NCBI GenBank assembly: GCA_963204815.1
Contig: CAUJHQ010000115.1
Coordinates: forward strand, 1-64,000
Origin: Pseudomonadota bacterium
Lineage (GTDB): Bacteria; Pseudomonadota; Gammaproteobacteria; Burkholderiales; Burkholderiaceae_C
DNA length: 64,000 nucleotides
Direction: 5' to 3'
Shown in pieces: positions 1-64,000 of this stretch. Every line of letters starts with the position of its first letter. Within the stretch, counting starts at the first letter, position 1. The position numbers were made by a program, and so were the translations under genes. The notes below the pieces were generated by a model. That model searched no databases. It was not told where the DNA came from and saw only the letters and a program-made list of their open reading frames with translations.

Positions 1-68
1 CAGTCATCGAGGCGCTCGGGGAACAGAACGCTCTGGGTGCGATCCTGGCCTTCGACGTACCGTCCCAT
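1..68 (-). CDS. IS1182-type transposase, N-terminal fragment (runs off the left edge)
   Basis: The minus-strand frame entering from the window edge opens MGRYVEGQDRTQ and reaches FPERLDD before the sequence ends. This is how IS1182-type DDE transposases begin (M-x-R-Y/F-x-x-G-x-x-R-x-Q, then a Leu/Pro and LDD motif). Only 22 codons are present, so it cannot be told whether the element is intact. A GTGGAG lies about 6 bases before the ATG and supports this start. The DNA from 69 to about 230 would be the upstream end of the insertion sequence, but I could not place its terminal inverted repeat. The ORF-track entries at 4..198 and 96..314 are shadows of this region. Confidence 0.7.
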   Translation of the reverse strand, partial: MGRYVEGQDRTQSVLFPERLDD

Positions 69-288
69 CGTCCGCTCCACTCGGTCTGATGGGAGCTATG
101 ACATCGACCAGGGCCAAGAGTTTCCACACAGCCTCGGTCGAGAGGCGCCAATGCACCCATCCGCATGAACGTCCTCGACCCGCAAATCCCAACCCCACGT
201 CAGCCTGATCGAAACGCGCCGCCGATCCGGCGCATGCACCACCCCAGGACTGGAAACCGCTCGCCCGCCCCGCCCGCCCCGCCCGCCC

Positions 289-1260
289 TCAGCGCCCCCG
301 CGTCGCCGGCGCATGGGCCGCCTTGCGGATGGCCAAGGCCAGCGAGCGGATGGTCGGGTTCGCCGCCAGGTGCCGGGTGACGAAGAAGCTCACCGGCGGC
401 AGGTTCCAGGTCAGCTTGTAGGGCAGGGCGGCGCACTCGCCGCGCTGCACCAGGTCGGCGGCGATGTCCTTGGCCAGCAGCGTCACGCCGTTGGGCAGGT
501 GGCGCATCACGGTCTCGATCGTGCGCAGCGACATCGTCTCGACCACCGGCGGCGGCGGCTGCACGCCCGCGCTCAGGAACATCGCCGTGAAGGTGCGCCG
601 CATCGGTGTGTTCGGCGGCGGGAAGATCCAGTCCAGCCCGGCCAGGCGCGCCCAGTCCAGCGGACCGCGCGACAGGCGCGACTGGCTGCGTGCCGGCACC
701 AGCAGGCAGGGCTCCTGCTCGTAGATGGGTTCCTGCTCGACCTCGATGCCGAACTGGTGGTCGAACGAGCGGCCGATGGCGCAGTCGATCTCGCGCGCCG
801 AGAGCGCCGCCACCAGCTCGTCGGTCGTGCCCTCGCGCGACAGCACCGCCACGCGCGGCGTCTGCCCCAGCAGGTGCGTGACGGCGGCGTTCAGCAGGCC
901 CTCCGGCACCTGCGGCGTGATGCCCAGGCGCACGCGGTCGATGAGCCCGGTGTCGATGGCCGTCAGCACGTGGGCCGTGGCGTCGACGTCGGCCAGCGTC
1001 ACCTGCGCCAGCCGCAGCACCGCGCGGCCGGCGGCGGTGGTCGTCAGGCCGCGGCTCGTGCGCTCGAACAGCCGCGTCATGAAGATGTCCTCGATCTCGC
1101 GCAGCGCCTTCGTGATGGCGGGCTGGCTGAGGTTCATTTCCGCGGCCACGCGGCTCAGCGTGCGGTGGCGCTCCAGGCTCTGCAGCAGCGCCAGGTGGCG
1201 CAGCTTCAGGCGCGAGCCCACGCTGTGGCGCAGGCGCGAGGAACGTTCCAGTTCGGGCAT
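289..1260 (-). CDS. LysR-family transcriptional regulator
   Basis: A 323-residue LysR-type regulator. An N-terminal winged helix-turn-helix (about residues 20-80) contains the family's typical AAEMNLSQPAITKALREIE recognition region, followed by the linker helix and a periplasmic-binding-protein-like effector domain (about 95-300). Length is normal for the family. It lies divergently from the GAF-TRAP-monooxygenase gene set with only 69 bp between the start codons. That is the classical LysR arrangement, so it probably controls that cassette in response to the imported compound or a metabolite of it. The N-terminus resembles regulators of aromatic catabolism such as PcaQ/GbpR types, but the effector cannot be read from sequence. 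Confidence 0.93.
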   Translation of the reverse strand: MPELERSSRLRHSVGSRLKLRHLALLQSLERHRTLSRVAAEMNLSQPAITKALREIEDIFMTRLFERTSRGLTTTAAGRAVLRLAQVTLADVDATAHVLTAIDTGLIDRVRLGITPQVPEGLLNAAVTHLLGQTPRVAVLSREGTTDELVAALSAREIDCAIGRSFDHQFGIEVEQEPIYEQEPCLLVPARSQSRLSRGPLDWARLAGLDWIFPPPNTPMRRTFTAMFLSAGVQPPPPVVETMSLRTIETVMRHLPNGVTLLAKDIAADLVQRGECAALPYKLTWNLPPVSFFVTRHLAANPTIRSLALAIRKAAHAPATRGR

Positions 1261-1329
1261 GCCACGCAGGTTATACGACCATCAGAATATTGTCTGCCAA
1301 GGTAATTGCCCGATCCTAGACTCGGCTGC
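1261..1329. promoter_or_regulatory. Divergent LysR / GAF-TRAP intergenic control region
   Basis: This 69-bp gap separates two divergent starts. It is locally AT-rich (TTATACGACCATCAGAATAT) against a ~70% GC background, as expected for a LysR operator region. TAGACT at 1317-1322 is a plausible -10 for the rightward gene and lies 7 bases before its ATG, so that message could be leaderless. No convincing -35 at 17 bp spacing was found. Confidence 0.4.
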
Positions 1330-1896
1330 ATGTCCACCGCCTGCCCGGCCACGACGCCCCTCGGCGCCACGCTCAGCGTGGGCCTCTGCGCGAACCTGCT
1401 CGACGCCATCGCCGAGGCGCCCGGCGCCGACGCCGCGCTCGCGAAGGTGGACGCCTATCGCCGCCTGCTGGCCGGGCCCGGCATCTTCAGCATCCAGCTC
1501 AACGTGACGACGCGCGACGACCCCGGCAACGAGATCCGGCTGCAGCGGCTGTACTCGTCGGCGGGCGGCGAGTTCCCGGTGCAGGGCCGCAAGCGCAAGA
1601 CGCTGACGCCGTGGACCGAGACGCTGTTCGGGCGCGGCGAGGTGTTCGTGGCCGAAGGCAGCGACGCCCTCGAACGCACCTTCGACGACTACGCGCAGAT
1701 GCGCCCGCTGGGCCTGAACGCCGTCGTCAACGTGCCGATGATGGCGGGCCGCCTGTGCTACGCCACCTTCAACGTCTTCGGCACGCGCGGCGCGTGGCAG
1801 CCTTCGGAGGTACTGGCGCTGCGGCTGCTGGCGCTGGCCGCGGCCCGCTGGGTGTCGCCCGCGCCCGACCTCGCCTATTCGCTGACCCCCCGATGA
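1330..1896 (+). CDS. GAF-domain protein, first gene of the TRAP cassette
   Basis: A 188-residue soluble protein beginning MSTACPATT. The track's start at 1306 is an upstream TTG; the ATG at 1330 is preferred because a TAGACT -10 element lies just before it. The body resembles a single GAF domain: a predicted helix, a strand set around QLNVTTRDD, the TPWTETLFGRGEVF segment, and NVPMMAGRLCYATFNVFG near the end, which is typical of GAF strands. There is no output domain. It probably binds a small molecule or acts as an accessory sensor for the LysR/TRAP locus. The next gene starts 64 bp downstream with no visible promoter, which suggests cotranscription. Confidence 0.75.
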   Translation: MSTACPATTPLGATLSVGLCANLLDAIAEAPGADAALAKVDAYRRLLAGPGIFSIQLNVTTRDDPGNEIRLQRLYSSAGGEFPVQGRKRKTLTPWTETLFGRGEVFVAEGSDALERTFDDYAQMRPLGLNAVVNVPMMAGRLCYATFNVFGTRGAWQPSEVLALRLLALAAARWVSPAPDLAYSLTPR

Positions 1897-1960
1897 ACCC
1901 CCCGCCGCCGGCCCTGCACCGCGGCCGGGCCTGACCGCCACCCTCCAGGAAGGACCGAGC

Positions 1961-3097
1961 ATGTTGCGCACCCCGTTGTATTCCCTCATCGCCAGCGCCG
2001 TGCTGCTGGCCGCCGGCCCGGCCCGCGCCGACCTCGGCGAGGACTGGCTGGCCGGCAAGGTCGCCACCGGCAACCCGGCCATCACCTACGCGGGGGCGCC
2101 GATCGAGTTCAAGTACAGCCACCCGTCGCCGCCGGCGTCGATCCTCGTTCCGCCGACGCAGGCGAACCTGAAGCGCATCGCCGCGGCCAGCAACGGCAAG
2201 CTCGTCTTCAAGGAGTACGGCTCGGGCAGCCTGTTCGGCGCGCGCGACGGCTTCAAGGGCGTGCGCACCGGCGTCGGCGAGTGGGGCGTCTGCTACCCCA
2301 CGTACGAAGGCCGCGGCATGTCGCTGTCGCGCGTGTGGGAGCAGCCCTTCGTGACCCCGTCCAACCCGATGGTGGCCACGCGCATCGCGCAGGAGCTGGC
2401 GGCGAAGTACTTCGTGCCCGAGTTCAAGAAGCAGGGCGTCGCCTGGGGCAACCACGTCGCGTTCCAGCCCGCCGACATCCTGAGCAAGAAGCCGATCCGC
2501 AAGCTGGAAGACCTGCAGGGCCTGAAGGTCGGCGCGCAGGGCATGTCGCCCGACGTCGCGAAGGCGCTCGGCGTGGCGCTGGTCAACCTGCCGTACCCCG
2601 AGCTCTACACCGCGCTGCAGCAGGGCGTGATCGACGCCGTGTTCTGGGTCGACGCGGGCTTCGTGCCGTTCAAGCTGCACGAGGTGGCCAAGTTCCACAC
2701 CTCGCTGGGCCTGACCGGCGGCGGCGCCTGGACCTGCTACAACCCCGAGGCCGTCGCCAAGCTGCCGCCGGACCTGCAGCAGCTGTACCTGCGCGGCCTG
2801 GAACCGTTCGCGATGGTCAACACCAAGATCTCCGGCGTCGACTTCTCGGTCAAGGCGCGCGACGCCTACAAGGCCGCCGGCGTCGAGATGATCACGCTGG
2901 CCCCGGCCGAGCTGCAGCGCTTCAAGGACCGCCTGCAGCCGGTGGTCGACGCCTGGGCGAACGACCTCGAAAAGGACAAGGTCCCGGCCAAGGCGCTGCT
3001 GAAGGACATCCAGGCGCTGTCGGCCAAGTACCAGGCGCTGTCGCCGAACGACCTGATGAAGCTGTCGATCGAGAACCCGGTGGTGGTGCAGCAGTGA
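1961..3097 (+). CDS. TRAP transporter solute-binding protein (DctP family)
   Basis: A 378-residue periplasmic binding protein with a cleavable signal peptide (hydrophobic run ASAVLLAAGPARA, cleavage near residue 24). AGGAAGGA ends 6 bases before the ATG. The DctP fold is recognisable from the LQGLKVGAQGMSPDVAKALG segment, which carries the region that binds ligand carboxylates in this family, and from the VFWVDAG stretch. It would capture an organic acid in the periplasm and pass it to the DctQ and DctM permeases encoded immediately downstream. The ligand is not predictable. Neighbouring VOC, hydrolase and monooxygenase genes hint at a substrate to be oxidised and cleaved. Confidence 0.92.
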   Translation: MLRTPLYSLIASAVLLAAGPARADLGEDWLAGKVATGNPAITYAGAPIEFKYSHPSPPASILVPPTQANLKRIAAASNGKLVFKEYGSGSLFGARDGFKGVRTGVGEWGVCYPTYEGRGMSLSRVWEQPFVTPSNPMVATRIAQELAAKYFVPEFKKQGVAWGNHVAFQPADILSKKPIRKLEDLQGLKVGAQGMSPDVAKALGVALVNLPYPELYTALQQGVIDAVFWVDAGFVPFKLHEVAKFHTSLGLTGGGAWTCYNPEAVAKLPPDLQQLYLRGLEPFAMVNTKISGVDFSVKARDAYKAAGVEMITLAPAELQRFKDRLQPVVDAWANDLEKDKVPAKALLKDIQALSAKYQALSPNDLMKLSIENPVVVQQ

Positions 3098-3129
3098 ACG
3101 CGCCGGGCCGCTCCCGCGCGCTTGCCGCG

Positions 3130-3144
3130 CCGCCCGCCGGGCGG
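3130..3144 (+). other. Hairpin between binding-protein and permease genes
   Basis: CCGCCC-GCC-GGGCGG forms a compact 6-bp stem in the 58-bp gap between the TRAP binding protein and the small permease. Its 3' arm runs into the GGAGGG that would be the permease's ribosome-binding site. Such a hairpin can stabilise the upstream message and lower translation of the permease, matching the usual excess of binding protein over membrane subunits. The function is inference. Confidence 0.4.
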
Positions 3145-3155
3145 AGGGCCGGCCC

Positions 3156-3734
3156 GTGAACGACGACCCGGTGCTCGACTCGCAGGACGCGCGCGACCAG
3201 GGCCTGGCGCCGCCGGCGCTGGAGCCCGACGCGCTGGGCGGCCGCTGGCTCAACGCCGGCCTGCCGAAGCTGCTGCGCGACATCGCGGCCTTCGTGCTGC
3301 TGCCGCTGATCGTCGGCGTGATCGCGGTCGACGTCGTCGGCCGCTACTTCTTCAGCCACCCCTTCCAGTGGTCGCAGGAGATCGCCACGCTGGCGCTGCT
3401 GATGCTGTTCGTGGCCGCCATTCCGTTCACCACCGCTTCGAACGGCCACGTGCGCACCGAGTCGCTGTACGAGAAGTACCCGCCGCGCGTGCGCGCGGCG
3501 ACCGACGCGGTGGGCGCGCTGTGCGGCGCGGTGTTCATGGGCGTGGTGGCGTACTGGCAGTTCCGCGAACTGCCGGGCATGGTCGCGCGCGACGAAGGGG
3601 CCGAGTTCATCGACCTGCCGTACTGGCCGATCAGTCTCTTCGTCGCGCTGTGCATGCTGTTCGGGCTGGTGCAGCTGCTGCTGCGCGCCGTGCAGCGCGC
3701 GCGTGACGCGCTGGCGCCGGAGGCGCGGCCTTGA
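3156..3734 (+). CDS. TRAP transporter small permease (DctQ family)
   Basis: A 192-residue inner-membrane protein starting at GTG with GGAGG upstream. It has four hydrophobic segments: FVLLPLIVGVIAVDVVG, IATLALLMLFVAAIPF, VGALCGAVFMGVVAY and ISLFVALCMLFGLVQLL. The FQWSQEIA motif after the first segment is typical of DctQ proteins. The ~40-residue N-terminal cytoplasmic extension is somewhat longer than usual. It pairs with the large permease, whose TTG start overlaps this gene's TGA stop, so translation is probably coupled. Confidence 0.9.
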   Translation: MNDDPVLDSQDARDQGLAPPALEPDALGGRWLNAGLPKLLRDIAAFVLLPLIVGVIAVDVVGRYFFSHPFQWSQEIATLALLMLFVAAIPFTTASNGHVRTESLYEKYPPRVRAATDAVGALCGAVFMGVVAYWQFRELPGMVARDEGAEFIDLPYWPISLFVALCMLFGLVQLLLRAVQRARDALAPEARP

Positions 3735-5032
3735 GCCTGATCGCGGTCGGCTACATCGCCATCGTCGCGATGCTGGCGCTGATCCTGCTGGGCATCCCGA
3801 TCGGCTGGGCGATGGCGATCGTCGGCGTGCTGGGCGAACTCCACGTCACCGGCTTCACGGTCGCTGCATCGAAGCTGAGCCTGACGCTGTGGGAGAACGG
3901 CACGCTGTTCGTCTTCATCGCGTTGCCGCTGTTCCTGCTGATGGGCCAGCTGGCCTACCGCACCGGCATCACCGACGACCTGTACGACTGCATCAGCAAG
4001 TGGTTCGGCCACATGCCCGGCGGCATCGCTGTGTCGGCGGTGCTGTCCAACGCGGCCTACGGGGCCGTCACCGGCAGCAGCATCGCGTCCGTCGCCACGC
4101 TCGGGCCGATGGTGATGCCGGAGTTCCGCAAGTACCGCTACGACCTCAGCCTGGCCACCGGCACGCTGGCCTCGGCCGGCACGCTGGCGGTGCTGGTGCC
4201 GCCGAGCACGCTGCTGGTGATCTACGGCGTCTGGACCGAGACCTCGATCGCCGAGCTCTTCATGGCCGGCATCGTGCCCTGCCTGCTGCTGACGGTGGTG
4301 TACTGCGCCGTGCTGGCGCTGTGGTGCACGCTGAAGCCGGAAGTCGGGCCGCGCGGCCCGCGCCACCCCTGGCCGGTGCGCCTGGCCTCGCTGCGCAAGC
4401 TGCTGCCGGCGCTGGTGCTCATCACCATCGTGCTCGGCGGCATCTACGGCGGCGTGATGACGCCTTCGGAGTCGGCCGCCGTGGGCGTGCTCGGCGTGCT
4501 GGCCATCGCCCTCGCGATGCGGCGCTTCCGCTGGGCGGCGCTGGCCGAGTCGCTGCGCCAGACCATCGCGACCTCGGGCATGGTGTTCGTGATCGTGGTC
4601 ACCGGCATCATGTTCACGCGCTTCATGGTGCACACCAACGTCACGGCCGACTTCGTGGCGATGATCGCCGGCTGGGATCTCGGCCGCACCGGCCTGCTGC
4701 TGGCGATGCTGCTGCTGTACTTCGTGCTCGGCACCGCGCTCGACGGCCTGGGCATGCTGATCCTCAGCCTGCCCTTCGTGATGCCGCTGATGGCCACCGC
4801 CGGCGTCGACAAGGTCTGGTTCGGCATCTTCCTGTGCGTGATGATGGAACTGGCCGCGGTGAGCCCGCCGGTCGGCATCACGGTGGCCGTGATGCGCAGC
4901 GTGGCGCCGGACGTGCCGACGAACGTGATCTTCCGCGGCTGCTACCCGTTCCTGGGCCTGACGGTCCTGCTGACCTTCGCGCTGATCGCCTGGCCCGCGC
5001 TGGCGCTGTGGCTGCCGGCCGCGATGCGCTAG
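3731..5032 (+). CDS. TRAP transporter large permease (DctM family)
   Basis: A 433-residue multi-spanning protein of normal DctM length, starting at TTG in a TTGA overlap with the previous stop. Family features include the GIPIGWAMA motif near the N-terminus, the VTGSSIASVATLG loop, the LVPPSTLLVIYG segment and the ELAAVSPPVGITVAV motif near the C-terminus, which form the re-entrant hairpins of the transport core. It uses an ion gradient (usually sodium) to move the ligand delivered by the binding protein. It completes a three-part TRAP system followed by metabolic genes. Confidence 0.94.
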   Translation: MSLIAVGYIAIVAMLALILLGIPIGWAMAIVGVLGELHVTGFTVAASKLSLTLWENGTLFVFIALPLFLLMGQLAYRTGITDDLYDCISKWFGHMPGGIAVSAVLSNAAYGAVTGSSIASVATLGPMVMPEFRKYRYDLSLATGTLASAGTLAVLVPPSTLLVIYGVWTETSIAELFMAGIVPCLLLTVVYCAVLALWCTLKPEVGPRGPRHPWPVRLASLRKLLPALVLITIVLGGIYGGVMTPSESAAVGVLGVLAIALAMRRFRWAALAESLRQTIATSGMVFVIVVTGIMFTRFMVHTNVTADFVAMIAGWDLGRTGLLLAMLLLYFVLGTALDGLGMLILSLPFVMPLMATAGVDKVWFGIFLCVMMELAAVSPPVGITVAVMRSVAPDVPTNVIFRGCYPFLGLTVLLTFALIAWPALALWLPAAMR

Positions 5033-5076
5033 CGCCGGCCGGGCGCCGCACCTCCGAACCCGTTGGGGACCTCGAC

Positions 5077-5484
5077 ATGCCCGTGACCGCCTTGCACCAC
5101 TTCACGATCCGCTGCACGCCGGACGAACTGCCGCCGCTGGTGGACTTCTACACGCGGGTCATGCGCCTCGAGGTCGGCGCGCGGCCGGACATCCCGGCGC
5201 CCGGCGCCTGGCTGTACGCCGACGGCCAGCCGATCGTGCACCTGTACGCGTTCCTCCAGCAGCCCGACCGGCCGGTCGAGCCCGTCACCGGCCCGGTCGA
5301 CCACATCTCGTTCCGCTCGCGCGGCCTCGTCGAGATGCGCGCGCACCTGGCCGCGCAGGGCGTGCCGTTCGCCGAAGCGCCGGTGCCGGGCTGGCCGCTG
5401 CACCAGGTCTTCGTGCACGACCCGCGCGGCCTGAAGATCGAGATGACCTTCTTCCTGGACCAGGAAGCCGGGTCCGCCGCATGA
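5077..5484 (+). CDS. VOC-superfamily protein (glyoxalase/extradiol-dioxygenase fold)
   Basis: A 135-residue single VOC module starting at the ATG at 5077 (the track's frame from 3703 is a read-through shadow). It has the paired beta-alpha-beta-beta-beta pattern: LHHFTIRC at the start, VDHISFRSRG at about residue 73 and LKIEMTFF near the end. The histidines in the first two and the glutamate in the last sit where VOC enzymes bind their divalent metal. The stop overlaps the next start (ATGA), so it is translationally coupled to the hydrolase. In this position it may be a ring-cleaving dioxygenase, an isomerase or a glyoxalase. The substrate is unknown. Confidence 0.85.
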   Translation: MPVTALHHFTIRCTPDELPPLVDFYTRVMRLEVGARPDIPAPGAWLYADGQPIVHLYAFLQQPDRPVEPVTGPVDHISFRSRGLVEMRAHLAAQGVPFAEAPVPGWPLHQVFVHDPRGLKIEMTFFLDQEAGSAA

Positions 5485-6275
5485 CGCGCTTCGTGCAGGC
5501 CGGCGACCTGCGCATCGCCTTCGAGCGCGAGGGCGACGGCCCGCCGCTGCTGCTGATGCACGGTGCCGAGGCGTCGCGGTCGATGTTCGCGGCGCTGACG
5601 CCCCACCTCGCCCGGCACTTCAGCGTGATCGCGTACGACCAGCGCGATTGCGGCGACAGCGAAGGGCCGGAGCGGCCGTCGACGCTGGCCGACCTCGCCG
5701 ACGACGCGGCCGCGCTGGTCCGTGCGCTCGGCCTGGGCCGCGTGCACGTGTTCGGCTCGTCATTCGGCGGCCGGGTGGCGCAGGCGCTGGCGCTGCGGCA
5801 TCCGGCGCTCGTCGACCGGCTCGTGCTGGGCAGCACCTGGCCCGTGCCCGCGGCCTACGACGCGCTGTGTCCCGATGCCGGCCGCCTCGCGGACCTGCGC
5901 GCGCGCCTGCCGGACACGGCCGAGGAACTGGCCGGCTGGTTCTTCCCCGAGCCCTTCCTCGCGCAACGGCCGGAACTGCGCCGCGTGTTCGCCGGCGCGC
6001 GGGCCGCATCGGCGCGCGCCGTGCGCCGCACGGCCACCGTGCAGACGACGCTGGCCGGCGACGCCGCCGCGATCGCTGCGCCGACGCTGCTGCTGGCCGG
6101 CGAACTCGACCGCGTCGTGCCGCCGGCGGTGACGCTGGCGATGGCCGACCGCATCCCCCATGCCCGCGCGGCCGTGCTGCCGGGCGTGGGCCACGCCACC
6201 GCGCTGCAGGCCCCGGCGCTGCTGGCGCAGCACATCGACGCCTTCCTGCGGGACGGCGAACCCGACAAGGAGTGA
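5481..6275 (+). CDS. Alpha/beta-fold hydrolase
   Basis: A 264-residue alpha/beta hydrolase of typical length. An HG oxyanion motif (LLMHGAEAS) lies near residue 28. The nucleophile elbow GSSFGG lies near residue 94, the acidic position is around GELDRVVPP, and the catalytic histidine is in GVGHATALQ near residue 238. The fold and length match meta-cleavage product hydrolases and related esterases. Its location between a VOC protein and an FAD monooxygenase fits a C-C or ester hydrolysis step in the same pathway. The start overlaps the VOC stop by four bases. Confidence 0.9.
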   Translation: MTRFVQAGDLRIAFEREGDGPPLLLMHGAEASRSMFAALTPHLARHFSVIAYDQRDCGDSEGPERPSTLADLADDAAALVRALGLGRVHVFGSSFGGRVAQALALRHPALVDRLVLGSTWPVPAAYDALCPDAGRLADLRARLPDTAEELAGWFFPEPFLAQRPELRRVFAGARAASARAVRRTATVQTTLAGDAAAIAAPTLLLAGELDRVVPPAVTLAMADRIPHARAAVLPGVGHATALQAPALLAQHIDAFLRDGEPDKE

Positions 6276-6279
6276 TCCG

Positions 6280-7410
6280 ATGGACGTTCTCATCGCCGGC
6301 GCCAGCATGGCCGGCCTCACGGCCGCCCACTGGTTCGCGCGCCTCGGCCACCGCGTCACGGTGGTCGAGCGGGCCGAGGGGCTGCGCCCCGGCGGCGCGC
6401 CGATCGACGTACGCGGCCAGGCACTCGGCACCGCCGAGCGCATGGGCATCCTCGACCGCATCGAGGCCGAGAAGGTCTCCATCGTCGAGCCGATGCCGGT
6501 GCTGGACGGTACCGGCACGCCGGTGGCCAGCCTGGACCTGCGCTGGTTCGCCAACGAGACCGACCGCGACGTCGAGATCACGCGCGACCGCCTGAACCGC
6601 ATCCTGCGCGAAGCGGTGCCCGACACGGTCGAGTTTCGCTTCGGCACCAGCGTGACCTCCATCGCCGACGGGCCCGACGGCGTGGTCGCGGGCCTGTCCG
6701 ACGGCCGGCAGGCGCGCCACGACCTCGTCGTCGGTGCCGACGGGCTGCACTCCAGCGTGCGCCGGCTCGCCTTCGGGCCGGAGAAGGACTTCGTGCGCCA
6801 CTTCGGCTACTACGTGGCGCTGGTCGACCTGCCCGAGCTGCCGGGTGGCCGCGACTGGCAGCGCGCGATGCTGAACGTGCCCGGCCTGACGATCGTCGTG
6901 CGCGACGCCGGCGACGGCCCGCAGGCCATGATGCTCGCGGCCAGCCCCGAGATCGACTACGACCACCGCGACCTGCAGGTCCAGCGCCGCATGATCGACG
7001 GCCTGCTCGCGCGCGTCGACGCCTGGCAGGTGCCGGCGCTGCGGGCGGCGTTCGCCGACCCCGCCGCGAAGGGCTTCTATTTCGATTCCGTGAGCCAGAC
7101 GCACATGCCGAGCTGGATCCGCGGCCGCGTGGCCGTGATCGGCGACGCCGGCCACTGCGGGGCGCTGCTGTCGGGCATGGGCACCACGCTGGCGATGGTG
7201 TCGGCGGAGACCCTGGCCACCACCTGGACGGCGCATGGCGGCGACGCGGCCGCCGCGTCGCCGGCGTACCACGAGCGCCTGCGCCCGTACGTCGACCAGT
7301 GCCAGGCCTTCGCGCACGAAGGCGCGCCGATCATGGTGCCGGCCACGCAGGCCGCGCTCGACGCCCGCAACGCGATGTTCCGCGAGGCCGCCGCGAAGGC
7401 CGGCGCGTGA
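6280..7410 (+). CDS. FAD-dependent monooxygenase (PHBH/UbiH-type)
   Basis: A 376-residue class A flavoprotein monooxygenase. The ATG at 6280 is chosen over the track's 6160 because AAGGAG ends 6 bases upstream and the Rossmann motif begins at once (IAGASMAGLTAA). A conserved GADGLHSSVR segment follows, and the FAD ribityl-binding VIGDAGHCGALLSGMG sits near residue 287. The family hydroxylates aromatic or polyketide-like substrates using NAD(P)H and oxygen. It is the last gene of the TRAP cassette and is followed by a large inverted repeat that probably ends transcription. Confidence 0.92.
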   Translation: MDVLIAGASMAGLTAAHWFARLGHRVTVVERAEGLRPGGAPIDVRGQALGTAERMGILDRIEAEKVSIVEPMPVLDGTGTPVASLDLRWFANETDRDVEITRDRLNRILREAVPDTVEFRFGTSVTSIADGPDGVVAGLSDGRQARHDLVVGADGLHSSVRRLAFGPEKDFVRHFGYYVALVDLPELPGGRDWQRAMLNVPGLTIVVRDAGDGPQAMMLAASPEIDYDHRDLQVQRRMIDGLLARVDAWQVPALRAAFADPAAKGFYFDSVSQTHMPSWIRGRVAVIGDAGHCGALLSGMGTTLAMVSAETLATTWTAHGGDAAAASPAYHERLRPYVDQCQAFAHEGAPIMVPATQAALDARNAMFREAAAKAGA

Positions 7411-7413
7411 CAT

Positions 7414-7490
7414 CGCCGGGTCAGATCGACATCCGCCGCCGCACAGGCCGTGGCGTCCGAACGGATGTCCGACACATCGACGACCCGGCG
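7414..7490. terminator. Nested inverted repeat between convergent genes (possible bidirectional terminator)
   Basis: The 85-bp gap between the convergent monooxygenase and DTW genes contains two nested perfect inverted repeats. The outer arms are CGCCGGGTC (7414-7422) and GACCCGGCG (7482-7490). The inner arms are GACATCCG (7428-7435) and CGGATGTC (7462-7469). The RNA from either strand would fold into a long interrupted stem. There is no T-tract, so Rho-independent termination is not certain. Confidence 0.5.
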
Positions 7491-7495
7491 ACCGG

Positions 7496-8119
7496 CTACG
7501 CTGCGCCCGAGGTCGCCTGGGGCCGGCGCCGGGCCGCCACGCCGGCGACGAAGCGTTCGAAGGCGTCGAGCAGCGGCGCGGCGTCGAAGGTCGGGCCTTC
7601 CAGCATCGCCAGCGCCTGCACGGTGGCTTCCAGCGTCGAGACCTGATCGGCTCGCCGCGCCGCGCGGATCGCGCGGTAGCGTGTCGGCGCCGGGGCGTCC
7701 AGCGACAGCCGCGGCAGCGCGGCCAGCGCCGGGTGTTCGAGCAGCATGCGCAGGCTCTTGCGCCACGTCGCGTCGAGCACCACCAGGCGCAGCGGAGCGC
7801 CGGCCGTCGTGCCCTGAGCGGGCGGCGCGGGCGCGGCCGGCACGTCCGGGTAGAGCAGCCACGTGTGCCGCGGCGGGCGGTGCAGCAGGGCGTCCAGCGC
7901 CGCGGGCGCGAAGCGCTCGCCGACGACGACCTCGCAGTGCGCCAGAGACAGGCGCAGCATCGCCACGCTGTTCTTCGCCTGCCGCTGTTCCTGCGGGTGC
8001 TGCAGCACCAGCACCTCGGTGCGATGGGCGGTCGGCCGCGCCAGCGCACACAGGCAGGTGGCCTGCGGGCGCAGGCAGCGCACGCAGACCGCGCGGCGGT
8101 GGGTGGGCGGGCCGTTCAC
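7496..8119 (-). CDS. DTW-domain protein, probable tRNA-uridine aminocarboxypropyltransferase
   Basis: A 207-residue protein starting at GTG. It opens with a cysteine knuckle (CVRCLRPQATCLCA), then QHPQEQRQAKNS, a LLYP segment and the DTW-box variant DATWRKSLRML near residue 116. These are ordered landmarks of the DTW family, which in Escherichia coli (YfiP/TapT) and animals adds an aminocarboxypropyl group from S-adenosylmethionine to uridine in tRNA. Length is normal. It is monocistronic, convergent with the TRAP cassette and downstream of the urt operon on the same strand. Confidence 0.88.
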   Translation of the reverse strand: MNGPPTHRRAVCVRCLRPQATCLCALARPTAHRTEVLVLQHPQEQRQAKNSVAMLRLSLAHCEVVVGERFAPAALDALLHRPPRHTWLLYPDVPAAPAPPAQGTTAGAPLRLVVLDATWRKSLRMLLEHPALAALPRLSLDAPAPTRYRAIRAARRADQVSTLEATVQALAMLEGPTFDAAPLLDAFERFVAGVAARRRPQATSGAA

Positions 8120-8187
8120 GCGGGAATGGTCGCACGCCGGTCCCGTCCATCGGGCGCCCGGCGCCCGGCGCGCGACGAGCCGCGACC

Positions 8188-8884
8188 CTAGATCGACATC
8201 TTCCGCCGCACCCCGTCGGCTTCCATGTCGGCGCCGCGGCCGCGGGCGACGATCTCGCCGCGTTCCATCACGAGGTACTGGTCGGCCAGTTCGGCGGCGA
8301 AGTCGTAGTACTGCTCGACGAGCACGATGGCCATCGTCTTGCGGTCGGCCAGCATGCGGATGACGCGGCCGATGTCCTTGATGATGCTCGGCTGGATGCC
8401 TTCGGTCGGCTCGTCCAGCATCAGGAGCTTCGGCCCCGCCGCCAGCGCGCGCGCGATCGCCAGCTGCTGCTGCTGGCCGCCGGAGAGGTCACCGCCGCGG
8501 CGGCCGATGAACTGCTTGAGGATCGGGAACAGGTCGAACAGCTCGGCCGGGATCGGCGTGCCGCCGGGCTTCACGGCCAGGCCCATGCGCAGGTTCTCTT
8601 CCACCGTCAGGCGGCCGAAGATCTCGCGCCCCTGCGGCACGTAGCCGATGCCGCGGCGCACACGTTCGTACGGGGTGGCCTTCGTGATGTCGGCGCCGTC
8701 GAGCTTCACGCTGCCGGTCTTCGCCGGCACCACGCCCATCAGGCTCTTCAGCAGCGTCGTCTTGCCGACGCCGTTGCGGCCCAGCACGACCGTCACCTCG
8801 CCGATGCGCGCCTCGAAGCCGAGGTTGCGCAGGATGTGGCTGCCGCCGTAGTACTGGTTCAGCCCGTCGACCTTGAGCAAGGCT

Positions 8885-8895
<11 letters not shown>
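8188..8895 (-). CDS. urtE: Urea ABC transporter ATP-binding subunit UrtE
   Basis: A 235-residue ABC ATPase with Walker A GRNGVGKTT, signature LSGGQQQQLAIARAL and Walker B LLMLDEPTEGIQ. The TTG at 8895 is preferred over the track's ATG at 8934. GGAGGT lies 5 bases upstream of it, the product then has the usual ~230-residue length, and it overlaps urtD by only 11 bp. Together with UrtD it powers the UrtBC channel for high-affinity urea uptake. It is the last gene of urtABCDE. Confidence 0.93.
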
Positions 8896-9732
<837 letters not shown>

Positions 9733-9736
<4 letters not shown>

Positions 9737-10812
9737 GAACGTTCTTCCTTCCTGCGCTTGAAGAGGCCGACGACACCGTTCGGCAGGAACAGCGTCACCG
9801 CGATGAACAGCGCGCCCAGGAAGAACAGCCAGAACTCCGGGAAGGCCACCGTGAACCAGCTCTTCGCGCCGTTGACAAAGAAGGCGCCGATGATCGGGCC
9901 GATGAGCGTGGCGCGCCCGCCCACCGCGGCCCAGATCGCGATCTCGATGCTGGCCGCCGGGCTCATCTCGCCCGGGTTGATGATGCCCACCTGCGGCACG
10001 TAGAGCGCACCGGCCACGCTGCACATCACGGCGCTCAGCGTCCAGATGCTGAGCTTGTAGGCGATGGGGTCGTAGCCGGTGAACATGACGCGGCTCTCGG
10101 CATCGCGGATCGCCTGCAGCACGCGGCCGTACTTGCTGTGCACGATGACGCGCGCCATCAGGAAGAAGCCGATCAGCACCAGCCCGGAGAGCACGCACAG
10201 GAACACGCGCATGCCCGGCGTGGCCACCGGAACGCCGAGGATGCGTTTGAAGTCGGTGAAGCCGTTGTTGCCGCCGAAGCCGGTCTCGTTGCGGAAGAAG
10301 AGCAGCATCGCCGCGAACGTGAGCGCCTGCGTGATGATCGAGAAGTACACGCCCTTGATGCGCGAGCGGAACGCGAAGTAGCCGAACACGAAGGCCAGCA
10401 GCCCCGGCACCAGGATCACCAGCAGCAACTGCGCGACGAAGCTGTCGGAGACTGCCCAGTGCCACGGGAATTCCTTCCAGTTCAGGAACACCATGAAGTC
10501 GGGCATCGGCAAACGGTACTGGCCGTCGCTGCCGATCTGGCGCATCAGGTACATGCCCATGCCGTAGCCGCCGAGCGCGAAGAACAGGCCGTGCCCCAGG
10601 CTCAGGATGCCGGTGTAGCCCCAGATCAGGTCCATCGCCAGCGCACAGATCGCGTAGCAGAGGATCTTGCCGAGCAGGCTGACGCTGTAGTCGGACAGGT
10701 GGAACACGCTGCCTTCCGGCACCGCCAGGCTCAGCACCGGCACCAGCACGGCGATGGTGACGGTGGCCGCTGCGACGGCGGCCCAGCCTTTGACTCCGAG
10801 CATCGTCTTCAT
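9733..10812 (-). CDS. urtC: Urea ABC transporter permease UrtC
   Basis: A 359-residue permease of the LivM type starting at the ATG at 10812. It has about ten hydrophobic segments, including the conserved IWGYTGILSLGHGLFFALGG stretch near residue 65 and the ATLIGPIIGAF segment near residue 310. A ~35-residue insertion around MPDFMVFLNWKEFPWHW lies between membrane segments and is typical of UrtC. The start overlaps urtB's stop by four bases and the stop overlaps urtD's start. Confidence 0.94.
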
Positions 10813-12398
10813 GCTTCGGCACTCCGGCCCTTCATCGCGAAGATGCCCTGCGGCCGCTTCTGGATGAAGATGACGATGAAGACCAGCACCATGATCTTGG
10901 CCAGCACCGCGCCCTGCCAGCCTTCGAGCAGCTTGTTCAGGATGCCCAGGCCCAGGCCGGCGTAGACGGTGCCCGCGAGCTGCCCGACGCCGCCCAGCAC
11001 CACCACCATGAAGCTGTCGACGATGTAGCCCTGGCCGAGGTCGGGGCCGACGTTGCCGACCTGGCTCAACGCGCAGCCTGCCAGCCCGGCGATGCCGGCG
11101 CCGAGCGCGAAGGCGTAGGTGTCCACGCGCGCCGTGTTCACGCCCATGCAGGAGGCCATGCGCCGGTTCTGCGTCACGCCGCGCACGAACAGGCCGAGCC
11201 GCGTCTTCGAGATCAGCAGCGCCATGCCTACCAGCACCGCGGCGGCGAAGGCGAGGATGGCCAGCCGGTTGTACGGCAGCACCAGGTTCGGCAGCACCTG
11301 CACGCCGCCCGAGAGCCACGAGGGGTTCTCGACGCCGACGTTCTGCGCGCCGAAGATCGAGCGCACCGCCTGCATCAGGATCAGGCTGATGCCCCAGGTG
11401 GCCAGCAGCGTCTCCAGCGGCCGGCCGTAGAGCCAGCGGATGACGCTGCGTTCGAGCGCGGCGCCCACCAGCGCGGCGGCGAGAAAGCTCACCGGGACGG
11501 CGGCGACGATGTACCAGTCGAACGCGCCCGGCAACGCGCTGCGGAACACGTTCTGCACCAGGTAGGTGGCGTAGGCGCCGATCATCATCAGCTCGCCGTG
11601 CGCCATGTTGATGACGCCCATCAGTCCGTAGGTGATGGCCAGGCCCAGCGCCACCAGCAGCAGGATCGAGCCGAGGCTGACGCCGGTGAACAGCAGGCCC
11701 AGGCGTTCGCCCCAGGCCAGGCGCGACTGCACGGTGTCCAGCGTGGCATTGAGCGCGGCCTTGACCTCGGCATCGGGCTCGGCGGCCAGGCGTTCGAGGA
11801 TGAGCGACTTGGTGGCCGGCTGGTCGCTGCCGGCCAGCAGCTTGGCGGCGGCCAGACGCTTCGCCTTGTCGGCCGAGGAGATCAGCACCGCGGCCTTCAG
11901 CATCGCGAGCTGGCCCTTCAGCGCGGCGTAGGTCTCGGCGGCTTCGGCGCGCTCGATGACGGCCAGCTTGCCTTCGTCGGCCTGATCCTTCAGTTCCGCG
12001 ATGGCCTTTGCGCGCACGGAGCGATCAGGGGCGAAGAGCTGCAGTGCGGCGAGCGCAGCTTCCATCTCGCGCCGCATGCGGTTGTTGTTGACGACGTCTT
12101 CGGCGCCGTCGGGCAGCGGGGCCGCGGCCCCGCTGCCGGCTTCGACGGCCTTGCCGTCGCGCACGATGAAGGCCTTGCCGCCGGCCACCTTCACTTCGTC
12201 CGCGAGCAGGGCCTGCAGGAAGGCGGCGACGGCCGGGTCGCCGGCCGCCACCGCTTCGTTCAGGGCGGCGATGCGGGCATCGCTGTCGCCCGCCGCGATG
12301 CGCCCCGCCTGTTCAGGCGTGAGCGCGAAGGCCGCGCTGCCGAGGATCGAGAGGAACGCTGCGGCACACAGTCCGCGCAAGGCCTTCGCGAGCAGCAT
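10809..12398 (-). CDS. urtB: Urea ABC transporter permease UrtB with periplasmic N-terminal domain
   Basis: A 529-residue protein. A signal-like hydrophobic N-terminus (FLSILGSAAFA) is followed by about 200 helical, alanine-rich residues outside the membrane, then a LivH-type permease (about 230-525). The core carries the GLAITYGLMGVINMAHGELMM motif and the VVVLGGVGQLAGTV segment. The long N-terminal domain is what separates UrtB from ordinary branched-chain amino acid permeases. The ATG directly follows the urtA stop (TAA at 12401-12399). Confidence 0.94.
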   Translation of the reverse strand: MLLAKALRGLCAAAFLSILGSAAFALTPEQAGRIAAGDSDARIAALNEAVAAGDPAVAAFLQALLADEVKVAGGKAFIVRDGKAVEAGSGAAAPLPDGAEDVVNNNRMRREMEAALAALQLFAPDRSVRAKAIAELKDQADEGKLAVIERAEAAETYAALKGQLAMLKAAVLISSADKAKRLAAAKLLAGSDQPATKSLILERLAAEPDAEVKAALNATLDTVQSRLAWGERLGLLFTGVSLGSILLLVALGLAITYGLMGVINMAHGELMMIGAYATYLVQNVFRSALPGAFDWYIVAAVPVSFLAAALVGAALERSVIRWLYGRPLETLLATWGISLILMQAVRSIFGAQNVGVENPSWLSGGVQVLPNLVLPYNRLAILAFAAAVLVGMALLISKTRLGLFVRGVTQNRRMASCMGVNTARVDTYAFALGAGIAGLAGCALSQVGNVGPDLGQGYIVDSFMVVVLGGVGQLAGTVYAGLGLGILNKLLEGWQGAVLAKIMVLVFIVIFIQKRPQGIFAMKGRSAEA

Positions 12399-13667
12399 TT
12401 ACTTCTTCTCGGGCTCGTCCTTCTTGCCCTTGTTCTCGGGGATGAACGGGCTCCACGGCTGGGCCTTCACCGGGCCCGGCGTCTTCCACACCACGTTGAA
12501 CTGGCCGTCGGCCTTGATCTCGCCGATGAACACGCTCTTGTGCAGGTGGTGGTTCTTCTCGTCCATCTTGCTGACGATGCCGCTCGGCGCCTTCACGGTC
12601 TGGCCGGCCATCGCGGCGATGACCTTGTCGGTGTCGGTGCTCTTGGCCTTGGTCACGGCCTGCGTCCACATGCGGAAGCCGATCACGCTGGCTTCCATCG
12701 GGTCGTTCGTCAGCGGCTTGTCCTTGTGGCCGGCGATGCCCTTGGCCTTGGCGTAGGCGCTCCACTGCTTGATGAACTCGTCGTTCGTCGGGTTCTTGAT
12801 GCTCTGGAAGTAGTTCCACGCCGCCAGGTGGCCCACCAGCGGCTTGGTGTCGACGCCGCGCAGTTCCTCTTCACCGACCGAGAAGGCCACCACCGGCACG
12901 TCGGTCGCCTTCAGGCCCTGGTTGCCCAGTTCCTTGTAGAAGGGCACGTTGCTGTCGCCGTTGATCGTCGAGACGACGGCGGTCTTCTTGCCTTCGCTCG
13001 AGAACTTCTTGATCTTGGCGATGATGCTCTGGTAGTCGGAGTGCCCGAACGGGGTGTACTCCTCCATGATGTCGGCCTCGGCGACGCCCTTGCTCTTCAG
13101 GAACGAGCGCAGGATCTTGTTCGTCGTGCGCGGGTACACGTAGTCGGTGCCCAGCAGCACCCAGCGCTTGGCGCTGCCGCCGTCCTTGCTCATCAGGTAT
13201 TCCACGGCGGGAATGGCCTGCTGGTTCGGCGCGGCGCCGGTGTAGAAGACGTTCTTGCTGAGCTCTTCGCCCTCGTACTGCACGGGGTAGAACAGCAGGC
13301 CGTTCAGTTCCTCGACGACCGGCAGCACGCTCTTGCGCGACACGCTGGTCCAGCAGCCGAAGATCACGGCAACCTTGTCCTTGCTGATCAGCTGGCGCGT
13401 CTTCTCGGCGAACAGCGGCCAGTTCGACGCCGGGTCCACGACCACCGGCTCGAGCTTCTTGCCGAGCAGGCCGCCCTTGGCGTTGATGGCGTCGATCTCC
13501 ATCAGGATCGTGTCCTTCAGGACCGTCTCCGAGATGGCCATCGTGCCCGACAGCGAGTGCAGCACGCCGACCTTGATGGTCTCCTGCGCGTGCGCGGCGG
13601 GGAGGCCGAAGGCCAGCGTGGCGGCTGCCACGGCTTGCAGCGTGAACGAACGGCGGGTGGTGCTCAT
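12399..13667 (-). CDS. urtA: Urea ABC transporter substrate-binding protein UrtA
   Basis: A 422-residue periplasmic binding protein. The ATG at 13667 is chosen because a perfect AGGAGG lies 10 bases upstream and a Tat-like signal (TTRRSFTLQAVAAATLAFG, cleavage after AHA) begins there; the track extends it through non-coding leader. Mature features include VGVLHSLSGTMAISE and IFGCWTSVSRKSVLPVVEE, both hallmark UrtA segments lining the urea site. It is the first gene of urtABCDE. No urease genes are present in this window. Confidence 0.95.
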   Translation of the reverse strand: MSTTRRSFTLQAVAAATLAFGLPAAHAQETIKVGVLHSLSGTMAISETVLKDTILMEIDAINAKGGLLGKKLEPVVVDPASNWPLFAEKTRQLISKDKVAVIFGCWTSVSRKSVLPVVEELNGLLFYPVQYEGEELSKNVFYTGAAPNQQAIPAVEYLMSKDGGSAKRWVLLGTDYVYPRTTNKILRSFLKSKGVAEADIMEEYTPFGHSDYQSIIAKIKKFSSEGKKTAVVSTINGDSNVPFYKELGNQGLKATDVPVVAFSVGEEELRGVDTKPLVGHLAAWNYFQSIKNPTNDEFIKQWSAYAKAKGIAGHKDKPLTNDPMEASVIGFRMWTQAVTKAKSTDTDKVIAAMAGQTVKAPSGIVSKMDEKNHHLHKSVFIGEIKADGQFNVVWKTPGPVKAQPWSPFIPENKGKKDEPEKK

Positions 13668-13710
13668 GGGCGTTTCTCCTCCTGGGAGCGTGTGGGTGAC
13701 GACGCTTCGC

Positions 13711-13756
13711 AGGCTAGGGGCCGGCCCCGCCACGGCCAATACGACAGATGGCGTAT
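13711..13756 (-). promoter_or_regulatory. Predicted urtA promoter with an adjoining dyad
   Basis: Read on the minus strand, TTGGCC (13739-13734) and TAGCCT (13716-13711) are spaced by 17 bp and lie about 43 bp before the urtA start codon. Abutting the -35 is the dyad ATACG-N8-CGTAT (13739-13756), where an activator would contact RNA polymerase. The opposite strand leads into the histidine kinase gene, whose own -10 candidate CAGAAT is at 13771-13776. The promoter is a sequence match and the role of the dyad is inference. Confidence 0.5.
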
Positions 13757-13782
13757 GCGCGGCGCTGCGCCAGAATCGGCCC

Positions 13783-15291
13783 ATGGCTGCGCCCGACGAC
13801 GACTTCGTGCTCGACGTGTCCTCGCTGTCCGCGGTGCTGGACCTGCTGCCCGCGGCCACCAGCGTCTGGGACCGCGCCATGCGCAACGTCTACGCGAGCA
13901 GCCTGCACGAGAGCTGGTTCGGCCTCTCGCCGGCGGCGATGCGCGGCCGCTTGGTCGACGACGTCATCGGTGCCGAGGCCGCGCGCGTGCGCCGGCCGCT
14001 GTACGAGGCGGTGCTCGCCGGCGACGCCGGCCGCTACGAAGGCAGCATCACCACGCCGGCCGGACGCCGCCGTGTCGAGACCCGGCTGGCCCCCTACCGC
14101 GACGCCGCGGGCCGCGTCGTCGCCATCGTCGCGCTCGTCACCGACATCACCGAGGCGCACGAGGCGCAGCGCGGCCTGCGCGCACAGGGCGAGCGCCTGC
14201 GCCTGCTGTACGAACAGACGCCGGCGCTGCTGCTGTCGATCGACGCCGCCGGCCGCGTGCTGGCCGTGACCGACCGCTGCCTGGCCGCGCTGGGCAGCGA
14301 GCGCGCCGACGTCGTGGGGCGCGCGCTCGTCGACTTCCTCACCGAAGAGTCGCGCCGGCGCCTGGCCACGCTGGGCCTGCCGGTGCTGTTCCGCGACGGC
14401 CGCCTCGACCGCTGGGCCTTCGTGCTGCGGCGGCCCGACGGCCTCGAGCGCAACGTGCTGCTGTCGGCCATCGTCGAGCAGGGCGGGGCCGGCCAGCCGG
14501 TGCGCGCGCTGGCCACGCTGGACGACGTGACCGGCGAACTCGCGCGTGCCGCCGAGCTCTGGCGCGAACACGAGCTGCGCCTGCAGGTCGAGCGCCACGC
14601 GCGCGAGCTCGACGAGCTGCTGACCGAGCGCGGCGTCATGATCGACGTGCTCGCGCACGAGGTGCGGCAGCCGCTGAACAACGCCTCGGCGGCGCTGCAG
14701 AGCGCGGCCGTGCTGCTGGCGCACAAGGGCGACGCCGACACCTCGGCGCGGCTGGCGCGCGCGCAGGCCGTGCTCGGCGAGGTGCTGGCCGGCGTCGACA
14801 ACACGCTGGCCGCGGCCACGCTGCTGGCGCGCGCCGGCCCGCCGGCGCTGGCCGACGCCGACATCGACACGCTGCTGGCCGTCGTCATCGGCGACCTGCC
14901 GCCGGCGGTGCGGCCGCGCATCCGCATCGAGCGCCACACGCCCACCCGCACCGCGGTGCTCGACCTCGGCCTCGTGCGGCTGGCGCTGCGCAACCTGCTG
15001 GCCAACGCGCTGGCGTGGTCGCCGCCGGACGCGCCGGTGACGGTGCGGCTGAGCGACAGCGACGAACCGCTGGCGCTGCTGGTCGACGTCGTCGACCACG
15101 GCCCCGGCATCGCGCCGGAGGTGCTGCCGCGCGTGTTCGAGCGCGGCGTGCGCGCCGGCCTGCGTGGCGGCCACGGGCTGGGCCTGTTCATCGCCCGCCG
15201 CGCGATGGAACTGCAGGGCGGGCACGCCACCGTGCTGGCCACCGGGCCCGAAGGCACGACGATGCGGCTGGCGCTGGCGCAGAGCGGCTGA
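13783..15291 (+). CDS. PAS-domain sensor histidine kinase
   Basis: A 502-residue soluble kinase with no membrane segment. Two PAS modules lie at about 15-130 and 145-255, with a short coiled linker (EAHEAQRGLRAQGERLRLL) between them. The H-box is AHEVRQPLNNASAAL near residue 289, the N-box NLLANALAWSP near 404, and the G-boxes DHGPGIA and GHGLGLF near 438 and 463. All phosphotransfer motifs look intact. The ATG lies 6 bases after CAGAAT, a possible -10, so the message may be leaderless. It is divergent from urtA and convergent with a response regulator gene 24 bp away, its likely partner. The pair may control the urea operon. Confidence 0.9.
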   Translation: MAAPDDDFVLDVSSLSAVLDLLPAATSVWDRAMRNVYASSLHESWFGLSPAAMRGRLVDDVIGAEAARVRRPLYEAVLAGDAGRYEGSITTPAGRRRVETRLAPYRDAAGRVVAIVALVTDITEAHEAQRGLRAQGERLRLLYEQTPALLLSIDAAGRVLAVTDRCLAALGSERADVVGRALVDFLTEESRRRLATLGLPVLFRDGRLDRWAFVLRRPDGLERNVLLSAIVEQGGAGQPVRALATLDDVTGELARAAELWREHELRLQVERHARELDELLTERGVMIDVLAHEVRQPLNNASAALQSAAVLLAHKGDADTSARLARAQAVLGEVLAGVDNTLAAATLLARAGPPALADADIDTLLAVVIGDLPPAVRPRIRIERHTPTRTAVLDLGLVRLALRNLLANALAWSPPDAPVTVRLSDSDEPLALLVDVVDHGPGIAPEVLPRVFERGVRAGLRGGHGLGLFIARRAMELQGGHATVLATGPEGTTMRLALAQSG

Positions 15292-15315
15292 GGCCGCGCG
15301 GCCGGCGTGCGCGGC

Positions 15316-16005
15316 TCAGGCCAGTGCGAGCGGCGCGCGGAAGGTGTAGCCGATGCGCGACTTCGACTGCAGCGGCACCATCAGCGGTGTCGCGCGCTCG
15401 ATGCGGCGGCGCAGGCGGTAGATGGTGGCGTTGAGGTTGTCGTCGGCCTCGCCGGCCTCGCCGTGGCCCAGGCGCTGGCGCAGCGCCTCGCGCGTGACGG
15501 TCTCGCCCTGCGCGGCGATGAAGCAGTCCATCACCGCCAGGTCGCTGTCGGACAGCGGCACGCGGGCGCCGTCGGGCGCGATCAACTCGCGCTGGCGGCG
15601 GTCGAGCCGCCACGCGGCGTGCGTGCTCTTGCCGTCGTTGCGTGCGCGCCGGTAGACCGCCGTGATGGCCAGCGCCACCTGCTCGAACTGCACCGGCTTC
15701 GCGAGGTACATGTCGGCGCCGGCGCCGAGCACCTCGCTGAAGGCCTGCGGCGCCACCTGGCCGCTGATGACGAGGATGCCGCAGTCGTTGCGCAAGCGCA
15801 GGATCTTGATCAGCTGCACGCCGTTCACACCCGGCAGCGTGAGGTCGACGACGTAGAAGTCGAAGCCGTACGCACCGTCGTCGGCGAGCAGCGCGTTGCT
15901 GTCGTTGAAGACGCGCACTTCGACGCCCTGGGAGCGCAGGTGCTGGGCCAGGTATTCGGTGAACTCGCTGTCGTCGTCGATCAGCGCCAGGGTTCTCGGC
16001 AGCAT
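15316..16005 (-). CDS. Response regulator, OmpR-type winged helix
   Basis: A 229-residue regulator. The receiver domain (about 1-118) has the acidic IDDD pocket, the phospho-acceptor aspartate in VVDLTLPG near residue 53, and the lysine of LAKPVQF near 104. A winged-helix DNA-binding domain (about 130-225) follows, with DNLNATIYRLRRRIE as recognition helix. The ATG at 16005 is chosen over the track's 16149 because a promoter at 16088-16116 would overlap the longer form. Convergent with the PAS kinase gene, 24 bp apart, so a cognate pair is likely although they are not cotranscribed. Confidence 0.9.
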   Translation of the reverse strand: MLPRTLALIDDDSEFTEYLAQHLRSQGVEVRVFNDSNALLADDGAYGFDFYVVDLTLPGVNGVQLIKILRLRNDCGILVISGQVAPQAFSEVLGAGADMYLAKPVQFEQVALAITAVYRRARNDGKSTHAAWRLDRRQRELIAPDGARVPLSDSDLAVMDCFIAAQGETVTREALRQRLGHGEAGEADDNLNATIYRLRRRIERATPLMVPLQSKSRIGYTFRAPLALA

Positions 16006-16087
16006 GTCGGTCGGATTCTCCAGCCGCACGGGTCGCGGCTTCAACGCCGGTGTTCCCCGGCGTGAAGATGTGGCGTGCCACGCCGCG

Positions 16088-16130
16088 ATTCTTGCGCAGC
16101 GGCAGAACTGACTCAATTCCCGCAGTTCTG
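16088..16130 (-). promoter_or_regulatory. Response-regulator promoter overlapped by a CAGAACTG/CAGTTCTG dyad
   Basis: On the minus strand TTGAGT (16116-16111) and AAGAAT (16093-16088) are separated by exactly 17 bp. A perfect 8-bp inverted repeat, CAGAACTG at 16103-16110 and CAGTTCTG at 16123-16130, straddles the -35 element. That placement suits autorepression or control by the kinase pathway. The leader to the ATG at 16005 also contains a CGCCGG/CCGGCG hairpin. Confidence 0.5.
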
Positions 16131-16240
16131 TGTCCGATGTTGGCCACATCAGGCACCGAAAGGGATTGCGAAATCGTCGAATCGACAGTAAACGCGCAAA
16201 CCGTTGCGCGAGCGGGCAGGCCCCGCGCTAGGCTTCGTCC

Positions 16241-16585
16241 ATGACGGCAGCTGACGAGACCCCTCCCGACCTCGGCTGGATCGCCCCCGGCCACCATGGC
16301 ACGCCGGCGCAGACGATGGCGCGGCTGCGGGCCATCTGCGCCGCGGTGCCCGACCTGCACGGCGCCTGCCTGGCCGCGCTGGCCACGCACCAGGGCCTGC
16401 CGCGCGAGATCCTGGCCGCCGCGCTGCTGCAATGCCGGCCCGACGCGCGCGCCTACAAGCGCGAGGACATGGTGTCGCTGCTGACGGCGCTCCACACCGG
16501 CGGCCGCGAAGCCTTCGAGGCCGTGCAGCGCTCGCGCCGCACGGCCGACCGCAAGGCCGCCGCCATGCCCTGGGTGAAGGACTGA
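16241..16585 (+). CDS. Conserved hypothetical protein, 114 residues
   Basis: A small soluble, alanine-rich and mostly helical protein starting MTAADETPP and ending [10 protein letters not shown] recognise no domain. It contains two cysteines ([23 protein letters not shown]) and a basic C-terminal third. A TAGGCT hexamer ends 6 bases before the ATG, so the message could be leaderless. It precedes the deaminase gene by 55 bp on the same strand. Codon use is like its neighbours, which supports real coding. Function unknown. Confidence 0.7.
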
Positions 16586-16640
16586 CCTTCCGGCGGCCCC
16601 GCTACAGTGGCGGCACCGCCCCGACCGCCGACGAGCCGCC

Positions 16641-17651
16641 ATGAACCTGCCCCGCCTGCTGCGTGCCATGCCCAAGGCCGAGCTGCACATCCACATCGAA
16701 GGGTCGCTCGAACCCGAGCTGATCTTCCGCCTCGCGCAGCGCAACGGCGTCGCGCTGCCGTATGCCAGCGTGGACGCGCTGCGCGCCGCCTACGCGTTCC
16801 AGGACCTGCAGAGCTTCCTGGACATCTACTACGCCGGCGCCAGCGTGCTGCTGAAGGAAGCCGATTTCTTCGACATGGCCTGGGCCTACTTCGAGCGCGC
16901 CGCCGCCGACAACGTCGTCCACGCCGAGCTCTTCTTCGACCCGCAGACGCACACCGCGCGCGGCGTGCCGATGCAGACCGTCATCGTCGGCCTGCACCAC
17001 GCCTGCCAGCGCGCGCATGTCGAGTTCGGCCTCAGCGCGAAGCTGATCCTGTGCTTCCTGCGCCACCTGAGCGAGGACGAAGCCTTCGCCACGCTCGAAG
17101 CGGCGCTGCCGTACCGCCACCACTTCATCGGCGTCGGCCTGGACAGCAGCGAACGCGGCCACCCGCCGGAGAAGTTCGCGCGCGTGTTCGCGAAGTGCCG
17201 CGAACTCGGGCTGCACGTCGTCGCCCATGCGGGCGAGGAAGGGCCGCCGGCCTACATCGAGAGCGCGCTCGACGTGCTGAAGGTCGAGCGCATCGACCAC
17301 GGCGTGCGCTGCGTCGAGAGCCCGGCGTTGGTGCAGCGGCTGGCGGCGCTGCGCATGCCGCTCACCGTGTGCCCGCTGTCGAACGTGAAGCTGCGCGTCT
17401 TCGACACGCTGGCGCAGCACAACCTGAAGGCGCTGCTCGATGCCGGGCTCGTCGCCACCGTCAACAGCGACGACCCGGCCTACTTCGGCGGCTACCTGAA
17501 CGAGAACTTCGTGCAGACGTTCGCCGCGCTGCCGGCGCTGACGCGTGCCGATGCCTACACGCTGGCGAAGAACAGCTTCGACGCCAGTTTTGCGGCACCC
17601 GAGCAGAAGGCCGCGTGGACCAAGCAGCTCGACGAGGTCTTCGCCACCTGA
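16641..17651 (+). CDS. Adenosine/adenine deaminase family protein (adenine-deaminase type)
   Basis: A 336-residue TIM-barrel metallo-deaminase. The metal-binding start is [14 protein letters not shown], the later histidine is in [10 protein letters not shown] near residue 197, the ERIDHGVR motif is near 215, and [12 protein letters not shown] carries the catalytic aspartate near 275. HIEG instead of the HLDG of true adenosine deaminases is the form seen in the adenine deaminase subgroup (Aah1-like). I therefore favour adenine to hypoxanthine plus ammonia in purine salvage. The next gene, thymidine kinase, starts 5 bases after the stop, consistent with a nucleotide-salvage operon. Confidence 0.9.
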
Positions 17652-17656
17652 CCCCG

Positions 17657-18253
17657 ATGGCGAAGCTGTTCTTCCGCTACGCCGCGATGAACGCCGGCAA
17701 GTCGACCGCGCTGCTGCAGGTGGCGCACAACTACGAAGAGCGCGGCATGCAGGTGCGCCTGTTCACCGCCGCCTTCGACGACCGCTCCGGCCACGGCGTC
17801 ATCGCCTCGCGCCTCGGCCTGGCGCGCGAGGCCGACACCTTCGGCCCCGACACCGCGTTCGAGCGCGCGCACTTCGACGCCGCGCTCGCCTGCCTGCTGA
17901 TCGACGAGGCGCAGTTCCTGACGCCCGCGCAGGTGCGCCAGCTGCACCGCCTGGCGCACGTGGGCGACCTGCCGGTCATCTGCTGGGGCCTGCGCAGCGA
18001 CTTTCGCGGCGACGCCTTTCCCGGCGCTGCCGCGCTGCTGACGCTGGCCGACGACCTGGAGGAGATGAAGTCGGTCTGCGCCTGCGGCCGCAAGGCCGGC
18101 TTCAACCTGCGGCTGGACGGCCAGGGCCGGCGCGTGCGCGACGGCGAGCTGGTCGTGATCGGCGGCATCGAGCGCTACCGCGCCGTCTGCCCGAGCTGCT
18201 TCTACAACGACGACGCCGTCGCGCCCGAGCAGGCGCCCGGCCTGTTCGGCTGA
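17657..18253 (+). CDS. tdk: Thymidine kinase
   Basis: A 198-residue type II thymidine kinase. P-loop MNAGKSTALL lies near residue 11, the DEAQFLT Walker B-like motif near 81, and a WGLRSDFRGDAFPGA lasso-adjacent segment near 110. The structural zinc cysteines are in SVCACGRK and AVCPSCFYND. It phosphorylates thymidine to dTMP for salvage. The ATG at 17657 is five bases after the deaminase stop; the track's longer frame is read-through. Length and motifs are normal. Confidence 0.95.
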   Translation: MAKLFFRYAAMNAGKSTALLQVAHNYEERGMQVRLFTAAFDDRSGHGVIASRLGLAREADTFGPDTAFERAHFDAALACLLIDEAQFLTPAQVRQLHRLAHVGDLPVICWGLRSDFRGDAFPGAAALLTLADDLEEMKSVCACGRKAGFNLRLDGQGRRVRDGELVVIGGIERYRAVCPSCFYNDDAVAPEQAPGLFG

Positions 18254-18259
18254 ACGGCG

Positions 18260-18856
18260 ATGGGCACCGGTCCGGCCGCCGACGCCTTCGCGCCCGCCGT
18301 GCTCGAAGCGGTGGCGCGCATTCCCGCCGCGCGCGTGCGGCGCAGCCGCGAACCCGCCGACGCCGCGCGCCGCCTCGCGCGCCAGGCCGCGCTGAAGGCG
18401 GCCGCCACCGCCGGCGTGCTGGCGCTGCCCAGCGGCCCGCTGGGCTGGCTGACGCTGTTGCCTGAGATGCGCTCGGTGTGGAAGATCCAGGCCCAGCTGG
18501 TGGCCGACATCGCCGCGCTGCATGGCCGCAAGAGCGAGCTGACGAAGGAGCAGATGCTGTACTGCCTGTTCCGCGACGACGCGGCGAACGTGCTGCGCGA
18601 CGTCGTCACGCGGGTCGGCGAACGCTTCGTCGTGCGGCCGCCGTCGTCGCGCCTGATGCAGCGCCTGGTGCGCGAGATCGCGCTGCGGCTCACGCAGCGC
18701 GTGCTCGGCAAGGGCGTGGCGCGCTGGCTGCCGGTGGCCGGCGCGGTGGGCGTCGGCGCCTATGCGTACCACGAAACCCAGCGCGTGGCGCAGGCGGCGC
18801 TGGAGCTGTTCGCGTCCGAAGTCGAGACCGTCACCGAGCCGGAGGGCACGCCATGA
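18260..18856 (+). CDS. Hypothetical protein, possibly EcsC-like
   Basis: A 198-residue protein with a basic N-terminal half and two modest hydrophobic stretches: AGVLALPSGPLGWLTLLPEM near residue 55 and RWLPVAGAVGVGAYAY near 160. The GPLGWLTLLPE...QAQLVADIAALHG arrangement resembles EcsC-family proteins, but the match is weak and from memory. It starts 6 bases after the tdk stop, and its own stop overlaps the next start (ATGA), placing it in the salvage operon. Function unknown. Confidence 0.75.
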   Translation: MGTGPAADAFAPAVLEAVARIPAARVRRSREPADAARRLARQAALKAAATAGVLALPSGPLGWLTLLPEMRSVWKIQAQLVADIAALHGRKSELTKEQMLYCLFRDDAANVLRDVVTRVGERFVVRPPSSRLMQRLVREIALRLTQRVLGKGVARWLPVAGAVGVGAYAYHETQRVAQAALELFASEVETVTEPEGTP

Positions 18857-19125
18857 TCGAACTGCCCAAGGAAGCGCGCGAGCGCGCGATCCTGTCCATT
18901 CAGCGCTACGCCGAAGAGAACCTGGAAGAGAAGATGGGCAACATCGCCGCCGGCGCGCTGCTCGGCTTCTTCCTGCAGGAGATCGCGCCCAGCGTCTACA
19001 ACCAGGCGGTGGCCGACGTGCAGGAGAAACTGCAGGCGCGCGTCGCCGAACTCGACCTCGAGGTGCACGAGGACGAGTTCGGCTACTGGCGTGCGCAGGG
19101 CGGCGTGCGCCGCGGCCGCACCTGA
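18853..19125 (+). CDS. DUF2164 family protein
   Basis: A 90-residue protein opening MIELPKEARERAI and containing RYAEENLEEKMGN, LLGFFLQEIAPSVYNQAV and a charged C-terminus. This is the layout of the small DUF2164 family of unknown function. The ATG overlaps the previous TGA, so the two are translationally coupled. It ends six bases before the convergent amidohydrolase gene. Confidence 0.85.
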   Translation: MIELPKEARERAILSIQRYAEENLEEKMGNIAAGALLGFFLQEIAPSVYNQAVADVQEKLQARVAELDLEVHEDEFGYWRAQGGVRRGRT

Positions 19126-19131
19126 GCCGCT

Positions 19132-20211
19132 TCAGGCGCCGCGCAGGCGCGGCAGGATGCGCAGCGCGTTCTCGCGCTCGATGGCGCGCAGGTCGGCGCC
19201 GCTGAAGATCGCCGCCAGGCCCTTCGTGTGCTCGGCGGCCGAGCGGTACGGGTAGTCGGTGCCGTAGACGATCTGCGAGGTCGGGACCAACTTCGTCAGC
19301 GCGGCCATCGCGACCGGGTTCGAGGTCTGCGCGGTGTCGTAGTAGAAGCGGCGCAGCTCGCCGAGCACGCGCTCGGCGGTGAACCCGGGCTTGGCGTAGG
19401 GCGGCCGCATCATCTGCACCAGGAAGCGCTCGGTCACCGAGCCCAGCGTGCCGCCGGCGTGCGAGAAGATGAAGTTGATGTCCGGGCAGCGCTGCGCGGT
19501 GCCGCTGAACACCAGGCTGGCGATCGTGCGTGTCGTGTCGGTGCCGTATTCGATGATGACCGGCGGCACGCTGCTGGCGATGTTCAGGCAGCACGACGGG
19601 TCGTTCGGGTGCGTGTAGGCGGTGGCCTTGCGGCGGTTCAGCTCGTCCATCACCGGCGCGAACGCGGGGTCGCCGAGGTACTGGTTGCCGTAGCTCGTCA
19701 TGAAGGCCACGCCGTCGGCCTTCAGCACGTCCAGCGCGTAGGCGATCTCCTTCAGCGTGGCGTCCACGTGCGGCATCGGCAGCAGCGCGAACATGCGCAG
19801 GCGGCCCTTCGAATCGTCGGACAGCTTGCGCGCGTACTCGTTCGAGGCGCGCGCCACCGCGGCGGCATCGGCGGCGTTCAGGAATCCGACCGCCGGCAGC
19901 GTGGGCGAGGTGATCGCGGTGGCGACGCCGCCGGCGTCGAGGTCGTCGATGGACTTCTGCGGCGTCCAGTTGTTGACCGGCGGCGAGTCGAGCTTGGCGG
20001 CCTTCAGCGCCGTCACCCACGGCGGCGGCGAGATGTGGTGGTGCACGTCGATGCGGTGCGGGCCGGCTGGTGTTGGCGTGGTGCAGCCGGCCGCCGCCAG
20101 CGCACCGAGCGCGGCCGCGCCGCCGAGCAGTCGGCGCCGGCCGGCGCTCGCCGGGGCGCAGGCCGCACAGGTGCCGGCGACGGGCCTGATGATTCCGTTG
20201 TAGTCGAACAT
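19132..20211 (-). CDS. Amidohydrolase-2 family protein, exported
   Basis: A 359-residue protein with an N-terminal export signal GRRRLLGGAAALGALAAAGC, which combines a Tat-like twin arginine and a lipobox-like AAGC. The TIM-barrel metal-dependent hydrolase domain starts IDVHHHISPPP near residue 54. FSHAGGTLG near 250 and YGTDYPYR near 318 supply the remaining ligands of the ACMSD/amidohydrolase-2 group. Members decarboxylate or hydrolyse aromatic acids. Export would be unusual for a decarboxylase and suggests a periplasmic substrate. It follows the dienelactone hydrolase gene by 26 bp. Confidence 0.85.
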   Translation of the reverse strand: MFDYNGIIRPVAGTCAACAPASAGRRRLLGGAAALGALAAAGCTTPTPAGPHRIDVHHHISPPPWVTALKAAKLDSPPVNNWTPQKSIDDLDAGGVATAITSPTLPAVGFLNAADAAAVARASNEYARKLSDDSKGRLRMFALLPMPHVDATLKEIAYALDVLKADGVAFMTSYGNQYLGDPAFAPVMDELNRRKATAYTHPNDPSCCLNIASSVPPVIIEYGTDTTRTIASLVFSGTAQRCPDINFIFSHAGGTLGSVTERFLVQMMRPPYAKPGFTAERVLGELRRFYYDTAQTSNPVAMAALTKLVPTSQIVYGTDYPYRSAAEHTKGLAAIFSGADLRAIERENALRILPRLRGA

Positions 20212-20237
20212 GGGGTCTCCTCCGGTTGTTCTGCCGC

Positions 20238-21137
20238 TCAGGCCAGGTGGCGCCGGAAGAACGCGATCGTGCGCTCCCAGGCCAGCCGTGCCGCCGCCGC
20301 GTCGTGGCGCGGCGTGGTGTCGTTGTTGAAGCCGTGCTGGGTGCCGGCGTACTGGTGCATCTCGTGGCGCACGCCGGCCGCCTTCAGCGCCGCTTCATAG
20401 GCCGGCCAGGCGGCGTTGATGCGTTCGTCGACGCCGGCCAGCTGCACCATCAGCGGCGCCTTCACGCGTGCCGCCAGTTCGGGCGCCGGGCTGTTGCCGT
20501 AGAAGGGCACGGCGGCGTTCAGGTCGGGCAGTTCGGTCGCCAGCCAGTGCACGATGCCGCCGCCGTAGCAGAAGCCCACCGCGCCCAGCTTGCCACTGCC
20601 GTCGGGGCGGGCGCGCAGCCACTTCACCGACAGCAGGAAGGCGGCGCGCGTCTTCGACTGGTCCAACGTGGCGAAGGCGGCGCGCGCCTTGTCCTCGTCG
20701 CCCGGGTAGCCGCCCAGCGGCGTCAGCGCGTCGGGCGCGAAGGCCATGAAGCCGTCGAGCGCGAGGCGGCGCGTGATGTCCTCGATGTGCGGGTTGAGGC
20801 CGCGGTTCTCGTGGATCACCAGCACCGCGGGCAGGCGGTTGCGGCCGGCCGCGGCGGGGCGCGCCAGGTAGCCCTTGATGGCAACCTCACCGCCTTCGGT
20901 GGGCACGGTCGCCCACTCGGTCTTCAGGCGCGCGTCGTCGGGGCTCACCTGCTGGCCCATCGCGAAGTCGGGGCTCAGCGCGGCGAGCAGGCCGGCGGCG
21001 GTGGCACCGGCCTTCGCGAAGCGCTGCGCCTTGTCGAGGAAGCCGCGGCGGTCGACGTCGCCGTGCACGTAGGCGTCGAAGAGGATCAGCAGTTCCTGGT
21101 CGAAGTCCTGTGCGGTCAGGCGCGGCGGCATCGGCAT
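20238..21137 (-). CDS. Dienelactone hydrolase family protein
   Basis: A 299-residue alpha/beta hydrolase. After a ~60-residue helical lead and a stretch that looks like an internal Tat/Sec-like region (AKAGATAAGLLAALSP), the catalytic domain shows VIHENRGLNPHIED. The Cys nucleophile elbow is GFCYGGG near residue 195, the acid near GVDERI, and the histidine is in GTQHGFNND near 268. Cysteine as nucleophile and the HENRG motif define the family, which opens lactone rings in aromatic catabolism but often serves other esters. Confidence 0.9.
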   Translation of the reverse strand: MPMPPRLTAQDFDQELLILFDAYVHGDVDRRGFLDKAQRFAKAGATAAGLLAALSPDFAMGQQVSPDDARLKTEWATVPTEGGEVAIKGYLARPAAAGRNRLPAVLVIHENRGLNPHIEDITRRLALDGFMAFAPDALTPLGGYPGDEDKARAAFATLDQSKTRAAFLLSVKWLRARPDGSGKLGAVGFCYGGGIVHWLATELPDLNAAVPFYGNSPAPELAARVKAPLMVQLAGVDERINAAWPAYEAALKAAGVRHEMHQYAGTQHGFNNDTTPRHDAAAARLAWERTIAFFRRHLA

Positions 21138-21224
21138 GCTCCTGCGAGGGGCGGCGCACGAGGCTACGCCGCGCGCTGCCGCGCCACCACCGGGATTGCG
21201 CTGGGCCCACGCCGGCCCAATGCC

Positions 21225-21863
21225 TCAGGTGCCGCGCACGTAGGGGTTGCTGCGGCGCTCGCGGCCGAAGGTGCTCTCCGGGCCATGGCCGGGAATGAAC
21301 ACGGTGTCGTCGCCCATCGGCCACAGGCGCTGCGTGATGCTCGAAATGAGTGTGTCGTGGTCGCCGCCGGGGAAGTCGGTGCGGCCGATGCTGCCGGCGA
21401 ACAGCACGTCGCCGACGAAGGCACGCTGCGCCTCGGCGCTGTGGAACACCACGTGGCCCGGCGTGTGCCCCGGGCAGTGGCGCACGGCGAGCACGCTGTC
21501 GCCGACCTGCACCGTGTCGCCGTCTTCCAGCCAGCGCGTCGGCGTGAACGGCTCGGCCGGCGCGAAGCCGAACATGCGCGCCTGCTGTGCGAGGCCGTCG
21601 ATCCAGAACTGGTCGCCGCGGTGTGGCCCGACGATCGGCAGGCCCATTTCGCGCGCCAGCGTGCCCGTGCCGCCGGCGTGGTCGATGTGGGCGTGCGTGA
21701 GCAGGATCTGCGTCAGCCGCACGCCGTGGCGTGCGGCCGCCGCGCGCACGCGCGGCAGGTCGCCGCCGGGGTCGATCACGGCGCCTTCGAGCGTGCGCGG
21801 GCACCAGACGACGGAGCAGTTCTGGGCGAAGTTCGTGACGGGGACGGTTTCGTAGTTCAGCAT
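21225..21863 (-). CDS. MBL-fold metallo-hydrolase (glyoxalase II-like)
   Basis: A 212-residue metallo-beta-lactamase-fold hydrolase with the metal site THAHIDHAGG near residue 57, HCPGHTPGHVVFH near 131, DVLFAGSIGRTDFPGGD near 152 and PGHGPEST near 190. The pattern matches the YcbL/glyoxalase II-like group that hydrolyses thioesters or acts on persulfide adducts. It starts 3 bases after the TlpA-like gene's stop, so the two are cotranscribed behind the palindromic operator at 23973. Confidence 0.9.
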   Translation of the reverse strand: MLNYETVPVTNFAQNCSVVWCPRTLEGAVIDPGGDLPRVRAAAARHGVRLTQILLTHAHIDHAGGTGTLAREMGLPIVGPHRGDQFWIDGLAQQARMFGFAPAEPFTPTRWLEDGDTVQVGDSVLAVRHCPGHTPGHVVFHSAEAQRAFVGDVLFAGSIGRTDFPGGDHDTLISSITQRLWPMGDDTVFIPGHGPESTFGRERRSNPYVRGT

Positions 21864-21866
21864 CGT

Positions 21867-22688
21867 TCAGCGGGGGAGCCGGATCGCCTTCAGGCGGCCC
21901 TCGAGCGCGGCGGCGTTCAGCACGCCGACATGGGCGTCGACGAGCCGCCCTTGCGCATCGTAGAACAGCGTGGTCGGCAGGCCGCGCGAGCCGACCGCCG
22001 TGCCGAGCGCGGACCCACGGTCGAGCAGCACCTCGCGCGGCGGCGGCGCCAGCGTGGCCAGGTAGGCGCGCACGGCGCCGGCGCTCTCGCCCTGGTTCAC
22101 GAAGAGGAAGCCGACGCCGGTCTCGCGCTGCTGCGCGGTCGCCAGCGTCGGCATCTCCTGGCGGCAGGGCCCGCACCAGGTGGCCCACAGATTGACGACG
22201 ACCGGCCGCCCGGCGGCGGCGGCGCGCAGGTCGAGTGGCCGTTCGCCGTCGAGGGCGACGAGCGCGGTCGCGGGCAGCGCCGCGCCACGGTGTTTGCCGG
22301 CGAGCCACGTGCCGGCACCCCAGATCGCCAGCCCGGCCGCCGCCGCCACCGCCAGCGGCCGCCGCAGCGGCGGCAGGCGCCCGCCGCGCCACGCCAGCCA
22401 GGCCGCGCCGGCGGCGGCGCCGGCGGGCGCGTGCCAGCCGCCGTCGCGCAGGTCCAGCATCGACAGCGGGGCCGCGAGGTACGGCGCCGCGTTCGACGCC
22501 AGGTGCACCAGCCGGGCCGCCAGCAGGCCGAGCCCGGCAGCGACGAAGACGGCATGGCCCGCGGCGTCGCCGCCGTGCGCGTGCGCGGCGGCCAGCCGCG
22601 CCGCCACCCCGGCGGCGGCCCACACCGCGGCCAACAGCAGCAGCGGCGCCACCGGCAGGGCGATCGGGCCGAGGGTGAGCGACAGCAC
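21867..22688 (-). CDS. Membrane-anchored TlpA-like thiol-disulfide oxidoreductase
   Basis: A 273-residue protein starting at GTG. The N-terminal ~130 residues hold four hydrophobic segments resembling the membrane part of prolipoprotein diacylglyceryl transferase-like proteins. A TlpA/ResA-type thioredoxin domain follows, with the redox site WATWCGPCRQEM near residue 170 and the cis-proline loop SRGLPTTLFYD near 233. The thioredoxin domain should face the periplasm. It could reduce disulfides or carry persulfides, in keeping with its AhpD-like and MBL neighbours. Gaps of 3-4 bp on both sides indicate one transcript. Confidence 0.85.
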   Translation of the reverse strand: MLSLTLGPIALPVAPLLLLAAVWAAAGVAARLAAAHAHGGDAAGHAVFVAAGLGLLAARLVHLASNAAPYLAAPLSMLDLRDGGWHAPAGAAAGAAWLAWRGGRLPPLRRPLAVAAAAGLAIWGAGTWLAGKHRGAALPATALVALDGERPLDLRAAAAGRPVVVNLWATWCGPCRQEMPTLATAQQRETGVGFLFVNQGESAGAVRAYLATLAPPPREVLLDRGSALGTAVGSRGLPTTLFYDAQGRLVDAHVGVLNAAALEGRLKAIRLPR

Positions 22689-22692
22689 GGGC

Positions 22693-23571
22693 TCAGGCGG
22701 CGCAGGCGTCGCGCAGGAACCCGACCACGGCGCCGGCGTGCGGCGCGAGCGCCTGCCGCAGGTCGTGGTCGCCGTCGACCGGCAGCCAGCGCGCCCGCGC
22801 GTTGCGGGCCACCAGGCGCTCGGCGTCGCCGGCTGGCACCACGCGGTCGGCGCGCCCGTGCACCACGAGCACCGGGCACTGTACGGCGGCGATGGTGTTC
22901 ACCGGCGCGATGTCGTCGAAGCGGGCGCCGATCACGTGCTGCACGTGCCGCATCACGTACCAGCCCAGCACCGGGTAGGGCACGCGCTTCTCGGCCATGA
23001 AGCTGCGCATCACCTCGCGCGGGTGCGCGAAGCACGACAGGCTCACCACCGCCCGCACGTCGTGCCGGCGCGAGGCGTGCAGCAGCGCGGCGGCGGCGCC
23101 CACCGAATGGCCCAGCAGCGCCAGCCGGCCGGCCGCGACCTCGGGCTGGCGCTGCAGCCACGCCAGGCTGGCGGCGATGTCCTCGGCGAAGCGCGGCATC
23201 GACGTGAAGGGCTCGTCGGCGCTCTGCCCGTGGCAGCGGGCGTCGACCAGCAGCACGGCGAAACCGGCGGCGTGCAGCGGCGGCACCACCGGCCACATCA
23301 GCGCGGCGTTGGCGCCCCAGCCGTGCATCACCAGCACCGCCGGCACGGGGAACTGCTGCGGCACCGGCGGCAGCACCCACCAGCCCGACAGGTGCCGCCC
23401 GCCCGGCCCGGCGACCGCCACGCCGTGCACGCGGTCGTCGGCAACGCCGGGGTGCCGGTGCGCCAGGTCGTGCGCGATGCGCGGCGCGCGCAGGCCGCGC
23501 AGGATCGCGCGGTGGGCCAGGCGCTGCAGGCCCCAGGCGCCGGCGAGCGCCGCGCCGGTCTCGACGAGCAC
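22693..23571 (-). CDS. Alpha/beta hydrolase with N-terminal membrane-proximal segment
   Basis: A 292-residue hydrolase. The GTG at 23571, just after the AhpD-like stop, is the likely start; the track's frame to 25617 is a shadow extension. After a short hydrophobic N-terminus come VMHGWGANAALMW (oxyanion region), the nucleophile elbow GHSVGAAAA near residue 150, HGRADRVVP (acid) near 240 and GDHDLRQ (histidine) near 263. All triad positions are visible. The substrate is unknown; such proteins often act as esterases. Confidence 0.85.
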   Translation of the reverse strand: MLVETGAALAGAWGLQRLAHRAILRGLRAPRIAHDLAHRHPGVADDRVHGVAVAGPGGRHLSGWWVLPPVPQQFPVPAVLVMHGWGANAALMWPVVPPLHAAGFAVLLVDARCHGQSADEPFTSMPRFAEDIAASLAWLQRQPEVAAGRLALLGHSVGAAAALLHASRRHDVRAVVSLSCFAHPREVMRSFMAEKRVPYPVLGWYVMRHVQHVIGARFDDIAPVNTIAAVQCPVLVVHGRADRVVPAGDAERLVARNARARWLPVDGDHDLRQALAPHAGAVVGFLRDACAA

Positions 23572-23576
23572 GCTGC

Positions 23577-23948
23577 CTAGGCCGACTTCGCCGCCGCGGC
23601 GCGCGCGAACTCGTCGAAGGCCGCGCCGGCGTTGGCGGCATACATCAGCGACGGGCCGCCGCCCATGTAGGTGGTGACGCCCAGGGTCTCGTCGACTTCC
23701 TGCCGCGTCGCGCCCAGCCGCGCCAGCGCCTTGGCGTGAAAGCCGATGCAGGGGTCGCAGCGCGCGGCGACGCTCAGCGCCAGCGCGATCAGTTCCTTGG
23801 TCTTGGCGTCGAGCGCGCCGTCGGCCGTCGCGGCGCGGCCGAGCTCGCTGAAGCTCTTCATCACGTCGGGCGTCGAGCTGCGCAGCGGCGCCAGCCCGGC
23901 GGAGATGGACTGCGTGAGCTCGCGGTACTTGTTCGTCGGTTCGGTCAT
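23577..23948 (-). CDS. AhpD-like / carboxymuconolactone decarboxylase family protein
   Basis: A 123-residue protein starting at the ATG at 23948, supported by AAAGGTGG upstream; the track's 23981 start would lie inside the operator. The redox motif CDPCIGFHAKAL near residue 60 is the CxxC-xxxH site that gives AhpD-type proteins peroxidase/disulfide reductase activity. The GVTTYMGGGPSLMYA segment completes the helical core. It is the first gene of an operon with a hydrolase, a TlpA-like protein and an MBL hydrolase, which suggests a peroxide or thiol-stress role. Confidence 0.9.
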   Translation of the reverse strand: MTEPTNKYRELTQSISAGLAPLRSSTPDVMKSFSELGRAATADGALDAKTKELIALALSVAARCDPCIGFHAKALARLGATRQEVDETLGVTTYMGGGPSLMYAANAGAAFDEFARAAAAKSA

Positions 23949-23972
23949 GAGGGCCACCTTTCTGCAGGGCAC

Positions 23973-23990
23973 TATACCCAAATGGGTATA
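23973..23990. promoter_or_regulatory. Palindromic operator TATACCCA-AA-TGGGTATA over the AhpD-operon promoter
   Basis: Eight-base arms separated by AA form an AT-ended, C/G-tract dyad in otherwise GC-rich DNA. On the minus strand the right arm continues as TATAGT, a good -10, 25 bases before the AhpD-like start codon, so a bound protein would block the promoter. Dyads of the type ATACCC-N-GGGTAT are used by CsoR/FrmR/CstR-family repressors that sense metals, aldehydes or persulfides. No such regulator gene is in this window, so the binder is inferred. Confidence 0.6.
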
Positions 23991-24034
23991 AGAACATCAT
24001 TGTGCTGGCGCAATGGCCGGTGCCGTGCGGGCGC

Positions 24035-25177
24035 CTATGCCGGCGTGCCGAAGCGCCGCATGAACCGGCGGTCGATGCGGTCCTTCCAGCGCCACACCCA
24101 GCGCCCGCTCCACGACCAGCGGCCCCAGGTGGCCAGCGCGTGGCGGTCGCCGGTGGCGACGAGGTACAGCGCCTGCCGCTGCGGCGTCCACGGCTGCAGC
24201 GCCCGCCCTTCGCAGAAGGCGCGCAGGTTGTGCGACAGCACCGGCCCGGCGCGCACCGCGAAGACACCGGACTTCGGGCGCGCGTCTGCCAGCGCGGCGA
24301 CGTCGCCGGCGGCGAAGACCTGCGGGTGCGACACGCTCCGCAGCGTGCGGTCGACGCGGACGAAACCGCCAGCGTCGGTCGCCAGGCCGCTGGCGGCCGG
24401 CCAGGCTGGCGCGGCGGCGCCGGTCGACACGAGGCAGGCATCGAAGGGCACCGGCGGGCCGGCGTCGATCCGCACCTGGCCGGCGTCCAGGCCGGTGGCC
24501 CGCACGCCACCGCGCCACGCGATGCCGCGCTGCGCCAGCAGCCGCGCGGCGTGCCGGCGCGTCGCCTCCGGCATGCCGGCCAGCGGCAGCGCGTCGGCGC
24601 CCAGCACGCTGACGAAGAGGTGCGACCAGCCTTCCAGCGCCGCGCGGTGCCGGACCGCGAACGCCAGCTCGACGCCGGCCGCGCCGGCGCCGACGATGAC
24701 GAGGTCGAAGCGCCGGCACTGGCCGAGCAGCCGGTCCACCAGCGCAGGCCAGGCGGCGATGAACTGCTCGATGGGCCGCACCGGCAGCGCATGCGTGGCG
24801 GCGCCGGGCAGGGCCTGCAGCGCGGGCATCGGGCCGGTGTCGATGGACAGCGCGTCGAAGGGCAGCGTCGTGCCGTCGGCACCGAGCACGGCGCCGCGCG
24901 CCAGGTCCAGCGCGACGCCCGCGGTTTCATGGAAGGTGGCTCCGGCCGCCGCGGCCAGCGCGTCGAGGCGGATCGCGCAAGCCTCGATCGGGTAGTGGCC
25001 GGCCACCCAGCCGGGCAGCATGCCGGAATAGACCTGGCGCCGGTGCGGCGACACCAGGTGCACCTGCCAGCCGGTGAGCGGCCGGGCCGCCAGGTCGGCC
25101 AGCACGCGCACATGCGCGTGCCCGCCGCCCAGCAGCAGCAGCCGCTTGATGGCGCCGCCGCGCGGCTCAGCGCGCAT
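24035..25177 (-). CDS. FAD/NAD-linked oxidoreductase of the SelD-N-terminal-domain type
   Basis: A 380-residue two-Rossmann flavoprotein starting at the ATG at 25177. The first dinucleotide motif is the unusual LLLLGGGHAHVRVL, characteristic of NDH-2-like proteins found alone or fused in front of selenophosphate synthetase (SelD). The second is VIVGAGAAGVELA near residue 155, and the FAD-terminal motif is VFAAGDVAAL near 290. No SelD gene is visible. The C-terminal ~60 residues are Trp/Arg-rich (GRWVWRWKDRIDRRFMRRF), suggesting membrane association. It overlaps the DUF547 stop by 11 bp. Confidence 0.83.
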   Translation of the reverse strand: MRAEPRGGAIKRLLLLGGGHAHVRVLADLAARPLTGWQVHLVSPHRRQVYSGMLPGWVAGHYPIEACAIRLDALAAAAGATFHETAGVALDLARGAVLGADGTTLPFDALSIDTGPMPALQALPGAATHALPVRPIEQFIAAWPALVDRLLGQCRRFDLVIVGAGAAGVELAFAVRHRAALEGWSHLFVSVLGADALPLAGMPEATRRHAARLLAQRGIAWRGGVRATGLDAGQVRIDAGPPVPFDACLVSTGAAAPAWPAASGLATDAGGFVRVDRTLRSVSHPQVFAAGDVAALADARPKSGVFAVRAGPVLSHNLRAFCEGRALQPWTPQRQALYLVATGDRHALATWGRWSWSGRWVWRWKDRIDRRFMRRFGTPA

Positions 25178-26003
25178 CGTTGAGCGCCCAGTCGTAGTCC
25201 AGGTGGACCAGTCTGTAGCGGCCGGCGCGCAGGTCGGCCTGCGCCTGCGGCGTGGTGGCCAGCACGTCGGCATGGCGCGCGAACAGCGCCTGCAGCGAGC
25301 CGTAGCCCTGGTGCCCGCGCTCGAAGTCCTGGCGGTACCAGTCGAAGATCTTCGACACCGCCAGCACGCCGCTGCCGGCGTCGAAGCGGTTGCGGCTGCG
25401 GTCGGACAGGAAGCGGCGCAGCGCGTCGTCGAACTGGGCGTCGAGCCGGTCGGCGACGTAGGCTTCGGGGCGCAGCATCGGGCAGCCGATGGACGCGCAC
25501 ACCACCGCCGCGTGGATGCGCGGGTCGTCGAAGACGCCGGGGGCGCGGATCATGCCGTGCTCGATCTCGTCGAGCGAACGCTCGCGGCCGAGCAGCCGGA
25601 AGAACTTCCGCTTCCACGGGCTCTGCAGGAAGCTGCCGAGGTCCTTGATGGAGGCCAGGTCCGGGTAGCGCGTGAGCACGAGCGCGACCGTGAACGCGTT
25701 GTACGCGTTGACCAGGAAGGCCAGCTGCTGCGGCCGCGGCCAGGCGCCGTAGGCCGCCGCCGGCACCGCCGACAGCGTCTCGAGGTAGGCGTCCAGGGCC
25801 GGGCGCTGCGCCTGCACGGCGGCATAACGCAATGCCGACGCGTTGCCGCCCGCGGCCAGCACCACGTGCTGGCGAAGCAGCGCGTCCCAGGCGCCGTGGC
25901 GGTGGTCGAAGGCGACGGCCGGGGCCTGCGCGGCAGCGTGGCCTGCCAGCGCCAGCGGCAACGACGCCAGCAGCGCGCGGCGGCGCATGCCGTCGCCCGT
26001 CAT
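25167..26003 (-). CDS. DUF547 family exported protein
   Basis: A 278-residue protein with a signal peptide (MRRRALLASLPLALAGHAAA). The ATG at 26003 is used; 25988 is an equally possible start. The DUF547 core shows LAFLVNAYNAFTVALV near residue 110, SFLQSPWKRKFF near 135, LDEIEHGMIR, HAAVVCASIGCPMLRPEAY near 175 and KIFDWYRQDF near 220. The conserved Cys in ASIGCP and the NAYN motif are recognisable. Function of the family is unknown. It lies 13 bp after a VTT-flavoprotein gene and overlaps another flavoprotein gene. Confidence 0.88.
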   Translation of the reverse strand: MTGDGMRRRALLASLPLALAGHAAAQAPAVAFDHRHGAWDALLRQHVVLAAGGNASALRYAAVQAQRPALDAYLETLSAVPAAAYGAWPRPQQLAFLVNAYNAFTVALVLTRYPDLASIKDLGSFLQSPWKRKFFRLLGRERSLDEIEHGMIRAPGVFDDPRIHAAVVCASIGCPMLRPEAYVADRLDAQFDDALRRFLSDRSRNRFDAGSGVLAVSKIFDWYRQDFERGHQGYGSLQALFARHADVLATTPQAQADLRAGRYRLVHLDYDWALNDAR

Positions 26004-26016
26004 CGGGTGCTGCGGC

Positions 26017-28173
26017 CTAGCCACGCCGCCACGCATGGAAGCGCCCGACCCAAGCCAGCAGCGCCTGCGGCGCATGCGCGCGCTTCCACGCGCCGGCGGC
26101 GTACTTGCTGGCCTCGGCCATCGTCGGGTAGGTGTGGATGGTGCCGAGGATGCGGTTCAGGCCGATGCCGTGCTTCATCGCCAGCACGTACTCGGCGAGC
26201 AGGTCGCCGGCGTGCGCCCCGACGATCGTGACGCCCAGGATGCGGTCCTTGCCCGGCACCGTCAGCACCTTCACGAAGCCATGCGCCTCGCTGTCGGCGA
26301 TGGCGCGGTCGAGGTCGTCGAGGCCGTAGACCGTGACCTCGTGGGGAACCTGCCGCTCCTTCGCCTCGAGCTCGTTCAGGCCGACGCGCGCGACCTCGGG
26401 CTCGACGAAGGTCGCCCACGGAATCACGCGGTAGTCGGCGCTGAACTTCCTGAACGGATCGAAGAGCGCGTTGACGGCCGCGTACCACGCCTGGTGGGCG
26501 GCGACGTGGGTGAACTGGTAGGGCCCTGCCACGTCGCCGGCGGCATAGATGTTCGGGAAGTTGGTCTGCAGGTAGCCGTTCACTTCGACCGTTCGGCCGG
26601 TCGTCACGCCCAGTTCTTCCAGGCCGTAGCCCTTCAGGTTGGCGCTGCGGCCGACGGCGACGAGGATGGCATCGAACGGGATCTCCCGTTCCCGGCCTTC
26701 GGCTTCGCAGACCAGCCGCCTGTCCGCGCCGCTGCCCTGCACGCGCAGCGCCTGGTGGCCCGTCAGCACGGTGATGCCCTCGGCGCGGAAGCGGGCGGCG
26801 ACGAGTTCGGAGACGTCCGGGTCTTCGCGCGCGAGCAGGCGCGGCAGCATCTCCACCTGCGTCACCCGCGAGCCCAGCCGCGCGAAGGCCTGCGCGAGCT
26901 CGCTGCCGATCGGGCCGCCGCCCAGCACCACCAGGCGTTCGGGCCGCCGGCGCAGCTGCCAGACGTTGTCCGAGGTCAGCAGCTCGTGCGCGCCGAGCCC
27001 GTCCAGCCCCGGGATCGGCGGCACGAAGGGCCGCGCGCCGGCCGCGATGACGATCGCGCGCGTGCTGAGCGTCTGCACGCGCCCGTCGTGGTGGCGGATC
27101 TCGACCTCCCACGGCGACACGATGCGCGCCGTGCCCTGCGCCACGTCGACGCCCAGGCCGGTGTAGCGCGCCACGGAGTCGTGCGGCTCGATGGCCCGGA
27201 TGACGCGCTGCACGCGTTCCATCACCTCGCCGAAGTCGAACTCGGCCGTCGCGCCGCGCATGCCGAACTCGCGCGCGCGCTGCACCTGCGACACGAAGCG
27301 GGCCGAGCGGATCAGCGCCTTCGACGGCACGCAGCCGGTGTTCAGGCAGTCGCCGCCCAGCGCGTGCTGTTCCACCAGCGTGACCTCGGCCTTCAGCGCC
27401 GCCGCGATGTACGCCGTGACCAGCCCGGCCGAGCCGCCGCCGATGACGACGAGGTTGCGGTCGAAGCGCGCCGGCCGGCGGAACTTCGCGTAGACCCGGC
27501 GCGCCTGGAACAGGTCGAGCGCCTTCTTCGCGGCGAGCGGAAACACCCCCAGCAGCACCAGCGAGCCCAGCACGCCGGGCGAGACGATGCCCGACAGCGA
27601 CTCGATGCGCGCCAGCTGCGTACCGGCGTTCACGTAGACCAGCGTGCCGGCCAGCATGCCGAGCTGGCTGACCCAGTAGAAGGTCCAGGTGCGCAGGCCC
27701 GTCACGCCCATCGCCAGGTTGATGGCGAAGAAGGGCAGCACCGGCACCAGGCGCAGCGTGAAGAGGTAGAAGCCGCCTTCCTTCGCGATGCCGGCGTTGA
27801 CCGCCGCCAGCCGGTCGCCGAAGCGCGCCTGCACCCAGCCCCCGAGCAGCCAGCGCGCGGCCAAGAAGGCGAGGGTGGCGCCGATGGACGACGCGAACGA
27901 CACGATCAGCGTGCCCCAGCCCAGGCCGAACAGCGCGCCGGCGGCGAGCGTCATCACCGCCGCGCCCGGCAGCGACAGCGCGGTCACCGCCACGTAGCCG
28001 GCGAAGAACAGCAGGCCGGCCGCCAGCGGCTGCGCGTCGCGCCAGGCCTGCAGGTCGGCCTGGCGCGCCTGGATGGCCGCCAGGCTGAGGTGGCGGCCGA
28101 GGTCGAGCCCAAAGAAAAGCGCCAGCAGGCCCGCCAGCGCCAACAGCACCCACCACCGCTTGTCCCGAAGCAT
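26017..28173 (-). CDS. Fusion of a VTT/TVP38 membrane domain with a mercuric-reductase-like flavoprotein
   Basis: A 718-residue fusion. Residues 1-230 form a TVP38/TMEM64 (VTT) membrane domain: a first helix WWVLLALAGLLALFFGL, then GYVAVTALSLPGAAVMTLAAG and the FYLFTLRLVPVLPFFAINL core motif. Residues 240-715 are a class I pyridine nucleotide-disulfide oxidoreductase with NLVVIGGGSAGLVTA, redox pair GGDCLNTGCVPSK near residue 285, second Rossmann LVVLGGGPIGSELA, AAGDVAGPYQFTH and a dimerisation domain ending HTYPTMAEA. It lacks the C-terminal Cys-Cys of true mercuric reductase and begins a three-gene minus-strand unit. Confidence 0.92.
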   Translation of the reverse strand: MLRDKRWWVLLALAGLLALFFGLDLGRHLSLAAIQARQADLQAWRDAQPLAAGLLFFAGYVAVTALSLPGAAVMTLAAGALFGLGWGTLIVSFASSIGATLAFLAARWLLGGWVQARFGDRLAAVNAGIAKEGGFYLFTLRLVPVLPFFAINLAMGVTGLRTWTFYWVSQLGMLAGTLVYVNAGTQLARIESLSGIVSPGVLGSLVLLGVFPLAAKKALDLFQARRVYAKFRRPARFDRNLVVIGGGSAGLVTAYIAAALKAEVTLVEQHALGGDCLNTGCVPSKALIRSARFVSQVQRAREFGMRGATAEFDFGEVMERVQRVIRAIEPHDSVARYTGLGVDVAQGTARIVSPWEVEIRHHDGRVQTLSTRAIVIAAGARPFVPPIPGLDGLGAHELLTSDNVWQLRRRPERLVVLGGGPIGSELAQAFARLGSRVTQVEMLPRLLAREDPDVSELVAARFRAEGITVLTGHQALRVQGSGADRRLVCEAEGREREIPFDAILVAVGRSANLKGYGLEELGVTTGRTVEVNGYLQTNFPNIYAAGDVAGPYQFTHVAAHQAWYAAVNALFDPFRKFSADYRVIPWATFVEPEVARVGLNELEAKERQVPHEVTVYGLDDLDRAIADSEAHGFVKVLTVPGKDRILGVTIVGAHAGDLLAEYVLAMKHGIGLNRILGTIHTYPTMAEASKYAAGAWKRAHAPQALLAWVGRFHAWRRG

Positions 28174-28289
28174 TCAGTTCCTTTTCCGTGTTGGCCCCGG
28201 CGCATGCGCCTCCGGCCGCGATTAGACGCGCTGGCGCGCCCGTTCCTTACACGCAGGGTTGGAAGGCCCCGCGTGCTCCAATGCGGGCC

Positions 28290-28305
28290 CGAGGCCCGGG
28301 CCTCG
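28290..28305. repeat. Perfect 16-bp palindrome CGAGGCCCGGGCCTCG
   Basis: A self-complementary 16-mer in the 162-bp divergent gap between the VTT-flavoprotein gene and the 169-residue hypothetical gene, 31 bp before the latter's ATG. GC-rich chance palindromes are not rare at this composition, so the regulatory meaning is weak. Confidence 0.35.
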
Positions 28306-28335
28306 ACGACACCCACGGCCCGACCGTCCGCCCGC

Positions 28336-28845
28336 ATGCCCCTGCCACGCCGTTTCGATGACGCCCTGATGGAGCCGCCGGCGCCGCGCGCCGCGCCCGA
28401 CGCCGCGCTGCTGCGCTCGCTGCGCGCGTGGTGCGAAGCCGGCGCGTGGCCGGCGCTCACGCTGCCGCTGGCCGCCGCCAGCATCGCGCCGCACGGTGGC
28501 CTGGAGGGGGCCGCCGGCGAACTCGACGGCAGCCACGCGCTCGCCCGCCTGGGGCGCTGGCGCGGCCTCGCATGGCGGCTGCAGCTGCTGCTGCGCGAAC
28601 GTGCGCCCGGCCACCGGCCGCGCCCCGCCGACCCCTGGGACTGCGGCTGGTGGCGCGACGGCGCGCTCGCCGCCGCCACCGCCTTCCGCCCGCGCCGGCC
28701 CACGCTGCTGCTGGTGCGCGAGGCCTCGGCCGCGGCGGCGCCGGCGCTGCTGGCCGCGCTGCAGGCCCAGCAGGCGCACTACGCGCGGCCGCTGCGGGTG
28801 CTGCAGGTGAGCGCCGCGCCCGTGCCCGGTTGGCCCCGGCTCTGA
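28336..28845 (+). CDS. Hypothetical protein, 169 residues
   Basis: A soluble alanine- and arginine-rich protein starting MPLPRRFDDALMEPP. The middle reads WPALTLPLAAASIAPHGG and DPWDCGWWRDGALAAATAF. The C-terminal third has a beta-alpha-like pattern (TLLLVREA, then an alanine helix, then RVLQVSAAPVPGW). I recognise no family. The track's frame beginning at 25843 is a shadow across the opposite-strand flavoprotein. It is followed 32 bp later by a TerB-like gene on the same strand. Confidence 0.6.
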   Translation: MPLPRRFDDALMEPPAPRAAPDAALLRSLRAWCEAGAWPALTLPLAAASIAPHGGLEGAAGELDGSHALARLGRWRGLAWRLQLLLRERAPGHRPRPADPWDCGWWRDGALAAATAFRPRRPTLLLVREASAAAAPALLAALQAQQAHYARPLRVLQVSAAPVPGWPRL

Positions 28846-28877
28846 CGCGGCGCCGCGCCGGCTGTCATCATTGACCG

Positions 28878-29345
28878 ATGCTGAAGACGCTGAAGGACCT
28901 CTTCGACAGTCTGGTGCCGCCCGCGCCCGGCACCGCGCCGGCGGCCGGCGAGCACGCGCTGCAGCTCGCCACCGCGGTGATGCTGGTCGAGGTGATGCGC
29001 GCCGACACCAGCTTCCACGAAGGCGAGCGTGCCGCCGTGCTGGCCGCGCTGCGCGACAAGTTCGCGCTCGCCGACGACGAGGCCGCGCGCCTGGCCGAGC
29101 TGGCCGAGGCCGCCGCGAAGCAGGCCACCGACCTCTTCGCGTTCACCTCGCGCATCAACGAACGCTTCGAGATGCCGCAGAAGCTGCGCATGCTCGAACA
29201 CATGTGGCGCGTGGCCTACGCCGACGGCCGCCTCAGCGAGCACGAGCGCCACGTGCTGTGGCGCATCGCCGACCTGCTGCACGTGCCGCAGGGCGCCTAC
29301 GTGCATGCGCGCCTGCGGGCGCAGCAGGAAGCCGGCCTGGCGTGA
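28878..29345 (+). CDS. TerB-like (tellurite resistance TerB family) protein
   Basis: A 155-residue all-helical protein. After ~25 variable residues, the TerB core shows LATAVMLVEVMRADTSFHEGERAAV and a mirrored second half RMLEHMWRVAYADGRLSEHERHV. The two acidic loops (MRADTSFHEGE and YADGRLSEHE) form the metal-binding pair typical of TerB domains. No other ter genes are nearby, so it is probably a stand-alone house-keeping TerB-like protein and not a tellurite operon member. Confidence 0.88.
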   Translation: MLKTLKDLFDSLVPPAPGTAPAAGEHALQLATAVMLVEVMRADTSFHEGERAAVLAALRDKFALADDEAARLAELAEAAAKQATDLFAFTSRINERFEMPQKLRMLEHMWRVAYADGRLSEHERHVLWRIADLLHVPQGAYVHARLRAQQEAGLA

Positions 29346-29515
29346 CACGCTGCGCGCCGCGGCGCGCGATCGCAGCAACGCCACCTTCGGCGACCCGCTG
29401 TTCGGCACGGCGAAGTCCTTCGGGCGCTGCCGCGGTCTTCAGCCCGCGCTCGGAATGCCGATAGCAGAGGATGGCGCGCTCCGCCGGCGCGCGCCGCCTC
29501 CGCATTCACGTCCCC

Positions 29516-30721
29516 ATGGCCTCGCCGCTGCTGCCCGATCTGTCCTCCGCCGTCTGGGCGGTGGGGGTGCAGTTCCTGCTGTACGCCGCCGGTTGGGCGC
29601 TGTGCAGCCTGCTGCTGCGCGAGAACCGCCGCGCCGTGCTGTACTGGAGCCTGTTCATGGCGCTCGTCGGCGCCGGCCTGCTGCTGGCGAGCACGCGCGA
29701 CGCGCAGCGCGGCTGGTGGGCCTTCGTCGGCGCCGACCTCGCCTTCGTCGGCGCCTACGTGTCGCTGCGGCGCGGGCTCGAGCATTTCCTGTCGCTGCCG
29801 AGGCGGCCGCTGGAGCATGCGCTCACGCTGCTGCCGTTCGGCGCGGCGATGCTCGCGCTCGGCCCCGGCGTCGAGCACGCGCCGTGGCGGGTGACGCTCA
29901 CCTACGGCATCGGCGCCATCGTCGTCGTGCGCATGCTGTGGGTCACGGTGCCGCGCGGCAGCGCCGAGTTCGGCGGGCGCCTGATGGCGCTGCTGGCGGT
30001 GCCGGCGGTGCTGCTCGGCGCGATGCTCGCGCTGCGCACCGTGCAGCAGCTGGCCGACCCGTCGCACGCGCTGGAGATGCACCTCACGAACGCGGGCAAC
30101 CGCTCGCTGCTGCTGTCCTACCTGGTCGGCGCCGCGCTCTTCAGCTTCAGCTTCATGGCGCTGCTGGTGGCGCGCCTGGTCGACCGGCTGCGCCGCCTGA
30201 GCCTGGAGGACCCGCTCACCGGCCTGCTGAACCGGCGCGCCTTCGACGCCGAGCTGCAGCGCGAATGGCAGCGTGCGCTGCGCGGCCGCGGCGCCTTCGC
30301 GCTGCTGGCGCTGGACCTGGACCACTTCAAGCGCGTGAACGACGCCCACGGCCATGCCGGCGGTGACCACGTGCTGCGCGAGGTGGCGAGCCGCCTGCGC
30401 ACCACGCTGCGCGTCACCGACGTCGCGGCGCGCACCGGCGGCGAGGAGTTCGTCGTCATCGTGCCGGGTGCGGACGAGCCGGCCGCGTGCGCGCTCGCCG
30501 AGCGCCTGCGCACCAGCATCGCCAGCCAGCCGGTGGCGCTGGCGGCCGGGCCGATCCGCATCACCGCCAGCGTCGGCGTGGCCGTCGTCAGCGCGGCCGA
30601 CGCCGATGCCGAGCGCCCGCTGCGGCGTGCCGACGAGGCGCTCTACGCGGCCACGCGCGCCGGCCGCGACCGCGTGCAGGTGGCCGCGCCGCCGGCCACC
30701 GCCGACGCCCAGGCGGCCTGA
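29516..30721 (+). CDS. Membrane diguanylate cyclase (GGDEF protein)
   Basis: A ~401-residue protein (ATG at 29516; 29471 is an alternative that adds 15 basic residues). Six to seven hydrophobic segments occupy residues 10-220. A GGDEF domain follows: DPLTGLLNRRAF near residue 235, LDLDHFKRVNDAHGHAGGD near 265, and the active-site loop TGGEEF near 310, a functional variant of GGDEF. The RxxD inhibitory site is not evident just before GGEEF. It should make cyclic di-GMP in response to a membrane-sensed cue. No EAL domain is present. Confidence 0.92.
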   Translation: MASPLLPDLSSAVWAVGVQFLLYAAGWALCSLLLRENRRAVLYWSLFMALVGAGLLLASTRDAQRGWWAFVGADLAFVGAYVSLRRGLEHFLSLPRRPLEHALTLLPFGAAMLALGPGVEHAPWRVTLTYGIGAIVVVRMLWVTVPRGSAEFGGRLMALLAVPAVLLGAMLALRTVQQLADPSHALEMHLTNAGNRSLLLSYLVGAALFSFSFMALLVARLVDRLRRLSLEDPLTGLLNRRAFDAELQREWQRALRGRGAFALLALDLDHFKRVNDAHGHAGGDHVLREVASRLRTTLRVTDVAARTGGEEFVVIVPGADEPAACALAERLRTSIASQPVALAAGPIRITASVGVAVVSAADADAERPLRRADEALYAATRAGRDRVQVAAPPATADAQAA

Positions 30722-30801
30722 GCGCCGCGCGGGTTCGACCGGATCGGCGCGCGCAGGGTGCCGGCCGATACTGCCGCGCCGTCCACCCCTGCCGTACCCC
30801 G

Positions 30802-31788
30802 ATGACCCACCCCACCCGCCGCGCCTTCCATCACCGCCTGCTCGGGCTGGCCGCGGCCGCCCTGGCCAGCCCGGCCGTGCGCGCCCAGGCCTACCCCGCG
30901 AAGCCGCTGACGCTGATCGCGCCGTACCCGCCGGGCGGCGGCGTCGACGTCGTCGCGCGCCTCATCGCCGAGAAGCTCGCGGCGCGCCTGGGCCAGGCCG
31001 TCAACGTCGACAACAAGCCGGGCGCCGGCGCCACGCTGGGCGCCACCGCGCTCGCGCGCAGCGCGGCCGACGGCCACACGCTGATGCTGGGCAGCATCGT
31101 CGACTACGCGATCGCGCCGCACGTGCACAAGAGCCTGCCGTTCGACCAGCAGAAGGACTTCGTGCCCATCGTCGAGGCCGGCTTCGGCACGGTGGCGCTG
31201 ATCGTGCACGCCGACCTGCCGGCGAAGACCGTGGCCGAGCTGGTCGCGCTGGCGAAGGCCAAGCCGAACGAGCTGAGCTACGCGTCGTCGGGCGTCGGCG
31301 GCCTGCAGCACCTGAACGCCGAGATGTTCAAGCAGATGGCCGGCGTGGAGCTGGTGCACGTGCCGTACAAGGGCACGGCGCAGCTGCTGCCCGACCTGAT
31401 CGCCGGCCGCATCCCGCTGGCCATCGACAGCCTGCCGGCGCACCTGCCGCACCTGAAGAGCGGCAAGACGCGTGCGCTGGCGGTGGCCAGCCGCACGCGC
31501 AGCCCGATCCTGCCCGAGGTGCCGACAATGATCGAAGCCGGCCTCGCCGGCTACGAGACGGCCACCAACTACACGCTGTTCGCGCCGGCGAAGACGCCGA
31601 CCGAGATCGTGGCGCGCCTGAACGCCGAGACCAACGCGGTGCTCAAGCTGCCCGAGGTGGTGGACAAGCTCACCTCGCTGGGCATCGTCATCACCGGCGG
31701 CAGCACCGAGGCGGCGGTGGCCCGCACCGCCACCGAAGTGGCGAAGTGGGGCAACGTCATCCGCAAGGGCAACCTGCAGCTGTCGTGA
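30802..31788 (+). CDS. Bug-family (tripartite tricarboxylate transporter) substrate-binding protein
   Basis: A 328-residue periplasmic protein with a Tat/Sec signal (TRRAFHHRLLGLAAAALASPAVRA). Family landmarks are YPAKPLTLIAPYPPGGGVDVVAR just after the signal, NKPGAGATLGA near residue 75, VHVPYKGTAQLLPDLIAGRI near 190 and FAPAKTPTEIVARLN near 260. It binds a small carboxylate or similar ligand. No TctA/TctB permease genes are adjacent, which is common for Bug proteins in Burkholderiales; these may share permeases or act as sensors. Confidence 0.93.
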   Translation: MTHPTRRAFHHRLLGLAAAALASPAVRAQAYPAKPLTLIAPYPPGGGVDVVARLIAEKLAARLGQAVNVDNKPGAGATLGATALARSAADGHTLMLGSIVDYAIAPHVHKSLPFDQQKDFVPIVEAGFGTVALIVHADLPAKTVAELVALAKAKPNELSYASSGVGGLQHLNAEMFKQMAGVELVHVPYKGTAQLLPDLIAGRIPLAIDSLPAHLPHLKSGKTRALAVASRTRSPILPEVPTMIEAGLAGYETATNYTLFAPAKTPTEIVARLNAETNAVLKLPEVVDKLTSLGIVITGGSTEAAVARTATEVAKWGNVIRKGNLQLS

Positions 31789-31813
31789 GCGCGCTGGTGC
31801 GGCTGTCGCGCGC

Positions 31814-34800
31814 TCACTGCGCCAGCCGCAGGCTGCCGCCGGTGACGCGGTAGTTCAGCCCGGCGCCCGTGACCACGCTGCAGCTCAGCGCGCCGCAGGG
31901 CGCGGTGCCCAGCAGGTAGCGGCCCTGCGCGTTGGCGCCCTGCACGTTGGGCGCGAAGGTGTTGCCCACCGCGTTCACCGTCACGCCGGCGGCCACGTTC
32001 ACGTTCAGCCCGCTGGTGGTGGTGCCGCTGCCGTTGCCCTGGATCAGGTTGTTGCCCGGCGAGGCGGCGGTGCCGAGGTCGAACACCGAAGACGCGTTGC
32101 CGCCCATCGTGACACCCGAATTGCTGACGGCTTCGGCGTTGCTGCCGGCGCTGGTCACGTGGCCGGTGATGCTGGTGTCGCGCAGCTTCAGCTGGTAGGT
32201 CTTGTTCGCCATGCCCAGCCACAGGCCGCCGTGGAAGGTGACGGCGTTGGCCGCCGGGTCGGTGGTGGCGTTCTGACTGAACTGGCTGCCCGCGAGGTCG
32301 ATGCTGCAGGCGTCGCGGCAGGCCACGCCGCCGTGCGTGTTGCCGCTCACCGTGACGTTGCTGCCGGTCCAGGTGAGCGAAGAGGCGGTCGACCCGGTCT
32401 CGGTGACGAAGACGCCGGTGTTGTTTCCCGACAGCGTGCTGTTCGTCGTCGACAGGGTCAGCGCCGCGCCCGGCTGTGCGAAGCTGCCGACGGCGATGCC
32501 CGCCGAGTTGTGGGAGTAGCCCTGGTTGAAGCCGGTGATCTGCGAATTCACCAGCGTGATCTGCGGCGTGCCCTTCACGGCGTGGATGCCGTAGCCCGGC
32601 CCGCTGTTGGCGGCGGCGTTCAGCAGCGTGCCGTTCAGGTTCACCTGGGTCGCGGCGCCGAACATGAAGATGCCGCTCGAATCCACGTTCAGCACCACGT
32701 TGTTCAGGTCCAGCCGGCTCGACCCCGTGAGGTTGAACGCACCGCGGTTGAAGGCGCCGCTCACGCCGTCGGCGCCGCCGAGCGCGGCGCCGCCGAAGCT
32801 GCCGCCGTTGACCGTGAGCCAGGCATTGCCGGCCAGGCTGGCGTAGATGGCGGTGGCCTGGCCGGCCGGGGCCAGCTGGGCGACGTAGTCGGTCACGTCG
32901 CCTGGTGTCAGGGTGGCGTGCACCGAGCCCGACAGCACCAGCACCGCCGGGAAGGTGCCGTTGCTGACCACGCCGCCGGCCACCTTCAGACCGTCGATCG
33001 ACACGTTGCCGGCCGAGGCCGCGATCGACCCCCAGTCGCCGGCGAAGAAGCGCCTCAGCACCACGCCCACCACCGAGGCGTTGCCCTGCAGCACGATCTG
33101 CTGGCCGATGGCCGCCTGCCCCGGCGTCAGCGCGCGCAGAGTCAGCCCGGCCGGCACCGTGATCGGCGCCGGCTGCGTGCTGCCGTCATAGATGCCGTTC
33201 ATCAGCCACACGGTCTGGTTGGCCGCGGCGGTGGCGGCGGCCAGCGCGATGGAACGGCAGGGGCTGGCCTGGCTGCAGGTGGTGTTGCCGGCATCGGTGC
33301 CGGTGGGGCTGGCGTAGGTGTCGCCGCTGGAAGGCGCGGTCACCACCACGCTGGCCGCGGCGCTGGTGGCCACGTTGTTCTGCGCGTCGTAGGCCTTCGC
33401 GGTGAAGGCGAGGGTGCCGAGGTCGGCCGCGGTGAGGTTCACCGTGGTCTGGAACGGCGCGCTGCTGGTGGTGGCCAGCAGAGTGCTGCCGCGGAAGAAC
33501 TCGACCTTGGTGACGCCGATGTCGTCGCTGGCCGTGGCCAGCAGCGTGGTGGCGCCGGGGGCCAGCACGTTGGCCGGGTTGGCCGCCAGGCTCACGCTGG
33601 GCGGCGTGGTGTCGGGTGCCACGCTGACGTTGACCACCGCGCTGGTGGTGCTGTTGTTGGCGGCATCGAAGGCCTTGGCGGTGAAGGCCACGGTGCCCGC
33701 GTCGGCCGGCGTGAACGACACCGCCTGCGTGTACGGCGCCGTCGTGTCGGTGCCCAGCAGCGTGGTGCCGCGCCAGAACTCCACCTTCGTGACGGCGGCG
33801 TTGTCGCTCGCGCTGGCGCTGAGCGTGGTGCTGCCCGGCGCCACCACGGTGGCCGGGCTGGCCACCAGCGTCACCGTGGGCGGCGTCGTGTCGGTGCCCA
33901 GCGTGACGGTGACGGTGGCCGTCTTGGTGGCGCGCCGGGGGTGGGTGGCGGTCAGCGTGAAGGTGGTGGTGGCGCTGACGTTCACGCTCACCGAACCGAT
34001 CGTCGAGACGTCGATGGCGGGGCTGCTGGCGTGCGAGCCGCCGCCGTTGTCGATGCTCACGTTGCTGGCCCCGAAGACCGACCACGACAGCGTGACCGGC
34101 CCGCCGGGGAAGGCCACGCTGGCGGGCGCCACGGTGAAGCGGTCGATCTCGATGCGGGCGACCACGAAGTCCAGCGACATCGGCTGCGACAGGCTGCTGT
34201 TGCCGGCGCGGTCGAAGGAACGCGCCATGAAGCGGCGCTTGCCGCCGGTGGTGCTGCCGAAGGGCAGCTGCACGGTGCCGCTGTCGTAGCGCGTGCCGCC
34301 CGTCCCGCTGAAGGCCGAAGCCGGGGCCTGCCACACGCGGCTCACCGCCAGCTGGCCCACCTGCGCGCCGCTGTTGAAGGGCGCCGGCGGCGTGCTGCCG
34401 CTGGGGAACACTTCCAGGATCTCCACCGTGCCCAGGCCCTGCGGGTCGGTGGCCACGATGCCGGCTTCGAACACCGCGGCGGTGTCCAGTTCGTCGCGCT
34501 GCGCCACGCTGCCGCCACCGGCGCCACGCACCGTGAACGTGGGGTCCGCCGGCGGGTTCTTGTCCCACATCACCGAGTAGGTGCCGCTGGGCAGCTTGGG
34601 CGCGATGCAGACGAACTTGCCGCCCTTGGGCTGGCAGTTGATGGCGCTGGAGCGCCCGCCGCTGGCCAGCGTGGGCGGCGTGCGGTCGCCGTTGCGCTGG
34701 CAGACGCGGCCGTAGCCGTAGGCGTTGGCCAGCGTTTCGAACTCGGCTTCGCCCGTGACTTCACGGTAGCCGGCCGGGCAGGTGGTGACGGCGGGCACCA

Positions 34801-35389
34801 CGAACACATCCTGCGAAGGCGTGCACAGGTGGATCTGCGGCGTGGGGCTCCAGGCGTCGATGCAGCCGGGCGCGGGTGCCTGCGGGCATGCGGTGCCGTC
34901 GAGGTAGAGCACGCTCTGCGCCGTCTGGCTGCCGTCCAGCACCGAAGGCGCGTTCACCAGGCAGGTGGGCGGCGGCACGTAGCCGGGCGCGAAGGCCAGC
35001 GCGCTGCGGCGCCCGGGCAGCGCGGTTGCGGGGGTGGTGGCCGCGCTGACGGCGGCCGGCGATTCGATCTCGATCACCACCTGGTCGGGCACTTGGATGT
35101 CGGGCGCGGTGTAGGTGTAGGTCGTGCCGGCCACGTAGCCGGGGTCGGCGGCGGTCTCGGCGTCGGGGGTGGCGGGCACCACGCTCACCGTGGCCGGCGC
35201 CTGCAGCGCGTTGTCGCCCACGCTGACGCTCACCTTGCCGTCGCTGGACCGCACGGTGCCGGCCGCCGGCCCCAGCGTGCCGGGCGCCGCCGGGGTGTCG
35301 CCACCACCACCGCCTCCGCCGCCGCAGGCGACAAGGCCGAACACGACCGCGGCGAGCGCGATCCCCTGGGACAAGCGGGGCAATGACAT
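31814..35389 (-). CDS. Large surface lipoprotein with Ig-like repeats and a parallel beta-helix domain
   Basis: A 1191-residue protein with a type II signal and lipobox LVAC, followed by a run of eight glycines. Domains in order: a ~200-residue beta-rich region with ZU5-like SSDGKVSVSV; a cysteine-containing segment (about 200-270); an extracellular Ig-like region with LSWSVFGASNVSIDNG near 430. Two tandem ~93-residue Ig-like repeats follow, each beginning TTPP-V and carrying VTKVEFWRGTTLLGTD or VTKVEFFRGSTLLATT. Last comes a DUF1565-like right-handed beta-helix (about 690-1180), TYASPTGTDAGNTTCSQASP onward. AAGGAG precedes the ATG. Downstream of a 70-residue gene and a BTAD regulator on the same strand. 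Confidence 0.9.
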   Translation of the reverse strand: MSLPRLSQGIALAAVVFGLVACGGGGGGGGDTPAAPGTLGPAAGTVRSSDGKVSVSVGDNALQAPATVSVVPATPDAETAADPGYVAGTTYTYTAPDIQVPDQVVIEIESPAAVSAATTPATALPGRRSALAFAPGYVPPPTCLVNAPSVLDGSQTAQSVLYLDGTACPQAPAPGCIDAWSPTPQIHLCTPSQDVFVVPAVTTCPAGYREVTGEAEFETLANAYGYGRVCQRNGDRTPPTLASGGRSSAINCQPKGGKFVCIAPKLPSGTYSVMWDKNPPADPTFTVRGAGGGSVAQRDELDTAAVFEAGIVATDPQGLGTVEILEVFPSGSTPPAPFNSGAQVGQLAVSRVWQAPASAFSGTGGTRYDSGTVQLPFGSTTGGKRRFMARSFDRAGNSSLSQPMSLDFVVARIEIDRFTVAPASVAFPGGPVTLSWSVFGASNVSIDNGGGSHASSPAIDVSTIGSVSVNVSATTTFTLTATHPRRATKTATVTVTLGTDTTPPTVTLVASPATVVAPGSTTLSASASDNAAVTKVEFWRGTTLLGTDTTAPYTQAVSFTPADAGTVAFTAKAFDAANNSTTSAVVNVSVAPDTTPPSVSLAANPANVLAPGATTLLATASDDIGVTKVEFFRGSTLLATTSSAPFQTTVNLTAADLGTLAFTAKAYDAQNNVATSAAASVVVTAPSSGDTYASPTGTDAGNTTCSQASPCRSIALAAATAAANQTVWLMNGIYDGSTQPAPITVPAGLTLRALTPGQAAIGQQIVLQGNASVVGVVLRRFFAGDWGSIAASAGNVSIDGLKVAGGVVSNGTFPAVLVLSGSVHATLTPGDVTDYVAQLAPAGQATAIYASLAGNAWLTVNGGSFGGAALGGADGVSGAFNRGAFNLTGSSRLDLNNVVLNVDSSGIFMFGAATQVNLNGTLLNAAANSGPGYGIHAVKGTPQITLVNSQITGFNQGYSHNSAGIAVGSFAQPGAALTLSTTNSTLSGNNTGVFVTETGSTASSLTWTGSNVTVSGNTHGGVACRDACSIDLAGSQFSQNATTDPAANAVTFHGGLWLGMANKTYQLKLRDTSITGHVTSAGSNAEAVSNSGVTMGGNASSVFDLGTAASPGNNLIQGNGSGTTTSGLNVNVAAGVTVNAVGNTFAPNVQGANAQGRYLLGTAPCGALSCSVVTGAGLNYRVTGGSLRLAQ

Positions 35390-35401
35390 GGCGTGGCTCC
35401 T

Positions 35402-35614
35402 TCAGCGCAGACCCGGCGGGCGCGGCGACGCTGCGTCCGTGAACTCGGTGAGGTACAGCAGCAGGTCGATCGGCCGCTCGAACTGCAGCGGCGCTGCAGC
35501 GCCGGGCGCCGTGACCTCGGCGTGCCAGGCATGCGCCGGCGTGGGCGGCCAGACGGCGAGCGCGAAGCGCCGCACGGCGGCGGGCGGCTCGGCACCAGGG
35601 GCAGACGGTTGCAT
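35402..35614 (-). CDS. Small protein between the BTAD regulator and the lipoprotein
   Basis: About 70 residues starting MQPSAPGAE. The downstream ATG (35614) is preferred to the one at 35626 because GGAGGT lies 5 bases before it. The protein has a conserved-looking core FALAVWPPTP...WHAEVTAPG...PLQFERPIDLLLYLTEF: a beta strand pair and a terminal helix, no signal peptide. It ends 12 bases before the lipoprotein ATG, so the two are probably cotranscribed. Small proteins with a similar strand-strand-helix pattern often accompany BTAD regulators in Burkholderiales (my recollection, not checked). Function unknown. Confidence 0.65.
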   Translation of the reverse strand: MQPSAPGAEPPAAVRRFALAVWPPTPAHAWHAEVTAPGAAAPLQFERPIDLLLYLTEFTDAASPRPPGLR

Positions 35615-35647
35615 GGGCACCTCCATGGGTGCACTGTCGGCGGCCGC

Positions 35648-35689
35648 CGTTTCCGCTGCGTTCCCGCGCCGCGGCGGCGCCGTTCCCGC
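35648..35689 (-). promoter_or_regulatory. Three phased direct repeats CGTT(T/C)CCGC, probable BTAD/SARP binding site
   Basis: CGTTTCCGC at 35648-35656, CGTTCCCGC at 35659-35667 and CGTTCCCGC at 35681-35689 start exactly 11 and 22 bp apart, one and two helical turns. On the minus strand they read GCGGGAACG, GCGGGAACG, GCGGAAACG, about 35-75 bp upstream of the small-protein start. Heptameric direct repeats with 11- or 22-bp phasing are the known target form of SARP/BTAD winged-helix activators, and such a regulator is encoded immediately upstream. Confidence 0.6.
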
Positions 35690-35704
35690 CCTCGGGCCGG
35701 GGGC

Positions 35705-38700
35705 TCAGGTCAGCAGATCGAGGTGGCGGCGGATGAAGGCCGACTGCAGCGCCGGCTCGGCGCGCAGGGAATCGGCCAGGCGCTGCGCGGTCTGGCGCGC
35801 CGCGGCGTCGAACCGGTCGCCGCCGAGCGCGCGCTGCAGCGCCAGGGCCTGCAAAGGCGGCAGGCGGCCGCTGGCCAGCGTGGCGGCGGCGGCCTCGCGC
35901 GCCGCCGGGTCGGGCGCGCCTTCGAGGGCCGCCGCCCGCAGGCGCACGGCCAGCGCGCCGGCTTCGAGCGCGCGGCTGTGGCACAGGCCCTGCACGGTGG
36001 CACGCGCGGTCGCCGCGTCGCCGCCGGCGAGCGCCGCTTCGGCGAGTGCCAGGCGTGCCGATTCCAGCGCCGGCGGCAGCATGCGGTCGGCGAAAGGCCG
36101 GGCCAGCGCGGCGCGCAGGTCGGCCACCGCGGCCAGCGCGGCGGCCGGGTCATGCCGCAGCGCGAGCGCGGCGCGCAGCTCGGCCGCCGGCAGCAGCGGC
36201 ACGTCGACGCCGGGGCGGCGCAGCGCCTCGGCGCTGTGCACGCTGGCCAGCGCGCGCTCGTCGGCACCGGCGGCGGCCAGCAAGCGGGCCGCGAGCAGGC
36301 GCGACTCACGCTGTGTGGCCAGCGAGTCGGGCTGCAGGTCGGCCGCGGCCACCGCGTCGTGCGCGCTGCGGATCGCGGCGCCCAGGTCACCGGCCAGTTC
36401 GTGCACCACCGCCGCGGTAAGCGCGGCCAGGAAGCGCGGCACCGCTTCGCGCGCGTCGACGAATCCCTGCACCAGGTCCTGCAGGGCCTGGCGCGCGGCT
36501 TCGAGCTGGCCGTCGTCGACCAGCGTCTCGCAGAGGTTGGCGTGGTAGATGTTCAGGTAGACCGGTTGGCCGGCGCGGCGCGCGATGTCCACCGCCTGCT
36601 GCTGGCGTGCCAGCGCGGTGGCGCGCTGCCCTTCGGCGCGGTCGACGAAGGTCACCTTGCTCAGCACCTGGGCGTGGTGGATGGTGCCCAGCGTGGCCTG
36701 GCAGGCAACGAGCGCCAGGTCGCGCTGCTCGCGCGCCTGCGCCGGCTGGTTCGCCTGCAGCGCCCAGACGGCGGCGCTGCCGCGCATCATCGCTTCGCCG
36801 CGTGCGTTGCCGCCGACCTGCGCGACGGCCGCCGCCTCCAGGTGCGCGGCCAGCGCATCGGCCGGCCGGTCCAGCAGACCGGCCGCCTGCGCGACCACCG
36901 ACAGCGCGTGCACGTGCAGCACCACGCTGGGCGGCGCGAACTCGCGCACCGCGCGCAGCGCCAGCCGTTCGGCACCCGGCGGGTCGCGGTCGTCCAGCGC
37001 CGCCACGGCGGCAAAGGTGAGCGCGCTGAACTGGTCGGCCGGCGCCCCCGAACGCTCGGCGCTGGCCAGCAGCGCGGCCAGCACCGTCTGCCGTTCACCG
37101 GTGGTGCCGGCCGCGCGGATCGCCGTGAAGGCCTTCGCGTGCAGCGCCACGGCGGCCGGGGCGTCGGCCGTCAGCGAGGCGGCGCGCGTGTAGTGCGTGC
37201 TGGCCTCGCGCACGGCGCCCAGGGCCATGGCCGCGTCGGCCGCGCGCGCCCACGCCAGCGCGGCGGCGCCGGCGTCGCCCGCGCTTTCCCAGTGGGCGGC
37301 AATGCGTGCCGGCGCCGCGTGCAGCGGTTCCAGCGCGGCCGCCAGCTTGGCGTGCGTGAGGCGCTGGCGTTCCGGCGACAGCGCCGTGCGCAGCGCACTG
37401 CGGAAGAGATCGTGCACGAAGCGGTAGCCCGCGCCGGCGCGGTCGATCACGCGCGCCGCGATGGCGCGTTCGATGCCCTCCAGCGCTTCCCACTCGGTGA
37501 GCGCGGTGGCGCCCTGGATCTCGGCCAGCGTGCTGCCGTCTTCGGCCAGCGCGGCGGTTTCCAGCAGGCGCTGCGCCGCCGGGCCCAGGCGCGCCACGCG
37601 GGCGCGCACCGCGTCCACCACGCTGGCGGGCAGCGGCAGTTCGGCGTAGTCGGTGGTGGTGTCGTCGTAGCGCGTGCTCCAGCCTTCGTGCGCGTCGGCG
37701 CGCAGCTCGCCGGCTTCGAAGAGGGCGCGGATGGTTTCGAGCGCGAAGAAGACGTTGCCGCCGGTGGCCGCGCCCAGCCGGGTGGCGAAGCGCAGACCGC
37801 CTTCGCTGCGCGACAGCCGCTGCACCAGCTGCAGCATCGACCAGTCGTCGAAGGCGCCCAGCGACAGTCGGGCGAGCACGCCTTCGCGGGCGAGTTCGTC
37901 CAGCACCACCTGCGCCGCCGTGTTCGCCGCCAGCTCGCCGGGGCGCGCGGTGGCGACGACCCGCGGCAGCGCGGCCGGCGCGTGCGCGCGCCGCCGCACC
38001 AGGTGCGCCAGCAGTTCCAGGCTGGAGGCGTCGGCCCACTGCAGGTCGTCCAGCACCAGCAGGCGCGCCGGCCCGGCGGCCAGCGCCAGCGCCTGCACCA
38101 GCGCTTCGAGCAGGCGGCTGCGCGCTTCCTCGGCGGCGGGCGGCGCGGGCTCGGTCGCGGCAGTGGGGCGCAGTTCGGGCAGCAGGCGCGCCAGGTCGCG
38201 CTGCCAGGCCGGGTCCAGCCGCGCCAGCAGCGGCGCCCGCGCGGGGGCGCGCAGCGCGTCGGCCACGGCGTGGAACGGCGTGGCGGTCGACAGCTCGGAA
38301 AAGCGCAGCACCAGCGCGGGCGCGTCGTCGCCCGTCGCGGCCGCGCGGCGCCAGGCTTCGAGTGCCACGCGCGACTTGCCCACGCCGGCCTCGCCTTCCA
38401 CCAGCAGCACCGGCGCCGTGCTGGCGGCGATCTCGGCCAGTTCGCGCTCGCGCGCCACCAGCGGCACCGCCTGGCGGTCGAACACGGCGGCCACCGGCGC
38501 TGGCATCGGCGCCGACGCCGGGCCGGCCGCCACCGCGCCGCGGCCGCGGATGCGGTCGGCCAGCAGGCGCGTTTCGGGCAGCGGTTCGAGCTGCAGTTCT
38601 TCGCGCAGCACGCGTTCGCAGCGCGCGCAGGCTTCCAGCGCGGCGGCGCGCTCGCCCAGCGCGTCGAGCAGGCGCATGTGCTCGCGGTGGCTGGCTTCCT

Positions 38701-39238
38701 GCAGCGGGTCGCTCTCCAGCAGGCGCGCGTGCAGCGCGGCGGCGGCGCGCAGGTCGCCGGCGCCTTCGCGCAAGGCGGCCAGGCGCTGCAGCGCGTGGCG
38801 CCAGTCGCGGTCGAAGCGTTCGCGCCGCAGCGCCAGCCAGTCGTCGAAGGCGGGCGCGTCGCCCAGGTCCAGGCCTTCGCACAGGCGGCCGGGCTGCAGC
38901 GCTTCGGCCTCGCCCCAGCGCGCGTCCTGCACGGCGCTTTCGAAGGCCTGCAGGTCGGTGCTGGCACCGCGCAGTGCCACGTGGTCGTCGTCGGCGAACA
39001 GTGCGTCGTCCAAGCCCGCTTCGCGCAGGCGGTGCAAGGCGCGGCGCAGGTTGCGGCGCGCGGTGGCTTCGCCGAGCTGGCCCCAGAACATCTCGGCCAG
39101 CCGCGCGCGCGAGGCACCGCCTTCCACCGCCAGGTAGACCGCCAGCGCCAGTGTCTTGCGCACCGTGATCGCCAGCGGCCGGCCGCCGCTGGACACGCGC
39201 GGCACGCCCAGAAGCGCCAGGTGCAGAGCAGCCACCAT
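35705..39238 (-). CDS. BTAD/SARP-type transcriptional regulator with ATPase and TPR regions
   Basis: A 1177-residue regulator starting MVAALHLALLG at 39238; the track's 1651-residue frame is an upstream extension. Residues 1-95 form an OmpR-like winged helix (ARLAEMFWGQLGEATARRNLRRALHRLREAG). A bacterial transcriptional activator domain (about 100-245, helical repeats) follows. An AAA/STAND-type ATPase comes next, with Walker A GEAGVGKSRVA near 285 and Walker B LLVLDDLQWAD near 393, then helical TPR-like repeats to the end. The architecture resembles AfsR/MalT-class signal-integrating activators. The adjacent phased repeats, small gene and lipoprotein gene are its likely targets. Confidence 0.92.
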   Translation of the reverse strand: MVAALHLALLGVPRVSSGGRPLAITVRKTLALAVYLAVEGGASRARLAEMFWGQLGEATARRNLRRALHRLREAGLDDALFADDDHVALRGASTDLQAFESAVQDARWGEAEALQPGRLCEGLDLGDAPAFDDWLALRRERFDRDWRHALQRLAALREGAGDLRAAAALHARLLESDPLQEASHREHMRLLDALGERAAALEACARCERVLREELQLEPLPETRLLADRIRGRGAVAAGPASAPMPAPVAAVFDRQAVPLVARERELAEIAASTAPVLLVEGEAGVGKSRVALEAWRRAAATGDDAPALVLRFSELSTATPFHAVADALRAPARAPLLARLDPAWQRDLARLLPELRPTAATEPAPPAAEEARSRLLEALVQALALAAGPARLLVLDDLQWADASSLELLAHLVRRRAHAPAALPRVVATARPGELAANTAAQVVLDELAREGVLARLSLGAFDDWSMLQLVQRLSRSEGGLRFATRLGAATGGNVFFALETIRALFEAGELRADAHEGWSTRYDDTTTDYAELPLPASVVDAVRARVARLGPAAQRLLETAALAEDGSTLAEIQGATALTEWEALEGIERAIAARVIDRAGAGYRFVHDLFRSALRTALSPERQRLTHAKLAAALEPLHAAPARIAAHWESAGDAGAAALAWARAADAAMALGAVREASTHYTRAASLTADAPAAVALHAKAFTAIRAAGTTGERQTVLAALLASAERSGAPADQFSALTFAAVAALDDRDPPGAERLALRAVREFAPPSVVLHVHALSVVAQAAGLLDRPADALAAHLEAAAVAQVGGNARGEAMMRGSAAVWALQANQPAQAREQRDLALVACQATLGTIHHAQVLSKVTFVDRAEGQRATALARQQQAVDIARRAGQPVYLNIYHANLCETLVDDGQLEAARQALQDLVQGFVDAREAVPRFLAALTAAVVHELAGDLGAAIRSAHDAVAAADLQPDSLATQRESRLLAARLLAAAGADERALASVHSAEALRRPGVDVPLLPAAELRAALALRHDPAAALAAVADLRAALARPFADRMLPPALESARLALAEAALAGGDAATARATVQGLCHSRALEAGALAVRLRAAALEGAPDPAAREAAAATLASGRLPPLQALALQRALGGDRFDAAARQTAQRLADSLRAEPALQSAFIRRHLDLLT

Positions 39239-39276
39239 GGCGGCCGATGATAGGGGCGGCCCCGGCCGCCGTTCGC

Positions 39277-40449
39277 TCAGCGCGCCGTGCGCAGCGGGCG
39301 GAAGAACTCGCGGATCTCGTGCGCCAGCACCTCGGGCTGCTCCAGCGCGGCGAAGTGGCCGCCACGCGGGTGCTCGGTCCAGCGCCGGATGTCGGTGTAC
39401 AGGTGCTGCGCCACGGCGCGCGGCGGCCGCAGGATCTCGCGCGGGAACTGCGCGTAGCCCATCGGCACGTTCACCGTCTGCCCCGGCGGCACCGGCCAGG
39501 GCCGGTGCGCGCGCGCGAAGTACGGCCAGAACGAAGAGCCGATGGCGCCGGTGGCCCAGTACAGCGTGATGTTGGCCAGCATCTCGTCGCGCGGCACGGC
39601 CTGCGCGGGGTCGCCGTTGTTGTCGGTCCAGCTGCGGAACTTCTCGACGATCCAGGCCGCCAGGCCGGCCGGCGAATCGGTCATCGCGAAGGCCAGCGTC
39701 TGCGGCTTCGTGCCCTGGATCGCCTGGTAGCCGGTCTCCTCCTTCAGGAACCGCTGCAGCTCTTCGACGAAACGGCGCACTTCGGGCGTGGGGTCGGTGA
39801 GCAGGCGCGGGTCGCGCTGCACGGCCAGCAGGTTCAGGTGGATGCCGACCAGCTTCTCGGCATGCGCGTAGCCCAGCCGCGTGGTGATGAACGAACCCCA
39901 GTCGCCGCCCTGCGCGGCAAAGCGCGGGTAGCCCAGCACGCCGGTCATCAGGGCGGCGAAGGCGTCGGCCATCTCCTCGACGCCGAAGCGCGGCTGCCCG
40001 GGCCGGAACGACAGCGTGTAGCCCGGCAGCGAAGGCGCGACCACGGTGAACGCATCGGCCGGGTCGGCGCCGAAGCGCGCCGGGTCGGTGAGCATCGGGA
40101 TGAGCCGGCGGAACTCGAACACCGAACCCGGCCAGCCGTGCGACAGCAGCAGCGGCAGCGGCGCCGGCCCGCGCCCGGGTTCGTGGATGAAGTGCAGGTC
40201 GATGCCGGCCAGCGGCACGGTGTACTGGTGGAAGGCGTTCAGCGCCGCTTCCTGCGCGCGCCAGTCGAAGCCGGTGCGCCAGTGGTCGCACAGTCCCTGC
40301 ACGTAGGCCAGGTCGCTGCCGTGGGCCCAGGGCTCGCCGGGCGTCTGGTCGGGCCAGCGCGTGCGCGCCAGGCGTTCGCGCAGGTCGGCCAGCACGGCGT
40401 CGTCGACGTGCAGGCGGAAGGGGGTGGGCGTGGGGGCGGCTGGCGGCAT
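39277..40449 (-). CDS. Epoxide hydrolase (EHN family, alpha/beta hydrolase)
   Basis: A 390-residue protein; ATG at 40449 with GGAGAGG upstream. An EHN N-terminal cap segment (TPTPFRLHVDDAVLADLRERL, RWPDQTPGEPWAHG) precedes the hydrolase core. The oxyanion motif is LLSHGWPGSVFEF, the nucleophile Asp is in AAQGGDWGSFI near residue 183, and the histidine is in RGGHFAALEQPE near 367. Tyrosines in the cap (YAHAEK, YWATG) could protonate the epoxide. TACGAT at 40472-40467 is a fair -10. It probably hydrolyses epoxides to diols. Divergent from the glycine-riboswitch gene. Confidence 0.93.
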   Translation of the reverse strand: MPPAAPTPTPFRLHVDDAVLADLRERLARTRWPDQTPGEPWAHGSDLAYVQGLCDHWRTGFDWRAQEAALNAFHQYTVPLAGIDLHFIHEPGRGPAPLPLLLSHGWPGSVFEFRRLIPMLTDPARFGADPADAFTVVAPSLPGYTLSFRPGQPRFGVEEMADAFAALMTGVLGYPRFAAQGGDWGSFITTRLGYAHAEKLVGIHLNLLAVQRDPRLLTDPTPEVRRFVEELQRFLKEETGYQAIQGTKPQTLAFAMTDSPAGLAAWIVEKFRSWTDNNGDPAQAVPRDEMLANITLYWATGAIGSSFWPYFARAHRPWPVPPGQTVNVPMGYAQFPREILRPPRAVAQHLYTDIRRWTEHPRGGHFAALEQPEVLAHEIREFFRPLRTAR

Positions 40450-40539
40450 CGGGACCTCTCCGTCGCATCGTAGCGGCGCGCGTCGAGGGCCGGCCCGGCC
40501 GCGTCCGCCGCGCACCGCGTGCGGGCGGGTGCAATCGAG

Positions 40540-40569
40540 TTCGGGTTAACCCTCCATCGCGGGCATAAT
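40540..40569 (+). promoter_or_regulatory. Predicted promoter of the glycine-riboswitch transcript
   Basis: CATAAT at 40564-40569 is a five-of-six match to the -10 consensus and lies about 45-50 bases before the first aptamer. The -35 is weak: TTCGGG at 40540 with 18-bp spacing. A GCAAGG/CCTTGC hairpin (about 40582-40598) occupies the leader between promoter and aptamer. Confidence 0.45.
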
Positions 40570-40609
40570 CGGCGCTTCTTCGCAAGGCTCGGCCTTGCGG
40601 GCCAAAAGC

Positions 40610-40810
40610 CCGATGGGCATCGGGAGAGACCGCGTTCGACGCGCGGCGCCGAAGGAGCAACCGCCCCGGAAACTCTCAGGCAAACGGACCGATGCCGTGG
40701 ATGAACTCTGCAGAGTCACCGGCTGCCTGACGTCCGCCGGTGCGCCGAAGGAGCAAGCGCCGCCCCATGGAGCGGCGCGAATCTCTCAGGTGACAGCGAC
40801 AGAGGGGGCG
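40610..40810 (+). promoter_or_regulatory. Tandem glycine riboswitch
   Basis: Two consecutive glycine aptamers. The first has CGGGAGAGACCG (40621), GGCGCCGAAGGAGCAA (about 40645) and AACTCTCAGGCAAACGGACCG (about 40670-40692). After a short linker the second has CTCTGCAGAGTCACCGG (about 40707), GTGCGCCGAAGGAGCAAGCGC (about 40740) and AATCTCTCAGGTGACAGCGACAGAGG (about 40780-40805). GGAGAGA, GCCGAAGGAGCAA and CTCTCAGG are the conserved core boxes, present in both copies. Such tandem elements usually turn on gcvTHP glycine cleavage or glycine transporters. Here the next gene is an ABC binding protein. Confidence 0.93.
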
Positions 40811-40814
40811 ACGA

Positions 40815-40832
40815 CCACCGGAGGTCCGGTGG
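40815..40832 (+). other. Riboswitch expression-platform hairpin with GGAGGT in its centre
   Basis: CCACCGGA-GG-TCCGGTGG can fold into a 7-8 bp stem directly after the second aptamer, with the Shine-Dalgarno-like GGAGGT at the tip. There is no U-tract, so transcription termination is unlikely. It lies 38 bases before the ATG and could instead compete with the end of aptamer 2 or tune ribosome access. Inferred. Confidence 0.4.
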
Positions 40833-40870
40833 CGTCATCGAATCCCGCCGACGTCGTACCGAGAGACTCC

Positions 40871-42013
40871 ATGACTTCCCGCACCTTCCGCCTCGGCTGC
40901 GTCGCCGCGGCCTGCTTCACCCTGTCCGCGCATGCCGCGGAACCCCTGGTCGTGCGCATCGGCCACGTCGCCGCGCTCAGCGGCCCGGCGGCGCACCTGG
41001 GCCGCGACAACGAGAACGGCGTCCGCATGGCGATCGAGGAACTGAACGCCAAGGGCGTGCAGATCGGCGGCCGCACGGCCCGCTTCGAGCTCGTCGCCGA
41101 AGACGACGCCGGCGACCCCAAGCAGGGCACCGCCGCGGCGCAGAAGCTCGTCGACCGCCAGGTCCACGGCGTCGTCGGCCACCTGAACTCGGGCACCGCG
41201 ATCCCGGCCGCGCGCATCTACGCCGACGCCGGCATCCCGCAGATCGCGCCCTCGGTGACGAACCCGCGCTACACGCGCCAGGGTTTCAAGACCACCTTCC
41301 GCATGGTCGCCGACGACGCGCAGCTCGGCGGCACGCTGGGCCGCTACGCGGTGCAGACGCTGAAGGCGAAGACGGTGGCCGTGATCGACGACCGCACCGC
41401 CTACGGCCAGGGCGTGGCCGCCGAGTTCGAGAAGGCCGCGAAGGCCGCCGGCGCGACCATTGCCAAGCGCGAGTTCACGAACGACAAGGCGACCGACTTC
41501 ACCGGCATCCTCACCGGCATCAAGTCGGCGAAGCCCGACGTCATCTTCTACGGCGGCATGGACGCGGTGGCCGGCCCGATGCTGCGCCAGATGAAGCAGC
41601 TGGGCGTGGCCTCGAAGTTCATGGGCGGCGACGGCGTCTGCACGGCCGAACTGCCGAAGTTGGCGTCCGGCCAGGTGCCGGACGGCCAGGTCGTCTGCGC
41701 CATCGCCGGCGGCGTCGATGCCGCGCAGCGCCCGGCCTTCGACAAGTTCAAGGCCGACTTCAAGAAGAAGTTCGGCACCGAGGTGCAGATCTACTCGCCC
41801 TACACCTACGACGCGACGAAGGTGCTGGTCGAGGCGATGGTGAAGGCCGGCTCGGCCGAACCTGCGAAGGTGCTGCCGGTGCTGCAGAAGATCAGCTACC
41901 CCGGCGTCACCGGCACGATCGCGTTCGACGAGCGGGGCGACATCCGCAACGGCGCGCTGACGCTCTACACGTACAAGGCCGGCCAGCGCGAGGAACTCGG
42001 CGTCGTTCGCTGA
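40871..42013 (+). CDS. ABC transporter substrate-binding protein, branched-chain amino acid type, under a glycine riboswitch
   Basis: A 380-residue type I periplasmic binding protein with a signal peptide (CVAAACFTLSAHA, cleavage near residue 22). The LivJ-like fold shows VRIGHVAALSGPAAHLGRDN, ELVAEDDAGDPKQG, VHGVVGHLNSGTAIPAARIYAD near residue 105 (ligand-contact loop) and QIYSPYTYDATKVLVEAM near 315. No permease or ATPase genes are adjacent. The riboswitch links its expression to glycine, so it may import glycine or a related amino acid, or feed a glycine-fuelled pathway. Ligand specificity is not readable. Confidence 0.93.
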   Translation: MTSRTFRLGCVAAACFTLSAHAAEPLVVRIGHVAALSGPAAHLGRDNENGVRMAIEELNAKGVQIGGRTARFELVAEDDAGDPKQGTAAAQKLVDRQVHGVVGHLNSGTAIPAARIYADAGIPQIAPSVTNPRYTRQGFKTTFRMVADDAQLGGTLGRYAVQTLKAKTVAVIDDRTAYGQGVAAEFEKAAKAAGATIAKREFTNDKATDFTGILTGIKSAKPDVIFYGGMDAVAGPMLRQMKQLGVASKFMGGDGVCTAELPKLASGQVPDGQVVCAIAGGVDAAQRPAFDKFKADFKKKFGTEVQIYSPYTYDATKVLVEAMVKAGSAEPAKVLPVLQKISYPGVTGTIAFDERGDIRNGALTLYTYKAGQREELGVVR

Positions 42014-42057
42014 GCCCGCGCGTGCGACGCCGGGAGGCGTTGCACGGCTGGCGAAGG

Positions 42058-42081
42058 GCAGCGGGCCTGCAAGCCCGCTGC
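42058..42081 (+). terminator. Probable terminator hairpin after the riboswitch-controlled gene
   Basis: GCAGCGGGC-CTGCAA-GCCCGCTGC forms a 9-bp, fully paired GC-rich stem with a six-base loop, 44 bases after the stop codon and before a convergent gene. There is no following T-run, so it may terminate inefficiently or act as a 3' stabilising stem. Confidence 0.55.
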
Positions 42082-42128
42082 GCGGCCTGCAAGGCTAGGA
42101 CATCTCACGGCGGCCGAGGCCGCCCGCC

Positions 42129-42608
42129 TCAGCCGCGCCGTGCCGCCTCGATCGCGGCGATGTCGATCTTCGTCATCTCCATCATCGCCGTGAAGGCGCG
42201 CCGCGCGGCCGCCGGGTCGGGGTCGGCGATGGCGTCGGTCAGCGCGCGCGGCGTGATCTGCCACGACAGGCCCCAGCGGTCCTTGCACCAGCCGCAGGCG
42301 CTGGCCTGGCCGCCGTGGCCGACGATCGCGTTCCACAGGCGGTCGGTCTCGGCCTGGTCGTCGGTGGCGACCTGGAACGAGAAGGCCTCTGTGTGCCGGA
42401 ACGCCGGGCCGCCGTTCAGCCCCAGGCAGGGGATGCCGAGCACGGTGAACTGCACGGTCAGCACGTCGCCCGCCTTGCCCATCGGGTAGTCGGCGGGCGC
42501 GCGGTGGACGGCGCCCACCGCGCTGTCGGGGAAGGTCTCGGCGTAGAAGCGCGCGGCGTCGAGCGCCGTGCCGTCGTACCAGAGGCAGATCGTGTTCCGG
42601 GGGGTCAT
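42129..42608 (-). CDS. PhnB-like VOC-fold protein
   Basis: A 159-residue protein; the ATG at 42608 is preceded by AAGGAG at good spacing, and the track's start at 42680 is an extension. It begins NTICLWYDGTALDAARFYAETFPDS and contains GLNGGPAFRHTEAFSFQVATDD and CGWCKDRWGLSWQITPRAL, the signature of the PhnB / 3-demethylubiquinone-methyltransferase-like VOC subgroup. Members are small dimeric proteins of mostly unknown function, some linked to antibiotic or glyoxal stress. It is divergent from the ECF sigma gene. Confidence 0.92.
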   Translation of the reverse strand: MTPRNTICLWYDGTALDAARFYAETFPDSAVGAVHRAPADYPMGKAGDVLTVQFTVLGIPCLGLNGGPAFRHTEAFSFQVATDDQAETDRLWNAIVGHGGQASACGWCKDRWGLSWQITPRALTDAIADPDPAAARRAFTAMMEMTKIDIAAIEAARRG

Positions 42609-42742
42609 GGCGTTCTCCTTCGAACGTTCGTCGTGCAGGCGGGCGGGCGGCGGCGCCGCGGCGTGGCCCCGCTCCGGCACGACGAACGAGGGGCGCCAGG
42701 ATCGACGCCGGCCCTGGCCCTGGGCATCGTAGCGGCGCGGCT

Positions 42743-42773
42743 TGTCACCTTTCGGCGGCGGGCGACGTCTAAT
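42743..42773 (+). promoter_or_regulatory. ECF-type promoter upstream of the sigma factor gene
   Basis: TGTCACC (42743-42749) and CGTCTAAT (42766-42773) are separated by 16 bp. This TGTCA-type -35 with CGTC -10 is the classic form of an extracytoplasmic-function sigma promoter in betaproteobacteria. It lies 23 bases before the sigma gene's ATG, so positive autoregulation of the three-gene unit is likely. Confidence 0.75.
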
Positions 42774-42796
42774 GACCGAAGCCCGAGCCCCGGATC

Positions 42797-43504
42797 ATGA
42801 CCGCCGACACCCGCCTCCACGAAGCCGACCGCGAGATCGCGGCACGCGCCGCCGCCGGCGACGCCCGTGCCTTCGAGGCGCTGATGCGGCGTCACAACCG
42901 GCTGCTGTTCCGCGCCGCGCGCGGCATCGCCGGCGACGACGCCGAGGCCGAAGACGCCGTGCAGGACGCCTGGCTGCGTGCCTTCGAGCGCCTAGGCGCC
43001 TACCGCGGCGAAGCGGCGCTGGGCACCTGGCTGGCGCGCATCGCCGTCAACGCCGCCCTCGACGCGCAGCGCCGGCGCGGCCGCGTCGTCGACTGGAACG
43101 CCGCCCCCGCCGAAGACGCCGAAGCGATGGAGACGCGCACGATGGCTCTGCACGCCGAATCCCCCGACACGCCGGACACGGCCGCCGAACGCGGCGAACT
43201 GCGCCTGCTGCTGGAGCACGCGGTGCGCGCGCTGCCGCCGCGCTACCGCAGCGTCTTCATGCTGCGCGCGGTGCAGGAGCTGAGCGTCGACGAGACCGCC
43301 TACGCGCTGCAGCTGAGCCACGACGTCGTGAAGACGCGCCTGCTGCGCGCCCGCGCGATGCTGCGCGACGCGCTGGCCGCGCACCTGGACCGCGGCGCGC
43401 CGCAGGCCTTCGCCTTCGCCGGCGAGCGCTGCGACCGCGTGGTGGCGCAGGTGCTGGGCACCTTGCAGCGGCTCGGCCGCCTGCGCAGCGACGGGCCTGC
43501 CTGA
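42797..43504 (+). CDS. RNA polymerase sigma factor, ECF (sigma-70) family
   Basis: A 235-residue ECF sigma factor. Region 2 (about 12-85) has FEALMRRHNRLLFRAARGI and DAEDAVQDAWLRAFERL with the -10-binding segment. After a variable linker, region 4 (about 135-195) has ALPPRYRSVFMLRAVQELSVDETAYALQLSHDVVKTRLLRARAML, an HTH that reads the -35. A ~35-residue C-terminal tail (DRGAPQAFAFAGERCDRVVAQVLG) with one cysteine extends beyond region 4. No anti-sigma gene is adjacent. Instead a ferritin-like and a cytochrome c gene follow. Confidence 0.93.
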   Translation: MTADTRLHEADREIAARAAAGDARAFEALMRRHNRLLFRAARGIAGDDAEAEDAVQDAWLRAFERLGAYRGEAALGTWLARIAVNAALDAQRRRGRVVDWNAAPAEDAEAMETRTMALHAESPDTPDTAAERGELRLLLEHAVRALPPRYRSVFMLRAVQELSVDETAYALQLSHDVVKTRLLRARAMLRDALAAHLDRGAPQAFAFAGERCDRVVAQVLGTLQRLGRLRSDGPA

Positions 43505-43557
43505 GGCCGCGCCGCCCCTTCCACTTCGGTTCTTCCCCCCACCCCAAGGAGATGGCC

Positions 43558-44148
43558 ATGAACGGTCAGGACCTGCTGTTGCCCTTCGATTCCCTGAACA
43601 CCGACCTGCGGCAGGCGCGCCGGCGCGCGCTGGCCGGCGGCGGCCTCGTGCTGTCGGCCGCGGCGCTGGCGCTGCTGGGCGGACGCGACGCGCTGGCGGC
43701 CGGCAGCGCTGCCAACGAGTCGGACCTGCGCATCCTGAACAGCGCGCTCGGCGCCGAGCTGGAGGCCATCGCCGCCTACCAGCTGGGCGCCGACAGCGGC
43801 CTGCTGACGAAGGACGTGCGCCCGCTCGCGATGACCTTCCAGGGCCACCACAAGGAACATGCCGACGCGCTGGCCGCCACCGTGCGCAAGCTCGGCGGCC
43901 AGGCCGTGACGCCGAAGGCGAAGTACGGCTTTCCGGTCGACCAGCTGAAGAACCAGGCCGACGTGCTGCGCTTCGCCGCCGGGCTGGAGAAGGGCGCGGT
44001 GTCGGCCTACCTGGGCGCGGTGCCGCTGTTCGGCGACCGCGCGCTCGCGCAGGTGGCGGCCAGCATCCTGGGCGACGAGGCCATGCACTGGGCCGTGCTG
44101 CGGCAGGCGCTGGGCGAAGCGCCGGTGCCGGCAGCCTTCGTGTCGTGA
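43558..44148 (+). CDS. Ferritin-like domain protein (DUF4439-like), exported
   Basis: A 196-residue protein. The ATG at 43558 is preferred to 43552 because AAGGAG then has a proper 6-base spacing. The N-terminus LRQARRRALAGGGLVLSAAALALLGG looks like a Tat-type signal or anchor. The remainder is a four-helix ferritin-like fold: LRILNSALGAELEAIAAYQLGAD, FQGHHKEHADALAATVRKLGG, RFAAGLEKGAVSAYLGAVP and ASILGDEAMHWAVLRQALG. Glutamates and histidines (E-A-I-A-A-Y, HHKEH, GDEAMH) are placed as in di-iron proteins. Located between an ECF sigma and a cytochrome c gene. Confidence 0.88.
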   Translation: MNGQDLLLPFDSLNTDLRQARRRALAGGGLVLSAAALALLGGRDALAAGSAANESDLRILNSALGAELEAIAAYQLGADSGLLTKDVRPLAMTFQGHHKEHADALAATVRKLGGQAVTPKAKYGFPVDQLKNQADVLRFAAGLEKGAVSAYLGAVPLFGDRALAQVAASILGDEAMHWAVLRQALGEAPVPAAFVS

Positions 44149-44528
44149 GCGCGCTCGCGCTGCAGCTGGCCGCGGCACTGGCGCTGCAGGCGGCGCCGGC
44201 CGCCGCCTCGCTGGCGCGCGGCGAGCAGGTCTACACCCGCTGCGCCGCCTGCCACGCGATCGACACCCACCGCACCGGCCCGCGGCACTGCGGCCTGTTC
44301 GGCCGCCGCGCCGGCAGCGCGCCGGGCTTCGAAGGCTACTCGGCGGCGCTGCGCGCGTCCGGGATCGTGTGGGACGCAAACACGCTCGACCGCTTCCTGC
44401 GTGCGCCCTTCGACGCCGTGCCCGGCACGACGATGGGCTATGCCGGCGTGAAGGACGACGGCGAGCGTGCCGATCTCATCGCCTGGCTGCGCGTGGCCAC
44501 GGCGCAGGGGCGCTGCACGCCGCGCTGA
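44145..44528 (+). CDS. Small class I cytochrome c
   Basis: A 127-residue periplasmic c-type cytochrome starting at GTG in a GTGA overlap with the ferritin-like gene's stop. It has a signal peptide (LQLAAALALQAAPAAA), a single haem motif CAACH near residue 34, RTGPRHCGLFGRRAG after it, and the axial methionine in GTTMGYAGVKDD near 100. This is the layout of the mono-haem cytochrome c2/c-556-like small electron carriers. Tight coupling suggests it donates or accepts electrons for the ferritin-like protein. Confidence 0.93.
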   Translation: MSALALQLAAALALQAAPAAASLARGEQVYTRCAACHAIDTHRTGPRHCGLFGRRAGSAPGFEGYSAALRASGIVWDANTLDRFLRAPFDAVPGTTMGYAGVKDDGERADLIAWLRVATAQGRCTPR

Positions 44529-44657
44529 GCGCGCCGCCGGCGGCGCGTCCGTCGCCGCGGTGCCGGATTCAGGCGGCTGGCAGCGGCGTTCGTCTCAACG
44601 ACAGGGGCGCTCCTTGCGGCCCGCGGGCCTTCGTGCCACGCTGGTGGCGGAGTGCGC

Positions 44658-45809
44658 ATGAGCTCGACCCTCGGCACGTCGGCCCCGGACACCGCCTCGG
44701 TGCAGGCGAAGCGCGGGCGCGCGCCAGCGGCCTCGCGGGCGGTTGCGGGTACGCCGCGGCGCGGGATCGTCGGCCTGGCGCTCGCGCTGGCGCTCGTCTT
44801 CTCGACCCAGTTCTTTGCCCAGGACTTCGTCTGGCGCCACTGGGAGCGCAGCGAGGTGCTGTGGGCGGGGGTCGGCATCCTCGCCGAACGCGCCGCGGTG
44901 GGGCTGGCCGTCGCGGCGGCGGTGCTGCTGGCGCTGCGCGGCTTCGAGCGGCGGCCTTCGCTGCCGCGCGCGGCGCGGACGGTGCTCTACACCGCGGCCG
45001 TGGTGGCCGCGGTGGTGGCGGCGGAGTGGTTGCTCGTGGCGCTGGACACGGCCGACGCCGCCGGCGACCCGGTCGCCTTCGGCGAACACGTGCTGCGCTG
45101 GACCGGCGTGGCGCTGGCCATCACCGGCCTCTGGCTGGCCTGGCAGCGCGCCGTGCACGCCGAGGCGGCGGCCGATCGCCTGCGCCAGGCCGATCAGGGG
45201 GCACAGGCGCAGATCGCCGAACTGCGCCTGCAGACCTTGCAGTCGCAGATCGAGCCGCACTTCCTGTTCAACACGCTGGCCACCGTGCGGCGGCTGGGGG
45301 CCACCGAGCCGGCGCAGTGCCTGCAGCTGCTGAACCACCTGGTCGACTTCGTCGCGCTGTCGCAGGCGGCGCAGCCGGGGCGGCGGCGCTGGTGCGTTGC
45401 CGATGAGCTCTCGCTCGTGCGCGCCTACCTGAGCGTGATCGAGCTGCGCATGGAAGGGCGCCTGCGCCTGCGCTTCGACGTCGACCCCGCCGTGCTCGGG
45501 CACGAGGCGCCGCCGCTGGCGCTGGCCACGCTCGTCGAGAACGCCGTCAAGCACGGCATCACGCCTTCCACCACCGGCGGCGAGATCGCCGTGCGCGCGC
45601 ACCTGGCCGACGGCGAGGTGCGGCTCGCGGTGGCCGACACCGGCGTCGGCCTGCGCGGCGGCGGCGGCAGCGGCATCGGCCTGGCGAACACGCGCGCGCG
45701 GCTGCGCACGCTGTACGGCGACATGGCGCGCCTGCGGCTGGCCGCCCACCGGCCGACCGGCGTGGTCGCCACGCTGCAATGGCCGCTGCAGCGCGCGGAG
45801 CCGCGGTGA
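44658..45809 (+). CDS. LytS/YehU-type sensor histidine kinase
   Basis: A 383-residue membrane kinase (ATG at 44658 with GGAG upstream). Four hydrophobic segments lie at about 35-165. A short coiled linker leads to the His-kinase domain with QTLQSQIEPHFLFNTLATVRR, where His is near residue 201. The ATP-binding part has the N-box LATLVENAVKHG near 295 and G-box ADTGVGLRGGGGSGIGLANTRARL near 330. All motifs are intact. Its stop overlaps the start of a related, degenerate protein, and a LytTR regulator lies downstream in the same set. Confidence 0.92.
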   Translation: MSSTLGTSAPDTASVQAKRGRAPAASRAVAGTPRRGIVGLALALALVFSTQFFAQDFVWRHWERSEVLWAGVGILAERAAVGLAVAAAVLLALRGFERRPSLPRAARTVLYTAAVVAAVVAAEWLLVALDTADAAGDPVAFGEHVLRWTGVALAITGLWLAWQRAVHAEAAADRLRQADQGAQAQIAELRLQTLQSQIEPHFLFNTLATVRRLGATEPAQCLQLLNHLVDFVALSQAAQPGRRRWCVADELSLVRAYLSVIELRMEGRLRLRFDVDPAVLGHEAPPLALATLVENAVKHGITPSTTGGEIAVRAHLADGEVRLAVADTGVGLRGGGGSGIGLANTRARLRTLYGDMARLRLAAHRPTGVVATLQWPLQRAEPR

Positions 45810-46852
45810 GCGAGGCCCTGCCCATCGACCTGCGGCGCTGCCTGGTGCAGTCGCTGCTGGTGTCGGCGATGCAGATGGTGATGTTCCAGCCGGGCTACCT
45901 GATCTACATGTCGACGCAGGACCCCCGCCTCGTGCCGCTGCAGGCGCTGGTGCTGCTGGCCTCGTTCCTGGCGTTCGCGATGACGATGTCCGTTGCCGCG
46001 CAGTGGGTGGAGGGCCGCTGGTCGTGGCCCGCCGTCGCGGCGCTCGGGCTGGCGCTGTGCACGGCGCTGGCGCTGCTGCAGCGGCCGGCCAACGCGGCGG
46101 TGCACGTCTGGCTGGGCCTGCCCACGCTGAGCCTGTCGCCCTGGTTCGCGGCGTGGATCGCCTTCGCGAGCGGGCTGCCGTTCTTCGCCTACTGTCTGAT
46201 CGTGCAGCGCTCGGTGCGCGTGCGCGCGCTGCTCGGCCGTGCCGAGTTCGAGCGCACGCGCACGGCGGCCCTGGTCGGCCAGGCGCGCGCCGACACGCTG
46301 GAAGGGCGCGTCGACCCGGCGCTGCTGCAGCGCGCGCTGGTGGCGCTGCGCGCCGCCTACGCGGGCCCGCGCGAGCGCGCCGAGGGCCTGCTAGACGCGC
46401 TGGTCGACTTCCTGCGGCAGGCGATGCCGGCGATCCGCAGCGGCCGCTCGACGCTGATGGAAGAGCTGACGCTGCTGCGCCGCTACGCCACGCTGGTGCA
46501 GCGGGTCGATGGCGGCCGCGGCCTGTGCGAGGTGAGCGCCGAAGCGCCGCCGCGCGACCCGCCGTTCGCGCCGCTGCTGCTGATCCCGCTGGTCGAAGCG
46601 CTGGCGGGCGCGGGCGGACGCGCCGGCCCGGTGCGCCTGGCGCTGCGCGTGCAGGCGGCCGGCGCGATGCTGGCCTTCGACGTGCCGGCACCCGGCCCGC
46701 CGCTGGACGAGCGCTGGTGCCAGCGGCTCGACCGCGCCCTGCGCACCACACCCGACGCCGCCGGCGCGCGCTACGACGTCGGCGGCTCGCACGCCCTGAC
46801 GCTGTGGCTGCCCTTGCCACCCCTGCCCGAGGAGAAGACCGATGGACACTGA
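45806..46852 (+). CDS. Degenerate LytS-like membrane protein (predicted pseudokinase)
   Basis: A 348-residue protein starting at GTG in a GTGA overlap. It has four membrane segments (QSLLVSAMQMVMFQPGYLIY, QALVLLASFLAFAMT, AVAALGLALCTALALL, WFAAWIAFASGLPFFAY) and a His-kinase-like cytoplasmic half. The phospho-acceptor box reads GRVDPALLQRALVAL where the neighbour has IEPHFLFNTL, so His and Asn are gone. The N-box reads LIPLVEALAGAGG with no Asn, and no glycine-rich G-box follows. It probably forms a heteromer with the intact kinase as a sensor or modulator and should not phosphorylate. Confidence 0.85.
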   Translation: MSEALPIDLRRCLVQSLLVSAMQMVMFQPGYLIYMSTQDPRLVPLQALVLLASFLAFAMTMSVAAQWVEGRWSWPAVAALGLALCTALALLQRPANAAVHVWLGLPTLSLSPWFAAWIAFASGLPFFAYCLIVQRSVRVRALLGRAEFERTRTAALVGQARADTLEGRVDPALLQRALVALRAAYAGPRERAEGLLDALVDFLRQAMPAIRSGRSTLMEELTLLRRYATLVQRVDGGRGLCEVSAEAPPRDPPFAPLLLIPLVEALAGAGGRAGPVRLALRVQAAGAMLAFDVPAPGPPLDERWCQRLDRALRTTPDAAGARYDVGGSHALTLWLPLPPLPEEKTDGH

Positions 46853-47267
46853 TCCCCGCCCGAACGAAGCGCCCGGCCCGGTCGACGACGCGCGGCGCGC
46901 CCTCGCGGCGCTGCTGCCCGCCTTCGTCTTCGCGCCCGCCGCGCAGGCGCAGGACGCTGCCAAGGTGCAGCCCGCCGCCTACAAGGTGGTGCTCGACAAC
47001 CACGCCATGCGCGTGCTGGAGTTCAACAGCCGCCCCGGCATGGGCATCTGCGGCGAGGGCATGCACTCGCACCCGGCGCACCTGACCGTGCTGCTGTCCG
47101 ACCTGTCGCAGGCGCGCATCCGCCTGCCCGACGGCAAGACCTTCGGCGGCAGCAAGAAGCTCGGCGACGTGTTCTGGAGCGAGGCCGAGACGCACGAGGT
47201 GGAGAACCTGTCCGGCCGCCACGTGCGCACGCTGATCGTCGAGCTGAAGACGGCCGGCAAGGCCTGA
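46842..47267 (+). CDS. Cupin-domain protein within the kinase operon
   Basis: A 141-residue protein overlapping the previous gene by 11 bp; GAGGAG precedes the ATG. The N-terminus (ALAALLPAFVFAPAAQAQ) looks like a weak signal peptide. The cupin barrel shows YKVVLDNHAMRVLEF, GEGMHSHPAHLTVLLSD (metal-ligand His pair) and WSEAETHEVENLSGRHVRTLIVELK. The second motif has a Glu/His pair. It may bind a small ligand in the periplasm and signal to the two membrane sensors, since it sits between them and their regulator. The role is inferred from position. Confidence 0.85.
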   Translation: MDTDPRPNEAPGPVDDARRALAALLPAFVFAPAAQAQDAAKVQPAAYKVVLDNHAMRVLEFNSRPGMGICGEGMHSHPAHLTVLLSDLSQARIRLPDGKTFGGSKKLGDVFWSEAETHEVENLSGRHVRTLIVELKTAGKA

Positions 47268-47281
47268 ACCGGCGCAACGCG

Positions 47282-48040
47282 ATGCCTGCCCCCAGCGCCC
47301 TCGTCGCCGAGGACGAAAGCGTGCTGCGCGACGAGCTGTGCGCGCACCTGTCGGCGCTGTGGCCCGAACTGCGCATCGTGGCGCGCGCCGCCAACGGCCT
47401 GGAAGCGTTGCAGCTGCAGGAGCGGCACCGCCCCGACGTGCTGTTCCTGGACATCGAGATGCCCGGCCTCAGCGGCCTGGAAGTGGCGCGCCAGGCCGAG
47501 CGGCGCCAGCACCTGGTGTTCATCACCGCCTACGACGCGCACGCGGTGGCGGCGTTCGAGCGCGGCGCGGTCGACTACGTGCTGAAGCCGTACACCGCGG
47601 CGCGGCTCGCCGAGTCGGTGCGCCGCGTGAAGGAGCGGCTCGGCCGCGCGGTGCCGGCGCCCGAGGCGCTCGACAGCGTGCTGCGCGAGCTGGCCGCGGT
47701 GGCGCAGCCGCGCGAGCACCTGCGCTGGATCAACGCCTCGTCAGGCACCGAGGTGCGCGTCATCACGGTCGACGAGGTCTGCTACTTCCGCGCCGACACC
47801 AAGTACACGCTGGTCGCCACGGCCGAGGGCGAGGCGCTGATCCGCCGCACGCTGAAGGAACTGCTGGACCAGCTCGATCCGGCGCAGTTCTGGCAGGTGC
47901 ACCGCTCGACCATCGTCAACGCCAACGCGATCGCCGGTGTCACGCGCGACTTCCGCGGCCGCGTGCACCTGAAGCTGAAGGCGCGCAGCGAGAAGCTGCC
48001 GGTGAGCGAGCAGCACGAGCACCTGTTCCGCCAGATGTAG
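47282..48040 (+). CDS. LytTR-family response regulator
   Basis: A 252-residue regulator. The receiver domain (about 1-120) has AEDES, the phospho-acceptor in VLFLDIEMPGLSG near residue 59, and the lysine in VDYVLKPYT near 102. A LytTR DNA-binding domain (about 145-250) follows, with RVITVDEVCYFRADTKYTLVAT and FWQVHRSTIVNANAI. It is the natural partner of the upstream LytS-type kinase. The gene order kinase, pseudokinase, cupin, regulator is preserved with overlaps or 14-bp gaps, so the four form one transcript. Confidence 0.94.
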   Translation: MPAPSALVAEDESVLRDELCAHLSALWPELRIVARAANGLEALQLQERHRPDVLFLDIEMPGLSGLEVARQAERRQHLVFITAYDAHAVAAFERGAVDYVLKPYTAARLAESVRRVKERLGRAVPAPEALDSVLRELAAVAQPREHLRWINASSGTEVRVITVDEVCYFRADTKYTLVATAEGEALIRRTLKELLDQLDPAQFWQVHRSTIVNANAIAGVTRDFRGRVHLKLKARSEKLPVSEQHEHLFRQM

Positions 48041-48160
48041 CGCGGTGGCGGGCCGGTGGGCCGCGTTCGATGCCGCTTTCGCCGCGTTCGTCCGAAAGCG
48101 CTGCGGGCGCGGCGGCGGCGTCGAATCATCCGCGCACCCAACCACTCCCGCGAGGCCGCC

Positions 48161-49438
48161 ATGCACCGAACCGCCACGATTCCCCTGAGCCCGATCGCCG
48201 CCGTGCTGCTGTCGGCGCTGGCCGGCTGCGGCAGCCTCGGCAGCCCTGCACCCGACGCCGCCACGGGCCGCGAAGTGACGATCAGCCCGCGCGGCGACAA
48301 CGTCGTCGCCACCTGGGGCCAGGTGGCCTTCAAGGCCATCGGCAGCACGAACCAGGACCTCGTCACCGTGCACCTGGCGATGTACGACGCCGTGATGGCG
48401 ATCGCCCGCACGCACCAGCCCTACGCGATCCGGCCCGCGACCAGCGGCGCCGGCGCGGGCGAGGTGGGCATGAAGGCGGCCGCCGTCGAGGCCGCGTACC
48501 GCACGCTGCGCGCGCTGGCGCCGGCCGGCGGCGCGACCTACGAGCCGCCCTACGCCGCCGACCTGGCGGCGCTGCCCGAGGGCGACGCGAAGCGCCGCGG
48601 CCTGGCGATCGGCGCCGAGGTCGCCGCCGGCCTGCTGGCGCTGCGCGCCAACGATGGCCGCGCCACCGTGCTGCCGCCCTACGTGGCGGGCACGCAGCCG
48701 GGGCAGTTCCGCGGCGCCAACCCGATCAACCGCATCGGCCCCTTCATCAAGCCCTTCGCGACGCGCAGCCACGACCAGTTCCGCGCCCCCGGGCCGCCGC
48801 CGCTGGCGAGCGAGGCCTACGCCGCCGACCTGAACGAGGTGCAGCGGCTGGCGTCGGCCACGAGCACGGTGCGCAGTGCCGCGCAAACCGAGGTGGCACG
48901 CTTCCACACCGAGCCGCCGCCGCCGTTCTGGACGCGCAACCTGCGTCGCTTCGCGACCGCGAGCGACAGCCTGGCCGACAACGCGCGCCTGTCGGCGATG
49001 CTGTACACGGCGCACCACGACGCGGTCGCCGCCTGCTTCGAGAGCAAGTACCACCACAACTTCTGGCGCCCGGTGAGCGCGATCCAGCAGGCCGACACCG
49101 ACGGCAACGCCGCCACCCGGCCCGACCCGGCGTGGGCGCCGCACGTGCCGACGCCCAACCACCCGGAGTACCCGGCCGCGCACAGCTGCGCCTGCGCCGC
49201 GGTGGCCGAGGTGCTGCGATCGTTCTACGGCACGAGCCGGGTGCGCTTCGAGTTCGACAGCACGGTGGCGGGCACGCAGCCGCACCGCTATGCGGGCCCC
49301 GACGACCTGGTGCGCGAGATCGCCGACGCGCGCGTCTGGGGCGGCATGCACTTCCGCTTCTCGACCACCGACGGCGCCGTGCTCGGGCGGCGCGTGGCCG
49401 AGTGGGTGGTGAAGCAGCACTTCCGGCCGGCCGACTGA
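48161..49438 (+). CDS. Vanadium-haloperoxidase/PAP2-like lipoprotein
   Basis: A 425-residue predicted lipoprotein (SALAGC lipobox). The C-terminal half carries the vanadate/phosphate pocket of the VHPO/PAP2 superfamily: KYHHNFWRP near residue 297, then HPEYPAAHSCACAA near 335, and ARVWGGMHFRFS near 395 with the terminal Arg-x-His pair. The central motif is usually SGH; AAH here removes the Ser and Gly that hold the oxyanion, so activity may differ. It is monocistronic. The 120-bp gap before it shows no clear promoter. Confidence 0.85.
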   Translation: MHRTATIPLSPIAAVLLSALAGCGSLGSPAPDAATGREVTISPRGDNVVATWGQVAFKAIGSTNQDLVTVHLAMYDAVMAIARTHQPYAIRPATSGAGAGEVGMKAAAVEAAYRTLRALAPAGGATYEPPYAADLAALPEGDAKRRGLAIGAEVAAGLLALRANDGRATVLPPYVAGTQPGQFRGANPINRIGPFIKPFATRSHDQFRAPGPPPLASEAYAADLNEVQRLASATSTVRSAAQTEVARFHTEPPPPFWTRNLRRFATASDSLADNARLSAMLYTAHHDAVAACFESKYHHNFWRPVSAIQQADTDGNAATRPDPAWAPHVPTPNHPEYPAAHSCACAAVAEVLRSFYGTSRVRFEFDSTVAGTQPHRYAGPDDLVREIADARVWGGMHFRFSTTDGAVLGRRVAEWVVKQHFRPAD

Positions 49439-49441
49439 CGC

Positions 49442-49472
49442 CGCCGGCCGGTGGCCACCCGGGCGGCCGGCG
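49442..49472. terminator. Hairpin between convergent genes, followed by short tandem repeats
   Basis: CGCCGGCC (49442-49449) and GGCCGGCG (49465-49472) flank a 15-base loop that itself contains GGTGGCCACC. It can act on both the haloperoxidase-like and the metallo-hydrolase transcripts. Directly after it, GCGTCACG-GCGTCAGG-GCGTCACG-GCATCAG forms about 3.5 copies of an 8-bp repeat. Confidence 0.5.
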
Positions 49473-49496
49473 TCACGGCGTCAGGGCGTCACGGCA

Positions 49497-50453
49497 TCAG
49501 TACAGCTGCCAGGGCAGCGGGTCGTAGGCGTAGCCGCCGCCGTCGCGCACGCGCAGCTTGCCGATGCCGGGGAAGGGCAGGTGCACGGCGCCGATGAACA
49601 TGTCCTCCTTCACCGCCATCGCGAACAGCTCCTCGCGGCGCGCGCGCGCGAGGTCCTGGCGGAAGTCGAACATCACCGTGATCTCCGGCCGCGGGAACTG
49701 CACCGGCGCCACGTGCATCGTGTCGCCGAGCAACAGAAGCTTCGCGTCGCCCGAGCTCACGAGGTAGCAGCTGTGCCCCGGCGTGTGGCCCACGCCCGCC
49801 ACCGAGCGGATGCCCGGCGTGAGCTCGGCGCCGAGCTCGAAGGTCTGCAGGCGGTCGCCGCAGGCCGCGATGGCACGCTTGGCGGGAACGAAGCGGCCCT
49901 TCTGGTTGTCGGGCGCCGCGGCCTCGACGGCGGCGCTGCCCCAGTAGTCGACGTCGAGCTTGGCCACGCGCAGCACCGCGTTCGGGAACAGCTTCGCGCC
50001 TTCGGGCGTGACGGCGCCGTGCAGGTGGTCGCCGTGCATGTGCGTGATGTAGACCTCGTCGACCTGCTCGGGCGCGACGCCGGCCGCGGCCAGCGCCTGC
50101 GGCAGCCGGCCGGCGGTGGGGCCCAGCATCTTCGCGCCGCCGGTGTCCACCAGCACCAGCTTGCTGCCGGTGTTGACGAGGAAGGTGTTGACGGCGGTGC
50201 GGAACGGCGCCTTCGTCTTCGCGGCCTCGAGCGCGCGCTGGATGGCGTCGGCGTCGCCCTGCAGCACGGCGCCGGGCAGGTCGATGAAGCCGTCGAGCAG
50301 CGTCGTCACCTCGAAGCTGCCGAGCTTCATGCGGTGCACGCCGAGCGCACCGCCGCCGGCCAGCGGCGCAGCGGCGAACAGCGGCGGCGCCACGCCGACG
50401 GCGGACGCCGCGAGCATCTGGCCCAGGAAACGGCGGCGCGGGTCGTTCTTCAT
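49497..50453 (-). CDS. MBL-fold metallo-hydrolase, exported
   Basis: A 318-residue protein; ATG at 50453 with GGAGGAG upstream. A Tat signal (DPRRRFLGQMLAASAVGVAPPLFA) precedes the metallo-beta-lactamase fold. Metal ligands are in YITHMHGDHLHG near residue 128, GHTPGHSCY near 220, and LLGDTMHVAP near 240. The VDTGGAKMLGPTAGRLPQAL segment is typical of periplasmic lactonase/arylsulfatase-like members. The substrate is unknown; a quorum-quenching lactonase or a detoxifying hydrolase is possible. The track's 745-residue frame is read-through. Confidence 0.9.
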   Translation of the reverse strand: MKNDPRRRFLGQMLAASAVGVAPPLFAAAPLAGGGALGVHRMKLGSFEVTTLLDGFIDLPGAVLQGDADAIQRALEAAKTKAPFRTAVNTFLVNTGSKLVLVDTGGAKMLGPTAGRLPQALAAAGVAPEQVDEVYITHMHGDHLHGAVTPEGAKLFPNAVLRVAKLDVDYWGSAAVEAAAPDNQKGRFVPAKRAIAACGDRLQTFELGAELTPGIRSVAGVGHTPGHSCYLVSSGDAKLLLLGDTMHVAPVQFPRPEITVMFDFRQDLARARREELFAMAVKEDMFIGAVHLPFPGIGKLRVRDGGGYAYDPLPWQLY

Positions 50454-50527
50454 CGGTCTCCTCCGGAAGTTGCGGGCAGTGTAGGCAGCGCCCCGGCGGG
50501 CGTCCTGAGTGGCAACCCCCGGCCCAA

Positions 50528-51214
50528 TCAGCGCCAGGCGAAGTGCGGCTGCTCGAAGTGCGCCACGCGCGTCGGCCGGCCCAGCAGGCACCACTCGCGG
50601 AACTGGTAGAGCACGGCCGCGGTGGGCGCGGCGATCCAGCTGTCGCCCACCGGCATGCGCAGCACCGGGTGCGCGCTGCCGGCCAGCGCGTCGAGCAGCG
50701 GTGCGTCTTCGCGCAGCAGTTCGTCGACCGGGATGCGGTGCACGCTCTCCACTTCGCCGGGGTTCGGCACCAGCGCGTCGCCGACGCCCGCCCACACCAC
50801 CACCGGCGTGATGACGAAGCCGGAGCGCGTGGCGAAGTCGTCCAGGCGGCCGAGCACCGCGCCCGCGTCGACGGCGAGGCCGGTCTCTTCGTGCAGCTCG
50901 CGCAGCGCGGCGGCCTCGGGCGTCTCGCCGGCGTCGAGGCGGCCGCCGGGCAGGGCCCACTGGCCGGCGTGGGCGCGCAGCGCGGCCGAGCGGCGCGTCA
51001 GCAGCAGCGCGGCGCGGTCGCTCGGGGCGCTGAAGGCCGGCAGGCCCGCCACGCCCGCGCCCGGCCCTTCGTCGATGACGGCCAGCGCCACCGCCGCATG
51101 GCGCTCGGCGCCTTCGGCGAGCGAGCGCACGTCGAAGGCGCGCAGGCGCTCGGCGAGCGCGGCGCGCAGGGCGGCGGTGCGGCGGGTGGGAACGGGTGCG
51201 GGCGGCGGTGTCAT
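50528..51214 (-). CDS. NUDIX hydrolase (CoA pyrophosphatase-like)
   Basis: A 228-residue NUDIX enzyme starting MTPPPAPVPT. The NUDIX box GGRLDAGETPEAAALRELHEETGL near residue 100 matches GX5EX7REUXEEXGU. The upstream RSAALRAHAGQWALPGG corresponds to the UPF0035 motif LRSHxGQxxFPGG of CoA/acyl-CoA diphosphatases, with Leu for the usual Phe. It probably cleaves CoA derivatives to phosphopantetheine and 3',5'-ADP. Divergent from the YeeE/YedE pair. Confidence 0.9.
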   Translation of the reverse strand: MTPPPAPVPTRRTAALRAALAERLRAFDVRSLAEGAERHAAVALAVIDEGPGAGVAGLPAFSAPSDRAALLLTRRSAALRAHAGQWALPGGRLDAGETPEAAALRELHEETGLAVDAGAVLGRLDDFATRSGFVITPVVVWAGVGDALVPNPGEVESVHRIPVDELLREDAPLLDALAGSAHPVLRMPVGDSWIAAPTAAVLYQFREWCLLGRPTRVAHFEQPHFAWR

Positions 51215-51290
51215 CGGCGGACCATTGTGCAGCGTGGTACGCGGGCCGGTATGCTGCGGCCCCTTTGCACGAGCCTGCTGGAGACTCATC

Positions 51291-51758
51291 GTGATCGCGT
51301 CCCTCTTTCCCCTCGGCTGGTGGCACTACCTCGCCGGCGGGCTGTGCATCGGCCTCGGCACCGCGCTGCTGTACGTGGCCACCGGCCGCCTCGCCGGCAT
51401 GAGCTCGGTGTTCAGCTCGACCTGGTCGTACCTGTCGGCGCGCGCCTTCTTCCAGCAACCGCGCTGGCTCGAAAGCCGCGCCTGGCGCCTGCAGCTGGCA
51501 TTGGGCCTGGTGCTCGGCGCGGCGCTGTGGTGGCTGTGGCTCGGCCCGGCCGAAGCGCTGTCGACGACGGTGCCGACCTGGCGCCTCGTGCTCGGCGGCG
51601 TGGTCGCCGGCTACGGCGCGCGGCTGGCCGGCGGCTGCACGTCGGGCCACGGCATCTGCGGCCTGGGCTCGCTGAAGCTGCCGTCGCTGGGGGCGGTGCT
51701 GACCTTCATGGCCACCGGCTTCGTCACCGCGCAACTGCTGGCGGGGTGGGGCGCATGA
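51291..51758 (+). CDS. YeeE/YedE (thiosulfate transporter-like) protein, first half
   Basis: A 155-residue membrane protein starting at GTG with GGAGA seven bases upstream. It has four to five hydrophobic segments and the family motif YGARLAGGCTSGHGICGLGSL near residue 108, whose cysteine lines the sulfur-compound pathway in YeeE-type thiosulfate channels. TATGCT at about 51250 is a possible -10. The stop overlaps the next start as ATGA. The two half-size genes together equal one full YeeE. Confidence 0.92.
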   Translation: MIASLFPLGWWHYLAGGLCIGLGTALLYVATGRLAGMSSVFSSTWSYLSARAFFQQPRWLESRAWRLQLALGLVLGAALWWLWLGPAEALSTTVPTWRLVLGGVVAGYGARLAGGCTSGHGICGLGSLKLPSLGAVLTFMATGFVTAQLLAGWGA

Positions 51759-52192
51759 GCGGCGTCCCGCGTTCGATCGCCGTCGTCGCCGCCGGCGCGC
51801 TGTTCGGCTTCGGCCTCGCGCTCAGCGGCATGGTGCGGCCCGAGGTGGTGCTGTCGTTCCTGCAGTTCAAGGACTGGGGGCTGATGCTGGTGATGGGCGG
51901 CGGCCTCGCCGTCACGCTGCTGGCCTACCAGCTCACCCCGCGGCTGGCGCCGCGGCCGCTGCTCGGCGGCGTGTTCGAGGCGCACACGGCGCGCATGCAC
52001 CGCGACACCTTCGTCGGCTCGGCGCTGTTCGGCGTCGGCTGGGGCTTGTCGGGTGTGTGCCCGGGTCCGGCGATCGCGGGGCTGGGCACCGGCAACCTGC
52101 AGTTGCTGTGGGTGCTGGCCGGGCTGGCCGCCGGCGCCTGGCTGCACGGCGCCACCGCCGGCGCGCCGGCTGCCGCGCCGCAGGAGGGCTGA
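51755..52192 (+). CDS. YeeE/YedE protein, second half
   Basis: A 145-residue membrane protein with four hydrophobic segments. It has the paired family motifs GFGLALSGMVRPEVVLSFL near the start and GVGWGLSGVCPGPAIAGLG near residue 95, the second carrying the conserved cysteine. Coupled by ATGA overlap to the first half, with which it should assemble. It probably admits thiosulfate or related sulfur species. No rhodanese or MBL persulfide dioxygenase is adjacent. It ends four bases before a convergent dioxygenase gene. Confidence 0.92.
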   Translation: MSGVPRSIAVVAAGALFGFGLALSGMVRPEVVLSFLQFKDWGLMLVMGGGLAVTLLAYQLTPRLAPRPLLGGVFEAHTARMHRDTFVGSALFGVGWGLSGVCPGPAIAGLGTGNLQLLWVLAGLAAGAWLHGATAGAPAAAPQEG

Positions 52193-52196
52193 CGCC

Positions 52197-53048
52197 TCAG
52201 GCGGCGGCGTCTGCCAGCGCGGCGGCCTGCGGCCCGAACGCGTAGGCGTCCATGCCGAGGTCGCCGAAGGTCAGGCTGTCGTGCACGCGCCGCCCCGGCG
52301 TGCCGGCGCCGGCCGCGCCGGCGGCGACGTAGAACGGCAGCAGGTGCTCGTCGGTCGGGTGCATCAGCGCGGCGTGCGGCGCCTTCGTCCGGTACTCGAA
52401 GAGCGCGGGCCAGTCGGCCGCCGCGGTCTTGTCCAGGAACCAGTGGCGGAACGCGGTGCTCTCCGGCGTGGCCGGGCGGTCGACCGCGCTCATGCGGCCC
52501 TGCGAGAACACGCGCCCCAGGTTGTGCGTGATGCTGCCCGAGCCGACGATGAGCACGCCCTCGTCGGCCAGCGGCGCCAGCGCCTGGCCCAGTTCGTACA
52601 GCCTCGCCGGCGGCCAGTTGGGCGGCCAGGCGAGCGGCAGCACGGGGACGTCGGCGCCCGGCCACATCGAACGCAGCGGCACCCAGATGCCGTGGTCCAG
52701 CCCGCCTTCGTCGACGCGGTGCACCGGCAGCCCGGCGGCGGCCAGCAGCGCCTGCACGCGGCCGGCGAGTTCCGGCGCGCCGGGGGCGTCGTAGCGCAGC
52801 GTGTAGAGCTTGGGGTCGAAGCCGCCGAAGTCGTAGACGGCCTCGTGGCGCGGTGCCGCCAGCAGCACGGGCTCACGCGTCAGGCTGTGTGCGCTGATCG
52901 CGAGCACCGCCTTCGGGCGGCCGATGGCGGCGTCGATGGCGGGGCCGAGCCGGGACCACCACGCGCCGGCTTCGCGCGGTTCGAGCGCGGTCATCGGCGA
53001 GCCGTGGGACAGGAAGAGGGTGGGCAGGCGTTCCATGATGCTGCCCAT
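52197..53048 (-). CDS. DODA-type extradiol ring-opening dioxygenase (LigB superfamily)
   Basis: A 283-residue class III extradiol dioxygenase (YgiD/DODA branch). Metal and catalytic positions: FLSHGSPM near residue 14, ISAHSLTREP near 52, DEGGLDHGIWVPL near 115, GSGSITHNLG near 175 and MHPTDEHLLPFYVA near 232. The start at 53048 follows GGTGG; 53036 is an alternative four codons later. The family opens catechol rings such as 4,5-DOPA. It is monocistronic, and its physiological substrate is unknown. Confidence 0.93.
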   Translation of the reverse strand: MGSIMERLPTLFLSHGSPMTALEPREAGAWWSRLGPAIDAAIGRPKAVLAISAHSLTREPVLLAAPRHEAVYDFGGFDPKLYTLRYDAPGAPELAGRVQALLAAAGLPVHRVDEGGLDHGIWVPLRSMWPGADVPVLPLAWPPNWPPARLYELGQALAPLADEGVLIVGSGSITHNLGRVFSQGRMSAVDRPATPESTAFRHWFLDKTAAADWPALFEYRTKAPHAALMHPTDEHLLPFYVAAGAAGAGTPGRRVHDSLTFGDLGMDAYAFGPQAAALADAAA

Positions 53049-53124
53049 TGAACCACCGGCCGCGGCCCCGGGGCTTCAGGCCGATTGCACGCTCGGTTCA
53101 AGCGTTTCGGGTACCGTGCGCGCC

Positions 53125-55662
53125 ATGAACGAAGCCCCCTCGATCTTCAGGCTGGCCTGGCGGCAGGCGCTGCGCGACTTCCGCGCCGGCGAACTGCGCC
53201 TGCTGGCGGTGGCCGTGCTGCTGGCGGTGGCGGCGCTCACCGCGGTCGGCTTCTTCGCCGACCGGCTGAACGGCGGCCTCGCGCGCGACGCCCGCCAGCT
53301 GCTCGGCGGCGACGCCATCATCAGCAGCGACAAGCCGCCGCCGCCCGAGTTGCTGGCGCGCGCGCAGGCGCTCGGCCTGAACGTCGCGCAGAGCGCCAGC
53401 TTCCCCAGCATGGCGCGCGCCGCCGACGCGCAAGGCGGTGCCACGCGCCTGGTGGCCGTGAAGGCGGTCGGCCCGGCCTACCCGCTGCGCGGTCAGCTGC
53501 AGCTGAAGGCGGCGCCCGACGCGCGCGTGGAGCGCGTGGCCGCGGCGCCCGCGCCCGGCACGGTGTGGGTCGACGCCGCTCTGCTCGGCGCGCTCCAGCT
53601 GAACGTCGGCGACCCGCTGCTGCTGGGCGACGCCACGCTGACGATCGCGAAGCTCATCGTCATCGAGCCCGACCGCGGCTCCGGCTTCAGCAGCTTCGCG
53701 CCGCGCGTGATGCTGGCCGAGGCCGACCTGCCGGCCACGCGTCTGGTGCAGCCGGCCAGCCGCGTGAGCTACCGCCTCGCGGTGGCGGCGCCGGCCGGCC
53801 GGGACGCCGCCGTGACGCGCTTCGTGCAGGACAGCGAGGCGCTCATCAAGAGCGTGCCGCTGCGCGGCGTGCGTGTCGAGTCGCTGGAGTCCGGCCGCCC
53901 CGAGATGCGCCAGACGCTGGACCGCGCCGGCAAGTTCCTCAACCTCGTGGCGCTGCTGGCGGCGCTGCTGGCGGCGGTGGCGGTGGGCATCGCGTCGCGC
54001 GACTTCGCGGCGCGCCACCTCGACGACTGCGCGATGCTGCGCGTGCTGGGCCTGTCGCAGAACCGCATCGCCGGCGCCTACGCGCTCGAGTTCGCTGCCG
54101 TCGGCCTGCTGGCCAGCGCGGCCGGCGTCGCGCTCGGCTTCGCGGTCCACTACGTCTTCGTCTGGCTGCTCGGCAGCTTCGTCGACACGCAACTGCCCTG
54201 GCCGGGCCCGTGGCCGGCGCTGTTCGGCATCGGCGTGGGCATGACGCTGCTGCTGGGCTTCGGCCTGCCGCCGGTGCTGCAGCTGGCGCGCGTGCCGCCG
54301 CTGCGCGTGATCCGGCGCGACGTCGGCGAGCTGAAGGCCTCGTCGCTGCTGGTGCTGGCGGCGGGCACCGCCGGCTTCGCGGCCTTGCTGATGGCGGTGT
54401 CGTCCGACCTCACGCTGGGCGCCATCGCGGTGGGCGGCTTCGCCGCCGCGGTGGCGGTGTTCGCGCTGCTGTCCTGGGGCGCGGTGACGCTGCTCAAGCG
54501 CGCGGTGCCGGAATCGCGGGCGCCGCGGTGGCTGATCCTCGCGACGCGGCAGATCGCCGCGCGGCCGGCCTTCGCGGTGCTGCAGGTGTCGGCGCTGGCG
54601 GTCGGCCTGCTGGCGCTGGTGCTGCTGGTGCTGCTGCGCACCGACCTCATCGACAGCTGGCGCCGCGCCACGCCGCCCGACGCGCCGAACCGCTTCGTCA
54701 TCAACCTGCAGCCCGAGCAGGGCGACGCGTTCCGCCAGCGCCTGGGCGAGGCCGGCGTCGCGCGCTACGACTGGTACCCGATGATCCGCGGCCGCCTGGT
54801 GGCGATCAACGGCAAGGCCGTCAGCGCCGAAAGCTACACCGAGCCGCGCGCCTCGCGCCTGGTCGACCGCGAATTCAATCTCAGCCACGACGCGAAGCCG
54901 CCGGCGCACAACCAGGTCGTCGGCGGGCGCTGGGTGGCCGACGAGGCCGACGGGCTGTCGGTGGAAGACGGCATCGCGCAGACGCTGGGCCTGAAGCTCG
55001 GCGACACGCTGCGCTTCGACATCGCCGGCACGCTGAAGGAGGCGCGCATCACCAGCCTGCGCAAGGTGGACTGGGGCTCGATGCGCGTCAACTTCTTCGT
55101 CATGTTCCCGCTCGCGCGCATGGACGACGTGCCCGTCACCTACATCAGCGCCTTCCGCGCGCCGGCGACGGCGGGCTTCGACAGCGCGCTGTCGCGCGAA
55201 TTCCCGAACATCACCACAGTCGACGTGTCGGCGTCGATCGCGCAGGTGCAGCAGGTGCTGGACCAGGTCATACGCGCCGTCGAGTTCCTGTTCGGATTCA
55301 CGCTGGTGGCCGGCCTCGTGGTGCTGTTCGCCGCCGTCAGCGCCACGCGCGAGACGCGCGCGCGCGAGTTCGCGGTGATGCGCGCGATGGGCGCCGGCGG
55401 CGGCCTGCTCGCGCAGGTGCAGCGCGCCGAACTGCTGGGCGTGGGCGCGCTCGCCGGCTTCCTGGCGTCGATCGCGGCGGTGGCGGTGGGCTGGGCGCTG
55501 GCGCGCTTCGCCTTCGAGTTCAGCTGGAACCCGCAGCTCGCGGTGCCGCTGTACGGCAGCGTGGCCGGCGCGCTGCTCGCGCTGGCGGCCGGCTGGTGGG
55601 GCCTGCGCGACGTGCTGCGCCGGCCGGTGGTGGAAACGCTGCGCCGCGCGGCGGCCGACTAG
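53125..55662 (+). CDS. ABC transporter permease, FtsX/YbbP-like
   Basis: An 845-residue permease with the duplicated FtsX plan. An N-terminal TM helix (LLAVAVLLAVAALTAVGF) is followed by a periplasmic MacB-PCD-like domain (about 50-260), then an FtsX block with FLNLVALLAALLAAVAVGIASRDF and DDCAMLRVLGLSQNRIA near 290. Two to four further helices, a second periplasmic domain (about 510-690) and a final FtsX block (ETRAREFAVMRAMGAGGG near 765) complete it. This is the YbbP type that normally pairs with a YbbA ATPase; none is encoded here. TACCGT seven bases before the ATG suggests a leaderless message. Confidence 0.92.
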   Translation: MNEAPSIFRLAWRQALRDFRAGELRLLAVAVLLAVAALTAVGFFADRLNGGLARDARQLLGGDAIISSDKPPPPELLARAQALGLNVAQSASFPSMARAADAQGGATRLVAVKAVGPAYPLRGQLQLKAAPDARVERVAAAPAPGTVWVDAALLGALQLNVGDPLLLGDATLTIAKLIVIEPDRGSGFSSFAPRVMLAEADLPATRLVQPASRVSYRLAVAAPAGRDAAVTRFVQDSEALIKSVPLRGVRVESLESGRPEMRQTLDRAGKFLNLVALLAALLAAVAVGIASRDFAARHLDDCAMLRVLGLSQNRIAGAYALEFAAVGLLASAAGVALGFAVHYVFVWLLGSFVDTQLPWPGPWPALFGIGVGMTLLLGFGLPPVLQLARVPPLRVIRRDVGELKASSLLVLAAGTAGFAALLMAVSSDLTLGAIAVGGFAAAVAVFALLSWGAVTLLKRAVPESRAPRWLILATRQIAARPAFAVLQVSALAVGLLALVLLVLLRTDLIDSWRRATPPDAPNRFVINLQPEQGDAFRQRLGEAGVARYDWYPMIRGRLVAINGKAVSAESYTEPRASRLVDREFNLSHDAKPPAHNQVVGGRWVADEADGLSVEDGIAQTLGLKLGDTLRFDIAGTLKEARITSLRKVDWGSMRVNFFVMFPLARMDDVPVTYISAFRAPATAGFDSALSREFPNITTVDVSASIAQVQQVLDQVIRAVEFLFGFTLVAGLVVLFAAVSATRETRAREFAVMRAMGAGGGLLAQVQRAELLGVGALAGFLASIAAVAVGWALARFAFEFSWNPQLAVPLYGSVAGALLALAAGWWGLRDVLRRPVVETLRRAAAD

Positions 55663-58253
55663 GGCGCGGCGTTGCCGATGCGCCGCTGCACCAGGTCGAG
55701 CAGGCGCTCCATCTCCACCGGCTTCGTCAGGTAGTCGGCGAAGCCGGCGTCGCGTGCGGCGCTGAGGTCGGCATCGGTCGCGTTGGCGCTCACGGCGACG
55801 ACCGGCACCGTGCGCGTGGCGGCGTCGGCGCGCAGGCGGCGCAGCACCTCGTAGCCGTTCATGCCGGGCAGCTGGATGTCGAGCAGCACGAGGTCGGGGC
55901 GCGCGTCGAGCGCGATCTCCAGGCCGGCCACCGGGTGCTCGGCGGTGAGCAGGCGCACGCCGGGGCAGCGCGCCAGCATGGCCTCCATCAGCACCACGTT
56001 CACCGGGTTGTCCTCGATGTAGAGCACGGTGCGCGCCGCGGCCGCCGGCGCCGCGGCGGCGGGCTCGGCGGCCGGCGCGGCGGGCTCGGCCGCCACCGCG
56101 CCCGGCGCCTTCGCCAGCCGCACCCAGAACGTGCTGCCGCGGCCGAGCTCGCTGGCGACGCCGATCTCGCCGTGCATCAGCTCGACCAGCCACTTGCTGA
56201 GCGCGAGGCCCAGGCCGGCGCCGTCGGCGTGCGGGGCGTCGACGCGCTCGAAGGCCTCGAACAGGCGCTGCTGCTGCGCGCTGCTGATGCCGGGGCCTTC
56301 GTCGCTCACCTCCAGGCGCAGCCGTGCGCCGTCGTCGCGGCAGCCCAGGCGCACCGTGCTGCCGGCGCGGCCGAACTTGACGGCGTTGGACAGCAGGTTG
56401 AGCAGCACCTGCTCGAGCCGCAGGCGGTCGGCCTCGGCGAATGCGACGCCGGCGGCCGGCGGCTCCGTGACGACGGCGATGCCGCGCTCGGCCGCCAGCG
56501 GCTGCACGCGGCGCGCGGCTTCGGCGATCAGCGGCGCCAGCGCCACCAGCGCCAGCTTCAGCTGCAGGGCGCCGGACTCCAGCCGCGCGATGTCCAGCAC
56601 CTCGTTGATGAGCGTCAGCAGGTGGCGCCCGCCGCGCAGGATCTCCTGCACGCGCGCGCGCTGCGAAGGCGCCAGCGGCTCGGCGCGGTCGGTCTCCATC
56701 AGCTGGCCGAAGCCGAGCACCGCGTTCAGCGGCGTGCGCAGTTCGTGCGACATGCGCGAGAGGAAGTCCGTCTTCACGCGGTTGGCGCGCTCGGCCTCGT
56801 TGCGCGCCGCGACCAGCGCCGCCTCGGCGGCCTTGCGCTCGTCGATGTGCCAGCCGTAGCAGATGAAGCCCTCGAAGCGCCCGCTGCTGTCGTGGCGCGG
56901 GATGCCGGTGTCGGCGATCCAGGTGCTGCGGCCGTCGGCGCGGCGCAGGCGGAACTCGATCTCGAAGCGCGTGCGCGCCTTGAAGGCAGCGGTGAACGCC
57001 TCGGCGCAGCGCTCGTAGTCGAGCGGGTCGATGCGCGCCCGCCAGGAGCTTGCGAGCTCCTGGTCCAGCGTGCGGCCGGTGTGTTCGAGCCAGCGCTGGT
57101 TGAACCAGTGCGGGCGGCCGTCGGCGTCGCTCTGCCAGACGAGCGCCGGCGCCCCGTCGGCCATGCGGCGGAAGCGCGACTCGCTTTCCGCCAGCGCGCG
57201 CTGCGCGCGCACGCTGTCGGTGACGTCGCTGTAGGTGCGCACGAGGCTGCCGTCGGGCGCGAAGTGCGACTGCACGTCGAGCACCACGCCGTCCTGCCGC
57301 ACGCGCTGGTAGCGCTGGGCGATCGCGCGCGGGTCGCCGCCGACGAAGCGCTGCAGGCCGTCGCGGCCGACGTCGTCCATCTGCTGCAGCGCCGGCCCGA
57401 AGTGGCCCTGCGCGATCTGCCAGCGCGCCAGCGCATCGAGCGTGGGCCGCTGCAGCAGCAGCGATTCGGGCAGCTGCAGCAGGTCGAGCGCACGCCGGTT
57501 GTAGGCGTTCACGCGGCCTTCGGCATCGAGGCTGAGCACGCCCTGCGACAGGCTCTCCAGCGTGACCTCGAGCACGCGCGACTTCTGCGCCAGCAGTGCA
57601 TCGCTGCGCGCCACGAGCGCGCCGCGGTCGGCTTCGGCGATGCGCGCGGCGGCGAGCGCAGCGCGTTCGCGTGCGACGCGGCGCGCTGCGCTGGCGTAGA
57701 CGAAGAACAGCAGCCCGAGCATCGCCGCGGCGACGACGATCAGCTCGGGCACCGGCTGCGCCGCGGCCACCAGCCGCAGCGCCAGCGGCGCCAGCGTGGG
57801 CACGCTGAAGAGCAGCGCGGACACGCCGTCGTACAGCGCCAGCATCATGCTGCCGGCCGCCAGGCCGGCCAGCAGCAGCGTCAGCGTCGCCAGCGTGGTG
57901 CCGCTGGCCGCGGCCGGCAGCAGCAGGGCCGCGCCGCCCCAGGCCAGCCCGTGCAGCAGCGCGCCGCCGCGAAAGAAGGTCAGCCAGTGCGCCGACGGTG
58001 CGGCATCGGCACGGCCGGCGTGGCGCCGCCACAGCACCAGCCGCGCCAGCAGCACCAGCGCCAGCATCGCGGCCCAGGCGGCGAGCGCCCGGCCGTCGAC
58101 GACACCGTGCAACGTGATGGCCAGCACGGCGGCCGCGCAGGCCGACGCCACCACCGCGGGCACCACGGCATCGGCGTGCGAGCGCAGCAACGCCGCCAGG
58201 ACGGCGGCGTCGATGCGGGGGTCGCGGGCCGCTGGCCGGCGCTCGGGGAGCAT
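55659..58253 (-). CDS. Hybrid sensor histidine kinase with PAS domains and receiver
   Basis: An 864-residue kinase. About six membrane segments (35-200) precede a coiled linker, a PAS domain (about 228-335), and a second PAS/PAC (about 350-480, VWQSDADGRPHWFNQRW). HisKA follows with FLSRMSHELRTPLNAVLGFGQ near 500, then HATPase with NLLSNAVKFG near 612, DEGPGIS and GAGLGLALSKW, an Ala/Pro linker, and a receiver with YIEDNPVNVVLMEA and phospho-acceptor VLLDIQLPGMNG near 795. All motifs are intact. Its stop shares CTAG with the convergent permease gene. The final output partner is unknown. Confidence 0.93.
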   Translation of the reverse strand: MLPERRPAARDPRIDAAVLAALLRSHADAVVPAVVASACAAAVLAITLHGVVDGRALAAWAAMLALVLLARLVLWRRHAGRADAAPSAHWLTFFRGGALLHGLAWGGAALLLPAAASGTTLATLTLLLAGLAAGSMMLALYDGVSALLFSVPTLAPLALRLVAAAQPVPELIVVAAAMLGLLFFVYASAARRVARERAALAAARIAEADRGALVARSDALLAQKSRVLEVTLESLSQGVLSLDAEGRVNAYNRRALDLLQLPESLLLQRPTLDALARWQIAQGHFGPALQQMDDVGRDGLQRFVGGDPRAIAQRYQRVRQDGVVLDVQSHFAPDGSLVRTYSDVTDSVRAQRALAESESRFRRMADGAPALVWQSDADGRPHWFNQRWLEHTGRTLDQELASSWRARIDPLDYERCAEAFTAAFKARTRFEIEFRLRRADGRSTWIADTGIPRHDSSGRFEGFICYGWHIDERKAAEAALVAARNEAERANRVKTDFLSRMSHELRTPLNAVLGFGQLMETDRAEPLAPSQRARVQEILRGGRHLLTLINEVLDIARLESGALQLKLALVALAPLIAEAARRVQPLAAERGIAVVTEPPAAGVAFAEADRLRLEQVLLNLLSNAVKFGRAGSTVRLGCRDDGARLRLEVSDEGPGISSAQQQRLFEAFERVDAPHADGAGLGLALSKWLVELMHGEIGVASELGRGSTFWVRLAKAPGAVAAEPAAPAAEPAAAAPAAAARTVLYIEDNPVNVVLMEAMLARCPGVRLLTAEHPVAGLEIALDARPDLVLLDIQLPGMNGYEVLRRLRADAATRTVPVVAVSANATDADLSAARDAGFADYLTKPVEMERLLDLVQRRIGNAAP

Positions 58254-58305
58254 GCCCCGATTCTGCCGGCGGCCGGACGCCGTGGCGGCCGTGCGAGCCG
58301 GTGGG

Positions 58306-59844
58306 TCAGCCCGGCCGCAGCGTGAAGCGCTGCACGACTTCGCCCAGTCGTGCGGCCTGTTCCTTCAGCGATTCGGCGGCGGCGGCGCTCTGCTCGACGA
58401 GCGCGGCGTTCTGCTGCGTCATGTGATCCAGGTGCGTGACGGCGCCGTTGACCTGGCCGATGCCGCTGCTCTGCTCGCCGGCGGCGGCGCTGATCTCGCC
58501 GATGATGTCGCTCACGCGCTGCACGCTGGCGACGATCTCGCCCATCGTGCTGCCGGCGTCGGCGACCAGACGCGAGCCCGACTCGACCTTGTCGACCGAG
58601 TTGCCGATGAGCGCCTTGATCTCGCGCGCCGCCTCGGCGCTTCGGCCGGCCAGCGAGCGCACCTCGCTGGCGACGACGGCGAAGCCGCGGCCCTGCTCGC
58701 CGGCGCGTGCGGCCTCCACCGCGGCATTGAGCGCGAGGATGTTGGTCTGGAACGCGATGCCGTCGATGACGCCGATGATGTCGGCGATCTTCTTCGAGCT
58801 GGCGGTGATCTCGTCCATCGTCGAGACCACCTCGGCGACGACGCGGCCGCCGCGCTGCGCGACTTCGGCGGCCGAGCTGGCGAGCTGGTTGGCCTGGCGC
58901 GCCGAGTCGGCGCTCTGCGTGACGGTGCTGGTCAGCTGCTCCATCGACGCCGCGGTCTGCTGCAGCGAGCTGGCGGCCTGCTCGGTGCGCGAGGACAGGT
59001 CGAGGTTGCCGCCGGCGATCTCCACCGTCGCGGTGTGGATCGACTGCGTCGAGGCCTGCACCGTGCGCAGCGAGTCGGCGAGCGCCTCGGTCATGCGGCC
59101 CATCGAGCGCAGCATGTCGCCGACCTCGTCGTTGCGCGTGCTGCTCGGCACGGCGTCGAGCCGGCCTTCGGACACGCGCGCCGCCACGCGGCCGGCCTCG
59201 GCGAGGTCGGCCACCAGCCGGCGCTGCATCAGCCACGAAGCGGCTACGGCGCCCAGCGCGGCCAGCAGGCCCAGCGCGCCGAGCGCCAGGCTGGTGCGCA
59301 GCGCCGCCTGGCGCGCCGAGACGGCGGCCTCGTCGTTGAGCTCGCCGATGCGCTTGACCACCGCCGCCGCGCCGAGCGCGAGCTTGGCGAAGGTGGCGTC
59401 GGCGCCCTGCATCGCGGCGATGCCGGTGTTGGGGTCGACGCTGGCCATGTCGATCGCGTTGTCGGCCTGCTTCAGGTAGCGGTCGACCTCGTCGGCGGCG
59501 CGCCCGATGGTGGCGCGCAACTCGTCGTCGTCGGCGCCGCTGGCCACCGCGCCGAGCGTGCGCTTGGCGCCGTCGAGCTGGGTCTTCAGCTGGGCCCGCA
59601 CCGCGGTCATCTTCGCCTCGTCGAGCGAGCCCGACAGCAGCACCGTGCGGTAGGCCGACGCGTGCAGTTCGCCGAGCTGTGTCTGCACCGCCGAGAGCTT
59701 CTTGAAGTCGTCGAGGTGGCCCTTGAAGTCGGCCTGGCTCGACGCCGCCTGCCCGACGAGCAGCACGCTGTTCACCTGGCCGGCGGCCAGCAGCAGCACG
59801 GCCGTGGCCAGCGGCGCCAGGATCAGCTTGGCTCCGAGTTTCAT
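58306..59844 (-). CDS. Methyl-accepting chemotaxis protein, 4HB type
   Basis: A 512-residue receptor. TM1 ([21 protein letters not shown]) leads into a four-helix-bundle periplasmic sensor (about 30-185). TM2 ([21 protein letters not shown]) near 200, HAMP (about 215-265) and the signalling domain to the end follow. The hairpin tip reads [40 protein letters not shown], matching consensus. It ends FTLRPG with no pentapeptide tether. It lies 54 bp after a Cache-domain gene, which could deliver ligand to it. Confidence 0.95.
58346..58990 (-). repeat. Receptor signalling-domain repeat, copy A
   Basis: The DNA coding the conserved cytoplasmic domain of the first receptor is almost identical by eye to copies B (61572-62190) and C (62990-63625); differences are scattered single bases. 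Flanking sensor regions are unrelated. This pattern points to recent duplication or gene conversion. Confidence 0.85.
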
Positions 59845-59898
59845 CTTGTGTCCCTGCGAATCCGGTTCCCGGCGCAGCGCGTGGCGCCGCGCCGTCGT

Positions 59899-60375
59899 TT
59901 ACTTGTAGACACCGCCGCAGACGACGGCATCGTCCAGCTTCTCGCAGTACATGCTCTTCGGCTCGATCTTCTTGGACACCGGGTTGGTGAACTTGTAGTC
60001 CTGCCAGAAGGTGCCCTTGGCCTGCGCCAGTTCGACACGCTCCTTCACGAAGGCCTTGCCGTCGATGTCCTTCAGCTCGATCAGGTTCTTCCCGACCATC
60101 TTCTCGTTCGCGCCGTGCGCGCGCACGACGCCGTCGAGGCCGTAGACCACGAGGTACAGGTCGCGGTCGATGAAGCTGCCGGCCTTGTTGCTGATCTCGG
60201 CGTAGCCCTTGTCCTTGCCGTTCGACTTGATGAAGGCGACGCCCTTCTTGACCATCGAGGTCGCCTCGGCCGGCGTGGCGTTGCCGCTCGGCGCGGCGCT
60301 GGCGGCCAGCGGCGCCGCGGCCACCAGGGCGGCGACGGCGAAGGCCAGCGTGCGGGGGGTGCAGGACAGGGTCAT
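59899..60375 (-). CDS. Periplasmic single-Cache-domain protein
   Basis: A 158-residue exported protein starting at the ATG at 60375, GGAG upstream. The signal peptide (LAFAVAALVAAAPLAASA) is followed by a small Cache domain: ATSMVKKGVAFIKSNGKDKGYAEISNKAG, DLYLVVYGLDGVVRAHGANEKMVGKN, FVKERVELAQAKGTFWQDYKFTNP and a C-terminal pair of cysteines (YCEKLDDAVVCGG). It has no signalling domain. It resembles the cytochrome- or receptor-associated Cache_2 proteins and is cotranscribed with a receptor, so it may be a free ligand-binding component. Confidence 0.9.
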   Translation of the reverse strand: MTLSCTPRTLAFAVAALVAAAPLAASAAPSGNATPAEATSMVKKGVAFIKSNGKDKGYAEISNKAGSFIDRDLYLVVYGLDGVVRAHGANEKMVGKNLIELKDIDGKAFVKERVELAQAKGTFWQDYKFTNPVSKKIEPKSMYCEKLDDAVVCGGVYK

Positions 60376-60433
60376 GGTGCGCTCCGTCGAAGTGAGGCGT
60401 TGGGGGATGAGTGCGAATTCACTCGATCTTCCA

Positions 60434-60460
60434 ATTTCGGCGTTTTCCGCGCCGGCTTGA
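60434..60460 (-). promoter_or_regulatory. FliA (sigma-28)-type promoter for the Cache-receptor unit
   Basis: On the minus strand TCAAG (60460-60456), 14 bases, then GCCGAAAT (60441-60434) matches the flagellar/chemotaxis sigma-28 form T(A/C)AAG-N14-GCCGATAA in spacing and in six of eight -10 bases. It lies 58 bases before the Cache gene's start. Weaker than the matching site in front of cheW. Confidence 0.6.
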
Positions 60461-60494
60461 GGCCGCGCCAGGCACCCGGCCGCAACGCGGCGCA

Positions 60495-60525
60495 CAAAGC
60501 AAAAAGACCGCACGGCGGCGGTCTT
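60495..60525 (-). terminator. Intrinsic terminator after cheW
   Basis: On the minus strand AAGACCGC-CGCCGT-GCGGTCTT folds into an 8-bp stem with a six-base loop, followed by TTTGCTTTGT. It lies 50 bases after the cheW stop codon and separates it from the Cache-receptor unit, which has its own promoter. Confidence 0.85.
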
Positions 60526-60574
60526 GGTCGGAGGGCGGGTGAACCGGGCGCCGCGCGGGCGCCGGGCGCGGCGC

Positions 60575-61144
60575 TCAGTTGTTGCCCATCAGCCCCATGT
60601 CGGCGCCGCTCATCAGCGCTTCGATGTCCATCAGGATCAGCATGCGCTCGGTCGACTTCTCGCCGTCGCCGTTCTTCACGGTGCCGATGCCGGTGATGAA
60701 GTCGGCGTCGATGCTGGAGCTGAGTTCGGGCGCGGGGCGGATCTGCTCCTTGCCGAGTTCGAGCACGTCGGACACCGAGTCGACGACGGCGCCGACGACG
60801 CGGCCCCGCACGTTGAGCACGATGACGACGGTGAAGCCGTTGTACTCGGCGCTGTCGCATCCCAGCTTCAGGCGCAGGTCGACGATCGGCACGATGACGC
60901 CGCGCAGGTTGACCACGCCCTTCAGGAACGACGGCGCGTTGGCGATGCGGGTCGGCGGCTCGTAGGAGCGGATCTCCTGCACGCGCAGGATGTCGATGCC
61001 GTATTCCTCGGCGCCGAGGCGGAAGGTCAGGAACTCGCCGCCGGAGTGGGCTTCGCGTTCGCCCGCGACGCCACCCTGGGCGGCGTTGAGGGCACGGCTG
61101 GCTTCGTGGCGGGCGACGTGGCTGGCTTCGGTGATCATGTCCAT
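60575..61144 (-). CDS. cheW: Chemotaxis coupling protein CheW
   Basis: A 189-residue CheW with a ~38-residue N-terminal tail. The two SH3-like subdomains show [59 protein letters not shown] and [38 protein letters not shown]. The NLRG and receptor-contact residues are conserved. It couples receptors to CheA. It is expressed from a strong sigma-28-type promoter directly upstream and closed by its own terminator, so it is a single-gene unit inside the receptor cluster. Confidence 0.95.
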
Positions 61145-61173
61145 GGCGGAAATCCTGTGCAGTCGTGTGTGGG

Positions 61174-61200
61174 GTATCGGCGCGGGCTCGGACTACTTGA
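61174..61200 (-). promoter_or_regulatory. FliA (sigma-28)-type promoter of cheW
   Basis: On the minus strand TCAAGTAG (61200-61193), 11 bases, then GCCGATAC (61181-61174) is a close match to the sigma-28 consensus TAAAGTTT-N11-GCCGATAA, with seven of eight -10 bases. It starts seven bases after the stop codon of the preceding receptor gene and lies 30 bases before the cheW ATG. Confidence 0.8.
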
Positions 61201-61206
61201 GCCCGC

Positions 61207-62901
61207 TCAGAACGTTTCCCAGTCGCCGTCGGCAGCGGTGGCGACCTTGGCGGCCGCGCTGCTCGCCGCGGCTGGGGCCGGGGCGGCGGGCCGGGCCACG
61301 GTCTTCTTCGCCGGCGCCGGCGCCACCGCAGCAGGAGCGGCGGCGGGCTTCGCAGTCGGCTTCGCGGCTGGCTTCGAGGAGGGTTTCGAGGCCGGCTTCG
61401 AGGCCGGCTTCACGGCCGCCTTCGCCGCCAGCCTGGGCGGCGCCGCGGCCGCGCTGGCGATGGCCTTCGACGCCAGTCGGGCTGGCGCGACGGCCGGCGC
61501 GGCGGCACCGTCGAGCTTGAACTGGGCCACCAGCGCGGCGAGCTTGTCGGCCTGCAGCTTCATCGCCTCGGCGGCGGCGGCGCTCTGCTCGACGAGCGCG
61601 GCGTTCTGCTGCGTCATCTGGTCGAGCTGGGTGACGGCGCCGTTGACCTGGCCGATGCCGCTGCTCTGCTCGCCGGCGGCGGCGCTGATCTCGCCGATGA
61701 TGTCGCTCACGCGCTGCACGCTGGCGACGATCTCGCCCATCGTGCTGCCGGCGTCGGCGACCAGGCGCGAACCGGACTCGACCTTGTCGACCGAGTTGCC
61801 GATGAGCGCCTTGATCTCGCGCGCCGCTTCGGCGCTGCGGCCGGCCAGCGAGCGCACCACGCTGGCAACGACCGCGAAGCCGCGGCCCAGCTCGCCGGCG
61901 CGGGCCGCCTCTACCGCGGCATTGAGCGCGAGGATGTTGGTCTGGAACGCGATGCCGTCGATGACACCGATGATGTCGGCGATCTTCTTGGAGCTGGCGG
62001 TGATCTCGTCCATCGTCGAGACCACCTCGGCAACGACGCGGCCGCCGCGCTGCGCGACTTCGGCGGCCGAGCTGGCGAGCTGGTTGGCCTGGCGCGCCGA
62101 GTCGGCGCTCTGCGTGACGGTGCTGGTCAACTGCTCCATCGACGACGCGGTCTGCTGCAGCGAGCTGGCGGTCTGTTCGGTGCGGCGGCTCAGGTCGTCG
62201 TTGCCGCTGGCGATCTCGGTCGAGCCGGTGCGGATCGAGTCGGCGCTGCTGCGCACCTGGCCGAGCACCTGCTCGATGTGCGCCAGCGCCCGCTGCAGCT
62301 GCCGCGTCTGCGCCGAGTTCACGGTGCCGTGCGTCGCCGTGAAGTCGATCGCCCCGTGCTCGTCGATCAAGCGGTCGGCGATGCGGGCCAGTTCCTGGCC
62401 GGCGGCGGCGTCCTTGTGGGCGCGCGCGGCCAGCAGGATCAGGATGCCGGCCTCGGCGACGACGTAGCTCGCGTGCTCGATGACGACGCCCAGCCCCGGC
62501 TTCGTGAAGCAGATCGGGCCCCAGCCCCACTCCTGGAAGAAGTTGAAGCTCAGGTGGTGCACGGCGATCGTCGCCGCGCCGGCGACCACGGCGTCCCAGC
62601 GCCGGTAGACGGAGGTGACGGCGAGGAAGGCGAAGACGGCGAAGTGCGCCTCGGCCTGGCCGCGCGCGGCGTGGATCAGCAGGCCGACCATCGCCATGCC
62701 CAGCACCGGCAGGCCGAGTGCGGCGCCGGTGCCGCCGCGCGACGCCGCCGCCACCGCGAAGGCGACGCCGAGCAGCGGCAGCCCGACCATCAGGATGGTG
62801 CCCAGGCCGGCGTTCGCCGCGCCGTAGGCCAGCGCACCGACCAGCGTGACGCCGATGGCGACGAGCACGAGCCGGTCGTCGTGTGCAAGGACTGCCTTCA
62901 T
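61207..62901 (-). CDS. Methyl-accepting chemotaxis protein with multi-TM sensor and DWETF tether
   Basis: A 564-residue receptor. The N-terminal ~165 residues are five to six membrane helices rich in histidine ([38 protein letters not shown]); there is no periplasmic domain. A HAMP-less linker leads to the signalling domain (about 200-480). A ~75-residue Ala/Pro/Lys-rich tail with AAKPxSKP-type repeats follows, ending in DWETF, a CheR/CheB-binding pentapeptide like E. coli NWETF. The hairpin tip reads [12 protein letters not shown] where the two sister receptors have [12 protein letters not shown]. Confidence 0.93.
61572..62190 (-). repeat. Receptor signalling-domain repeat, copy B
   Basis: Near-identical to copies A and C over about 600 bp. 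It carries the private A-to-T change (coding strand) that turns the hairpin-tip GAG into GTG at 61858-61860. Confidence 0.85.
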
Positions 62902-62929
62902 GGAGGCGCTCTCTTTCGGGTGAGGTGGA

Positions 62930-64000
62930 CTACGCGGCCTGGGTGCCGCTCTGGAGACGGAAGGTGGCCACCAGCGTCGACAGCCGCGCGGCCTGTTCCT
63001 TCAGCGATTCGGCGGCGGCGGCGCTCTGCTCGACGAGGGCGGCGTTCTGCTGCGTCATCTGGTCGAGCTGGGTGACGGCGCCGTTGACCTGGCCGATGCC
63101 GCTGCTCTGTTCGCCGGCAGCGGCGCTGATCTCGCCGATGATGTCGCTCACGCGCTGCACGCTGGCGACGATCTCGCCCATCGTGCTGCCGGCGTCGGCG
63201 ACCAGGCGCGAGCCCGACTCGACCTTGTCGACCGAGTTGCCGATGAGCGCCTTGATCTCGCGCGCCGCCTCGGCGCTGCGGCCGGCCAGCGAGCGCACCT
63301 CGCTGGCGACGACGGCGAAGCCGCGGCCCTGCTCGCCGGCACGCGCCGCCTCCACCGCGGCGTTGAGCGCGAGGATGTTGGTCTGGAACGCGATGCCGTC
63401 GATGACGCCGATGATGTCGGCGATCTTCTTGGAGCTGGCGGTGATCTCGTCCATCGTCGAGACCACCTCGGCGACGACGCGGCCGCCGCGCTGCGCGACT
63501 TCGGCGGCGGAGCTGGCGAGCTGGCTGGCCTGGCGTGCCGAGTCGGCACTCTGCGTGACGGTGCCGGTGAGTTGCGTCATCGAGCTCGCCGTCTGCTGCA
63601 GCGAGCCGGCGGCCTGCTCCGTGCGGTGGCTGAGGTCGACGTTGCCGGACGCCACCTCGCTGCTGGCGGCCTGGATGCTCTGCGACGACGCGTGCACCTC
63701 GCGCACCACGCGCGCCAGGCTGGACTGCATGGTCTGCAGCGCGGCCAGCAGGTCGCTCGCCTCGTCGCGACCCTCGACGCGGATCGGCCGCGTCAGGTCG
63801 CCACCGGCGATGGCCTGCGCCACCGTGCGCGCGTAGCCGATCGGCCCGGTGATCGACACCGAGTTCAACGCCGTCAGCGGCGCCACGACCACCACGACGG
63901 CGACGACGATGGCGACGAAGACGATGAACAGCGTCTTCATCATCGACGTGAAGGCGGCCTGCGTGGCGCCGACCTCGTCGTGCACGATGGTGTTGATCTT
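62930..64000 (-). CDS. Methyl-accepting chemotaxis protein, C-terminal part (runs off the right edge)
   Basis: The open frame continues to the last base (upstream residues [11 protein letters not shown]), so 357 C-terminal residues are seen and the track's ATG at 63985 is internal. The visible part starts at the end of a sensor domain, then TM2 ([23 protein letters not shown]), HAMP ([24 protein letters not shown]), and a full signalling domain with the consensus hairpin [10 protein letters not shown]. It ends [11 protein letters not shown] without a tether. Twenty-eight bases separate it from the DWETF receptor gene, so both are probably cotranscribed. Confidence 0.95.
62990..63625 (-). repeat. 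Receptor signalling-domain repeat, copy C
   Basis: Third copy of the ~600-bp block. With copy A it shares an additional upstream stretch (CTGTTCCTTCAGCGATTCGG on the plus strand) absent from copy B. Confidence 0.85.

Follow-up and report, generated by a model that had tools for sequence, protein, structure and literature searches.

A tandem glycine riboswitch in front of an orphan LivJ-type binding-protein gene in a small Sphaerotilaceae clade, with asymmetric aptamers and a candidate translational ON-switch

Background

In the gcvT leader of Neisseria gonorrhoeae, the pocket strand of the second aptamer of a tandem glycine riboswitch is set against the translation-initiation region in a glycine ON-switch, as shown by mutation (PMC13104608). 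Crum et al. associated conservation of aptamer 1 with glycine-cleavage genes and conservation of aptamer 2 with transport genes, and proposed that singleton riboswitches are decayed tandems which keep a ghost aptamer (PMC6944388). According to the same study, aptamer-1 conservation accompanies ON-switches, a relation for which a citing paper also names Torgerson 2020.

The locus described here lies in a stretch of 64,000 nt (the window; positions 1 to 64,000 of contig CAUJHQ010000115.1, assembly GCA_963204815.1), where the last of two RF00504 glycine aptamers in tandem ends 58 nt 5' of a gene for a LivJ-type binding protein. The genome is assembled in 192 contigs, is 82.8% complete and has Rubrivivax gelatinosus among its relatives. 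E. coli LivJ is a LIV-type binding protein encoded apart from its permease. To our knowledge, neither LivJ nor BraC3 of Rhizobium is known under a glycine riboswitch. BraC3 is an orphan which uses the Bra membrane complex and is specific for branched-chain amino acids and alanine (PMC2978685). No orphan LivJ-type binding protein was found as a target in the glycine-riboswitch surveys in the accessible literature; the RNA class at this locus is known, and its target is unusual.

Results

Two aptamers in one leader

The leader and the gene are arranged as follows.

40600..40615, forward strand: leader strand GGCCAAAAGCCCGATG, candidate 5' half of a leader-linker kink-turn (P0)
40611..40701, forward strand: glycine aptamer 1, RF00504 75.8 bits, near-consensus and presumed main sensor
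40703..40812, forward strand: glycine aptamer 2, RF00504 50.3 bits (match 40698-40812)
40871..42013, forward strand: orphan, monocistronic gene for a LivJ-type periplasmic amino-acid binding protein of 380 aa, ATG at 40871, PF13458 8.6e-62

The first-pass annotation had proposed a tandem glycine riboswitch before the binding-protein gene and expected two matches to the Rfam glycine model. Both matches were obtained (40611-40701 and 40698-40812), which confirms the tandem, and both exceed the RF00504 gathering cut-off of 32 bits within one leader. Aptamer 1 has an E-value of 4e-14 against all of Rfam, and aptamer 2 on its own (scan of 40702-40870) reaches 42.5 bits. A plain cmscan lists aptamer 1 only and notes that one overlapping match from its clan was omitted; apparently, aptamer 2 is dropped in clan competition owing to its 4-nt overlap with aptamer 1 (40698-40701). 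The resulting first impression of a single aptamer was rejected because a whole-genome cmsearch and the isolated scan both find aptamer 2. As a general observation, cmscan can hide the second aptamer of closely spaced tandems, which is revealed by scanning the second half separately.

RNAalifold on the seven orthologous leaders recovered both aptamers independently of the RF00504 search. In these orthologs, the leader GCCCGA is invariant and the linker GGA(U/C)GAAC is conserved; by analogy with published work (PMC5666159), the leader strand would take part in a P0 kink-turn.

The second aptamer is the diverging one

The P3 core GCCGAAGGAGCAA ... CUCUCAGG, which forms the glycine pocket, is intact in both window aptamers. 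At P1-J1/2, aptamer 1 carries GGAGAG and aptamer 2 GCAGAG, and J3/1 of aptamer 2 is also divergent. None of the seven orthologous tandems keeps GGAGAG in aptamer 2, where it is replaced by GCAGAG or GAAGAA. Elsewhere in the genus, 50 of the 51 remaining glycine riboswitches retain it. The motif is typical rather than strictly defining, as aptamer 2 still lies above the family cut-off without it. Six of the seven tandems have an intact P3 core in aptamer 2, and only that of IM151 is mutated (GCCGCAGG, CTCCCAGG). The view that both aptamers are complete was therefore too strong: it stands for the near-consensus aptamer 1, while aptamer 2 is recognisable but has lost its GGAGAG junction.

The RF00504 scores follow the same asymmetry. 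Aptamer 1 has 65.6-75.8 bits in all eight orthologous leaders, and aptamer 2 has 50.3, 45.9, 44.8 or 35.8 bits or is not reported. The leaders of this transport protein display the aptamer-1 conservation of cleavage genes. Bit scores alone were not used to predict ON or OFF control, given that aptamer 2 is the higher-scoring one in several gcvT-type tandems of these genomes.

Distribution and history of the leader

The sample comprised a set of 80 named homologs (66-82% identity), together with further orthologs from searches of 81 genus-level genomes, 401 family-level genomes and the genera in which matches occurred. Among the 80 named homologs, a motif search found paired core motifs upstream only in R. 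gelatinosus IM 151, and Rfam agreed on the 16 of these loci to which it was applied; an order-level search gave no further ortholog above threshold. Tandem leaders (n = 7) occur in the window genome, G061, G049, G024, G062 (apparently IM 151), G088 and G234. An eighth leader, L163 of genome G476, has aptamer 1 (70.9 bits) and the linker, after which ACTCTGCAGAGTTGCC runs straight into AAACGAGATTTCATG; in place of the aptamer-2 body there is just a short hairpin. L163 thus has the layout of a type-1 singleton, namely aptamer 1 with a 3' ghost hairpin, and the window does not. The orthologs in G327 and G478 and those of Azohydromonas type are without a riboswitch.

In a maximum-likelihood protein tree, the eight riboswitch-bearing proteins form one clade with a support of 92/95, the bootstrap being not fully settled. 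G327 and G478 are sister to this clade, and the Azohydromonas group falls outside. The singleton is nested among the tandems, within a sub-clade whose forks are weakly supported. The simplest history is a single gain of the riboswitch, followed by a single loss of the aptamer-2 body; G476 represents a natural tandem-to-singleton decay.

A further element precedes the riboswitch.

40543..40569, forward strand: promoter block GGGTTAACCC ... CATAAT (-10-like), conserved in the riboswitch-bearing orthologs and in the riboswitch-less sisters L159 and L164

Relative to the ATG, GGGTTAACCC-N-CATAAT lies at about -307 to -326 in tandem leaders, at about -187 in the singleton and at -68/-108 where there is no riboswitch; a generic sigma-70 scan did not report the block. 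Since it is common to leaders with and without the riboswitch, at differing distances, these positions fit a history in which a riboswitch module was inserted into a leader that was already there.

Other glycine riboswitches in the genome and the genus

The absence of the usual targets (gcvTHP) that the first-pass annotation had noted holds locally. At the genome level it is ruled out, as gcvT-gcvH-gcvP lie on another contig (C134) behind their own tandem glycine riboswitch. Many genomes of the genus have another glycine riboswitch of the tandem type, which stands before a gene for a DadA-like D-amino-acid dehydrogenase (L096, L112, L125, L127, L130, L132, L133, L137, L140, L143, L144, L149 and L151), the L112 protein matching NCBIfam PRK00711 at 8.6e-150. 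No paper turned up in a full-text literature search for the two terms "glycine riboswitch" and "D-amino acid dehydrogenase" together. An NCS1-type permease (PF02133; L135:1873-3360, genome G006) lies about 1.5 kb 3' of a glycine riboswitch.

Local alignment scores of window aptamer 1 are 114-150 against orthologous leaders of the same gene and at most 49 against all other riboswitches examined. On these scores, we rejected the idea that the riboswitch was copied recently from the resident gcvT or dadA one.

The binding protein, its partner and its ligand

The Peripla_BP_6 domain (PF13458) runs over the full length of the protein (residues 28-369). NCBIfam NF011933, the LivJ/LivK subfamily model, matches at 3.8e-70 with 236.8 bits versus the 477 required; by its sequence, the protein falls within the superfamily of LivJ/LivK and outside that E. 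coli subfamily. Its nearest solved relatives are PDB 3ip5 (1.6e-62), which we take to be Agrobacterium Atu2422, and the E. coli leucine- and LIV-binding proteins.

As had been annotated, the only downstream gene on the same strand is that of the LivJ-like binding protein, and no permease or ATPase adjoins it. On the 142-kb contig, no permease of the matching type (PF02653) was found except urea-type ones about 29 kb away. A urea-type ABC transporter, so assigned by eye, occupies 8188-12398 on the reverse strand of the window, with a UrtE-like ATPase and BPD_transp_2 permeases at 9796-10680 and 10869-11693. A paralog of 70% identity on contig C173 (L152) lacks the glycine-riboswitch motif, and no permease was seen at that locus or at the R. 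gelatinosus locus (L147).

A livHMGF operon without a binding-protein gene is present on contig C7 of the same genome (L185:5698-9381, reverse strand); LivH, LivM, LivG and LivF are its best models, all below their cut-offs. Owing to this operon, the "lone" protein is probably not functionally alone, and a C7-type LivHMGF complex would be its probable partner. The partner is not certain, because the PF02653-type permease family has 45 matches in the genome.

By alignment, S107, T130, Y178 and D254, presumably the anchor residues for an alpha-amino acid, are present. Fourteen mapped positions, which we assume to line the binding cleft as in E. coli LBP and Atu2422, are shared by nearly all orthologs, riboswitch-bearing or riboswitch-less, and the 70% paralogs depart from them at a single site. 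These 14 positions give no sign of a specificity change on arrival of the riboswitch, so that specificity need not have changed at that point, and a LIV-type ligand (branched-chain amino acids, alanine, perhaps GABA) appears more likely than glycine. Only the riboswitch class suggests that the protein binds glycine itself, which would turn the switch into a glycine-uptake loop, and the alpha-amino-acid anchors are in place for it. The mapped pocket, however, is shared with nearly all riboswitch-less orthologs, and the closest solved structures are Atu2422 and the leucine- and LIV-binding proteins. The earlier suggestion of glycine as a ligand thus found no support, and we consider it decidedly unlikely.

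The expression platform

Between aptamer 2 and the start codon, and within aptamer 2 itself, the following elements bear on control.

40729..40734, forward strand: GACGTC in the P2 loop of aptamer 2, invariant in 7/7
40782..40787, forward strand: UCUCUC, P3 strand of aptamer 2, predicted anti-Shine-Dalgarno partner without glycine
40810..40836, forward strand: hairpin 3' of aptamer 2 (expression platform), from the consensus structure of 7 orthologs
40850..40855, forward strand: GACGTC, five bases before GAGAGA, invariant in 7/7 with constant spacing and variable flanking bases
40861..40866, forward strand: GAGAGA, probable Shine-Dalgarno region, with AGAGA invariant in 7/7 directly before the ATG

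GAGAGA is a weak Shine-Dalgarno sequence. In the unconstrained fold of the window leader, 40782-40787 pair with 40861-40866 (P 0.93-1.0), and GAGAGA is predicted to pair with the P3 pocket strand of aptamer 2 or 1 in four of the seven leaders. Forcing the native aptamers raises the unpaired probability of GAGAGA from 0.01 to 0.40 in the window leader and from 0.05 to 0.35, 0.16 to 0.35 and 0.01 to 0.68 in the other three responsive leaders. The leaders of G061, IM151 and G088 are predicted to fold without a switch, and forcing has no such effect there. Reaching the native state takes 8-18 kcal/mol, with ligand and tertiary contacts left out of account, in nearest-neighbour energies that are unreliable for a GC-rich RNA of 320 nt. 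In the platform hairpin, the column pair 229-241 is C-G in three orthologs, G-C in three and broken in one.

No intrinsic terminator was found in the leader of about 300 nt, and a leader of this kind could also act through Rho-dependent termination or mRNA decay instead of direct ribosome access. The platform element, however, ends at the ribosome-binding region in 7/7 leaders, and the nearest studied case kept its glycine response under bicyclomycin (PMC13104608), which makes such a route rather unlikely.

The two GACGTC copies are the sole pair of invariant complementary hexamers in the alignment of seven leaders, and GACGTC-N5-RAGAGA is invariant in the seven tandems. RNAalifold pairs the RAGAGA-proximal copy with the linker GGAUG rather than with the P2 loop, a contact of the latter kind being one that nested folds cannot score. 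Covariation cannot decide between these partners because neither copy ever varies. The copies are self-complementary and may form a kissing contact between the P2 loop and the platform.

Could the tandem be a vestige without regulatory effect? The decay of aptamer 2, whose body is gone in one species, would suit a vestige, as would the sister orthologs that manage without a riboswitch. Against this, aptamer 1 holds its 65.6-75.8 bits in eight orthologs from four genera while the flanks diverge, and GACGTC-N5-RAGAGA is unchanged across the seven tandems. A vestige is therefore very unlikely, and the same conservation lends good support to the earlier proposal of glycine-controlled expression of a lone binding protein.

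Discussion

On balance, we favour a translational glycine ON-switch, which entered a clade ancestor once, over a LivJ-type protein that loads a LivHMGF-type permease encoded elsewhere. Glycine is taken to be the effector from the riboswitch class. The ancestor of a small clade of Sphaerotilaceae would have acquired the tandem in the leader of a single orphan LivJ-type gene. Glycine would mainly be bound by aptamer 1, which would dock with and stabilise aptamer 2; the docked aptamer 2 would then hold UCUCUC within its P3 helix and off GAGAGA. With plentiful glycine, GAGAGA would be free and the binding protein made, to load the LivHMGF-type permease; without glycine, UCUCUC would pair with GAGAGA and block translation.

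The first-pass annotation had left open whether glycine induces or represses the gene. Induction is favoured because aptamer 1 is the conserved one and GAGAGA complements the pocket strand of aptamer 2, as in the published ON-switch, so that by analogy the direction may be narrowed to ON. Most transporter genes that have been characterised under a glycine riboswitch are OFF-controlled (PMC6944388), which counts against this reading and speaks for an OFF-switch, by which glycine would shut off the binding protein as it does sodium:alanine symporters, the protein importing glycine or small amino acids whose excess is toxic. The OFF types, however, conserve aptamer 2, and at this locus aptamer 1 is conserved while aptamer 2 decays in 7/7 tandems and is deleted in L163; moreover, the complementarity of GAGAGA to the free pocket strand predicts sequestration without glycine. 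We regard OFF control as unlikely. The ON-switch also has points against it, as three leaders show no predicted switch and L163 has no aptamer-2 strand. With that strand gone, the L163 platform must work differently.

Why glycine should induce such a protein may be sought in the cell wall. Glycine excess disturbs alanine use in cell-wall synthesis (PMC5666159), so that uptake of alanine or branched-chain amino acids could help. Alternatively, glycine may merely signal an amino-acid-rich setting.

If the switch is ON, it breaks the rule by which catabolic genes are turned ON and transport genes OFF. The orthologs form a series that runs from leaders without a riboswitch through tandems, one of them mutated in its second pocket, to a singleton with a leftover hairpin; this series is an ortholog-level case for singletons arising from tandem decay, with intermediates that can be tested directly. 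The promoter common to leaders with and without the riboswitch offers a small, datable example of a riboswitch being added to a gene that was already in place. Taken as a whole, a glycine-ON uptake protein that reverses the logic of characterised transporters, together with tandem-to-singleton decay in orthologous leaders and a GACGUC:GACGUC contact between P2 loop and platform, is a tentative proposition, more doubtful than not.

Comparison with known systems

The N. gonorrhoeae gcvT tandem (PMC13104608) resembles this locus in having two RF00504 aptamers with one platform and no terminator, in the complementarity of the aptamer-2 pocket strand to the region before the start codon, and in an aptamer 1 that is nearest to consensus. 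It differs in its target, which here is an orphan transport protein and not gcvT; in addition, J1/2 of aptamer 2 lacks GGAGAG here, and an invariant GACGTC stands in both the P2 loop and the platform.

The "TP" class of V. cholerae, Bacillaceae and Streptococcus symporters (PMC6944388) likewise has a transport gene under a tandem glycine riboswitch. TP riboswitches conserve aptamer 2 and act as OFF-switches, whereas the present leaders conserve aptamer 1, and their target is a periplasmic ABC binding protein instead of a sodium:alanine symporter. The type-1 singleton with a ghost aptamer (PMC6944388) is matched by L163, where aptamer 1 is followed by a short hairpin in the place of aptamer 2, whereas the window and six orthologs retain a recognisable second aptamer. 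BraC3 of Rhizobium (PMC2978685) is alike in being a LivJ-family binding protein encoded away from its permease. This variant is worth testing for its target, for the aptamer-1 bias in front of a transport gene and for the decay series among its orthologs.
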